The notes below the pieces were generated by a model, which was not told the DNA's origin, did no database searches, and saw only the letters and a program-made list of their open reading frames with translations. A DNA stretch of 64,000 nucleotides from Eunapius fragilis (lineage: Eukaryota > Porifera > Demospongiae > Spongillida > Spongillidae): positions 8,307,044 through 8,371,043 of the forward strand of contig OY811982.1 of NCBI GenBank assembly GCA_963681505.1, read 5' to 3'. Below are positions 1 to 64,000 of this stretch, piece by piece. Made by a program: the position numbers and the translations under genes. The first letter of the stretch is position 1. The number at the start of each line of letters is the position of its first letter.

Positions 1-106
1 ATGACAGCTAAAAACAATTTAATGTTTTGTATGTGGGTCGACAATTAGGAAATAAAATAAATTGCAATAGCAAAGCATTGATGTTGATGCGTGAATGACT
101 GACTGC

Positions 107-200
107 CCATGGTGTGTGTGTACATGTATGTGTGTGTGTGTGCGTGTGTGCGTGTTCGTGTGTGCGTGTGTGTGTGTGTGTGTGAGTGTGCATGTGTGTG
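107..200. repeat. (GT)n microsatellite
   Basis: Imperfect GT/CA dinucleotide array. The His/Thr-rich open frames across it come from the repeat and are not genes. The flanks up to 800 hold nothing I recognise. Confidence 0.9.
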
Positions 201-797
201 TATAAGTGCACATGGCAACACTAAATTCCCAGCTAAATTCTAACCTGGAGTATCTTCAGGGAAAACCTCACTTTCATTCTACCCTGAGCCTAAATGTCTG
301 GGAAAGCCTCACCTCCTATTAACCCTCCATTTAACTCATTCCCTCACTTTTGGTCATACTCCATCTAACACACTGTCCCCAAAATATTGACACCTGGTAT
401 GGTTGCAGGTCACACATGTATGTATAAAGGATGGTAGAGGTGGGCTGCAATCACTCCAGCTAAATGCCTGCTGCGTTGCTTACCATGGCTGTACTTATAA
501 ATGTATTGCTACAGGTGTTATTGTTTATACATCAATGGTAGGTAGCACCCTTTTGGCTTCTACCCTAGCCTATCCACCTTACCTTGACCAGCGTCAAGGT
601 GTGGGCTGACCAAATGGTAACCTTGGTTCCAGTCACACTCATGGCAGGAGGACAGTGAACCCTCAGTCGCCTGATCCCTTTTGGGCAAACAATCAACTAT
701 GCCATGCACACCACCAATTGGAAACTAAGCATGAGGGAGCATTCTGACAGAATTAAATTACACCAATTACTCTGATCTGAGGTTGTGTATGAATATG

Positions 798-817
798 AGA
801 GTGTGCATGTGTGTGTG

Positions 818-863
<46 letters not shown>
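798..863. repeat. (GT)n microsatellite
   Basis: Second GT dinucleotide array, nearly pure from about 820. From 864 to 1380 I see no gene or known repeat. Confidence 0.9.
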
Positions 864-864
<1 letters not shown>

Positions 865-1384
865 ATTATATTTTATATGGATATTATTTTGTAGAACCAA
901 ATATAATTGGTTCACCAATGAAGATAAATTAAACAAGAAAGAGGTTTTAGTAGGCCAATGAGAGTACTACATGTTGGTAAATATATGTAGTTACAAGTGG
1001 GTGCATGCATGTTTGATATATCTGTGCGTGTGCAAAAGTCAAAAAGGAAGGGTGCGTTTCAGATTAAGCTAGCCCCAGACACTGTGCATTTTCATGCTCT
1101 GCAGCGTTGTGCACGCATACAGTGAAGCAGTTTTACCGAGCCAACACGCTCGATTTCTACGTGCATGCGCTACAGAGTACGTACCGTGTTGCGTAGGCTG
1201 ATGGCAGCTGAATCCATGTATTACGAATCTTTAGCTTCTGCTCGCTATGTTGAAGGGGAACAGAACCAGACGTTTGCAAGAAGCGAAAACGCCGTACTTG
1301 TTGTATAGTGTATGGATGGGCGGAGACATAATTATTTAACAGGAAGTAATTGCATATTCATGCCTCGATGTCAGTCGTAATAGG

Positions 1385-1690
1385 TAAATGGCGCGAAACG
1401 ACCAGGAAATATGCAATTACTTTGCACAGTTGTATCCCCGTAACGGATAAAGAAAAAATTAACGAACAGAACAAATCAATAGATACAGGATCCCTCTACG
1501 TGCAAACCAAACTAGGAGTGAATTGAATCTTCCTGCCGAAAGATATGGCGGGTTTGAACCCCAAGGGATATCGGACGTTGTAACACTGCAACGAAGCTAA
1601 TGCAAGTGCCCATAATCTATCTTACCAGAGGGAAATGGTGCAGTATGAAGTGTTGAAAATAGGAAGTCTATAGCGTTTACCGTTCCGAAT
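1385..1690 (+). repeat. Dispersed repeat R1, copy a
   Basis: This stretch shares a core with 7120-7440 (same strand) and 19440-19770 (opposite strand). The shared landmarks are CCGTAACGGATAA, AATCAATAG.TACAGGA and, in copies a and c, a block with ATGGTGCAGTATGAAGTGT. No coding potential or clear termini are visible. It is probably a decayed transposon family; the boundaries are approximate. Confidence 0.6.
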
Positions 1691-1765
1691 ATATAGCGAT
1701 TCAGACGTGAGTCATTTTTATAACTTTATAAAATATAGCGAAGGGCCATTTTCTCGTGAACTGAC

Positions 1766-1767
<2 letters not shown>

Positions 1768-1804
<37 letters not shown>

Positions 1805-1813
1805 CATATATAT
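1768..1813. repeat. (AT)n microsatellite
   Basis: TA dinucleotide array followed by related ATATAC sequence. Confidence 0.9.
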
Positions 1814-1819
1814 ACAAGT

Positions 1820-1985
1820 AAATAAAAACATTCTCTAACGAGAGAGTTGTTGGTACATAGGATTGACCAATGGTGAATGGTGTAAAAAGCACGGAAACAA
1901 GAGTGACAGAAATTTTAATGGAAAATTGAAATAGGCCTATATTTATCACGTTCATAGCGCATGCCTGGCTAAATATAGGCCTATT
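1820..1985. repeat. Diverged relative of the 52.7-kb hairpin element
   Basis: The sequence from CAAGTAAATAAAAACATTC through GGCCTATATTTA matches, with differences, the left arm and loop-proximal part of the hairpin at 52743-53021. The second arm is missing or replaced, so this is a partial and older copy. Confidence 0.55.
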
Positions 1986-1996
1986 TAAATTTACGC

Positions 1997-2200
1997 GCTG
2001 CAACAGCGGAAAAGGCCCAGCTCGCAACAACGGAACATAAGGCATATTCATGTTGTTCATAGCGCAAACTTACTGCTTTCATCTACATGTATCAATATCA
2101 ATTAAAAGGGTGTGCTATGTACACCAACAGCTTTCCAACTCCACCATGAATGTGCCTTATTTTCCGTTGCTACGAGTTGTGACTTTTCCGCTGTTGCAGC
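1997..2200. mobile_element. Small foldback (MITE-like) element
   Basis: About 55 bp beginning GCTGCAACAGCGGAAAAG at 1997 recurs as the reverse complement ending at 2200, with about 85 bp between the arms. This is a terminal-inverted-repeat element of about 204 bp with no coding capacity. No clear target duplication is visible. Confidence 0.65.
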
Positions 2201-2338
2201 CGGTACTGTACTGTTTTACCCAATGCTGCATATATAATCTACCACCTGTTCTGACATACGGTTACTACGCAACCTCTATAACATGCCCGCGAAATATAAA
2301 TAATACTTCGTGGAGTTATTATTGTTAGATAGTAACTA

Positions 2339-3506
2339 AGGTAAACTGCCATATTAGAACAGGTTGGCCTTATTGGAACAGGGGGGGGGTCAGAATAACC
2401 GCAGCCTATAACCACAGTTGATAATACCCTTTAGCGAACTACGCCCCTAAGTAGTTAATTTGTTTTTACGTACGTACGAAAGCTAGTTAGTAAACCTCTT
2501 ACTTCTTGGAGGCTAAGCGTGGAAGAAATGGCTGGCAGCGAAAGGGAAAGCGCCTATCCCAGTTAATAGTAAAGATGTCACGATGGACTTATGTAAACGA
2601 TATCGCTCCACAGAACCGACCCGTTCGTGGGGTCAAAGGAAGTAGGCCTACCATTTGGTAAATATAAGGCCAAACTGCAGTGCCCAGGACACGTCACCAC
2701 TGATCTGAACGCCATAAAAATCATACCGATTGTGTACCCGATATAAGCGCATCTATCAATAATTTTCCAATAGTATTTATTACAATAATTTAACCAAGTA
2801 TAGGTAAACAAGTTTTGTTTTGCTGAATTCCAGCGATTCTCAGGGGGCTGTAGAAGAGGTAGGGATTTGAAACTCATTCTTTCTTGTGTAGATTTGTGTT
2901 ATAACCGTAACTTAGCGATGCCAATTTCCACCATGCAAGCTATGGCTCATTTAGTACTCACTTCCGGTAATTTTCAATGGAGGTCACGAAGCCTCTCTTT
3001 GACTTGAAGTAGCTCTTCCGCGTAACCACTTATAACAAAGTTTTAAGCTTAAAATCGATGTCTCATGACTTATGAATAGAAAGATGGGGAAAAGGAGGGC
3101 TTTTGCTAGCTCTTGCAATGCATGGCGTTTTTAAAATCACTACCCCTCGAACTAACAAAAAGTGACATAGTTGCCGACAGAGAACGCAAATCTATTTTTT
3201 TGTGTGTTTAGAACTTCACTTCGAATACTTCTAGATATGTTGGCGGCGTTGCTGGTTGTCTGTACGATTGAAACTATTAAAAAAGCTACGACACACCCCC
3301 CTGTTCTAATTTGGCACTCATCGCGAACCCCCCCCCCTCAGAGGTGCGAGTGGATATACAAAACGAAAGGTGCTGGAAAACTTTTAAAACGATGGTATGG
3401 TGCGCACCCATCAGTAGTGACACTTGGTGGTGTTAAAACGTCCTCCAGACGATGCGTTTGGCTTGTACGGTCCGTTTAAAAACCGTTCTAATATGGCAGC
3501 TTACCT
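2339..3506 (+). mobile_element. 1.17-kb TIR element, copy 1
   Basis: The ends are inverted repeats of AGGTAARCTGCCATATTAGAAC, flanked by TA at both sides (2337-2338 and 3507-3508), consistent with a TA target duplication. A second copy lies inverted at 15404-16544. Both keep a similar roughly 95-codon frame (minus strand here, 2578-2877), but it matches no transposase I recognise. It is most simply a non-autonomous element; the TA site suggests, but does not prove, a mariner-like mobiliser. Confidence 0.8.
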
Positions 3507-3763
3507 TACATGTTCTCAGCCTGTACGATGAGACTTGAGAGTGAACCACAATAGCGTTGCTTTATTTGTTACAGCATGTGATCACACAGGTCTGCATATG
3601 ACACAAGGGAGCATGTCACATTGACCACAGCACTGAATGCAGTTAACGCGTACATTTTTATACGCGTTAATGACATGCGTAAAAAAGCAACGCGTGGAAA
3701 TCGGCCATAATAGTCACGCATTATCGTTAATTTACGAACCCAATACGCGAAAGTACGCGTTAC

Positions 3764-3963
3764 NNNNNNNNNNNNNNNNNNNNNNNNNNNNNNNNNNNNN
3801 NNNNNNNNNNNNNNNNNNNNNNNNNNNNNNNNNNNNNNNNNNNNNNNNNNNNNNNNNNNNNNNNNNNNNNNNNNNNNNNNNNNNNNNNNNNNNNNNNNNN
3901 NNNNNNNNNNNNNNNNNNNNNNNNNNNNNNNNNNNNNNNNNNNNNNNNNNNNNNNNNNNNNNN
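3764..3963. other. Assembly gap (200 N)
   Basis: Exactly 200 undetermined bases. The left flank (3640-3763) is rich in ACGCGT-containing repeats. Frames crossing the gap are meaningless. Confidence 0.99.
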
Positions 3964-4450
3964 ATCTCCTCCTCATTCTCCTCCTCCCCTTCCACCTTCT
4001 TGGGTAGGGAGGGTATTTAATACTAACCACTTTGTTTCAAAGGAAGTGTTCATCTCGATATATATGTTTTCACCTAGGAGTCAGTGGAATGTATTTTTTG
4101 GGATGTGCAAACTACATGCAACTAGAAAAAGGCTATTATAAGAGATTATATACAGAGCCTGTGCAAGAACTGAACTCTAGAGCTCTACACAAGGGAATGT
4201 ATGTTGGTATAAGCCTTTATGAATATTAATATACCCTTATCAGTACAGATTGTGGGTGGCCAGTGGTTTACTTAGACAAGCAAGCATGGTAGAATGGTAC
4301 ATGGTAGAATCCAAAGTTCCTTGTACATTGTACATGCTCGACATGGAAGTTAGAACTAGTAGTTTTGAACTACATGCGTGCATGTCATAGCACTAAGGTC
4401 TTTCCAAAAACAAAGTATACTATAAATAAGGAGAGGGGGGAAAAAGAGGA

Positions 4451-4486
4451 GGGGGGGGGGGGGGGGGGGGGGGGGGCATCTGATGT
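4451..4486. repeat. Poly-G tract (36 G)
   Basis: Uninterrupted run of G. The length is likely unreliable in the assembly. From 3964 to 4700 I see no gene. Confidence 0.9.
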
Positions 4487-4710
4487 CTCTGCCTAATTGT
4501 TGGCAGTGCCTACTAGGTTGTTGCATCGTCACCTTTTTAATAACCCATGAAAGGTTATATTGCTAGAACATTATATATGCTGAAGTGCCAAAATGATTCC
4601 GGGTGCTTGCAAATTTACAACACATTGACTTACAATACCAATAGTTTTAAAGCTGGATAAATAAGGAATTGTATCTTCCGACACATGTCTCTTATCATTT
4701 ATTTATACAA

Positions 4711-6718
4711 TGGAAAGGAGGAGAAGGAGAGGGAGGAGGAGGAGGGTGGATGCAATGGGAAGAAAGGTAGAAGGAGGAGGAGGAGGAGGAGAAGGAGGTA
4801 GAGGAAGGGGAGGAGAAGGTGGGGGTGGATGCAACGGGAAGAATGGAAGGAGGGGGAGGAGAGGGAGGATGCAACAGGTAGGAAGGTAAAAGTAGGAGGA
4901 TGCCGGATGAGGAGGAGGTGTGGATGCAATTAAAAGAAAGGAGGGGAGGGGAGGGGAGGAGAGAGGAGGAGGAGGAGGAGGAGGGGGAGGAGGAGGAGGA
5001 GGATGGGTGGATGAAGGAAGATAGGAAGAAAAGGAGGGAGAGGAGGAGGAGGAGGAGGGGAGGAGGAGGGGAGGGGAGGGGAGGATGAAGGAAGATAGGA
5101 AGAGGAGGTAGAGGAGGAGAGAAGGTGGGTGTGGATGCAACGGGAAGAATGGAAGGAAGAGGAGGGGGAGGAGAGGGAGGATGAAACAGTTAGGAAGGTA
5201 GAAGTAGCGGGAGGATGAGGATGAGGGGATGTGTGAATGCAATCAAAACAAAAGGAGGAGTAGGGTGTTAGGTTAATAGGAAGGAGGGTAGGAGGGAAAA
5301 TGAGAGGGAGTAAGAGGCGGAGGAGGGGATGGGAAGGGGAGGAGGAGAGGAGGAGGAGGGTAGAGGAGGGGAGACGGAGAGGAGGAGGAGGGGAGGAGGA
5401 TGGTGGATGAAGATAGGAGGAGGAGGAGGGGGAGGGGAGGGAGGAGAGGGAGGAGAGGAGGAGGAGGATGGGTGGATGGAGGGGGAGGAGGGGAGGATGC
5501 AACAGGTAGGAAGGTAGAAGTAGGAGGATGAGGAGGAGGAGGGGAGGTGTGGATGCAATCAAAAGAAAGGAGGAGGGGGAGGGGTAGGTGTAATAGGAAG
5601 GAAGGTAGGAGGGAAAATGAGAGGGAGTAAGAGGAGGAGGAGGGGGAGGAGGAGGAGGGGAAGGGGAGGAGAGGAGAAGGATGGGTGGATGAAGGAAGAT
5701 AGGAAGAGGAGGAGGGGGAGAAGGAGAAGGAGGTAGAGGAGAAGGTGGGGGTGGATGCAACGTGAAGAATGGAAGGAAGAGGAGGGGAGGAGGGGAGGAG
5801 GAGGATGGGTGGATAAAGGAAGATAGGAGGAGGTGGTGGGAAAGGAGGAGAAGGAAGTAGAGGTGGGAAGGAGATTGTGGGGGTGGATGCAACGGGAAGA
5901 ATGGAAGGAGGAGGAGGGGGAGGAGTGGATGCAACAGGTAGGAAGGTAGAAGTAGGAGGATGAGGAGGAGGAAGGGGAGGTGTGCATGCAATCAAAAAAA
6001 GGAGGAGGGGAGGGTAGGTGTAATAGGAAGGAAGGTGGGAGGGAAAATGAGAGGGAGTAAGAGGAGTAGGGGGAGGGGAGGAGGAGGAGGGGAGGGGAGG
6101 AGGAGGGAGGGGAGGGGAGGAGGAGGGGGAGGAGAGGAGGAGGAGGATGGGTGGATGGAGGGGGAGGAGGGGAGGATGCAACAGGTAGGAAGGTAGAAGT
6201 AGGAGGAGGAGGAGGGGGAGGTGTGGATACAATCAAAAGAAAGGAGGAGGGGGAGAGGTAGGTGTAATAGGAAGGAAGGTAGGAGGAAAAATGAGAGGGA
6301 GTAAGAGGAGGGGAGTCGGAGGAGGAGGAGGGGGAGGAGAAGTTGGGGGTGGATGCAATGGGAAAAAGAAAGGAGGAGGGGAGGATGCAACAGGTAGGAC
6401 AGGTGCAACAGGTAGGAACGTAGAAGTAGGAGGATGAGGAGGAGGGGGAGGTGTGGATGCAATCAAAAGAAAGGAGGAGGGGTGTTATGTGTAATAGGAG
6501 GGAAGGTAGGAGGGAAAATGAGAGGGAGTAAAAGAAGGAGGAGGAGAGGAGAGGAGGAGGAGAGGAGGAGGAGGAGGAGGAGGAGGAGGAGGAGAAGGAG
6601 GAGGAGGAGGAGGAGGAGGAGGAGGAGGAGGAGGAGGATGGGTGGATGAAGGAAGATAGGAAGAGGTGGAGGGAGAGGAGGAGGAGGAGGAGGAGGAGGA
6701 GGAGGAGGTAAGAAAGAA
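4711..6718. repeat. GGA-rich compound minisatellite
   Basis: About 2 kb of strand-asymmetric purine (GGA/GAA) sequence. Within it longer modules recur irregularly, every roughly 230-430 bp. One is anchored by GTGTGGATGCAATCAAAAG (for example 5549, 6450), another by GTAATAGGAAGGAAGGTAGG, and a third by GGATGCAACAGGTAGGAAGG. Long Ser/Pro/Leu frames on the minus strand and Glu/Arg/Gly frames on the plus strand arise only because the repeat lacks stops. Confidence 0.9.
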
Positions 6719-7119
6719 AGAAGGGCAGTGAATATGAATGGTCTAGAGAGATATGCCATACTAAGTAAAGGTACTGCAGTTTGTGTACCAGATAACTGAC
6801 TGCCGCAAGCAAGTCATCTGGTCCCCAGACTAGTGTAGAGGGTGTAGAGGGTGAAGAAGGGGCCCCATGATTAGAAGGCATGGTACGTGCATGCTTACAT
6901 GTACATGCCACAAACTGAGCAGATATAGAAAAAGGGTGCACAATATAAACTACCATGAACATTCACAGCATCCATCATAAGCGATACATGTGAACGTACG
7001 ATACTGTTTTATGTTGAAACGTAGCGTACGAGGTACGATCGCTTATATACCACGTAGAACGATCAAAGCGGAGTTAATTACCTAACTTCAAATTTAAAGG
7101 GCGTGACCATTACATAATG

Positions 7120-7440
7120 GCATATTGGAATAGGGTGAGTGGCGCGAAATGTCGAATTACTTTGAAAATCCATATCTCCGTAACGGATAAGAAAAAACGT
7201 AACGATCTGCAGAAATCAATAGCTACAGGACTCTTCTATGTATACTCCAAATTTGACATGTTATCGTCACTCGTATCTGGAGAAATGAGGAATCTTAACC
7301 CATTGGGTTAGAGACCTTTATAACCATGGCATGGAAATTATCTAGAGCACCAAAATCGGTTTGCACAGAGAGAACTGATGTGTGAACAAGTGTACGAAAT
7401 TTGAAAAGAAAATATAAAACCGTTGTGAAGATATGTTGCT
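7120..7440 (+). repeat. Dispersed repeat R1, copy b
   Basis: Same orientation as copy a. It shares GGCGCGAAA, the CCGTAACGGATAA block and the AATCAATAG.TACAGGA block. From 7441 to 10316 I find no supported gene. That stretch contains GC-rich TIR-like sequence near 8010 and 8954. Confidence 0.6.
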
Positions 7441-10316
7441 TTGTATAAGGTACAATTTTTATAGTGATAAAATTAAAACTCCAGAAGGGTGATTTTGCTG
7501 GACACCGTCCCAATTATATATATATAATGCCAATGATGTGAAATGCTCTGAGCTTGGGTGGAAGTGTGTCCTACTAGCTGTGGAGAGCTATGGGTTGAGG
7601 GGTACAGAAGCTAGGCAGCACCTGGCACGATTGCCTTCTCGTGCTACCTCCAGTTTGTACGGGAGACTCAATTTGACCCCTGGTGAGGGCAAATGTTCGA
7701 GCTCTGCTGTCCCATCCAATGTCCTTTCAAGATACCTGTTAGATAGTGTGTTACATAATAATCCATTATTAGTAACATTTTGTTATTTTGAATATGTACT
7801 GCTTTGAATCTATATAGGCTTTTGATATCTTTAATTCGCAGAAACTGGTAAATCAATACAAGCCTGGCATGCATGCAGCCTCTTGCATTGTGATGTCTTT
7901 AGCCTGAAATACATTGGAAGCATTGTCGGTTCGCAATAACACGGTTAAGTTTATTCATAACCCGTGGTGACGCGAGGAAGGGAAATGCCCCCGCACCTCC
8001 ATATTCGGGGGTGGGGGGGGGGGGGGTTGCTCCTCCGCCCCTGATTTTTGCCTTTGGAATATTGCTTTTTCTCGCGGTTTTGAAGCCATTTTATTACTTA
8101 AGACCGCTCTGGGCAGGCGTGTCTCTTACATGTACGTTACTGCCACTGACAATCACCGCACCATTGCAAAAGGTCTCGGCGTCCACAAAGGCCACTTTGG
8201 GCGTATGAGGGGCTCAAAGCGAGTGATATAACCTCTAAACACCTTTAAACCTTTTTCCTAAGGGTCCGTTCCTTTGGGCCGGACACTTACACCTTTTTTG
8301 AATGTATTGCATGCAGTTGCTTGGCCGCGTTCTGAATATACCAGTGTTGGGGGGGGGTTGGAAGCTTAGATCTGGACCGCCACTTTCCCATTCAACAGCA
8401 GCACTAATCGTATACAGATTTATATCTCGTCTTATCACTGTAAAAGCTCAGGATATGGGTGCTTGCATTGCCAGCAGGCCACAACAAAGGTGGTAGGATA
8501 TGATATTGTTCTTATTGTGTAACTTTTCTGAAACTTACAGCTCTCACCCATACCCTTCTCTAAGGCCTTAATAGCCGGAAGCACCATGTACCACCACGGT
8601 GCATAGGCAGACGACATTTTTAGCCACTAATTTGGCCGCACGGCCGGCTGAGCGCTTACCAGGCATGCAAGTTCAAATACAAACTACAGCATAGCGGCTC
8701 GGACATCAGCACTTTCACACATTCCGGCGCATATCAGCACATGCACATAATTAAATTCACAAGACATTTGTAGAAACAGTTACATGTAGCTTTCTCATCG
8801 AAGACATATAATTACATTGTAAGTGGTGAATTCATTAGATCGATAGCGTTAACAAAGAAAGCTAATAGTTTCTAACAAATTTCTTGTGAATGTAATTATT
8901 TGTGCTGATATGCGAATGTGTGAAAGTGCTGATGTGCGAGCCGCTACTGAAGGCAGTGGCGTAGCGAGTGGGGGGCAGGGGGGGGACATATGTCCCGGGC
9001 GCAGGGGTTTAGGGGCGCCAAATAGACAATTTGCACAGATTATTATCGCGCTAACGGGAACGGGCCCGCGGGCACATCTTGAGTCATGTTAACAAAAATC
9101 TGCACTCGATCTGCACGCAAACTTTTAAATTTATTTCTAATCGCCGACATTGGAGATACGGTGTCCAATCGTCTGAAGGTTACGGTTTTTCCCAAAGCCG
9201 ATAAAATCTGTTGTGGGCACCCATATTACTAAATTTGGGAAAATTGCGCGATCATATAACTCTAACTCCGAAAGTTATAATACCAAACGAATTCGGCACT
9301 AAGTTTCTCCATTGTCTTCTGTAGGGCCTTTTCATAACGCTAACATGACGCTTCAATCGTGGCAAAAATACAAAGTAATTATCCGAGCGAATCAGAAATT
9401 TGTTTAAAGGTTCAAGTGTGGAACGAGGGAGCGTTATCTCTGTCTGAGCTTTCTAAGCGTCGGCAGTTTTACTACATTGTAGGTATTCGATAACTGTCGC
9501 TGAAGTCCAATTCATTCTACAGTATTGGCAATCGTATTCATGGCTCTTCAATCCTACAAGAAGTTACGAACGTAGGTTTGGATAGAGTATGCAGGCACCT
9601 CTACTTGTACTATGTAAAAATTAAGAACCCACAAAAACGTATGCAGTAAGTGGTACAATTAATATCGTTGAACTAATAGCTAGGTACAGTTGCTAAATCA
9701 TGAATGGGAAATGTGAAATTGGCTGTATACCACATTTCACTCGGTTTTCATATGGCACAGTAGTTATTAGAATCTATTTTGTTTTAACCATTTCATCTTC
9801 TAATTGTCCTTTCCCCATATTCTCAAATCAAATAATGGCAGATTATTACAATGTAAAAAGAGCAGCTGTAAGTACTACCAAACACAAGTACAGTATTGAC
9901 ATAGCCATAAAACATGAACACCCTGGTAAGTGTGGGATGTATGCCCTACTGAAATTCAAATATCAGTATTTAACTTGCTTTCAAACAGTCACAACATTAT
10001 CCTTTTAAAAAGCTGTTCCATTGAGATAATTCAAACATATAAAGGATGGCTGAAAGTCACCATATGAGATGGCAACCCCTGGACCTATATTCAATATGAG
10101 TGATATTTGGTTAATAAGATAGTGGGCTGTTTGATTTTATGCATTGTTTTATATAGTATGTGGATTATTGTATGTGGAGTATATATCTTTAAATAAGAGG
10201 GCTGTATATGTATCACTATTGAAAATAATTAGTACTCCACTCCTCTTCCTTCAATCCTGCCATACACAGTATTATTTGCATGGCAACGTCTACAACCTTT
10301 CAATGGACTAACTGAC

Positions 10317-10418
10317 CTCATTATCCATGTTCACATCAATACCTGGAGTGGATACGAGGTGCTCCACACATGAAGTATGACCTCCCCTTAGAGCAAGGTG
10401 TAATGGAGTATCACCATA
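10317..10418 (-). CDS. Ankyrin-repeat exon (partial gene)
   Basis: A 102-bp exon reading GDTPLHLALRGGHTSCVEHL followed by VSTPGIDVN, which is one 34-residue ankyrin repeat. It is preceded on the minus strand by an AG acceptor and followed by a GTCAGT donor. Its length, phase and boundaries match the exon at 11971-12072, so both probably belong to one gene running leftward from a first repeat exon near 21.3 kb. Ankyrin repeats are protein-binding scaffolds. No partner domain is visible here, so the specific function is unknown. Confidence 0.65.
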
Positions 10419-11418
10419 CTGGAGTGAGTAAAAAGGTTGTGCGTTGGAAACAATGGTCATGTGTACATGTACCACATAGTCATGAGCAAGGCCATTGATA
10501 CAAGAAATTATTGAGTACACAACCCGATTTATTCTCCTTCATACCACCTAACAGGTCCCCATCTAAGCATACACTGCACATCCATGTATAAGAGTAGTGG
10601 TCACCTGCATGATGAAGACCACACGCATATGCACGTCTGTTGGCTGTACAATAGTGCAGACTACATAGTGGATATATCACGAAAATGTTGGTCCGCCGAA
10701 AATTTTGGTCCCAGTAACAGGAACAAAAGTTTCAGGTAAACTCGGTCCCCCCGGACCAAATTTTCCTAAAAATTTTGACCCAGGGCTGAAAATTTAGTCC
10801 TAGCCTTTGCTTGCGCCTGCGTGTGCTCCACACAAGGTGTTATGTGCATCCAGAAAGCTATACTTCCTTATACTTTGGAACCGAATAAAGGATCTTCGTA
10901 TGTTGTGGGAAGTCTTGTTGGCAAAGTGTACGAGTATTTTGATAGTGGCAAATATTGCGATGTGGGGAGTCAAGAGAAATAAAGCGAACGATAAGGAAAA
11001 AAGCCCTGAAGTTTTCAGCATCGAACAAAAGAAAGCTATTTTTAAGCAAAAAAGGAAGGGCAAGGCAAGTACCTTTTGCATGTACATCTATACAGCTATA
11101 TGTGAACTCACCATTCATAACTAATCAGTGCTAAGATGCGCTTACATTATGCAATGACGAATACTAAATGCATTCATACCATGCATATTACTTTTTCTTA
11201 GGGAGAAGTTTTATACATTCAGAGTGCCAAAGAGCAACGATAAATTGCTCTTCCTGTCACATTGCATGACCCCACATCTGGCCACATGGGGAAAAGCAGA
11301 ACTATTTTCAGAATAAAGAGAGCTTTATGTGGCATTGGATGGTTAAATATGTCAATAATCTGGTTGGTTTTATCCTCATTCGGTTAATGCATATGTAATG
11401 TGTAATTGTTCACTTTAG

Positions 11419-11646
11419 ATATCAAAGTGTGATGTGCATGTGTCAGTGGATCAACAGAAAGTGTGGGCAACAGAAGTCGAAAAATATGCCACTGCCAATT
11501 TGCTTGGCACAACAATATTTGTGTATTGTCCTTCAGGCACTAGCAACAAATGGCTGAGATTCGCTCTAAACAAATGCCATGATGACAACAGTCATGCACA
11601 AGAGTGTCTTTATGTATGCAACCTTGTCAAAAATTTGAAACTGTGA
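11419..11646 (+). pseudogene. OTU-like cysteine protease relic
   Basis: The frame reads WATEVEKYATANLLGTTIFV, then WLRF and ECLYVCNL. This resembles the C-terminal half of OTU deubiquitinase domains often carried by invertebrate transposons (the pattern is W-x-T-x-x-E-x-x-A-x-A-x-x-L-x-x-x-I-x-V). The catalytic Asp/Cys half is not seen upstream, and the expected His near the end is lost at the stop. The A/G-rich frame at 10807-11100 may be an upstream exon but is not recognisable. The assignment rests on pattern memory only. Confidence 0.35.
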
Positions 11647-11970
11647 AGCGGATGTAACATATAGACTATTTCAAATTTTATATGAAATTTATATATGAAA
11701 TTTATATGAAATTTACAGTGGGACCATTTCATTCGAAATAAGTGGTCTGGGGGACCAAAAATTTCAATGACAAAATTGGTCCCCAGAACCAAAATTACCG
11801 AGACAAAGATCTCAGTGACAGATACATGAAGTACCTCCCATGATAACTAAATATGCATCTCTATCAATTAGAAATATCACTTGTTAATACAATTTGTTAG
11901 TCCATCCAACAGCTGCAAAAAAGGTCAATAGTACCCTCAAATTAACATCTATTTTCAATTGACAACTTAC

Positions 11971-12072
11971 AAAACCCTTAATGTTCACATCAATACCAGG
12001 AGTTGAAAGGAGATAGTCCAGACAAGTAGTATGACCTCCCCTTGCAGCAATGTGTAACGGAGTATCACCATT
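11971..12072 (-). CDS. Ankyrin-repeat exon (partial gene)
   Basis: A 102-bp exon encoding GDTPLHIAARGGHTTCLDYL then LSTPGIDVN. An AG acceptor lies on its right and a GTAAGT donor on its left. It is very similar to the exon at 10317-10418, so the two look like recent exon duplicates within an ankyrin gene. A third, degraded exon of the same type lies at 12455-12565. Confidence 0.65.
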
Positions 12073-12454
12073 CTGATATGGATGCAATCATTTAGCCAAC
12101 ATTGTGGGTCCAATGTACACATGTACACGTGCATGTGCATGTAATAAAAACTGCCAAAGGTGTGCCCATGTTAATGCAACCTGAGTTTGATATTATTGTC
12201 ATGCAGCAGGCTATGTGTGGTTAGTGGTAAGAGAACCCATGGGGGGCATATGAGGGCAGAGGGTAACAATGTAAAAATTATATCTCCAAAGGCTCTGTGT
12301 ACTATCAAGCAGACTTCCAACAAGTACATGCGGACAAACCTTTGCCGCCCAAACTCCACACTGAATTGGCAGAAGGTTGGGTGGTATCACTATTTAGTAC
12401 TCTAAAAATGCTTTCAGTCTCCATCCTGCCATTATTATTCGAACGTTAATCTGC

Positions 12455-12565
12455 AAAGCATGCCTTTAATGTTTACATCAATACCAGGACACCATGGACA
12501 GGAGATGCTCCACACAAGTATGTATGACCTTCCAATAGAGCACTGTTTAATGGAGAATCACCATA
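12455..12565 (-). pseudogene. Degenerate ankyrin exon
   Basis: The sequence aligns with the two neighbouring ankyrin exons (shared ACATCAATACCAGGA, GACCTTCC and GGAGAATCACCATA). The frame is disrupted by insertions and no proper splice sites remain. It is an exon duplicate that has decayed. Confidence 0.5.
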
Positions 12566-12877
12566 TACAGGCGCAGCGAAACCGCTATCCGGAGACAGAT
12601 TGCAACGGTACTCCGTCTCTTTCGAACACGACGGACTTCTACGTAAATGTTACGGAAACGTTTAGTGACGGTGCCCGTGTATGTGCAATGGTAATCGACG
12701 AACGCTACAGCACGGTACCGTCCACATATAGTTATTGACGTCATGGTCACGTGATATAAGTCACCTCCGTTCAAATTCGAAAATGAGCGGCATGCGACGT
12801 TACTGTCACCATTGTGGTGAATACGAGTGTAGATCTACATGTCCTGAGTGCTTCAAATCAGCAGATGTAACACACAT

Positions 12878-13625
12878 ACTGGCCTCCTGGTAGTCACGTT
12901 CCCAGACCCAAATGTACGCAAGTGTTATCGCTTGCAGTATAACAGTGGGTCTGGACGATACGTCAAGCGAAGTAGTTCAGTGCTTTAAAAAATGTTATGT
13001 AATAATTGTGACGTCATACGTAATTTTAAATTCTCCTCGAAGGATTTTTTCAAGCAGAAGATCTTCCCGGTTTTCGCTGCTAACATAGGTAGCAGACAGA
13101 CCTTTTGAATTCAGTACAGCCACCTGCAAAGTACATTGATATAGCCTAATATAAGTGGTAATGCCACTAACCTGGTCCTTCATCAAGGCTATCAAGGGAG
13201 ACACAACAATTACGATGCTGCTTTCACGACCATAAAGACCATCAAATGCATAAAGCAAGGCAGCATAGCAGCACAACGACTTTCCGCTGCCTGTCGGTAT
13301 TCAAATGAAAACATCCTTTCTTTGTAGAAAGCACTTTATGGACGAACGTCACGATATCCACACCACGTGTGCATTCACGCTGTCAAGATTAGCAGTATCG
13401 GAGTCGCTCGTACTAGACATGTTAAGGCGGATTGCAATTTACAACTCATGAGAATGGATTTTTTATACAATGGCGTTGTGACATCATGCGGAAGCTGCAT
13501 TCTGATTGGTGCTTCACATTTTGGAAGCACAGAACAACTTCTCTATCGTCCAGACCCACTGTACGTAGTGTTATACTGCCGCGCATTTGGGTCTGGGTAT
13601 GAGACTAGACTCCTGGGAGGTGTGG
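12878..13625. mobile_element. Small TIR element enclosing a RecQ-like fragment
   Basis: About 80 bp at 12878-12962 recurs as an imperfect reverse complement at about 13545-13625. The shared blocks are CAGACCCAAATG, CAGTATAACA and GTGGGTCTGGACGATA. The 580 bp between them holds most of a helicase-like exon pair on the minus strand. The inverted repeats and cargo suggest an element that captured or derives from a helicase gene. The superfamily is unassigned and no target duplication was identified. Confidence 0.5.
12995..13412 (-). pseudogene. RecQ-type DEAD-box helicase fragment
   Basis: The minus strand reads a Walker A-like PTGSGKS segment, then YAALLYAFDGLYGRES and VVSPLIALMKDQV (motif Ia/SPLIAL, diagnostic of RecQ-family helicases). 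After a putative short intron (about 13124-13174) comes LNSKGLSATYVSSENRE. Only the first part of the helicase core is present. In-frame stops and a frame change lie before the Walker A segment. It is a decayed fragment sitting inside inverted repeats. Confidence 0.6.
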
Positions 13626-13769
13626 GCCTTCATGGGCGTGGCCTCATCAAGTAAATGTGTCGGTAGGCGCCATTTTTGTTGTGTCGAACCTCCTTCTTTG
13701 AAAGTTTCAGTCTACAGGAATAGGTTGTAACGCGAAAGTACGTGCTTTTCGTTATGTAAGTTGATGTCT

Positions 13770-14095
13770 GATACCTCTCGCTTACCCTTTCCACGAACGT
13801 ACTCTGGAGGGCCATGAGGTATGTCAAGTCACAAGGATCTCTTTTTTTTTTTTGTAACAGATGAACATTTACTGCAAAAGAGTTGTTCCTTTCGCATTAC
13901 GGTACACTCTTTCCAATCTGTAAGTTGTTGTATTATTGTTGGGCTTATGATTCTTGTTTCCTCGCTTACAGAGCCTTTCCACGAAGTTACTTTGTTTGTC
14001 TTTGGAGCGTAAGGAGGTATATGTGCAAAAGAATCTCTCTTTCTCACCTGCGACTTTTTGTAACGGATGAAGGCTTGATGACGAGAGAGTTGTGC
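13770..14095. repeat. Diverged direct duplication
   Basis: 13770-13895 and 13960-14095 share, in order, TTTCCACGAA, a GGAGG..AGGTAT segment, ATCTCT, TTTTTGTAAC.GATGAA and AGAGTTGT. This is an old tandem duplication spaced about 195 bp. The stretch 14100-15400 holds nothing else I recognise. Confidence 0.45.
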
Positions 14096-15403
14096 GACAG
14101 TCGTACAGGTTTTACGCTCGTGTCATCAATAACCGCAATTGTGTTTTTAAAGCTAGTACTTCGGGTGGTTCTCATCCTATAATCATATCTTTCAACAGGA
14201 TAGAACCCTACCGGTACAGTTGTTTTGTACATCAATACGTACAGAGACCTGTAGCAAAATACTTTGCGTTTCCCTTTCGTACATCTCTATATATATTTGT
14301 ACAATGACTTTTTCAAAACTGCTTCAGAATCTGAGAAAGTTGCATGTGATGGTGTGATGCTGCATGGATAGAAGCGGCGCGGTTGATGCATGAAACTCAC
14401 CCTTACGTACCGACGCAAGGACACGGTACAAAACGAACCTCTTCAACCGTCGATTTACCGCCTGAAGTGACGGATTATATAGCGTATAAATGACGTAAGA
14501 CGTTACCGTCTACTCTCAGTCCACAGATCGACGGCTCGTCGAAATTGATTCCAATGGTATCCGCCTACGTCACAGAGACGGGTAAGGTTTCGCTGTGCAT
14601 GCATGGAGTGATACACATAGACAGTATGGAGGGTACACATGAACCATGTTTGAAAGAGACTACCAAACTGAACAGAGTACTAAGCTGATGAAATTAAGTT
14701 GATTTGATTTCTGCAAAACAAAAAAATGGTAGAACTTTGTTTGAAAGCTAGATATGGCCTCCATATATTATTATAGCCTGTATACAGTGAGCGGCATTAG
14801 AGTACTGAGCCTGGCAGAGTATCTCTGGCAGTGGCAGCCGAGTATGGGGGCAGTGTGGGGTGGGCAATTGCTTCCTCAAATATCAAGGTGTTGGGGTGGG
14901 GCGCTTAACCCCTTCGCTCATCATCAGGTTATGAATATATTTAATCATTCAATTGCTTGCTACATGTTATTGCGAGCACATAATCGTCGAGATTGTATGC
15001 TTACTCATTTAAAACGGTGTATGGATTTGTATTCTGTACGACAGAACTGTTTTTAAATGTTGCAGGTTTGCCAGATAGAGAACTGAATCACCCGGTCATC
15101 TTATGAATTGATTTCTAAATGGCTTGGAAAATACTTCTTAAAAACGCCTTGATTCGAATTGTAATTTTCACAGTACTACAATCAAGTCTTGTTAAGAGAC
15201 AAAAGTATTTATATTACTATATATCGCAGGCAATTACGACCGTAATAACTACAGTTAGTAATTGTTAATTCAGTTTCCAACCTTGGGTATTATAAACTCC
15301 TTTTCCAATTACGTGTTAATAACAGCACCTCATGCAGCCCGACAAGGCACGCATCAATTAGCCCATAATATAATGCGTGCAGGGAAAAATGAAAATTGCT
15401 ATA

Positions 15404-16544
15404 AGGTAAGCTGCCATATTAGAACCGGTTTTTAAACGGACTGTACACGTCAAACGCATCGTCTGGAGGACGTTTTAACACCACCAAGTGTCACTACTGA
15501 TGGATGCGCGCCATACCATAGTTTTAAAAGTTTTCCAGCACCTTTAGTTTTGTATATCCACTCGCACCTCTGAGAGGGGGGTTCGCGATGAGTGCTAAAT
15601 TAGAACAGGGGGTGTGTCGTAGCTTTTTAAATAGTTTCAATCGTACAGACAACCAGCAACGCCGCCAACATATCTAGAAGTATCCGAAGTGAAGTTCTAA
15701 ACACATAAAAAATACATTTGCGTTCTCTGTCTGCAACTATGTCACTTTCTGTTAGTTCGAGGGGTAGTGATTTTTAAAAAGCCATGCATTGCAAGAGCTA
15801 GCAAAAGCCCTCCTTTTCCCCATCTTTCTATTCATAAGTCATGAGACATCGATTTTATGCTTAAAACTGGTTACGCGGAAGAGCTACTTCAAGTCAAAGA
15901 GAGGCTTCGTGACCTCCATTGAAAATTACCGGAAGTGAGTACTAAATGAGCCATAGCTTGCATGGTGAAATCGGCATCGCTAAGTTACGGTTATAACACA
16001 AATCTACGAAAGAAAGAGTGGGTTTCAAATCCCTACCTCTTCTACAGCCCCCTGAAAATCGCTGGAATTCAGCAAAACAAAACTTGTTTACCTATACTTG
16101 GTTAAATTATTGTAATAAATACTATTGGATAGATGCGCGTATATCGGGTACCCAATCGGCTATGATTTTTATGGCGTTCAGATCAGTGGTGACGTGTCCT
16201 GGGCACTGCAGTTTGGCCTTATATTTACCAAATGCAAGGCCTACTTCCTTTGACCCCACGAACGGGTCGGTTCTGTGGAGCGATATCGTTTACATAAGTA
16301 CGTCGTGGCATCTTTACTATTAACTGGGATAGGCGCTTTCCCTTTCGCTGCCAGCCATTTCTTCCACGCTTGGCCTCCAGGAAATAAGAGGTTTACTAAC
16401 TAGCTTTCGTACGTACGTGAAAACAAATTAACTACTTAGGGGCAAAAGGTATACTATCAAATGTGGTTATCGACTGCGGTTATTCTGACCCCCCCCCCTA
16501 GCTGTTCCAATAAGGCCAACCTGTTCTAATATGGCAGTTTACCT
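15404..16544 (-). mobile_element. 1.14-kb TIR element, copy 2
   Basis: Inverted relative to 2339-3506, with the same terminal repeats (AGGTAAGCTGCCATATTAGAAC) and TA flanks at 15402-15403 and 16545-16546. Near-identity runs the full length. This includes the conserved roughly 100-codon frame at 16018-16323 (now on the plus strand), which differs by a few substitutions and short indels, and poly-C/poly-G length changes. From 16547 to 17360 no gene is recognised. Confidence 0.8.
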
Positions 16545-17639
16545 TACTTTCAAACTAATTTACGATTTCATCACATCGCTAACAGTTTTTCTGTTTGAAT
16601 TCAGCACGCGGATTGTTCTTCGACTGATTTATGCATTGAAATTAAAAAAAAAAAGTAATTTCTTAATCAACAAAAGATATATATACCATATCATGTACTA
16701 TGGGTTTATTAAATATACTACTGTGTATGAACTAAGAGTCCGTAGAGTACAAATATGTGCTGCACACTAAGCCACTAGAATTTTCAAATCAACTTGATGT
16801 TTTAATCATCCCCTCAAGGCACTACTGTTTCAATACATTGAAACGTGGGTCAAAAAGACCTACGCCCAGAAATATTGAAATGGCTGCGTGTGCTTAGCAA
16901 CGAAATATTGCAATCGAACAGCGTTGGAATGTGCGCTACTCTTTTTAAACACAACACTTGGTAGCATATTTGACGCTGTTTTATGGTTATAAAACTTGTA
17001 CTCTATCCGACACCACAAGTACCATGATCGTAGCTTAAGCCAATCGAACACTGTGCGACTTAAAACATATACGCTTTTAGCGGTACGTCATTACTCATTG
17101 GCTTGTGTACAAACTGAGGATGTTTTCTGGCTCCAACGGCGCATAGCGTTGTATTGTACATGGAATGAACTTGATAATTCTTTTTTTTTTCGGAGTGGCT
17201 CTGTTATACGTTTTGAAGTTAACAGTTCGTGCACGGGACCTAGCAACTAGGTCAAAACGGTTAATCAGTATAGAAATACATTATAGTTGTGGACGGACTG
17301 TTTTATACAACAGACACTGGCATTTTAGAAAATGAAAGGTTCTAATGTCCATGCATGCTTGCATGGTCTCACATACTGGCCCTGACCCCATGTTCAACCA
17401 GCCCTATCCCCACAACCCAACACTGACCCCATGTACAACCAGACCTGTCCCCATCCACAATCCGCCCTACCCTCAGAAGCAATCCTGGGCCAATGCACAA
17501 CAATGCAGCCCTGACCCCATGCACACACGACCCACAACCAGCTCTGGCCCACAACCATGCCTCACAACCAGCTCTGGTCCCACACCAACCTGGGCCCATG
17601 TACAACTGTGCTACCCTGGCCTCGTGAATGCACAACCCC

Positions 17640-18535
17640 ACAACCAGCTCTGGCTGCACAACCAGCTCTGGCACCAGAACTAGCTCTTGCTCCATAACCA
17701 GCCCTGGCTCCACAACCAGCCCTGGCTCCACAACCAGCCCTGATGCCACAACCAGCCCTGGCCCCACAGTCAGCCCTGGTTTCACAACCAGCCCTGGCTC
17801 CACAACCAGCTCTGGCTCCACAACCAGCCCTGGTCCCACAACCAGCTCTGGCTCCATGTCGGACCCATAACCAGCTCTGGCCTCACAACCAGCCCTTGCT
17901 CCACGACCAGCTCTGACCCCACAACCAGCTCTGGCTCCACAACCAGCCCAGATTCCACAACCAGCTCTGGCTCCACACCTAGTCCTGGCCCCACAACCAG
18001 CCCTGGCTCCACAACCAACCCTTGCTCCACAACCAGTTCTGGCACCACAACCAGCCCTGGCTCCACAACCAGCCCTTGCTCCACAACTAGCTCTGGCCCC
18101 ACAACCAGCCCTTGCTCCACAACCAGCTCTGGCACCACAACCAGCCCTGGCCTCACAACCAGCTCTGGCTCCATGCCGGACACATAACCAACCCTTGCTC
18201 CACAACCAGCCCTGTAGCCCTGACCCCACAACCAGCCCGGGCCCCATAACCAGCTCTGGCTCCATGCCGGACACATAACCAACCCTTGCTCCACAACCAG
18301 CCCAGGCAGCACAACCAGCCCTGGCCCCACTACCAGCTCTGGCCCCACTACCAGCTCTGGAACCACAACCAGCTCTGGCACCACAACCAGCTCTGGTGCC
18401 ACAACCACTCTGGCTCCATACCCTGGACCCACAACCAGCTCTGGCCCCACAACCAGCTATGGCACCACAACCAGCTCTGGCCCCACAACCAGCTCGGGCA
18501 CCCCAACCAGCTCTGGTCAGCACTGGCCTACAACT
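17640..18535. repeat. 18-bp minisatellite
   Basis: Tandem units of about 18 bp with core CCACAACCAGCYCTGGCY, repeated tens of times, with looser copies from about 17370. The period is a multiple of three, so it stays open in several frames on both strands (a 384-codon frame on the minus strand reads GCGARA-type hexapeptides). No signal peptide, flanking domain or splice context supports translation, so I treat it as a repeat. Confidence 0.85.
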
Positions 18536-19439
18536 AGATCTGGCTCCTCAGCCACATGCACACAACCATGCAGCAGATCACAGCTAGCTGCATGCACAAC
18601 CAGCTCACAGTGGCTCTTAAAAAACGTCTTAAGGATGATTTATATAAAAAATAATTGTTCTGTATTCCTGTATGTGCATGCATATAGCTGTGATCTGTGT
18701 GTATGTGTGTGTGTGCATGTGTGTGTGTGGTAAGGAATTAATGGACAAACTTATGTATTTTTACTTAATGGATATGCCATTGTATTAACATGCATGCATG
18801 TTCCATGTGTAGGGGGCGTGTCACTAAGTCAGGTCGAAGCGGCCGGGAGGGTATAAAGTACAGTCAACTGTGAGCTTTGAACAATCACATAGTACTTTGA
18901 ATGCAATAAAGTGCATCCACACTAGTAAGGAAAGCATTTCTCTCAAGACAGCGTTTGTCGTATTCCGCAGTCTACCATGCAAAAAAGTCGAATATTCGTA
19001 CTTTTTGTACTCGAAAATCTAGCAAGATTATAACAGAGCCACTTTGAAATGTATCTTGATATATAGAACAATGTCAGCACGTAATGTCGGATGGTGTGGC
19101 ATGTCTCGAAAAACTTCCAGACGGGAACACTTTGAATCAGACTAATAGTAGTCTCCCGCACCAATTGCACATGCGTACAATAGAAACACCTCCCCGCTGA
19201 GTATTAAAAACTTTCTGCATCTGAATTAGGTACGTATGTGTACAGAAAAGTCCTTTCTACAAGCCTAGACTCTCCATGTTGCTGCGTTTCATTCTGGTTG
19301 TGCAAAAAGTGGCTCCAAACAATGCACTAAGATAATGAGTTTAATGACGCCATTATTCCGGTATGTTTAGCATTGTTCCAATTATACCCTTTTTGACCCA
19401 CTCGGAACAATAGTGAAGGAAATCTACCGTAATTTGATT

Positions 19440-19770
19440 AAGGGTAAATTACCTTTATAATATGCCTCGCGTTTGAATCATTGTAACCTCCGAACGGTAA
19501 ATGCAATTGACTTCCTATTTGGACACTTCATACTGCATCATTTCTAGCTCTATAGATTTTGCACCCTTGTACAAGCTCTGTGACGATACATGTATAGCAC
19601 CGTCCGATACTCCTAAAGTTTCAAACCCGTCATAACTTTTGGCAGGAGTCATCAAATCGCTTCAAATTCGTTTAATGGATTATAGAGAGGTCCTTTACCT
19701 ATTGATTTGTTCTGCGGGTCGTTAATTGTTATGTCATCCGTTGCGGAGATAGACCTGTGCAAATTAATTC
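19440..19770 (-). repeat. Dispersed repeat R1, copy c
   Basis: Reverse-complement match to 1385-1690. It shares the CAATAGGTAAAGGAC and CAACGGATGA blocks and the ATGCAGTATGAAGTGTCC block at its far end. The stretch 19771-21238 contains no supported gene. Confidence 0.6.
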
Positions 19771-21238
19771 TCGTATCAGTATCATTTTCAATCTAATAGT
19801 GTGGACTGATTGTGATCAATCAAGCATAGAGGATTGAAATATTGGATCGATGCTCAGTTTCAAACTTTGTACCGTATAGCTTTTACAGTGTGAGTTTGTA
19901 CAATGCATCGTTGGTATACGAGACTGACGAGCTAACACGGTATACTTCTGTGAAGGATGGACAGATTTAATCAGTTATCAACTTGGACGGCAAAGGTTTA
20001 AAGGATTAGTTTAATTTATCAGCTAAACGTTTCAGTATTTCGGGAGCGAACAACAGATCTGTCAGATTTTGATATAATAGATAATGATGAGAAATTGAGA
20101 TCATTGACTCGCGTAAAATGGCATAATGAAACTGAAATCTTATATAAATTATTAAGCTGAAGAGAAGATCAGGTGACTTACGTATAACAAATGTGCTGTA
20201 CTAATAAACTCTCTGGAGCCAAGCTTGGGAAAAATCTGGTGTGCTTGGTGTCAAGTTGAGCAAACTCGTACTTGTCTAAATGAAGATTTACGGAAATATG
20301 TCGTAATTCCACAAACCGGGAATTTTTGATGATCGCTCATATGTAAAGATCTAGCAGAAAAGATGAGTCTGGAGACGTAGCCAAGGAGATTACTGTATAT
20401 CACGTAATTTGATTAACCTTATCCGACACACAATACGGATACCTTCCGTCACGCCTGTCTGGACCACTCCCATCTAAGCCCATCACATCACAATTCGACT
20501 AGCAATGGCATTTGATTAACAGATTCGCATACATTGCGTCATGTTGTTTGGCGCACGAACAGATTTTAAATGGCGTCCATAAATGTTACGCGTGAACTAG
20601 TTTCTTTGTAACTTTTGACCGCAATGAACGTTTGTCATGTAACCTGTGATAAAACACTCAACGAGCATTGGGCTAAAAGCGTTTTTATACAACAGACTCA
20701 TAACAAACATCTTTCACCACCGAGCAGTCAGCGTGCATTCGAAGATTGAAGGGTTATCAAGGAACCAAATTGTGTTCAACCAAAGTTATTTTGCTATTAG
20801 AAAGCTTCATATAGGCTTTTAACCACTCTAAGCGCATTGGTAAAACGAGCGCCCGATATTAGACATGAATAAATCAATTTGCCTATGAGGGGCGGTGCCG
20901 TGCCGTATACAAAAGCCGCACCAAGCGGCAGCTTAACAGTACTCCCCACTATCATGTAGTACGCTATGTAGCGATGCTGTACAAACTCGAAAGGATCCAC
21001 AAGATCCTGTATCAGGAATGTGACTGTCAAATCAATTGCAAATCAAAATTTGATTCGACCCCCTTTTTTGCCAACAACACGAATACAATAATAGGATGTA
21101 AACGAAACACAGCTGCCGCGAATTCGCGGCCAATTGTCTGAAACGACTACTTAATTTTTGCAGCGAATGCCTCAATCGTTAAAAATCGACAGTGGGACAG
21201 CATAGTCCCCCTATTTTTTAAAATTTACCTTGTTTGTT

Positions 21239-21321
21239 GAGGTAACAGACACGCCACTTTCGATCAACCTCTTCACTTCATCAACATCATTTCTGTTTGC
21301 AGCAGCCGCAAGTTGCCTGGC
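21239..21321 (-). CDS. First ankyrin-repeat exon (partial gene)
   Basis: An 83-bp exon flanked by a TCAG acceptor and a GTAAAT donor. It encodes ARQLAAAANRNDVDEVKRLI followed by ESGVSVTSTNK, the typical N-terminal capping ankyrin repeat. An upstream candidate exon ends at a GTACGT donor near 21525. It lies in the same orientation as the exons at 10.3-12.6 kb and may be their 5' part, with the 8.7-kb interval as a repeat-filled intron. That linkage is inference. Confidence 0.55.
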
Positions 21322-21525
21322 CTGAAAGGTACGTTCACGTCAGTGACATAAGTGCGTTAACGCATGCAAGCAATAGAATTATAACCTATATAACTGTGGT
21401 TATCAAAATGCACCTACGTTCAGACGACACGGCCATCTAGATATCACTTACAAAAACAGATATACCGGTTTAAAATCGTCTTTTACCATACGTCCTCCGT
21501 TCTGTCCACCCCCTAGACACGTACC

Positions 21526-23054
21526 TCGTCTGTCGGTTTTGCCACCTCGTTAACGCATTTAGTGATTCAAGGCCGGATGTGATCATCCGCTCGCGCATGA
21601 CGCATGGGATAAGCTACACCCACGTATACTGTGTCGTACAATAGGAAGTGTTCTATACATGTACTAAAGGAGACTCACCTGTCAATCCCCCTTACAATTT
21701 GTCAATACTCAACTTTTGAAATAAATGATAAATTGGCAGAATTCAGGGTCCAACGTACCGATGACATGTCCTCCTGTATGCATCTATCAGTTTTTGCAGT
21801 GCCGAGCGTGATAAATGAATTGGTTTTGCCAATTAGCATATAAAAAGCGCACACAATAACAACGTACAATACTACAATACATGCACTGAAACCTATACAG
21901 CTAGCTGATGCCACACCATACATGTATATGGGATCGTATCAGCGTAAAGGGACCTACGCATATCGGAAGTACGTTTCGCTAGATCTTCCGTAGGATTTGA
22001 CCCCGACTGTGAACTCATTAAAAACACGCGACCCGTCTCTAACAAGACTACCGATGATCGATCGGATCGTTTAGCTTGTTATAGCAATCAAACTAGAAGT
22101 CAAGTTTCGTCTTTTTTTTATGTCACAGAACCGCGCAGTTGTAGAGAGCAAAAGGGTGCAGCCCGTCCTCGTACCCAGTCCCGGAGCATGGTCTCTCCTT
22201 CTTCTTGATAGGAACACTTTTAAACAATGAAAATTTCACCAATAGCTTCAGAATAGGCTGGAAGAGCCGCTTTCATATAAAATAGTCGATGTTATACCTT
22301 GGTAAACAATAGACTATACGGTCTATGTAAGACGCATAATTAGATAAATTGTAAGACGTAATTTTAGATATCTAAAAATAAATTCTAACAAGACTCCTGA
22401 CGAGTGGATGGCTTACCTTGTTGTCGTCATCGTACAGGAAGGCTACAACAAGCAGTTTTGAGTTTGTCTGATGTCACAAAACCGCGTGGTTGCCTAAAAT
22501 TTTACAAGTCACATGCGGTAAGCAACCACATTCCTAATTGGAGCAGCCCTATACCATCGCTCATGTCAGAAAGAGCATCAAAAAAGATCATCACCAACAC
22601 AATGAATCATAGCATGTCTGTTACCATGCAAGGAAGCGATGGCACCTCGATGAGATTACTGGAGAACCCGAAATCATATTTACTAGCCTAAGGATCTGAC
22701 ATTGTGGAAACTAATTACTTCTAAAGTACATATCTTTAATTTGTATACATGCAATATCCGCTGTATAAATAATTTAGCATACAGCTAACATGCGATCATG
22801 TACCAGTACAATACATATATACTCACGCTCGCAAGTGGCTGTGGTAAAAATTTGATAGGGGATAGCTTCGAGTAACCAGTACGTATACATACATGGAGTG
22901 CTCCATTCGTCGACCGATAGTGGCTAGAGCTTGACTTTTGTTCGCTTAAAGGATGTTAAAATGACCATGTCAGCATCTGTAAACAAGTATGATTATAGGA
23001 CAATTAAGGTACGGTTTTAACCGGACGACTTATTCCCCGAGGGAAGAAAAAACT
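21526..23054. other. No gene recognised
   Basis: AT-rich sequence with only short frames. I see no domain, splice pattern or repeat that I can support. Confidence 0.5.
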
Positions 23055-24022
23055 CAGAGGCGGATACAGGGGGGAGTCCAGGGTGTCCGGACACCCCCCT
23101 TCCAGCTGATCATGAGTAGATTAACGTCATAAAAGTATACGAATTAACCATATCTTTAGACTCACTTCTGGTTTATTTTTATCATGGGACAAAGCTGTCA
23201 CCAACGATACTCACGTTTTTCTCAAAACGAGCGAAAGAAACAGGCAATCATTTAGCACGCTTATTGTCAGTGAAGGCTTAAAACGTTATACTCGTAGTTC
23301 ATTTACTACAGAGCGACTTGAATTGCCGATCTAACTCTAATGCACCTGCGTGGAATTGGTGTTAACCTAATTTGCCAACAGTATAGTAGTAAAAATAAGA
23401 GAAGAATGTGTCTTGTTCGAATAAGCAAAGTATATACCATGTTGCATGTCATTCATACATGATACATGTCGTGTCATTCATCAATGTTGCTGTATTGAAA
23501 ACTTGTGTTTCCTGGCTTTAAATGCATTGCAGGACATATGCAATAACGCATTCAGCATTATATAGCATGGGTTTTGAACAGACAATGATTGCAGCAAGCA
23601 TATATGGACCTAACGCAATAATACAAAAATGTTCCAGAAACGAGCGCCGAAGTTGACGCATATAAATGAAATATACGCGTAATTAGAAATTCATATATAC
23701 CATCCAATTTCAAGTGCATAAGTTGTAGAGGACCTAGGAATCGGAATATTTTATCAATACACCCTTTTTCGCGGATATTTCCCCATATGTGAAATGAAGT
23801 ACTTTCTACCTGACTATAGTTTAAATGCAACTGAGTTATGTTCATCATGCACAAATCATGATGTATGCGCTAAGCGCATGTTTTATTATCGAAAAGCACT
23901 GGCTCCTGGGACTCCGTCCCTGACCCCGTGGTGGAGCTTATCGCGCTCCCCCATACCCTCTACCAGCTCATCAATTATTCATTATGGACACCCCCCTCAT
24001 TCAATTCCTGCATCCGCCCCTG
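23055..24022 (+). mobile_element. hAT-like non-autonomous TIR element, copy 1
   Basis: The ends are CAGAGGCGGATACAGG on the left and the reverse complement of CAGGGGCGGATGCAGG on the right. These are typical of hAT-type elements, with GTGTCC/GGACACC just inside. The 8-bp flanks AAAAAACT and AAAACAGT match at 6 of 8 positions, a possible decayed duplication. A diverged copy lies inverted at 52213-54499. No transposase is visible; the roughly 98-codon frame shared by the copies is not recognisable. Confidence 0.7.
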
Positions 24023-24481
24023 AAAACAGTTGTGACCCCCTGACGTATGCATTAACCGGCCCTCCCATACCGGCCATAGTTATAACCGGAGCACTTACTA
24101 TAGTGTGGCTACACTAGCCTGTAAGATGAGAAGAGCATTTTAGCTGTGGCCAATGAATTTGCAAGTGTACTAATGAGCGCACAACGGGTTATTGCTTGGT
24201 CATTACATTTTAATGGCTGCCTATGTAAACTGTGACGCAAGTGCGGTTGTGTATTCGTGAAATATACAACGTCGTATATTTCAAGTGTACTGATCCGGCG
24301 TATATTTCAAGTATAGTCCAAAGTATACAGTATCGTATAACATGCTATTTGCACAGTGTATGAACTCTAAACGCAAGCAGAAATATGAATATGTAGATAT
24401 ATTGTCCAAAAGTGTATAGTTTGTAAATGAATAACACGTTAGAATCAATGAAATAATATGAAGTGTATAGGTTGTAAATGA

Positions 24482-26570
24482 TTAACGTCCACATATCTCA
24501 TAGCATCGTGAGCAATACCACCATTTTTGTTTAGGAGCTGTTATCAGACAAACACATTTCAGGTGATGCCAATTCAGACAAGAGTCACATTGAATTGACT
24601 CAAACTCATGAAGATCCTCTTCACAAGTTGAGCATAGCCAATTTGGAAATTGTTCATTTTCTGCGATAAGTGCTCCAAGACCATCCCATGCACTACTTTC
24701 AAAGTACTTCTTAACTCTTTGCAATTCAACATTGACATCATGAAGCTTTGGTGACAACTGGTTCAGTTGCACGCTCAGGTAAATCTTTAACAGCAAATTT
24801 TTTCCCCAATAATGATTCTCCAAAATAAGTAGGAATGATCCAGCTAACTATATATTTCTTCTTTTTTTCTGGGCTCTTCTTTATGAATGGTGCAGGCAAG
24901 GTTTCTTTTTGTCTGTGATTTTTTGCAGGTAACCCATTGACTGTAAGATCTGATCCTTTTGGTCTTCCTCTTTTAATCATTTTTGGTGGTAACTGGATTT
25001 TTGTACTCAATACACCCTCCTCATAATTGGAATCAGATAGTGGTTTAGATTTGGTGGATGGCTGTGATTGGTTGGGTGAGAGATGAGTGAGAGGTGTATG
25101 GCTGGTGGTAGGAGGCATATCAGGTGTGACTGGGGGCTGTGAATGTAATGGTGGGAGCTGAAGTGTATGACCATGGTGTTCTGCATCAAGATGGATATTA
25201 CTGGTGGTTGAAGGCATGTCCATTGTGACTGGTGGCTGTGACTGGCACGGTGGTATATTAGCATTTTGGTCTGCATCAATGATTTTAACAGCTACATGCT
25301 TCCCATTCTCCCACATTTCAACAAGTTTTTGCAGGCATTCCAAAGCGTAATGATACTCATTCATTGGGATCTCTGAGGCCAAACTAGCAATTCCAAAAGC
25401 TTTCCTATACTTTTCGTGCTGTGATAAAATTCTTGATGAAGTACGTTGAATGTCAGATACTTGAACTGGTATGCCAATGTTCTGTACAAAATCAGATGAA
25501 AATACCCTGTGACCTTTCATGGTAATAATTTTTGTCCATCGCGCTGAACAAAAATAGTTCCATATTGTGAGTAATACGATGTGAAAATACATGCTTGCAT
25601 GGAAGTTTCTGGCTTTAAAAAAAACTGCACTGGCAGCTAAGTGCAGATACCACTAAAAGACCTTCTGATGATTGCAACACATTGCTTTCTGCAGTACCAG
25701 CATCTAATTTTTTGGCTACATCAAATTGTTCCTTGAGAAATGAAAAAGCGTAAGGAGTAAGAAGCAACTGATAATGATATAGTGCTGACTCTGAAGTGTA
25801 CAACTGTACTGGTGCCTTTTGAAATATAGTGATGGCACGGTGATCTCTTTCAAGTGCAAGAAAATCCAAGCACTTCAGGAGATCTTGGAAGAATGTAGCT
25901 AACGAAGAATATTTTTGCACAACACTCTTGATCTTTTTATTTATTGCTTCAAGCCGGTTATTTGTTCTGTTTAGAAAATTACATGCGTTATTTTTAAGAC
26001 CTTCAACCCATTCTGCTCTTATAGCATGCCAATTTTTATTGAAGTAGTCAATAACTGGCTTCATTTTTGTATCAATAAGCTCCTGACAGTGTTGTTGATA
26101 TTCTATTATTTCTAATGTCATCTGTCTTTGGTCACTAGTAATATGCAATTTCTCCGTGGAAATTTCCCGCTTAAAGCTTCTAAGAGTATGAAAAAGACAT
26201 ATCTGTAGAACTGCATTTGGTATTTCTTCACTAAGTACATCCCTTTCTGTCATATCCTTATCAGACATAATGCACACTGTTCTATCTGTAGAACTGTGGC
26301 GTTTAAAGATACGGACCATGTTCTTAATAGAGATTCGATCTTCAGAAGCAACTATCCATAATGCCACTATTTCACTCTCACCATTGCCATCTACTATCAT
26401 AATGTATAGTGGCATTCGAAGGTCATTCAGCTTGTATGTTGCATCTATCAACAAAAGCTCAGGAAAATTTGAAAACATCTCTTGCATGATTTTTTTCTGA
26501 TAATAAATGCCTTGCAGAACATTCTTTTCATCTTTTCCGATCTCAACAATTGAATCAACTATGAAATATA
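24482..26570 (-). pseudogene. Mutator-like (MULE) transposase, ZSWIM-related, with PHD finger
   Basis: In order on the minus strand, the MULE catalytic core reads LLIDATYKLNDLRMPLYIMI (first Asp) and later VCIMSDKDMTERDV, CLFHTLRSFKREI and NRLEAINKKIK. This is the pattern of ZSWIM1/3-like transposases. Then comes a degraded SWIM finger starting CQCSFF, a linker with KRGRPKGSD, and a C-terminal C4HC3 PHD finger (CDSCLNWHHLKC ... WWYCSRC). Breaks are an extra T in a homopolymer near 25615 that shifts frame inside the SWIM motif, a second frame change near 24770 before the PHD finger, and SWIM ligands replaced. The N-terminal part is missing where the Ginger element begins. The apparent ATG at 26688 and its first roughly 35 codons are Ginger terminal repeat, not MULE sequence. 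Confidence 0.75.
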
Positions 26571-29414
26571 TGTTATGCGCGAAGCATGGATTTGTGGAAT
26601 CCAGGGATTGCCCTGCGCAAACCCTGGATTCATGGTTTGCTTGCGCAATCTCGAGATTGCACCAACGCATTGACGCAATCAGTTGCATTTCGAATTAAAG
26701 GACTGAAGCAATTAAAACTTGTATCGTACCGAACTGAATACACATAGATAACAGTCTCTTGGTCTCCAAGCTGTTTGGGCTTTTTCAACACCATACCTTG
26801 TGTACAACTGCTTCATCAACCAACTGTCAGTTGCTAGGCGTTATTTAGAGCGGATCGGTTATATGCGATATGGATGCTCAAAAGGACACCTTCCAGACGT
26901 TTTTGGTGGATTCATTCTTGTCAGGGAAGAAACCTGGAAGTAAAGTAATAAAAAGAGCAAAGGGCAACAAGATCGTTGCGCTTTTGAAAGGGACTTGTAA
27001 CGATAGTGATCATCATTTGAAATTTTGGGTAAAGTCACGCAATTTTTCCCTAATGTCCTATCCTGCGCTTGGTCTGTCGGATGTGCTTTGCTTGCCTGCC
27101 AGAAAAAAGGTGAGCATTAGAAAAATGTGATAAGTATTTTTTACTTACACTTGTTTTAACCATACAGGATTGTGGTGACACCACCGTGCTTAGCCACGTT
27201 AGAAGAGTGGCTTATATTGAAGACTTCTTTGAGATACTTCACAGGGTGCATTGCCAAGAGCGAGGTCACGTGGGCTACAAAAAACTCTTGCAGAGGTATT
27301 CTGGTAGAATTTGTTTCATGATTATTATACAGTATTATAGAGTATGGTTTTTACTATTACAGATTTTTTCGGCATGCTATGAGTGTCTTCCACGGTCAGC
27401 TGTACAGAAGTTTGTGAGCCTGTGCCCCCTTTGCAATACTCAAAAAGTACAGCGCAATCAAGCATCCCTGAAACCCATCATTGCATCAGGATTCACTGCG
27501 CGAAGGCATACCGTATGCGGTGTTGTATATTGCATTGATATTACACAAAACTGGTCTGCAATCGTCGCGTATGCAGTTTAAGGTACGACTGGAATGCAGA
27601 CTCCCGATAACTCCGGATACGGATACATTGTATATACGTATGATATCAGGTCTGCATACGACCTCTGTATATCAATCAGTATACGTTTCATGACCGTATA
27701 CTGACCCTTGTAACGTTTCAGCATACGTTTGATGTTTGTATGCAGAGTTTCGGTATACGAGTGGTTATCGTAGCATATCCCGATCTGCATTCGGCTACTA
27801 TATCCATTCCCAATAACCAATAATAATATGAGTTGCAAACTTTATATATTAATGAAATCACAACGACATGAATAAGCAGTACAAAATTCTGCTTTCTATA
27901 CTTCTTTCTTCCATCATCAATGCAGCTTTGCATCCATTCGGTCCTGAAGTTGAGGTAAAGTGCGCGTCAAGTCAGTAGCCGCGGTATAAACATCCAAGAC
28001 TTACTGGGAGCAACTGAAGCGCTGTGAATATAGAGTGCGCATAGCAAGTTCTTCAGCGGGTAGTACTTGCCATTTCTAGGGCAGGTTTGATCCTTTGTTT
28101 AGTAGTGGACCAATGGTTTTATGCTGTGCTTGCTGTCGGCTTTCTGTATTAAAGAACACGCTACGGTAAATGTCAAAACGGTACACATTTTCCAACGTAC
28201 TTGAGTTTACTTGCCAAGCGTACGCTCGATTTCTGTCTTCAGCGGTGTATCTATTGTATTGTAAAGAACACGGCATTGTAAAGACTCTACCTTTTTATGT
28301 TTTCTTCGTAAATCGATTTGCCTGGTTTGAGTTTAAAAGAACACTCACACACGTTCAACACTTACTACGATCCCTGCACAAATGATTAGTGAATTCCACC
28401 GTAGAATTACCACGCAGCAGCGTGTTCTTTTTTTTGACACGCGAATAACTACGGAAGATGAAACGCATGGCCAAATTGAGCATCATTACACAACCATAAT
28501 AACCACTTACGTTCGTTGATCTCTCTGCCTACCCATAAGAGAGACATAATACTTACCTACTTTTCATACAGCCATTTTTAAGCGCCAAGAAACACGTGAC
28601 CACGCGACTAAATGTTATTTGTCAATAACCTCCAATCGAAGCCCAGCGCAGCTGAGGTACTATAAAGCCCTGTGGATATGAAATTGTTTCTGCCTAATGC
28701 ATGATCAGATCATTGATGTATGTGTGTATGTGCTTTGTTTAGCGGCTTACAAACAATTTCAATAGGCCTGGAACTTTGTTTTACACCAAGGCATCAATAC
28801 AACTGGCTGTCACGGTCATGCAGTATTAAGCTGTGATTGGTTTTGCTCCGTCGATGAACGCACCACGTATGTCGCACCCACGTTGAGAGCTGTGCTGATG
28901 ATGTGCATGGTCGGGGAGCATCAGTGTACAGGGGCTGATATCGAAAAGGAGGACTGCTCTGCAGCAGGTCAGACCCGCGATATGGAAAGCAGGGGGGAGG
29001 GTGCTGTACGCTTCAGGCCAGACACTCTAAGTAGGGGGGGGGGGGGGGGGGGGGGGCTGCCTAGCGGAAGGGGGGGAGGAAACGTATATGAAATGGGGAG
29101 GGGGGGGGGGGGGGTTGCTGTATCTGCCCATGGTGTACTGTGCTCCCCCACAATAATGTATGTCACTGATTTGTGACTGAAGCTGCTTCTTCTAACATAG
29201 CACATGCTGTCCATACTTTAACTAAATTGTCACCGTATGTCTCCTGGCCTAGCCGGCCTCAGTTAAACAGTTACACGTAATGCCCCCCCCCCCCCCCCCC
29301 CCTCCCTGCCCCAAATCTGCACTTCATTTTCTATTGTATGTGTGTGTGTGCCCTTAGGTGTTATACATGTTTCTGTACAACAAATTTGACAGAAACTTAG
29401 CTCCCTCCCAAATG

Positions 29415-29730
29415 CAAGGGTGTAGACTAGTTTTTAAGGGTGGGGTTATTTGTGGTTACTTTTGCGTGTGCGCGTGGGTTTTGTTTGTGAATACGATGTC
29501 GTTGCTCTCCTGGCTTGCTACACAGAAACCAAAGAGCTGTACAATCAGCAATTGCAAGTGTGGGATGCAATTGTAATACGTGTGTGTGGCATGTCACATA
29601 CAACTCTATTGAATAGTGTGCACTTTACAATTGATTATTAACAACTTCAGAAATTTTTATAACTCAACTGCAAAAATCTGGGGGGGCTAAAGCCCCTCCT
29701 CTCTTCCTCCCACCCTTGTCTACGCCTTTG
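29415..29730. mobile_element. Short TIR (hAT-type MITE) inside element A
   Basis: The left end CAAGGGTGTAGACTAG and the right end, as reverse complement CAAAGGCGTAGACAAGG, form an imperfect inverted repeat with GGGTGGG just inside. Length is about 316 bp with no coding capacity. Part of a matching GGGGCTTTAGCCCC hairpin lies near the right end. Confidence 0.5.
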
Positions 29731-30592
29731 CAATGTGATTGGCTGCACGGAATGTGACGCTGCCACATGCTTGATGGGGTTTAATGTGTGCATAGGGATT
29801 GTCAGCCTAAACTTTTCTGTGTTGGTGTTTTTTATTTTTTAGGCAGATTCCAGTTGAGTGTTCATTGACAGCGAGACAGGACAACGTAACAAGATGTTGA
29901 ACTGGAGTGTTCAAGGCACAAAATGGAACTGTGTGTAGTATGTGTCTTTTGTAATGTGATGTGGGAGTGGTTTTTCTGTAGGTTTTTTCCAGGAGCCGTG
30001 TGAGGGACCACCCCTCCAAATGCATACACATGGCTCGTTGTGTGTTGTGTTGTAATGCTATGTCTATGTGGTTATGTGTGAGCGTGCAAAATGAATTTGA
30101 ACCAAATTGATGATTGACAGGGAGGTGGGGGCATCACGTGGTGCAGCACATGGGGAGGGAGGTACCATGAGTGTCATGCACCCATGATGTGCCAAGCTTG
30201 TGAGTACACTTACATTGTTCGCGGTTGTTAGTGTTCATGCATGTGTAATACACACCTTTGTATCCCACCCTTAGGACTCATCGACATCTGGTTTGGATTT
30301 TCAAGCCCATCGTGTCATCAAGGAACACCATTAATTATATATTAGTACACCATTGCGGATTCAATTTGTTAAACTCGCACTGTCATGGATTATGTTTAAG
30401 ACCACATGTCACATGGCGCATGGGAACCAGAGGCCTCAAACCAATGCTTTCAGTCTGTATTAAACCCTGCCACTGGATAGTCCAAACTATGCAACACTAA
30501 TGTCATCCACTTTGACCTGGCTTGTGTAGTGCGTGATGAAATCATGCTGGAACGTAGTTTTAATTTGGAAGAATCGGTGTTGTAAGGATTGT

Positions 30593-31220
30593 TATTGTGC
30601 CCCGCCCACATTATAGTACACTTGTTTTAACGCTTATAGTCGACTTATGTGCAACAGAATTCGACTCAGCGGGGTACATTTCACTGTATTCGGAACAAGA
30701 TAAAGTTTGGTCATGCTAAAATATCGCTGAGATCGGAATTAGGGTACATATATAAACTGCAATTGAGCGCTACATTCAGAATAGCAATAACTAAAGCTGC
30801 AGTACACAGAAATTAATTCCGTTATTGCTTTCCAATGTATTCTGTACCTCAAACTTGCATTTATAATTATTTACTGCCGATTACCCGCCCAAGATAGTAT
30901 CATCTCTGATCTGTCAATGACCTCGGTCATTATAATATTAAAAATCAGTCATTGAGCACTTGGTTGAAAGTATGCAACACTGCCAGCGTTGTAACGCGTC
31001 ATTTCAACTTTGGCCTTGTGCAACAGATGTGTTCAGCAGGTGACTTACTGACATCTGTTCGATGAAATTTTTGGGCATCAATTTCAGTGTTATTGTGCCC
31101 CGCCTACACTGATATAGCCAACTTAATATATAATATTTACGTGCAATAGAAGCTATAGTGACCCAGGGGCAAATTCCATTGTGTAACGAATGTTTTAAAG
31201 GCACAGAATAACTTTGGTCG
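30593..31220. repeat. Diverged direct repeat pair in element A
   Basis: 30593-30700 and 31091-31200 both begin TATTGTGCCCCGCC.ACA and share ACGTGCAA.AGAA-like and CATT.CA.TGT segments about 500 bp apart. No function is apparent. 31221-33150 holds a (GT)n at 31791-31816 and no gene. Confidence 0.4.
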
Positions 31221-31544
31221 TTCTTTTTTATGATACAAATCAGATTATAATTGTTACAATATACATATATTCATATTACAATTCATGGGCTTATATCATA
31301 ATATATAATTAAAAGATTGAGTTATGTGTGAGATCCAATATAATACTACCTATTGATAATCCTATGTCCCCTAAATATTTGGTTTACTTTAGTAATGATA
31401 CATCGATATTTATGTACACAAATTTTTTGCAGTCCACTATAAGTATTCGCTGTGAGAAGTTTGAGATATTATTGTGTGTATACAAACTGAGCATAGCCAG
31501 GTGTATAGATGGAGTGGGCGGGGGTGGGCACATACAGTTTTTTC

Positions 31545-31612
31545 TTATTATATTGAAGTGGTAAGAGAATCATAGCATTGGCTTCTGTACGTTCGATTCT
31601 CCGAGCGTCCAT
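31545..31612 (+). other. tRNA-like remnant (possible SINE head)
   Basis: An A-box-like AAGTGGTAAGAG is followed about 35 bp later by a good B box, GTTCGATTCTC, the spacing found in pol III tRNA promoters. Stem pairing is poor at the acceptor end, so a functional tRNA is unlikely. A tRNA-derived SINE head or chance remains possible. Confidence 0.25.
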
Positions 31613-34184
31613 TGTGCCAGAAAAATGTAAAGGATTTTGAGCTACAGTCTCATTCCAGATCAGAACAGAAACCTGTTCTAATGAATGTGCTTATATGCTT
31701 CCAGATTGTTCCATATATGGCTTGTTGACATGTAGTTGCAGCTGTTTCTAAGGTTTGAGGTAAGTATGAATATGATTAGGTGTGCATATATGTGTGTGTG
31801 TGTGTGTGTGTGTGGGTGTGTGTAGTTTGTGAGTGATTGAGACAGCCATAGAATTCTTCAAATAACAGTTTGGAACAGGAATATACAAAGCAATTCAGCA
31901 TTCAAATAAAATGTAGTCAACAAAAGTCCATTGGTTGCAGCTGATTGAGGTGCATGTCCTTAGCAGCTCAATTGTTCCAGGTCTGCATAAACTGATCATA
32001 TGACTCAAATTACATAGTAATCCCTTCCAAAAAGAAGCATCCATAAAGACTAGAGTTAAAACCATCCCATCCCAGTGGCACATCCCCCCCCCCCCCTCCC
32101 CCTGTCTCCTGCCACCAAGCAGGATGAAGAAGTATTAGTTTTACCTGAAAAGCAAAACTTCTAGCTTCGCCCCCAGACCAGATCGCAATGGGTAAGCTTA
32201 GAGCACTTCTTCATAGACCCTAACTGGCAGAGTTATGCCCATCCCACACCATTTGCACTTCTGTCAACAATACCTTGTTTGCCGATGTTTTAAATTCAAC
32301 TCACCTTTGAATATGCCCGGCGTGTATGTTATCTAGGATAGAGAAAATACACACAAGTAACATGTGCACATGCAACTGAGCAACTGACTGTCAGTTGTGT
32401 TGTGTGTTGAATGAAGTGTGTATTATAACCTGAATCAATTCCATCTCTGATGTGGGGTCATCAATATCTAACGAGGCTGCCATTTGTGGAGAGAATACAC
32501 ACGTAACAGACAGTACACATACCCATAGCACACAATGGTTGCACCTTTAAGTTTATGCATGTCTATCTGAGCAGATACGAAAGACTATCAGTGCATACAT
32601 GATCCGAGTATGTGTGCAACATGTGCGCGTGTGTGCACATGTGTGTGAATGCGTGCGAGTGTATGCACGTGTGTGTTCAAAACGTTTTATATTATATAAA
32701 CATCTAACCCGCAAATCAACCATCTCCTATGTGTTAGTCCCCATTATCAAAAGATGCCGCCAACCGCGTCCAGCACCCTGTTATGAGACATCGTTTTGTT
32801 CGGGAATAGGTGCGTGCCGCGTCTATATAATATATATTATCTCTGCTATATCTGAAAGGCAAGTAACCCAATCGGCATGCATGCTACGGGGAAGTACTCC
32901 ATGCATGCTGTTAGATAAAATTGACTAACCCCTCCAGACTCCAAAGTGCTTCCCCTCTGCGGTCTATAAACTATTAAGTGCTAGTCACGTGATACAGATA
33001 ACAAAATAATATAATCAAAAAAAAAAAGAATATTATGAGTGATGCCTGCTGACCAAGAATTATAGCTAGCTCCATCATAGCTGTCCGCAGACAAGCGCGT
33101 TGCTTCTTTATGAATGCTGCACAAGAACCTTACAGGCATACGTATTTGACGGTATTTCCACTTGTTAAATCGATCCGCATATCCCCTTCTTACTGCTCCG
33201 CATTCGGCCCCTCTGAATATTGCACAGCATTCTGTTCCTCATACTAGTCTTCTCACATACGAGTCCCCATATGTGTCCGGATACTAGAGTTTCTGCATAC
33301 GTATCCGTATATGACTTAGTATGCAGTGTCTGCGCTACTCTGTATACGGTATACTTCCGCGCAGTGATTTATGAGTAGAGGTCAGGTGAGTTACACTTTA
33401 TGCACAGCAAAACAAAGTTGACAGTGGTGTTTAACAAGCTAGGTTGACCTAATAGACATGCGCCACCGACCAGATGGACCATATAATTGGATAGGAAACT
33501 ACATGGACCATTGGTCTAAATTCCATGTACTCTTTGCCCTTCAGAGGAAGAGTAGAAAAGAGGTGGCCTGGAACCTTGCAACAAAAGTTTTTTCATATCT
33601 TGGTTTATCCAAAAATTGCAATCTGACAATGGGCGAAAATTTGCAAGCACTTTGATAGCCGAATTAGTAAAGAACTGGCCTGGTGAAATTACCATTATCA
33701 ATGGCAGACCACGCCATCCTCAAAGCCAAGGACTGGTAGAAAGAGGCAATGCGAAAGTGGAAGAAATATAGCTTGTCATTATCATGAAAGCAAGGGAACT
33801 AAGTCCTGGACAGACTGGCTACATGAAATTCAATGTAAGTATAATTATCTACTACATCAGTAAGTGATAATTATAATTGCAGATAAATTGAACACTTGCA
33901 TGCATGCAACAACAAAGACAACTCCTTACCAGCTGGTGTTTGGTCAACCTCCTCATTCATCACCATTTCCTGGCACAACCAAGGGCATTGTTATGGAAGA
34001 AGCAGTGTCTGATATCTTAGGTGCTGTACACATGTGTAGCTTGTATTTATACAAAAAAACTTGTAGACTTTTACAAGGCACATTTTGTTTTTGTGGTCTC
34101 GAATATTTTGTACACATAGATGTATGATAGATTCTTGTGACTAAAGAATTGTAAAATTGTAACTATACTGTATTTTATGTATGG

Positions 34185-34860
34185 CTAAGGTACCTTGATG
34201 TACTTGTTACTTTGTATATTACTGCAGATACTTGTGATGTTGTGAAAGAAGTGTCTGCAGATGTACAGGGTGTATTATGACAGGTGAATTGTTTTTAATT
34301 TATGCTAGCAATATTATTCATTGATTCAGATTTTTACAGTCACTGGTAATTTTGATAAAGAAGAAAGTGATGAATCAGGTCAGTAAATTATATACAGTAT
34401 GACAATATGTAGTAATACACAAGGCCAAGGTACCTTAATGCACCTATTAACTCCATACATTGCTGTAGATACTTGTGATGTTGAGAAAGAAGTGACTGAT
34501 ATACATGTATCAGGTGAATTGTACTTTCCCGCTAAAATTATTCAGTCACTCTCAATTTGATTCAGATTATTTCATTTACAGCCACTGGTATTGTTGATAA
34601 AGAAGGAAGTAATTAATCAGGTCAGCAGATTTTATGCAGTATAATATACATTGAATAATAACACAAGGCCAAGGTACCTTAATGCACTTTGTTACTCAAT
34701 AAATTGCTGCAGATACATGTGGTGTTGAGAAAGAAGTGACTGATATACATGTATCAGGTGAATTGTACATGTACTTCCCCGCTAACATTATTCAGTCACT
34801 CGCAATTTGATTCAGATTATTTTATTGTTGATAAAGAAGGAAGTAGTGAATCAGGTCAGT
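34185..34860 (+). repeat. Three tandem copies of an exon-pair module in the Ginger gene
   Basis: A module of about 240 bp occurs three times (starting about 34185, 34425, 34665). Each has GGCCAAGGTACCTT.ATG, an AG-flanked mini-exon beginning ATACTTGTGATGTTG and ending CAG before GTGAAT, then a second mini-exon ending GAATCAG before GTCAGT. The mini-exons encode acidic Asp/Glu/Ser-rich linkers (CDVEKEVTD; DKEGS) between the integrase core and downstream domains. The duplication predates loss of function, because splice sites persist in all units. Confidence 0.6.
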
Positions 34861-37800
34861 AAATGATACGCATCTTGTATGTGTACATGTATACTATTAC
34901 ATCACTCCAGATTCAGATGCAAAGCAAAGTGAAACAAATGTAACACAATGCATAAGTGAGGAGAACCCATATACATGACTATAATAATGGTATTAATTTT
35001 ATATAATTTTAGGTGATCGGTATAGTTAAGGATAAAAGATTTGAATAACTAGCATTATGGGTAATCATATTATTTATACTAGCGTCTGCTGCAAAAGATC
35101 AAGATGATTTCTATACAAGGTAATTAAGGTATTAATGTGTAAAGCAATGTTGCATTTGCAAACTTTTCTGTGTGCAAATTTGTTACAGTCCTGCAGATAT
35201 GCACCTGTTCAACTATATCAAAGCAGAAATGGATCGATTGAAGGTCATACCAGATGCGAGATTTATTCATTGTATCCATCAACACATTCAGCCAGAACTT
35301 ATTGGAATAATTCAGGGGAAAACAAACTCTAATTTGCACAACATATACTGGCATGGAAGCAAGAGTGAGAAAAGTAACATTCACCTTCATGACAACTTTG
35401 GACCATCCAAAGTGCTGCCTGATCATTTGGTTAGCCATTAATGAAGTTGTAATTATGTACACTTACATGGTTATAAACATGCTCCTTATATAGCAATGAA
35501 GATTATATACTTATCTGGGTACTGTTACAAATGCATATATGATGCGTGGATATGGCATATCATATGTTTATGAAGTTTTGATTCCTGAGGTGGGTTCAAA
35601 TATTTATCAAGTTTTCCACCTAGATACACATGTACATGAAGCTTGTTTTTGCTTTGACCTACAGTTTTATACTCGGATGGATAAATTTGTGAGCTCTACT
35701 GGTTCAGAAAGTACTGAGCTAGCAAAAGCTGATGATGATGATGATGGAGTAGATGATGGTGTTGATGCTGATAGTGATGATAATGAAGGTATCACAATGC
35801 AATTATGATGAGGGGTAATTAAGATATATGTTTTAATGTCATGTATTTACCACTTCTTGTAAAATGTAAGATTCATTCATAATTATGATAGCCCTTAGTA
35901 CATGTAGCAATGATTTATTTTGTCTCGGTTTAGTAGCTTGTTTTTAGCTATGTATGTTGTATTTAAAGCTCATTTTGGCTAAGTAGTATATTTTTATTGT
36001 GTAATTACTTACATGTATAGGGCAATATAGTCAGATTTGGAAGCATGTATTGACGCAGACAAGCATTACGGCTGCAATGCTGAAAGAATGAAAAACTCAT
36101 GGAAAAATTTAATGTTGGAGACCTAGTGTCTGTTAGAATCCCTAGAATTGATCGGGCCCGTACAGACACTAGACGATTACCATGCATTGTTGTGAGAAGA
36201 CTGGAAAAAAGCATATGTTTCATCGCCTCAGGTGTGCACAAGGAGTACATAAATCCTGCTATCAGGAAAGTGATTTAGAGTTGTATCCTGGTAGTAGCTC
36301 ATCAAATGATGCATTAAAGGTGAAAGGATGGAAGGATGAGAAACTCATTAGCTTGCGTGAGGCTTCAAAGAGGCAGAACCCTTATATTAAATTCTATGGA
36401 GACAATTGCTCATGTCAGAAAGGCTGCTCGTCGCGGCGATGTAGTTGTGTCATTAAAGGTAAACCATGCACTAGCCATTGCCATGGAGGGAGGCCATGCC
36501 AAAATGAAGTGGAGCATATTACTCCTGGACGCTCATCCAGCAGCAGCACAATTGAAGGAAAAGATGAAGCAAAGCTTATTTCTCCTGGAAGCACACCGAG
36601 CAACAGCACAAAAAAAGATAAAGCAGAACTTATTACATGTATTTTGGAGGCTCACAGTACACTCATTCAGTCATTGTGGTTGTGTCCTGAAAGGTAAAAA
36701 ATGCAGCAGTCTTTGCCATGGAGGGAAATCATGCAAAAATGAAAGAGAATGTATTAATCCTATTTGGGTGTCTGAACTAAGTTTAAATTTAGATGACAAG
36801 AATGCTATCCTTTTAGGTGATTGGTTGACAGACAAACACATCTCTACTGCTAACCAACTACTTACAAGGGGATTTCCACAGTGTAAGGGATTAGACAATC
36901 CAATTTTGGGGGAAAACTTTTCATTTCCTATCCTGAGAGGAGAGGGTGTTCACATGTTACATGTAGATAAATCCCATTGGATCTGTGTGTCAACAATTGG
37001 ATGTACTAGCTTTTGGGGAATTAAATGTATATGACAGCCGACTTACCACTCTCTCCAGCAACACTTAAGGTTATTAATTCACTTCTTCACTGCAGTAAAA
37101 GTGACGTGACTGTCAATATCATGCAATTGCAACAACAGTCTAATGGAAGTGACTGTGGGGTGTATGCAATAGCATGTGCAGCATCTCTGTGCAATGGAGA
37201 TGAGCCATCAGACCAGTGCTGGGATGAGAAAAAGCTGTGCCTTCATCTCCTTCAGTGTTCTGAAAGTACCTCTATGTCAGTCTTTCCAGCTTCAGCTGCA
37301 GGGGATGAAAGTCGTGCACAATGTACCGCCACAATCCTAATACCCTAAAGGTACCAGTCCACTGCATTTGTCGCCTTCCATGGCACAAGAAGATATGATA
37401 CAGGGACGTGTATGGAATGGTATCACCCAAGCTGCTTGTCTTTGCCTTACCACATTTTTAAGAGTTCTAAACCATGGCGCTGTTTACTGTGCTCGGGGTC
37501 TCGTGTATATTACTGCACAATATAGTCCTTTTATTTGTACACGCGTACGCGCATATCATCATGATATCAGTCAATGCATCGTTTCACATTTGATGTAATA
37601 AAATCATTCTCCGTTTAAACCATCGCTTATACATGTACATGTACATATCTATTCTTTGCGCAAGAACAATCCCAGGATTGTCCCGATCCATGGTTTGCGC
37701 ACGAGCAATCCGAGGATTGCGCGGTCAATCCATGGTTTGTGGTACAAACCATGAATCCAGGGTTTGCGCAGGACAATCCCTGGATTGCGCAGGACAATCC

Positions 37801-38589
37801 CTGGATTGCGCAAATCCATGCTTCGAGCATAACAGTTACATTGGGCCCTTCACAAAACATCCCAGATGTAGTTGGCCAGTACCCACAACACCTCTGTCAT
37901 AGTTTTATGCTCTGTGACCACACCCTTTGGGAGACAGGGGGGCTTTTGGTTGCATGGTCCCCAGTCGGAACTCACAAATCTCAACAGTTGTCATCGCACC
38001 CACACTTTTGTGATGGAAACTGACCCTCACTTTTTGTATCGAACCTAAAGCGGACAGCAACCCCTTCGCGTGTACAGCACACAAACGCATGGACACACAC
38101 ACCCTGCTTTTCGTATTGGGTCTGAAGCGGCCAGCACCACTACCTCCCCCCCCCCCCCACCCCCAACCCCCGCTTTTCGTATCGCGTAATGTGAGTGTTG
38201 AGCGCCCGGAGGGGGGTAGGGGGGGGAGGGGGGGGGTGCTGTCGGCTTCTGGTCCGGGCCCAATAGGGGGTACCTAGCGGAAAAGAGGAAGGGGAGGAGC
38301 CTTATGTTATATGAACGGGTTTACAACTGCCCCTGTTTCTGCCCATGCGCATAGGCGGCGGAAAGTAAATAAGCCTGGGGGGGGGGGGGGGGGGAGCGGA
38401 ATTGTAGCGTAAATCGGAGGTGGGGGTGTTTAATTACTGCCGATTTTTCCTTTCGGCGATCTAACCCGCACGCTCTCTCGCTTTCTTTACTATGTACATG
38501 TACATGTACATGTAAATGACTGTGCATGTACCCTCGCATGCAAAATATAATTTTCATTTTTAACATGTACATGCGTATGTATTACGAAA

Positions 38590-40780
38590 ATTCTCCAAAA
38601 TATGACTTTCTCCTCTCATTAGCTGCAATGAAGTCTTGGGCTATAGTAGTCAAATCAATTGCATCAGTCATCTCTTTGTGACAATGGAGTAAGAGAATGT
38701 TATTCAGTCTACAGTACATTGAGTCATTGTTGATCTCAAGTAGGTTTTCAACCTTCTTAATGACGAAAAAGATCTTTCTGCAGTAGCAGTTGTTATTGGA
38801 ATTATCATAAATATTTTAACTAATTTTACCACTTCCCAATGTTAAAAGTGAAGACAGCAGTATTTCAGCAATCGTTGAGACACTGCTATTTTAAGGTGCA
38901 TGAATGAGGGCGTAGATTTAAGTTCCTTTATTAAATCGGGAAGCATATTTAACTGCCTTTGTAATTTAGAAGGATCGAGATCTCTTTCATAAAATTTTAG
39001 CAGTTCACTGTCAATTTGTAATGAACCAGGTACATCCCGATTTGCAGCTTCTAAGTAAGTCTTTCAATTGTAAGTGGTATTTGGAGGGATGGTTGGTCAA
39101 ATTTTCTATTTAATTCATTGACTACAACATTGATCACTTCAAAGTATATCTTCCTATAATATTCTAAAGGGGTTTCAAAAACATGAGGTTCACTGTCACT
39201 ATCAATTCTTCTTGGTGGCATCCTAACATGAGGCAGACATGGTGGATTTGTTAATAGGTTTGAATCGTTTAGGCAGTTTTCATAAAACAAATTGTATGCC
39301 TCGTCTGTGCGGTGCCTCTCCAAACATTTACGTGCCACATTCACGTGCTCTACAGCATATTTTTGCTTTGAAGAAACAATGATATACTTCTTCTGTTATT
39401 GCAAATACAAGATGACATAATCTGAAACCAAAGTATGTTTGAAATAATTCAAGCTGTGTCATAACTCCTCCAGATCGTCTGCCATAATCATCATGGCTAG
39501 TAGTATTGATCTCTCCAAATGTATGAATTAAAGTTTCATAATTCTTTAGAATTGAGTCCAAAGCGCCTGTACGAACTGTCCATCGTGTAGGACACAAAGG
39601 TCTAAACCCAGGAGATTCAGGTGAGAATTCCTTTTGGCACTTCTCAAATACAAGATAATGCTTTGGAGAGTATTTAATTAATTGCCCTACTAAACCCAGA
39701 CAGTCTCTTACAATTACACATAATTTTGCTGCATCTTGTAAGAAAGGTTCAGGCTATGTGTAAAACAGTGCACCTGAAGTGCTGTTGGTTCTATCTGCCT
39801 AAACTGTGTAGCAACTCCAGTTAAATGTCCCATCATCACTGAGCAACCATCATACCCCTGACCTCTGCACTGTGAAATAGGCAACGAGCACCGCACTAAA
39901 ACATCTTTAATAGCACTGCTAATTGATGTTGCATCAGTCTTTTCAACATGGACCATTCCAATAAAATCTTCATGGATTTTAAACCCTGAATCAATCCAAC
40001 GAATGCAAACACTAAGTTGTTCTTGGTTACTAATATTCCTAATTTCATCAACCATAATGGAAAAAATACTAGTTTCACGTATAGAGCACAGCAACTGCCT
40101 AAGTAATGTATTTCCTAGTAATAAAATGCATTCATTAACAATGTCATGGGATAAATACTCTGAATTTTGCATACATCTATATCAGCTTTGGATCTCAGTT
40201 GCAATAACTGTTCCATGCAAATTTCCATCAAACGCATCATGACCTCTTATTGCTAGTCCCTGTCGCAGTAACATTCTCAGAAATGACAGTTGCTTTAAAA
40301 ACAACGACCTTCTCATTTGTTGTAATTTTTTAATTCAGTTTTAATTTGCACTGACATTTATACCTGGAGCTACACGCCGACTAAAATTGAAAATTGCTTC
40401 CTTATGACCAGCACTTCTTTGATGCACATCAAATCTTTGCAGAGCTTTCTTCCAATTATTAAAGCCATCTCTGATGAATGCTGGTTCTATGTTTTTTGCT
40501 TAAACATAATTCTTTCTGTTCATAATAAAGTCTACAATAGAAGCAGAATGCCTTCTTACTTGTAATATACAGTGTGAGCCAAGGATAATCTTTGTACCAC
40601 TTCATTTGGAATGATCGATATTCATTTTCCCCCCCAAACATTTGCCTTGTTTCTAACAAAACCATTTCATCTTGACAATGGTGAGGAGTGTCCTTTTTTC
40701 CACAGCATTCTGCTGCACATTTTGAGACACCTGTGCTACTATCATCAATAGAGCTAATGCAGCAAAGAGAACAGCAACCA
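38590..40780 (-). pseudogene. hAT transposase (TTF finger, DUF4371-like, dimerisation domain)
   Basis: From the 5' side (high coordinates) there is a TTF-type zinc finger segment KWYKDYPWLTLYITSKKAFC followed by FYCRLYYEQ, then the catalytic region IMVDEIRNISNQEQLSVCIR, QGYDGCSVMMG and VHCFTHSLNL. Next are LCPTRWTVRTGALDSILKNY and a C-terminal hAT dimerisation motif ATAERSFSSLRRLKTYLRST near 38730. This is the ZMYM1/TTF-domain lineage. Frame changes between 40320 and 40460, 39700 and 39750, 39330 and 39380, and near 38700, plus stops, show it is nonfunctional. It sits inside the TIRs 38350-41880. Confidence 0.75.
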
Positions 40781-41058
40781 TCTTACATTGCATGCATACA
40801 GTCAACATTTAACCTCTATACCTTGTTAGATCATCACTATTGATTGATACCATTGATGGTGAAGGTGGAGAGATGGATCTTGCGCTTCTACATAAATCAC
40901 ATACTGTTTCACAAGTATTATGTTCATGTGAGGGACCTTTGTTATGTTGAAGATTGGGTGTGCATTAAGGCAATGTTAATAACACACCTTGTTGGTCCTG
41001 ATCATGTTGCACCATGTTATCAGTATCACTGTCTTGATCACTACCTTGTATACTACAC

Positions 41059-41109
41059 ATGCACAGACACATGCACACACGCACACGCACACATATGCAC
41101 ACACACATG

Positions 41110-41156
<47 letters not shown>
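41059..41156. repeat. (CA)n microsatellite
   Basis: CA dinucleotide array inside the hAT element, purest at 41115-41154. The frames over it are artefacts. Confidence 0.9.
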
Positions 41157-41158
<2 letters not shown>

Positions 41159-42748
41159 CTGCATAATACATTTTTGAAATGGCAATTTTATACCTTTTTT
41201 ACGACTGGGAGTGGATAAAGATGAATCATCTGCACACTGGCTGTGAATGCCTAGAAACATGACAGTATTTCTAAAGGTATGTCATGATATCGATCAGATG
41301 TGAATACCTGTACAACTCTTCTTAGAAAAGAATGAGCTGATGCTTTGCTGACGTTTCATCTCTCTCACTCTCTTCAGGAGTTATTCGGCAGACTCCAAAG
41401 AAGTTGCAGCTACTTTGCAGTCTGCTAACTGTACACCGTTGTAGGGAAACTTCGTATCACTGTACAGCAGATCGATGCCCAGACTTAGAGGCATCATTAA
41501 TTTTATTGTTACAAATTCTACAGCGCCAATATGTACTAGCATACAAGCAACGATTATGCTTACAGAGCTCAGTTGAGAAAGAGAATTAGATGACTAAGAT
41601 GATCAAGCACTTCAGTGCTGCTGAGAACGGGTGGTTGTGAAGTAAGAACAATGTCAAGATTCGAAGAAGCGTGCCAATTGCCGGATTATACCGTTAATTA
41701 GAACCAAAGTGAAACGCTGTAAATTAAAATACCCTGCCGATACGCAATTTTAATTTGTTGCAGTCACGAGTTTTCCAGTCAGCCAAAAAATCTGGGGGGG
41801 CTGAATGATGCTTCCGCCCCCCCTAATGCAAAAGTGGGGGGGGCTAAAGCCCCCCAGCCCCCCCGGTTCCGCCGCCTATGTAATAGTTGCCCCGTCTCAG
41901 ACATGGTAGATCCTGCTGACTACGCCAATTTTCTGTTGTATTTTCGCGGAGCAACGTGGATGTTAACAGATTGGGACGAACAAAATCACGACTGAAATGA
42001 ACCACACGAGAACAAAACAATAGCATGCACACGAGGGTGTTCGGACACGTGATCGTCCGAAAATGCAATGAATACACTCAATGCCTAAATTATGCCCACA
42101 CAACAGCATCACATTTCATACGTCTTTGGTAGTGATAGTTATAAGTGCCACCGCGGTTTCAACTATTTTTTGTGCGTGCGTTATTCTTGTACGCTTCTCG
42201 ACTTGGTTACGGACTGTACTCCCAGCTTTTACCAGTTAATCCCAGCGCGATTCGTTTACCACTGAGCCGTTGGTAAGTCATATAATTATGCCCTTGCTTA
42301 ATTTTATGTTCGCAGGATTTTTTCTTTTATTCGCAACCTCCTTTTGAATACGTAACAAGCGTAATTGGAGTTAGTTCGGAACTGTACCTTTCTCTAGGTG
42401 CTGACGCTCTAACAGTTGCATATTTTTGAAATGCATGGTGTGCGTTATGTGTCATGAATAAGCGAATCTGTAATACTTCCACCTCCAGTCCCCCCACCTT
42501 GTCTCTACCATCGTCAGTATGTATACAATATGCTCTCTATTATACAAGTGATTTATGTGTCGTATATGTTATATGACCCATTTAAAAATTGCTTCCACAT
42601 TCTCTGAACGGAACAAGATGATGCAGCTGGCAAACTGTGCTTGTGCACCTGGATCTCGCTGATCTAATGCCTCCAACCCCATGTCCTCCAGTTCCTCCAT
42701 TTTGTCATCTATCTCCACTCTACCTTGATTCACACCATCTGCAGTGAT

Positions 42749-43211
42749 ATTAATGTCTATTGTCCTGAGTGTCCACCCGGGGGTACAATTGGACACCCGG
42801 GCGGACAGCAAAAAAAGTTTTTGCCGTTCGGTCACGGAAGGGACCTGGCTGCTTTTAACGGTACTGGCTTATAGAACAAGTCTTTTCAGGATGGGCCGAG
42901 ATAAGCAAGGCTTAACTCCTTTTGGTACTCGTAAAACGAGCCGTGCTAGCGGGCCTATCCATTACGCTCCATGCGGATCGGTCGGAGCGTAATAGATAGG
43001 TCCGCTAGCACGGCTCGTTTTACGGGTATCGAAAGGATTTAAGCCTTACTCAAGTTATCTCGGCCAGATCCTGAAAAGACTTGTTCTATAAGCCAGTACC
43101 GTTAAATGCCACTAGCTCCCTTCCGTGACCGAACGGCAAAAACTTTTTTTGCTGTCCACCCGGGTGTCCAATTGTACCCCCGGGTGGACACTCAGGACAA
43201 TAGACATTAAT
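42749..43211. mobile_element. 463-bp near-perfect palindrome (foldback element)
   Basis: Two arms of about 225 bp meet with a loop of roughly a dozen bases near 42975. The outer ends are ATTAATGTCTATTGTCC and its reverse complement, with CACCCGGGGGTACAATTGGACA blocks inside. Only scattered mismatches (for example GGGACCTGGCTGC opposite GCCACTAGCTCCC) separate the arms. It has no coding capacity; the frames beginning MTERQKLF on both sides are the two arms read outward. The flanks 41881-42748 contain no supported gene. Confidence 0.9.
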
Positions 43212-43751
43212 GTCTTGTTATATAAATGTGAGACATGCCCTCTGCATGGGTACGAGCATCCTGATCAGTGCATTGTTATTTCACAAACATGGAGTGAACG
43301 AGCATGCCTGCCGCGACTAGTGGCCAACTGAAGAGGCCATGATAATGATGTTCAATTATTGGTATCTGTATAAGCAGTAAATGAACAGGTGATATACTCC
43401 CTTGAATTAGGAAAAATTATAATGGGATCAAGTGCTACAAAGCACGCACTGCGTGGCATAGTACCGTATGCAGAGATATGCAGACTCTGTCTACGACTCT
43501 ACGCTAACGTATGCAGATACATATCAAGACATGCACGAATGCGGACCAATATACTTACTCGTACCGAGGTATCTGAATATCAAGAGCAGTGTGCAGATGG
43601 ATATAGTATTGGGTGCGTATTGCACTAGTATTGCCATGCCCGTAAGTTACAATACTGCGCTATAAATAGGAATATAACCACACCTTGAATATAAATTATA
43701 TCTTCTGCGTACATCTACGCGTACACTGAAATTCGAACTCGAAGCTAAGTG

Positions 43752-45290
43752 ACTTTTTATTTATTTATTTATTTATTTATATTATTTTTAATTTTTTAAA
43801 AATAAATAAATATCAATATACCTTACAATATACAAGATAAACCTTAATTAGACACTAGGAGTCAATAAACTGTGGGAGATCTAGCTAATATGGCCCTTAC
43901 ATTTATTTTTTTTTTTAATAAAAATAAATATAAATAAATAACACAATACAGGTAATCAGTTACACAAATGTGGGAACCTTGGCTTCGGCAACAGCCAAGT
44001 CAATGGCACTGTGTGTGAATGGTCGTCCTTGTGAAGATCTGGCACCTCTAAGGCACATAATGGCAGAGCGCAAGAGGGAAAAACTAATGCAGCATCTTAT
44101 CCATGCAATTGTAGCGCCATATGTTTGTTCTCTCTTTGTAGATAGAAGGGTGGCAATTCTCTTATATGTAACTGAAGCACGCTTTCTCATTCCTCCTGAT
44201 GTGCTAAATACTAGAGGAGTGAATGAGCCGAGCCATGTTCAACTTCCCTTATACGTTGGTCATAAGACCTCTGCTTTTTGGCGTTCATGAAGGCGGTAAG
44301 CTGATGGTAGTAGCTGCATGTTTCGGTAAGAGGGAGCATTTGGGTGGAAAACACGTACATAAAAAAAAACGCGTTGGTGACGATCACCCCAAAAACTTTG
44401 TGCGCTGATGTCAAGACGAGCAGAATTCGAAGTTTGATGTGACATCAGCTCTCCAGTAAGAGCTTGCAATGGTGGTTCTACACACACATTGGGACATACC
44501 TCAGTCAGCAGATTAGCTGTAAAATCCCTCAGATCATTGTGGCGCACAGATGGAAAACCACCTGTCGGGCAGGTGAGTGCATGATCTGTGGTGAAGGAAC
44601 TGCCGCAGACACAGTGGCTTGGTAGGTTTGATGGTTGCCAATTGTAACGAAGACACATGGCATCATGGAATGCACCCTTGTGGAGTGCAAAACCATGATC
44701 ACTGATAGGCAGAACTGACAGCCATGATGAGGCACCCTGTTCACTGTTTAGAGCCATAGATCGTACATGGGCAGGAGGCATGGTAGCTTTGAGTCACACA
44801 ATTTCAGAGGAGTGTAATTGTTGTCTAAGTGAGTGAATTGTTGCCTTGGCCTGTTTTTGGTCAACAAGGGTGGAGTGAGGAAGGTCCATGCACTGTGACA
44901 TTATACAGGAGACAAGAGGGGCTGTGATTTTTACTGATGAGGAATATTCAAAAGGAGCTGATACAATGGGGTTAGGTATGGCAATGCCCCCAAGGCGTGC
45001 TGGAAGAGCGAAAATGTCCCTCTCAGTAACAGTGATGCTGTCACGTCCTGTAATGGAGGGTATGAAATGGAGCCTGACTGCATCCTCAAGTGGCTGGAGT
45101 AATGAGGATATGTCAGGTATGGTGCGAAGGAAGAAAGTCCAAAGCCCAGACACACCATGAACAAAGGCACAATAGGCAGCATAAGGTTGAGTCTTCGCAA
45201 ATGGTCGTAACTATATTCATTGACAACTTCTGATAGATCTATGGCTTTTTGTATTTCATTTCGATATCGATCGCATGCTTCTATCAATGG
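43752..45290 (-). pseudogene. Non-LTR retrotransposon 3' end (CCHC and endonuclease-like C-terminus)
   Basis: The minus strand, over several frames, reads WTFFLRTIPDISSLLQPLED, FALPARLGGIAIPNP, then CVCGSSFTTDHALTCPTGGF followed by RHNDLRD, ARLDISAQSFWG and FSLLRSAIMCLRGARSS. The C-x-CG-x7-H-x4-C then RHN then a D-containing strand order is like the zinc knuckle plus restriction-like endonuclease region of R2/NeSL-type elements, though the family is common and loosely named. Frameshifts lie near 45150, 44790 and 44260. Toward the 3' end there are A-rich tails including (TAAA)n at 43752-43780, consistent with target-primed insertion of a 5'-truncated copy into element B. Confidence 0.6.
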
Positions 45291-45479
45291 TGATAAATGT
45301 TAAGTTGTATATACTTAATTCTCAGTATAATTCTCAGTACTAGTACAGAGTGTATGAACAATAAAGACATGGTACTTGTGAGCTTGCGTGGTTTGATGTC
45401 AGTTGCCAAATTTAATGTCCTATGGTCAAGCTCTGCATACTAAAATCATATGAATATGTTGGCTATACTGTTATCATTG

Positions 45480-46320
45480 TCCATAGAGTGAAGTGTTCTC
45501 TGTGATGAGCCAAGAGTGTGTGTAGGTTGGGGTGAGTTGAGCTCGTGCAGTATTAGTGTCTGTTGGTTTGTGTGCTCCCATTAAGGTCTGGACACTTTCT
45601 AATTAGAATATCATGCTGGCTGTTGGACGGCTGGCATTGTCCATTGGATGAAATGTTAACTGTGATGAGTTGATAGTACGTGTAGGTTGGGGTGAGTTGA
45701 GCTTGTCTGGTTATGTGTCTGTTCCATGGTTTGTGTGCTCCCATTACGGTCTGGACACTTTCTAATTAGAATATCATGCTGGCTGTTGAAAGGCTAGCAT
45801 TGTCCATTGGATGAAGTGTTCTTTGTGATGAGCTGATAGTGTGTGTTGGTTGTGGTGAGTTGAGCTCATGTCTGTTCCATGGTTTTGGGCTCCCATTAAG
45901 GTCTGGACACTTTCTAATTAGAATATCATGCTGGCTGTTGGACAGCTGGCATTGTCCATTGGATGAAGTGTTCTCTGTGATGAGCTGATAGTGCGTGTAG
46001 GTTGGGGTGAGTTGAACTTGTCTGGTTAAGTGTCTGTTCCATGGTTTGTGTGCTCCCATTACGGTCTGGACACTTTCTAATTAAAATATCATGCTGGCTG
46101 TTGAAAGGCTAGCATTGTCCATTGGATGAAGTGTTCTCTGTGATGAGCTAATAGTGTTGTTGGTTGTGGTGAGTTGAGCTCATGTCTGTCCATGGTTTGT
46201 GGGCTCCCATTAAGGTCTGGACACTTTGTAATTAGAATATCATGCTGGCTGTTGGACGGCTGGATTTGTCCATTGGATGAAGTGAGTTGAGTTTGTGTGG
46301 TTTTTGTCTCTCTTTCATGG
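45480..46320. repeat. Tandem repeat of about 150-163 bp in element B
   Basis: About five units share GCTCCCATTA.GGTCTGGACA, TAGAATATCATGCTGGCTGT, TTGTCCATTGGATGAA and GGTGAGTTGAG. The spacing of the GCTCCCATTA anchor alternates between about 163, 152, 161 and 153 bp, suggesting a two-unit higher-order amplification. It lies between the transposase gene and the retrotransposon insert. The stretch 46321-47506 shows no gene. Confidence 0.85.
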
Positions 46321-47506
46321 TTTGCAACTTATTTCTAACTCCTCATAGTGACCAATGAGGCTGTCTGAATGTTACGATTTGCACACTATTATTGTCAATT
46401 CGGACTTTTGTCATTTTCCTCATGCACCACTTTCACAACAATGCACACATGATTTTAGCAAGGTGCATGCAACAACAGATCAATGTGTATTTGTGTGTAT
46501 AATATGATGTGTATGCCAATAATTTTGTTTATTGTCAATTGGATGGTAGGTTGTTCGTTATCTCATATATGTGTAACCATATGAAAGTACCTTACGTAAT
46601 GAATAGTGTATGAAGTAATCTATTTATGGTGCTTCGGGCTGGTAACATATTTGGTCTTGGAGTTGGTATGCATACATAGTTGGGTCATCCATTAACACGT
46701 AATTTTCTTGCAAATTGCTGCTTCATCTAACGTGCATTGTGTCTATGTCAAAAACGTTTTTGAACCATCTGACCTCCATGACTGTACATGTTGAATTGCG
46801 GCATAATTACTGAGTGAATGGTTATTATACAGTATACTATAGATGGGTGGGAGACCAATAGTATCATGTTGTCAGGGAAGCCAGTTAGTGCCCGAACTCG
46901 GAGGTCGTCTGACGGGATAGGTGTTGAGGAGGAATCACCTGCAGCCTGCGGAAGTGCTAACAAAGGATTGAATGACTGCCTGCACAGCATGTGATTGGGG
47001 CGCTGACCAGACCGGTTTAGAACCGATTTCCCTTAGACCCTATAAAACCCCCCTTTGCGTCATATCATGTCCCAATCTCAAAATGAATAAATCGTGTATA
47101 CGCGCATTAATTAGTACAAAATTAATTGCAGTTGTTCAAAATTGGTTCCTATACTTCCGTGCAGCATTTTTTTTGCTTGATGTCTGTGGAATAAATGTAA
47201 GTATATATGTGACACAAACTGGCTAGAATGTACATATCTTTTAAACATACTTTTAATTTATAGTCAGATAATGAATGTATACATAACTTTCCAATATCTA
47301 TCAGCTGCATGATATGCTCTCCTTAAAGCTGGTAGTTTCTTTATGTGTTCACATTATTTTATGGACTGGAACTGAAACAATAACTTCTTGCTCTATTCCG
47401 GCAAGATTAGGTACAGTTTTAATAATGGCTGCTTTGCACTGTATCTGATGTATTGGTATATAGCAGTGATGACTTAGTAGAAGAGACCATATATCCACTG
47501 TTTCAC

Positions 47507-50285
47507 CTAGGTATTTTTGTTGCTGTTCAGGAAAAATTTGAAACCACTGAATGTATGCTGTGATGGTTTCACAGTACCGGTGTTTTTGAAGGAAATTGCG
47601 TGCTTTAGGAAGTATTCAATAGAACAAAGCTGATTTCTTGGTGGAGTTAAAGATGTGTTGAGAGCATAAACACAATTTGATGTTTTGCTGATAGACAGTG
47701 AAGAACTATAATGTTCATTAGTGCTGTGCAATTCTACATCTGCAGCTCTAAGGAATAGCCGGGACACATGTGAAATCGAAGTGTTAACATACAGACTAGT
47801 GTATAATCTAGTCATAGTGTCATGTTGCAAATCCGATAAAGCTCCTTCATTAATACGACCACACAATTGATCCTTGTTATCAGCATTGTAGCTCAGGTCT
47901 GATGCATTTCCAAACCTTTGAGCTAATAACACCTTATATACATTGGAATCAAGTTGCTGCAACTTAAGGGACCCACTACAGGCATTAGAGAAATGTGAGC
48001 CAAGATTTGACACAATATTCTCATACTCATTTGATATAAAATCACAGTCCAACACATATTTTTCCAGTGATTGATGTAGAGTAAATTTTCTCATGACCTG
48101 TACATTGATTGAATGATTATTTGTGGAGTAGGATCCTAGGATTCCGTTGTATATAGGACCAAATTTCAGTACTGATTCTGCTAGATGGCAATGTAGATGC
48201 ATGTTAATACTGCAATGCTCAGGCCCAAGGATTTGTTCAATTAACCTGTTAAATTGAATAAGTAAGGTATGAGCCAGTTTCAGGTTTTCAGTAATTATAA
48301 CCCTGGTGCAGAGGATTGTGCATGCTCTTACATACAGTTCCCACATGGCCATCTGCTGTGTAGGTAGGATATCATTTAATGCATAAACAGTGTAAATTAA
48401 GGTCCAATTTTTCCATTCGTCAGCAGTAAAATCATTAAAGTTGGATGATATTTTTGCTGGAATTCTCCCAACATCTGATGGTGGAATCATTGAGTTAACT
48501 TTGTCTTGTATTACTGCTACATCTTTTGCGTTAATAATATTGGCCTTTTGCCACACTTCCATCATGTGTTTACTAGTTCCTAGAAAAAGATTGTGCATTG
48601 GGTCAATAGCACAGGTTGCAATGATGTCAAAATACGGTAAATCCAGTAATACAGAAAATTTCATACCATGCTCCTGTTCAAAATGTTTTCTTTCAATCTT
48701 TGTCTTGCATTGGAGATATCGTCTTGCATTATTTCTATGGTCAGCATTGCTGCGACAGGGCCATGCATCTAAATCATAACCTGAAAAATCAGTCCGATCA
48801 CCATTTCTTTTAAAGTCTTTTTAAAAACATTTATTGCAGGCTTTTAAAGCATTATGTCCAACAAATCCGCAAACCTTTCTAGACGCAGGTATATCACAAC
48901 ATATTGCAATCAACCTTCCTTTTATAAATGCTTTTTTACCTAATACATCCGGAGAAGTGAACCAAAAACCTTCATCAAGCTTCAAAAGGTCCTGAACTAG
49001 TGGTGTTAGGTATGAATTTAGCACAAGTGTTGGTTCCTTTGGACCGGGAATTAGACCTACAAGTATTGTGTTCTGTTCTTTAAACCGTATTGGTCTGGGT
49101 AAATACGGAATCGATACATATATTGCTCCCATTGAATACGTTCCGTGTTTAAAAGGGTTGAACCAATCAACGTTAAGCATAAATCCAACTGTATTTCCTT
49201 CTCTACCACCTGTACTGTCTTGTAATTCTTTCCACAAACGTCCGTCATAAATGTCAGTAAGTAAACCGTTCACAGATTTATATTCACGCCAGCTGTTAAT
49301 TAGAGCCATAAAACCAGGTTTTTCAAATCTCTCAGACAAATCATTTAAAATGCTCCTATAACAGTAGGTTTTTATAGGAACAAGTTTCTTTCCACCAGAA
49401 GCTAATTACACTTCTTTCAACAGTTTTTCATTACAGGGCTGACGAAAACTCTTTTGTGGATGATGAGGAAATTGAACAAACCTACATTTAGAAGATTCTA
49501 CACCACTACAAAAATCAGAGTTTTGAATACAGTAATTCATATCATATAAAGAATGACACTTTGGGCACACAACGTATTGATAAAAATTGTCATTTATACC
49601 TACACTTCTCTTAGCTGATGAAAGAGACAGTGGGACTTTTATTGTGGGCAGTGATTTGTTTATTTTAAGTAATAAAAACTTTAGAAACTTCAAAAGCACA
49701 TTGACTGCATTATCTGTTACTTTATGCACACTTTTCCAGATCAAAACAAACAGCAGCAGATAACGTGATATTTGTATGCTGGTCAACGAATCACCTGACA
49801 ATTTTGAAGCATCTGATTCAATTTCAAGAACAATATCAACGTGTCCTGAGTTTTCAGGTTCCTCAAACGTAGCTCCATTGTCATCATCCTGAACAGTGAT
49901 GCCATCGTCTTCGATTTCTAGCAGCCCCTATATATGTGCAACATGCAGTTGTTATTGAACGTTATACGCATTACATGCACAACAGTTTAAATAAATACAA
50001 AAAAATATTCCTTACTGCATCGTTGTATTCTGCTTGGTTCTCAGCGTCAGTATCAGAGGCCTCCATATCAGAATCGTCGAAATCTGTATATTCGAGATCG
50101 CTGGCACTGACCTCATCTTGATCAGTTCGGTATTCGCAGTCTACTTCAGATGGTTTAACTGTCATTTGCTTCTGCCACACTCCAGATGTAGTTGAATAGT
50201 ACTTCTTTTTGTGCGCATAGTAAGCTGTTCTACCCAAAGGCAAATCACAATGCGGACAAAGTTTTCGTTTTTTAGTTCCTTGCAT
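47507..50285 (-). pseudogene. En/Spm (CACTA) transposase, TNP2-like
   Basis: The first exon starts at 50285 with a C-x2-C finger-like MQGTKKRKLCPHCDLPLG and an acidic stretch, ending at a GTAAGG donor near 50016. An AG acceptor near 49928 opens the main exon. Landmarks in one frame are CPKCHSLYD, FMLNVDWFNPFKHGTYSMGA, CCDIPASRKVCGFVGHNALK with CNKC, IATCAIDPMHNLFLGTSKHM, ADEWKNWTLIYTVYALND and HLHCHLAESVLKFGPIYN, the DPMHNLFLG and HCHLAES blocks being characteristic of metazoan En/Spm transposases. Two in-frame TAA codons (49408 and 48823) interrupt an otherwise continuous frame of about 800 codons, so it is inactive unless read through. It lies inside CACTA ends with an ACG duplication. Confidence 0.85.
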
Positions 50286-50440
50286 CTTGCGATCTTAGCG
50301 ATATATGATGTACGTAAACGCAGCCAATTCAAATTTAAAGGTGCTACTTTCACTCTAGATCTAGATCTGGATGTATAACGCGCATGCTCTGATAATTTGT
50401 GCACGTGTTGGAAAATAGGTGATTAAGGCGGGACAATTCT
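50286..50440. promoter_or_regulatory. Bidirectional intergenic region of En/Spm element B
   Basis: The short interval between divergently oriented transposase and accessory genes presumably holds both promoters. A direct CTAGATCTAGATCTGGAT stretch lies at about 50356-50373. No TATA box is clear. Confidence 0.3.
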
Positions 50441-51758
50441 ATGGGACTCGTACTCCTCCATCAAGTAAAGGAATTAAGCTCACAATCAACCCCAGTACGA
50501 AATGGAAGCAAAGGAAAGTCTCCTGGTGTATCACAGTTACAAAATAGATCTTTGCAGCCAACTGCATTGGAACTATCTGGTTCTCAGACAGTTGCAGCTT
50601 GTGATGAAAGGTCTTCACTAGCTGAAGTAATACGGATCAGCCAGGTCCATGATAAAGCGATTCAAGCGTTGCGGACCATGGTAGAAGATCAAAACACTAA
50701 AATAGCATCAATAACAACTGCTGTGGAAGATATGGGGAAAAAGATGGAATCACACATCGTACCGAAGAAAACCGAAAGGAGTAAGGCAGTTCCTAAGATT
50801 TACTGGTAAGCTGTTCGAGTCACACTCACAATGTCATATTACTGCTACTCTCTTACCAAACCAGGACAAAGTGAAGATACTGTATGGTTCTATGGATGCA
50901 GCGGCGTTCGAGTTGTCACAAAGGTATATATACAACCCGCGTGGCAGTACATATTTTATCGCTTTTTTTGTAACACAGATCCGACAGTGAGCACAATAGA
51001 AGAGCGTTCAATTTCATAAAGAAGGAACTCGCCGTGCAAGGATACACCTCTACTATCGCGCATAGTACGCTGGATGTGTATAGATTATTAACGTACGCGT
51101 GCATGCAAATAACTTCAGTCTCACGTAACGATCAGAAGCTGTACGAAGACACTTTGAGACACTACAGCGAGCACATCGCGACTCAAATGCGGAAGGAGAG
51201 GAGCTAGACAAAGTGAACCAATCGCGCCAAAAAAAGAAAAAGGCTTCACGCTCTCACAGGGGAACAACATGCATGAATTGACACATTTACATGTATATTC
51301 ATTCTGACAGCTCTTTAGCCGCGCCAAGCTGTAGTAAGGCCGAATGAAAAGGCTTTGTGGGATGGACTGTCGGTCTATTACATGACCGACGAAAGTGATA
51401 ACAGTGATGACGGCAGCATTGTTAAGCACAAGTTACCGTGGCGGTCTGAGAGTAAGTTAATGTGCTTAGATGCTAACTGATTGCCTTTACGCACCGAGCG
51501 TCAAAATTCATCGTGATTATACACTTTTCAGCGCTTGATGCCTTTATGGAAACTCTCGATAAGCGCCAGGAGAGTACTAGAGGCTCATGCTGGGTTGAAG
51601 GAAAGAAACGAGTACTCGGCTCGCCCTCAAAGAGGCCTCCTCCACAAGAAGAATGCCCCAGTAACTTCATGAGAGCTTTATATGTGGCCGGTGGTCCTGA
51701 AGATGAGGAAACACGTGGAGGTGATGAGGACTTTGATCTTACCAAATGGAATAGCTAG
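50441..51758 (+). CDS. Second En/Spm gene (accessory protein), multi-exon
   Basis: Transcribed divergently from the transposase, with about 155 bp between the starts. Exon candidates are 50441-50804 (GTAAGC donor; coiled-coil-like RISQVHDKAIQALRTMVEDQ), 50865-50923, 50979 onward (reading AFNFIKKELAVQGYTSTIAH), an exon with YYMTDESDNSDDGSIV and KLPWRSE before a GTAAGT donor at about 51451, and 51532-51758 (LDAFMETLDKRQ, SKRPPPQEECP). The acidic linker, then LPWRS, a short helix and a Pro-rich SxRP tail resembles a protein repeatedly found beside animal En/Spm transposases. Joining the first two exons as drawn gives a stop, so the model is incomplete or broken. Confidence 0.5.
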
Positions 51759-52742
51759 ACTGTTGTTATTTTTTCATTTTATTGCAGCTGAATATGTATG
51801 CATGTCATTCTATGAAAGTTTGCCGCTACATTTACTAGCGGACCAGGGGTGCGCATGCGTATACGTAACCCAGGTAGTCTAGCTTCAAGTATGCAGAACA
51901 GTAAACAACTCGAATGCATGACATGCACAGAGCCTGCACACGTTCATCTGAAGTATGCAGACAGGTGACAACAAATATACTGAATCCATATGCAGACCAC
52001 GATATTATACGTATAAGTGAAGTGTTCGTTCTGAGACGTGTACAGATCCTGCATACGAGGCGTGTGAAATACAGCCCACGTGTCGAGTGCAGACACATAT
52101 CGATCAATATAGGTGCAATATACAGGGCTGTATACGGTATACTGTCGCGCCGTGACGTGTGTGAACACGATGAGGTAGGTGTACATTAGAGATGGTGTAC
52201 TGATTTTAGTACCAGGGGTGGATGCAGGAATTGAATGAGGGGGGTGTCCATAATGAATATTTGATGAGTGCATAGGGTATGGGGAGCGCAATAAGCTCCC
52301 CCACGAGGTCTGGGACGGAGCCTCAGGAGCCAACGCTTGAAAATAAAACTTGCTTAGCGCAGTTTAGATGCACTTGAAATGGCCATACATCGTCATAATG
52401 TACTTAGCTCAGTTGCATTTAAACTATAGTCCAATAGAAAGTACTTCATTTCATATATGGGAAAATATCCGCGAAATAAAGGGTGTATCAAATTATCCGA
52501 TCTTAGGTCCTCTACAACTTATGCACTTGAAATTGGATGGCATGAATTTCTAATAGCGCTTATATGCGTCAACCTCGGCGCTCGTTTCTGAAAATTTTTT
52601 GTATCATTGCGTTAGGTCCATATATGCTTGCTGCAAGCATTGTCTGTTCGAAACCGTGCTATATAATGCTGAATGCGTTATTGCAAGTGTCAAGCAATGC
52701 ACTTAAAGCCAGAATGACACGACATGTATAATGTATAATGAT

Positions 52743-53021
52743 ACAAGTAATAAAAACATTCTCTACACGAGAAGGTTGGTGGTATATAGGAATCAAAGGT
52801 GATGGTGGTGCAAAAAGCAAGGGAACAAGGCTTCTGATTGAAAAGGAAAAATGAAATAGACCTATATTAGCAGCATGTTGTCATATTTAAATGTGCGTGC
52901 TAATATAGGTCTATTTCACTTTTCAATCAGAAGCCTTGTTCCCTTGCTTTTTACACCACCATCACCTTTGATTCCTATATACCACCAACCTTCTCGTGTA
53001 GAGAATGTTTTTATTACTTGT
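52743..53021. mobile_element. 279-bp hairpin (foldback MITE)
   Basis: Near-perfect palindrome. ACAAGTAATAAAAACATTC begins the left arm, and its reverse complement ends the right arm at 53021. The arms are about 130 bp with a loop of about 20 bp. A diverged partial relative lies at 1820-1985. Sequence 53022-54095, also absent from copy 1 of the host element, holds no recognised gene except a (GAA)/(GAC)n run at 53822-53862. Confidence 0.9.
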
Positions 53022-53821
53022 TTCCTAAATTTTTCTGGTGGATTTGGTATTGTATTTTGCTCTTGAAAAGCATAGAATCAGGTAGCATAAACGTAACTTG
53101 CGCGATGATGACAGGTTTATATTAGAATCTGCAATTCTGTTGAGGTGTGCACCAAATATTACACTAGTCCCCGGACTATCTCCATTGATATTGATAAAGG
53201 TTAAAAGCGAAGACAAAGGATAGATGTACTCTAAGTAAACTGATCTCACGCTATTATCAGGTAAATCATGCACCACAATACATGACCAAATTGACGTATG
53301 TACACATTTCAAACAGCGCATATTAAAACGGAGAGACGCAGTATCTCTAACCGCTGTAACTAAACTATTCCTTCCATTTTAGCGATATACCATGCATGCT
53401 CATAATTTATCGATCCAACATTTATCGATGCCGTAATGTACCTTTGGGTGGTCGTTTTGTTGTTCCTTTCGGTACCGCGCTTGACATACGCACGTTTGGC
53501 AGATCTGGCAGCTTATTTCCACTTTTAAATGCTCGAGTTGGAATCAGAATTGTCCTTGAGATTGCATGGTAAAACCATCGAATTTGATAACGCTGGTTAT
53601 ATTATACTGGTGCGTCATGAACATTGTGATAGCTGATGTAATGTGCTATTTGTAGATCAACACCAAATAAGGTACAACTAGCTTCAGCTAATTGCCCGAT
53701 CGGTTAGGCGTCTAACAGACTAACAGATACCTGAAGATAACATGCGGACACATCCTGAAGCGATTGGTACACATGGCGTGCTTTACAAACGTTCCTGTCG
53801 TGAGTTATGCTATCCCGAAGG

Positions 53822-53862
53822 AAGAAGAAGAAGACGACGACGACGACGACGACGACGACGGA
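53822..53862. repeat. (GAA)n/(GAC)n microsatellite
   Basis: Trinucleotide run giving Glu/Asp in one frame. The surrounding 69-codon frame has no recognisable domain. Confidence 0.85.
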
Positions 53863-54660
53863 GGAGAAATTTTAGGTGGGACTGGGTACGGACGATGGGG
53901 ACGAGTATTTTTGTTCTCTAAAAGTACACCGTCTTACGACACATATATAACGCAGAACTGTTCTCCTTTTTGATATTGCTTGATTGCCACTAAAAGCGAA
54001 GCGACCCGACTCTTGGCTGTCCCGCTAGACGCGAGTGACGTTTTTAATGACATTCATGATACTGCAGGATTCCTATATGGAACCTACTCGCGTAGGTTCC
54101 GATGCAACATGGCATATACTTTGATTACTCGAACAAGATACATTCTTCTCTTATTTTTACTACTATACTGTTGGCAAATTAGGTTAACACCCAATTTCAA
54201 TATCATTACGCAAGTGCATTAAAGTTAGACCGGCAAGTCGCTCAGTACTCATTGAACTATGAATATAACTTTTTAACCTTCACTGACAATACGGCGAACT
54301 CTCATGCTAAATGATTACCTGTTTCCTTCGCAGCTCGTTTTGATAAAAATGTGAGTATCGTTGCTGACCGATTTGTCGACATGATAAAAATAAACCAGAA
54401 GCGATATGGTTAATCAGTATACTTTTATGACGTTAATTAATTCATGATCAGCTGGAAGGGAGGTGTCCGGACACCCTGGACCCCCCACATCCGCCTCTGT
54501 AAATTATACCCATCTGCTCTTTTCCCAAAGGTAAGGTCTGAGCATTCCACAATGTTGTTATGAAGCTCCAATTAGAACCACTCTTGCAATAATCCATTAA
54601 GCTTACAATACACACACTAAAAATATCACAAAAAGTCCCATATAATGTTCTTTTTTGAAA

Positions 54661-57032
54661 CTATAGAGCTACACTACTCGACATCAGTCTACTTTCAATG
54701 GCATCAGCCAATGTACACAGGTCTATCTCCCTCAACACACCTATCAGTGTTGACCAAGCTACAGGCTGTGCTCCCTTCCCTTGTAGCCATTTTCTAAAAA
54801 TGGCCATGTTGATCTCCTCAGAATTCAGTAAATGTTCTTGCTTTAGTGCCTGTACAATAGCTCCAGTCTCATCTTTCAGAAGGAAGATCCCTAACTTGGA
54901 GTATTTTGTTCCCACAAGTTCAGCCACATTGAATGCTTCCTCTTTGACTTTGAAGGACAGTAACTCCCTCAGCTTGGGTTTTGCTAAGAATATAAAGAAC
55001 AGCAGGTATACCACTTTGCAGTATACAAACCATTACTGAATGTATCATAAATTAAGACCTTACAAATACCTACATGCCCAAAAGTAGAAGTATGTATAAA
55101 ATCATAATAAATAGATGTTACAGTAGTGAAACAATACAATACCTGTGCATACATGTACTCCTGTATACTGATGCTATAACAAATCATTGGCATAATCAAA
55201 TATAAACCTGATACATGGCACACATTTGCTTAAAAAACCTGTGATCATCACTAATTGTCAGTTGTTATACATTGCCTGGGACAATTAAAACTAACGATGG
55301 TTATGAATTCATTAAATCATATGGCACAAACTGGTCATAAGTGAACAAACCATTCAGTAGGCTTGATTGCTGTTCAAGGGGAATATTTTCAGTACCTGTA
55401 GAATTAAAGATTAAACCCATAGGTACATATCCCCAACACCTTACCATTCACAGCAATAGACACAAGACGAGGAAGACATGGCTCAACACTGGTCCAATTA
55501 TTTAGATTTACCACTTTGTTATTGGTGTCCACAACTGTAGAGTCACTATCTTTGAGAGCATCACTAAGATGGGAGAGCTTAACTCTTGTCAGTGTATCCA
55601 GAGAACAGCCTTGTGTGAACACAGAGCTAGCCTTACTAGGGTCCACAATGTATTCTGTGGCTGGGATGGATGGAGAGAACTGAGTGAGGGTGGCCTTGAT
55701 GGTTTGGAGAACAGGAATCAGATCATTGCAATATTTAGAATTAGGGAAGGACATGACCAAGAAGAGACATCTTGACTCCTTCATCAACTCAATGATAGTG
55801 CTCACACCTTTTACACTATTCCAACTAATGCCACACCTCCACACCTTGCATTGGCGATCATTAACGTGAATAATTGCATCATGTTTTTGATCTGGAAGAC
55901 ATAACTCATGTGCCAGTTTAAGCATGAATTTATGAAGGAAGCGATTTGGAAAGAACTGATGGATACTGTCAGTATGCAATAGCCATCCAAAGCAGCTCTC
56001 AGGAGTTGCTATGTCACCTGGACCAAAACATGGCCTATCTTCTCTTATGAGAGGAGGGAAAAATAACAGATCAGATGATGATGGACCTTGAGGTGCCATG
56101 TTTGTGCTGATACTCTCTAGGCTAATACGTTGGCATAACTGCAGTTTAATTAGAAACTGAACAATCATTGCATTGTTGTGGTTAGGGAAGTGACTCCCAA
56201 GTACATCCATTGGGATGATCCCAGTGTTGCTGGCTATGGGGAGGTGCTCTTTGAAGGATGAAGGAGCAAATAAGGCTCCACTGACCTTCTCAAGCAATGT
56301 CTCCTGGTCAAGGACTATCCAGCTATCATCATTATCAGTATCAAGGAAGACAATAAATCCCTTTTCTGCCAAGGTGGTCATGAGTGAGATAATTTCAGAA
56401 GCATTGGCTGGAAGGACTCGTGGTACTTCCTTTTCAAGAAGAGACATGAGTAATGACAATGATATAACCTCTTTGTCAGAAGGAACCTTGTCATTCAAGA
56501 AAGCATACATCAGATGATTAGTGAGAGAGATGGCTGGAGAACGTTGCCCCACTTTATTATTGATCCCATTAAGCAAACAAAGAAAGCCTTTTAGATTGTC
56601 ACCACAACATTCAATGGTATTAAGAGCAATGAACCCTTCAAAGATAAGCTTTTTAAATATATCCTTCCCTAGCTGTTTTAATTTTTCTCGAAGCTCTGTT
56701 AGATAATCCTTCTTCACCTTGTCTACATGTGTGCCTACCACTATGACAGATGATGGTTGAGAGCATTGGTGACATACATTGCTTATCATGTCAGACCAGT
56801 AGTACATCTGTGCAGTGATCCCAACTATGCCCCCCACACTGACATCCACCAGCATGAGGAAGGTGGAGGGACTTGTGAGGGAAATGGCCTCCAGTAGAGA
56901 ACAGTGACTTGAGTAGTAGGTGTGGTGGCCTGCTAAGTCATACAGTATCATGTTGGAGTCAGAGTTCTTAACTTGGTATGAAACTATACCAGCTGTTAGT
57001 GGTTTAGCAACCTCATCAAGATCAAGCGTTTG
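54661..57032 (-). CDS. Roc-COR-Death domain protein (ROCO family), 3' exons
   Basis: Main exon 57032-55436: after an AG acceptor it reads QTLDLDEVAKPLTAGIVSYQ, then the Roc GTPase G3 motif DLAGHHTYYSSH (DxxG) and a G4-like VVGTHVDKVKK. The COR domain follows (LTNHLMYAFLNDKVP ... FIVFLDTDNDDSWIVLDQET ... FFPPLI). A GTAAGG donor after VSIAVN joins an AG acceptor at about 54988 to the last exon. That exon encodes a Death domain (KPKLRELLSFKVKEEAFNVA ... FRKWLQGKGAQPVAWSTLIG ... LADAIESRL) and stops at 54661. Roc-COR plus Death is the architecture of DAPK1/MFHAS-like signalling proteins. The P-loop and any ankyrin, LRR or kinase part should lie in exons above 57.03 kb, which I could not find. The frame is open throughout, so this is probably a live host gene. 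Confidence 0.85.
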
Positions 57033-57534
57033 CTGTAGTGAGGTTATGTATTACTGAGTAATAACCACATTCTGTAAGCTTAGCATATCACACCTGTCAT
57101 ATGCACATATGCATGTATCATATACATTAGTGCAAAAAGGGCACGCGACTGCAGCTGGCGCCAATGTGGTCATAAATTTATATTATGATGAATAATAGTA
57201 TAATCAGCTAACTCATGACATTAACAATTGAAACTAACATCTGTGCCGGTGTAACGGGATTACACTTCTCCCTAACAATTGTGCATGCAGACCAAACATC
57301 CTCCGAAAAGGCACCTCATATATGTGAGCTGGTTACTTGGATTTGTCTCTCACAGGCAGCATGTCCTGTTCGTACCCTGTCTGCCCAAATTCTCTAGCAA
57401 ACGGTGTCTTCCCAGGATTTATGGATTATCAAGATGGATTGGTTCTGATTATAGACGTTGTGTCATGCAAAGTGAAACTTATACACATGTAGGTGCAACT
57501 ATAGAGCGGTATATAGTGCTAGATGAATGATTCC

Positions 57535-59460
57535 GTATGACCAGAATGATTTTCTACAATCTGTGGGACTGCAATTTTAGTTGCTCTCTTACACTGGCAC
57601 AGTACTTGTCAATCATCAGTCGTATATACAAGCACTAATAGATGCAAGCCACCGGTATAAGTTAGTGCAAAATGAATTATTTCGTATGTTATTAACAGGG
57701 ATTTTCTGTAATCGGTGAGCCTACTATTGTGAACACCCTTTACACACACTTGCTAGTTTCTGTCAATGGAAGCACTAACTGCAAACCAGTTTCGTATGTT
57801 AACTAGGATTTATTACAATCGGTGAACCTACAATTGTAAACACCGTTACACACACTTACTGGTTTTTAGTCCTACGTTCTGTCAATGCATGCAGGCACTA
57901 ACCGATACAAACTGTATACGTTAGTGCAAAGGGGTTATTTACGCACGCAAACAAGGATTTTATGTGATTGGTAAGCCTGAGATTGCACAAATTCTCGTGC
58001 AGAGTACTTTTGGTAATAACTTCGTCAGTTTTAAGTTAGTTGCCACTAACTGATATGCAAGCCAGTCTGGGCCCGTATACGTTAGCCTGGTAGGCCACAA
58101 CGGAGGAAAGGATTAGTAACAAAAAAATGAATTCACATATCTTCGGCCATAGCACATGCCAGATTTTAATCACTTTTACAATGACATTGTTCTATCAGTG
58201 ATTATAAACCATAACTGAAACAAATCTGTAACCAATAATGCTAAGGTTGCATGCTTTATTTATGACTGCTATAGCTGAGTCAATTTGGCCCAAGTGCAGA
58301 ATGAACAATTTTGTATTCTAACAATGACTGATTTTCTATACTCGGTAAGCCAGCGACTATATAGCCTCCTGCATGCAGAGAATCTATTCATTGATCTTAA
58401 AATGTATCAATGCAGTACAAAGTCAGTGAGGACATGTACAGGAAATCATCGTTAGAATAAGAAATAATTTGTTTGGCCTAATCAATATCACACAAGCACT
58501 AACTGATATTTAAGTCAGTCTGGTGCAAGGTGATATGTAACAGCAATCTTCTATAATCACGAGCCTGCAATTGTAAACACCATTAAACACACATGGTGGC
58601 TTTAGTGTTACATTCTGTTGATGCAAGCACTAAACGATGCAAACCAGTCTGGACCCGTATACGTTAGTGCAAGGGGGTTAATTACGCATGCAAACAAGGA
58701 TTTTATGTATTTGATAAGCCTGGGATTGTAGAAGCGTTTGTGCAGCATACCTTTGGTTAAATTTTCTTCAGTTTTAAGTTAGTTATGTCAACCCAAATAC
58801 TAACTTCCATGCAAGCCAGTTTGTGCCTGTGCACAATAGTACAAGAGGATCAATTTCGTATGTTCACAGGGATTCTTTTAATAACTTTTGAGCACACAAT
58901 TGTAGGCATCCTTACACACACTTTGTATCTGTTTTTAGTCTTAACTTTTGTCAATGCAGGAACTAACCAATACAAGCCAGTGAGAGTGGTGGACCCATAT
59001 ACATTAGTGCAAGATGACTAGTTCCTTATGGATTTTATGTTATTAATATAAGCCTGACATTGTAGACACTGTGGTGACAGTACCTTGGGTAATAATCTCA
59101 TCAGTTTTTGTTAAGCAAACGCAAGCATGCAGTAACTGACAACTATATGCCCCATAACGTTAGTGCAAGATCAACAATTCCCTAATACAAAAATTGGATT
59201 TTTCTGCAAACAGTAGATTGCAATGGCTGAAGTTCTCATTAAGAGTGCCTGTTGAAAGAAAGTTTATTAGTCTGTCAACACATTCAAGTGGACCCTATTT
59301 TCATAAGAAATTAGTCACGTATACAAGTTCACTATCAGTTAGTGCTTGCATTGGCAGACTTACGTAAAAAGGTACTGTGCAAGTGTATATGAGAACGTCT
59401 ACAATTTCAGGCTCACAGATTATAGAAATCCCTGTTTACATACAAAATTGATCACCTTGC
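57535..59460. repeat. Degenerate tandem array (about 150-200 bp units) with inverted last unit
   Basis: Roughly ten diverged units share AGGGATTTTCTGTAATCGGT, GCCTGCAATTGTA, ACACACTT.CT.GTTT, TGTCAATGCA, GCACTAACTGATACAA and CCCGTATACGTTAGTGCAAG. Unit starts lie near 57540, 57706, 57810, 57955, 58330, 58540, 58700, 58872, 59030 and 59200. At 59330-59455 a unit appears in reverse orientation. This may be an element with repeated subterminal units, or a satellite within or beside the ROCO gene. Confidence 0.7.
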
Positions 59461-60145
59461 GCTGAGGAGGTTTATCTGGCCCCGGTTCATACCAGCAATG
59501 TGCCAACATTGTCCCTATTAAGTATTGCTGTGCAATGTCCTGATGGTCTCTGTCAAACGCTGATTCATAAAAGAATTTCTTGGGAAACTCAGAGGAACAC
59601 CCCTTCACAAAGCCAGTGAAGTAGAGTCCTCTTTTCAAAAGTTCAATTGCACACTGTACACTTGCAAACCAACTGTCTCCAATACAGCGTTTTGTTCCAA
59701 AATAATGCTTTACTAACCGTAAGTACAGGCAGCTGATTTCATCATATACACGCTAAATTCGTTCTTATCCATGGCAGACGGAGATTCCTAAAGCTCCATA
59801 CCAAATATAATGCGGGATCTATTACATACAACAGCCTTTATCAGAAAGCCCACTCTTTCAGGTTTCAGAGGCATCCTTGTTACTGATGTGGCACAGAGGC
59901 ATCCTTGTTACTGATGTGGCAAAGAAATCATCAGGCAGCCAGCGGCACATACACTCATCACAAACCATAGTATTATAAAATTATTGTCCATATTCTCATC
60001 CCAGAGTTCGAACAACTTCCGTACCCGATTCACGTATCAAATCACCATTGCCTTCCCAAAACCCTAATGCTGATTTAATCTCTTCCCATCTATTCATGCT
60101 CATGCCGGTCTTTTCCTTAAACCTCTTAGCTGGTTTAAAAGCCAT
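59460..60145 (-). pseudogene. piggyBac-like transposase fragment
   Basis: The minus strand begins FKPAKRFKEKTGMSMNRWEE near 60140, then CDECMCRWLPDDFFATSV. After stops and frame changes come KHYFGTKRCIGDSWFASVQC, ELLKRGLYFTGFVK and YLIGTMLAHCWYEPGPDKPP. The GDSWFxS block with following RG.xFTG.VK is the second-Asp region of DDE_Tnp_1_7 (piggyBac) proteins. Multiple stops (around 59990 and 59750) and a short internal duplication (CATCCTTGTTACTGATGTGG twice at about 59872 and 59902) show decay. The 3' end runs into the tandem array. Confidence 0.55.
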
Positions 60146-60167
60146 TATCAGCCATTATCCTGAAGAC

Positions 60168-60920
60168 CAGTGTTGCCGCGATACATTGCAATTAACGATA
60201 TATCGCGATTAAATTTTATATCGCAATTACGATAATATAGCGATATTTATATCGCGATTACAAAGCGGAAATTTACGGACAAAATTACAGCGTATAGTAC
60301 TAACAAAAACACTAGTCATATTATGAGTTGTGATGCAGGAAGATACATTTTTCTTGCCGGCCGGAAGGAGACACCATCTTTTCTTCTGCAGTATATTCCT
60401 TGCGGTAGAAAAAACCCTTTCAGAGGGAACCGTGGATGCTCGAACAGCTAGATATTTTGTAATGAATACACTACTCACTCATTCACGTGACTAAATAACT
60501 GGTCTATTTTGTTTTTCTCAGCATGTTTCTTGCAGATACAACCGTTGCAACAGACGTATAACAGAGATGCTGCAGTCGTCGGCCGATCGCTTGTCGCTGT
60601 GTACATTGTACAATGAAAAACTAATACTAAAAACACATGAAGATAAAAAAATTTGCCACAATCCTTAACCAAATCCATCCTGTGCGTGTGAAAGAGGTGG
60701 TACCTCATATTGGTGGTGGTGCTGTCATCGTGCCTTGAAACACTTAAGACAGACAACCAGCCCACGAAGAGGCTGAGTATTCCTTGTGTATCCCAAAATA
60801 CTCTCACACGCTGCGGGTTTCTTTTCCTTAAGAGTTGCCATGATTACACTATTTTAATTATTACAATCAATTAATCGAGATTAGGCGATTAAGGCCAAAT
60901 ATGTAATTGTGGCAACACTG
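60168..60920 (-). mobile_element. Internally deleted hAT element
   Basis: The termini CAGTGTTGCC (60168) and the reverse complement GGCAACACTG (ending 60920) are the classic hAT ends. Just inside are (TATCGCGATTA)-type subterminal motifs on the left and CGATTAATTG-like motifs on the right. The interior keeps a minus-strand hAT C-terminal dimerisation segment at about 60300-60478: LAVRASTVPSERVFSTARNI then KKRWCLLP, as in ZBED1-like transposases. The rest of the transposase is deleted. No clear 8-bp duplication. Confidence 0.75.
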
Positions 60921-61373
60921 ATAGTAACATTATCGATGCACCAAAAAGTCAATTAAGTAACGAAGAACGTGTATTCACGATAAAATAGCTGTTCTGGAAT
61001 GCCCAGCATGAGTAGCCCAATTAGTTCACTCTAAAATGATGGTTAGTATAAGCTTTGGCACAAAACTTACTGCTCCGTTTCGAAGCAAATGCATCAAACA
61101 AAAGAAGATATTATCCTCCAAATATGGTGATTTTTAAGCACTGCAGTTTTCAACAGGTCAATTATTAAGTTTAATTCTTAGAATATTCTATTGTTTCTGC
61201 TCATCTAATAACTGTCAAAATGATAAAATCCTCTAAGATGATGTCAGGCTACAAGCTAGTATGAATTTTTTTTCTTCAAAATCCAGGCTGAACCCTGTTA
61301 TCTTAATTAAGACAGACAACCGGCCCACGACAAGGCTGAGTATTCCTTGTGTATCCCAAAATACTCGGGTTTC
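60745..61373. repeat. Dispersed duplication of about 70 bp
   Basis: AAGACAGACAACC.GCCCACGA and AAGGCTGAGTATTCCTTGTG occur at about 60747-60825 (inside the hAT) and again at about 61310-61372 outside it. The second copy is a fragment left by duplication or another element copy. The region 61374-62592 has no recognised gene. Confidence 0.6.
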
Positions 61374-62592
61374 TTTGGGGCTTCACGTCTTAGGGAAGAA
61401 GGCTATGACAGGAATGACATCTGAGCAAGAGGACTAGGGATAACAAGAAGGACATGCTGGAGATGAGATTGAATTTTGATGGAAGAGATGATAGTGGCCA
61501 GAAAATGAATTAATTGATAGACCTGTTCTGTAGTTTCTGGTTGCTGGTTGCAGAAGTGTCTTGATCACTGTTTTCTATTGAAGCACAAGTACACTTAGTT
61601 TGTTTAAGCACAAGTTTCATGTGCTTCAACAAAGTTGCACTCACATAACACATGCTTCAATAGAAACACTAAGTCAAATTGAGGGGTGTTAAAGTAAGTT
61701 TTAGGTCTTGCGAATATAGCTACTGCCACTTACATTATGCAGTAAACTGAAATTGGGGTTGCAAAGTAAACTACCTTAATAATAAAGCATATGCGCACAC
61801 AATCACTGTAAAGTATTATCAACACAGATTCAACCTCATCTGACACGGAAAGTGTACTTGAAAATGGTTGTTACGTACTAATGTCAACCTCCACTGGTTC
61901 TATTGACCATTTGATCAACATGATGCTTCCAAACTCCAAACATAAGACTAAATCTTAGGACCTTTGCCACTATTGTACATGTACAAGTTGATCAGTACAG
62001 GCTGTCACATACACTTTTTAAAATATGCATGTTATCCATGCTAACTCTAATGCATCAACATCAACATAGATACCTTCTGGGTAATGAGCATATCCATCAT
62101 TCTAACTATTTGATCTGATTCCATCTATATTGTTATACCAATGTGAGTGTAGTTGCAAACTACTCTTTCCTCTCCTGCAAGAAACTAGACCAGTTCTTAT
62201 TTTAATTTGTTAAACTAGACGTATTTTTTGGTGGACATTAAAACAAGCAGCCCAAACGGATCTAATCTAATTCAATATATCAAATGATCATGCAATGATT
62301 ACAAAATCTATATTCAATAGTTTGAGTAGGTTTTAAAATCACCCTTCGTGGGGTTAACCTAGCCACAAACAGGAATATATCTGTGAACAAAATATGATTA
62401 ATTAGAAAATGGAGGCATAGCCTCATGTATGTACTCATGTTATAGCGAAGTACACATATTTAATGTATATGTACGTATGCAGGAGATAGGTGTGACCCGG
62501 AGGGAATGCAACTTGGAGATTGATGGAATTTTGTTACAGTGTAGTTGTACTTCATTCAAAGTGTATTTCCTTATTTATAAGCATAACATTTT

Positions 62593-62783
62593 CCTTTGGA
62601 GTTTGGCCCAAACTCTCAGGCTATAATACTTTTTCTTCATTCCTAGTCAGCGCCTCAAAGTGAAGCTATTCGATCGCAATACGCGTGGTTACGTATCGCA
62701 ATCAAATAGCTTCACTTTGACGCCCTGACTCGGAACGAAGAAAAAGTATTATAGCTTGGAGATTTCGGGGCAAACTCCAAAGG
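62593..62783. mobile_element. 191-bp hairpin (foldback MITE)
   Basis: CCTTTGGAGTTTG begins the left arm and its reverse complement ends the right arm. The arms of about 90 bp share CTATAATACTTTTTCTTC, GTCAG, CAAAGTGAAGCTAT and GCGATACG with few mismatches, around a loop of about 10 bp. No coding capacity. From 62784 to 63770 I see no gene. Confidence 0.85.
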
Positions 62784-63779
62784 ACCTGAACAGCGTGATG
62801 CATTGTCAAATATAAAAGGGATGTTAAATTGGCAGAATGTGAATAAATTCATTATCTGTACACCGCGTTAGACAATTGTACTGCCAGGAGGACGCCCAGT
62901 ACATTAGACATTAAATTTAAGCATGTACATTGATGAGGATGGCAATGTGGGAACTCAGTAATTGTGCAGCTGCCTCTCAGGTGATGGACACGGAGCACAT
63001 GAATGAGTCTACAGCTGTGCATGTGTGCATGTGTGCATATCAGTCCTGTACTTATAAGGTAACAGAGGTTGACAAAAGAGTGTTAGAATAAGTCTAAGTA
63101 CACACAGTCACTGGCACATGCAGGTATACTAGATGGGGGATCAACTTAAGAAAAACATATTACCAGTTGGCTCACCTTAGCATGTGCAGATTTACTAGCT
63201 GATTCTGATCCTTGAATGATGACCTACAGAGATAAGGAAGTGTCACATGATCCTATAGACAATGTGCACAATGATCTGGAACAAACCATCCCACTGCTAT
63301 TTGCTGCCCATTGTTTTGTGGACACTAGGTTCGTTTCCAAAAAATTGAAATGATAGTCATGCCCTTAGCAATACCCTTGACAACCAAAGACCTATTGGAT
63401 TGTGCAATCACTCAAAAACAGCAAAGGGATAATTGCCATTTTAATACCATACAAGGAAAGTAACAACTTTTTTTGCACTTGTATTGAAAGCCGTATGTTG
63501 TAGTTAAATCACTATCGCAAACTACAACCCTTATAGATGAGCTAGTATTTGCATAATCTCCAATAATATTAAATGAAGCGATCCTCCATGCCTGGGACAA
63601 ATAGGAAAGCAGAAAATGCAGGCTTGTCAAGGAGACTAAAGGTACTAATAAGTATTCGTATTCACAGCAATAAAACGTGCAAAGAATTTACAAGAAATGC
63701 AGTATAGTTCTATATCTCATAGGACAGTCTGGAAGAGATGCTCACAGCGCAATGACCCTCTGGTGAAGAGAAAGATAAA

Positions 63780-64000
63780 TTTGGAGTACTGTTCAAAAAG
63801 TTTGAGGAACACTGCCCTAGCCCAGCAAAATGTAACCATGGAATGGTATAGATTTCACATGCGTTGCCAAAGGAAAGAGGAGACAGTGAGTTAATTTGTA
63901 GCTGTAAATTCAGTGAGCTAATGAATGACATTTTCAAAGATCGCATCATGAGTGGAAATAGCTCAGAACACGTGAAAGAGTGGCTTTTGAGAGAGACCAA
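63780..64000 (+). pseudogene. LTR-retrotransposon Gag-like fragment, runs off the window
   Basis: The plus strand in two frames shows NVTMEWYRFHMRCQRKEETV and, after a stop and frame change, CKFSELMNDIFKDRIMSG then EHVKEWLLRET. This is the Gag/capsid-like pattern of invertebrate Ty3/Gypsy elements (R..F..R.Q...E....F...L......C.F.....MI.D.I..G). The 5' part is unclear and the rest lies beyond 64000. A stop and a frameshift indicate decay in the visible part. Confidence 0.5.

Follow-up and report, generated by a model that had tools for sequence, protein, structure and literature searches.

Nested transposon insertions are a well-known kind of event, and both superfamilies that meet at the locus reported here have been described before. 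CACTA (En/Spm) elements are given as having CACTA ends and a 3-bp target-site duplication (PMC4158355), and Spongebob of Hydra, another animal CACTA group, as having CCC ends and 2-bp duplications (PMC4298943). Ginger elements carry TGTNR ends and 4-bp duplications; Ginger1 targets CCGG or CCGT, Ginger2 targets RTATAY, and OTU, Ulp1 or PHD domains have been described for Ginger1 (Bao et al. 2010, PMC2836005). Another account puts the duplication length at 4 bp in Ginger1 and at 4 or 5 bp in Ginger2 (PMC10045372). Our comparisons refer to these excerpts of the published accounts.

We analysed a stretch of 64,000 nucleotides of the sponge Eunapius fragilis (hereafter the window; G000:C12:8307044-8371043 in an assembly of 219 Mb and 24 contigs), in which an integrase-type exon of a Ginger element is interrupted by a second transposon. 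The insertion site is exact and has an empty counterpart, the target duplication and the family-wide ends of the insert are read directly, and the other Ginger copies tested lack the insert. The evidence argues very strongly for cut-and-paste insertion of a non-autonomous CACTA element into the Ginger exon, with a tnp2-bearing relative as the most likely helper.

The insert and its family

The first-pass annotation of the window had placed an En/Spm (CACTA) element with a perfect ATT duplication at 27491-33369, a span that comprises the insert and both ATT copies. The insert has the following limits.

27491..27493, unstranded: left ATT target-site duplication, read in the window and compared with other Ginger copies
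27494..33366, plus strand: insert of 5,873 bp with termini shared across its family, best read as a non-autonomous CACTA (En/Spm) element
27494..27516, plus strand: left terminal inverted repeat, 23 bp, 20/23 identical to the right one
33344..33366, minus strand: right terminal inverted repeat, 23 bp, imperfect
33367..33369, unstranded: right ATT target-site duplication, read in the window and compared with other Ginger copies

The left end, CACTGCGCG, begins at 27494 and the right end, CGCGCAGTG, runs up to 33366, with ATT immediately outside both, as had been proposed. The first 367 bases of the insert match at least 40 places in the genome, and its left end recurs from base 1 at at least 36 places besides the window's (40 of 48 candidates scored in each case). 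Genome-wide, a pattern of the ends with at most one mismatch gave 91 matches, compared with 5 for the pattern read backwards.

Both ends were read in 22 element copies, among them the window's; 18 of these carry an identical 3-mer flush with the two ends, and none carries a flush 4-bp duplication (the set omits L055, whose flanks equal those of L054). As controls, the left and right flanks of mismatched copies agreed in 19 of 462 pairings, and an identical triplet was found one triplet further out in none of the 22 copies. The 3-mer duplication is therefore above chance. The 3-mers are mismatched in four end pairs (L042/L075, L026/L076, L048/L078 and L043/L079) with spans of approximately 7.9 to 30 kb, for which our guess is wrong pairing or later rearrangement. 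The closest fetched copy has a K2P distance of 0.012 to the insert over 1,147 bp. Over the longest aligned stretch, K2P to the window copy is 0.012-0.035 in 12 fetched element loci and 0.037-0.078 in the other 33, the 45 loci including some copies fetched twice. One CACTA copy (L058, 1679-7809), with a GAT duplication, lies nested within a second member of its own family.

Relationship of the insert to CACTA elements

The window holds a second, larger element of this type.

43447..52154, minus strand: CACTA element with a tnp2 transposase domain, 8.7 kb, with ACG at 43444-43446 and 52155-52157

The ends of this element are CACTGCGTG and CACGGCGCG, the left one having been found with a loose pattern (at most 6 mismatches) that also has chance-like matches elsewhere in the window. 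It contains a Transposase_21 (tnp2) domain (E 4.8e-13), a domain with at least 150 matches in the genome among the scored part of 305 candidates. Further minus-strand ORFs lie at 44260-45299 within the element, outside its tnp2 ORFs. When the insert was compared with this element alone, its left 179 bp were 66% like one end (E 2.4e-5) and its right 78 bp were 69% like the element (E 0.012), a modest likeness confined to the ends.

No transposase family was detected by Pfam among the 45 stop-to-stop ORFs (at least 50 residues) of the insert, a scan that would miss short spliced exons. The Pfam matches among these ORFs, DUF5558 (E 0.00085) and PUFD (E 0.0032), are both without a link to transposition, and a tblastn search for tnp2 remnants inside the insert gave a best E of only 0.61. 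Because the insert has no detected transposase domain and its ends resemble those of the tnp2-bearing element, we read it as non-autonomous.

The insert differs from Spongebob of Hydra, which has CCC ends and 2-bp duplications in the part of the account cited above. It shares with CACTA elements the CACT-type ends, the short inverted repeats and the 3-bp target duplication, and its relative within the same window carries the tnp2 domain. Unlike CACTA elements, it has ends that begin with CACTG, the fifth base being G within inverted repeats paired at 20 of 23 bp, and by the searches above it encodes no tnp2-type transposase. These two departures from a strict CACTA element would also suit a CACTA relative such as Chapaev or Mirage, or another superfamily. 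However, Chapaev makes 4-bp duplications, whereas 3-bp duplications flank 18 of the 22 copies and flush 4-bp ones none, and related ends are found on a tnp2-bearing element, which makes such an assignment very improbable. The earlier assignment to En/Spm is thus supported by the 3-bp duplication and the related tnp2-bearing element, and it is refined here to a non-autonomous member.

Insertion into a Ginger integrase exon

The Ginger copy that hosts the CACTA element is divided as follows.

26571..27493, plus strand: 5' part of the host Ginger, from the TGTTATGCGCG terminus to the insertion site
33370..37834, plus strand: 3' part of the host Ginger, to the terminus ...GCATAACA
33370..33385, plus strand: remainder of the interrupted exon (MSRGQ), from the sequence and other copies
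33386..33442, plus strand: predicted GT-AG intron, 57 bp, read from the sequence
33443..33863, plus strand: integrase catalytic exon, which changes frame in this copy, from ORF reading, other copies and domain matches

Before the insertion point, the frame reads ...KPIIASGF. Beyond the right ATT, the sequence continues with the bases of MSRGQ and a GT donor at 33386; the AG acceptor ends at 33442 and VDLIDM follows from 33443, in agreement with the residues and the intron named in the first-pass annotation. A search with the left flank, in which 40 of 92 candidates were scored, found at least 37 other places with host sequence that reaches the insertion point, and two that have the beginning of the element in its place. 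By match coordinates, the right flank lies directly after the left flank in 36 of the 37 listed Ginger copies, some bases at the insertion point being missing in a few of the 36; the 37th, on C23, has no right-flank row nearby and lies outside the contiguity count. At three more places, C5:4463978, C2:4230343 and C7:7072574, a right-flank match begins at the point with no left-flank match listed.

We read the 18 best matches among the 36 contiguous copies across the point. All 18 have CATCAGGATTTATGAGTAGAGG, uninterrupted and with a single ATT, and all are translated there as SGFMSRGQ, with IIASGF in 17 and IVASGF in L016. The empty site by which the annotation had proposed to check its claim is thus present in other Ginger copies. 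Its further statement that excision of the element with one ATT restores the frame holds locally, giving SGFMSRGQ, but not beyond, where the frame changes again at 33443-33771 within the next integrase exon of the window's copy. A single frame spans this next exon in 8 of the 18 other copies.

Because the other Ginger copies tested are empty, it follows that the insertion is later than the window's Ginger copy and, among the copies tested, private to it; the order that had been proposed, Ginger first and CACTA later, stands together with the exact site. Alternatively, the Ginger copy could have received the element at another locus and brought it here when it moved, and a cut-and-paste move of that copy would leave no second copy behind. 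We consider this very unlikely, as none of the 36 contiguous Ginger copies elsewhere has an insert at the same site by coordinates. Divergence of the other Ginger copies from the window's copy is 0.019-0.086, and we offer no finer dating of the two families because their divergences overlap.

In the insertion that we favour, the non-autonomous CACTA transposon would have moved by cut-and-paste into a resident Ginger, within the exon for its integrase-type transposase, where a staggered cut at ATT and fill-in after strand transfer would have duplicated the three bases. The transposase would most likely have acted in trans from a tnp2-bearing CACTA relative of the 43447-52154 kind; we infer both this helper and the chemistry of the transposition. 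The finding is correct in detail, ordinary in kind and very cleanly documented. It provides an exactly mapped insertion in one copy and places two transposon families of one genome in a clear order, which is useful for relative dating and annotation of both families, and it leaves the knowledge of the CACTA and Ginger superfamilies unchanged.

A further CACTA copy of the insert's family, L023 (G000:C7:5821895), adjoins a second Ginger copy at the point that corresponds to window position 35136, as read at its left junction only; its right junction was not found among the 40 scored of 129 candidates. A 12-base flank of L061 had also looked Ginger-like, but no match to Ginger was obtained with the L061 flanks that were fetched, and this candidate was set aside. 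Two Ginger copies are hit by this CACTA family, and the chance expectation of further hits is 0.03-0.08, calculated for 219 Mb with 37-92 Ginger copies, each of 5.4 kb, and with 35 other CACTA copies. Since the second hit was examined after the fact, we do not claim targeting of Ginger by CACTA.

The host Ginger element and its outer flanks

The remaining features belong to the 3' region of the host and to its surroundings.

37025..37522, plus strand: parts of the Ginger gene with weak Pfam matches, one Ulp1-protease-like and one PHD-finger-like
24500..26570, minus strand: MULE element adjoining the left Ginger end, left limit approximate, with an ORF (25615-26694) that runs into the Ginger end
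37835..38349, unstranded: repeat of another kind, broken off where it meets the right end of Ginger, from other copies of the repeat

The host ends in TGTTATGCGCGAAGCATGG and its near inverse, which are of the TGTTA type, and its matches to other Ginger copies start near 26566 and end at 37812 or 37834 where they run through. Of 12 right ends fetched, nine belong to Ginger copies whose left end was also read, and identical 4-bp flanks are present in all nine; five of these nine flanks are free of TA-run ambiguity because they are other than TATA. RTATAY fits exactly at four of the nine target sites, and the duplication is CCGG or CCGT in none of the nine. In copy L010, the catalytic exon has an integrase-core match (PF00665, E 2.8e-7) whose 31.2 bits fall slightly short of the Pfam cut-off of 32.6, and this exon also matches 34 distinct solved sequences, the best being an integrase (E 1.8e-9). 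The Ulp1-like (PF02902, E 0.0024) and PHD-like (PF00628, E 0.0015) pieces are both under the Pfam cut-offs.

Within the published excerpts, the host is like Ginger2/Tdd in its TGTNR ends, 4-bp duplication, lean to TATA-like targets and integrase core, and unlike it in fitting RTATAY in just four of nine copies and in the weak C-terminal Ulp1- and PHD-like pieces, a Ginger1 trait. It is like Ginger1, as excerpted, in its integrase, TGTNR ends, introns and perhaps the Ulp1 and PHD pieces, and unlike it in its target duplications. The target choice thus leans towards Ginger2, and the weak Ulp1/PHD-like pieces recall Ginger1.

At the left Ginger end, other MULE copies are aligned by BLAST as far as 26562; the 8 bases that remain before Ginger, GAAATATA, fit the MULE copies by eye after a 7-base difference. 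Both MULE copies read and all three copies read of the right-flank repeat run on past their junction points. The 4-mers flanking the window's Ginger copy differ, TATA versus GTTA. The discordant outer flanks and unequal 4-mers suggest either that Ginger copies have recombined or that the assembly is misjoined here; a crossover between two such copies explains the flanks, and a misjoin possibly does so as well. A join between two Ginger copies in this stretch, with a MULE and TATA on the left and another repeat and GTTA on the right, might raise the suspicion that both CACTA junctions are likewise assembly joins that placed the element into the Ginger copy. However, both CACTA junctions fall on family-wide ends with matching ATT, which is unexpected from a misjoin, and we regard this explanation as extremely improbable compared with transposition of the CACTA element into the exon. 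For the host itself, we tentatively entertain, with more doubt than conviction, a lineage that combines the AT-rich target of Ginger2 with the Ulp1/PHD C-terminal pieces of Ginger1 and of which the window's copy is a recombinant of two Ginger insertions.
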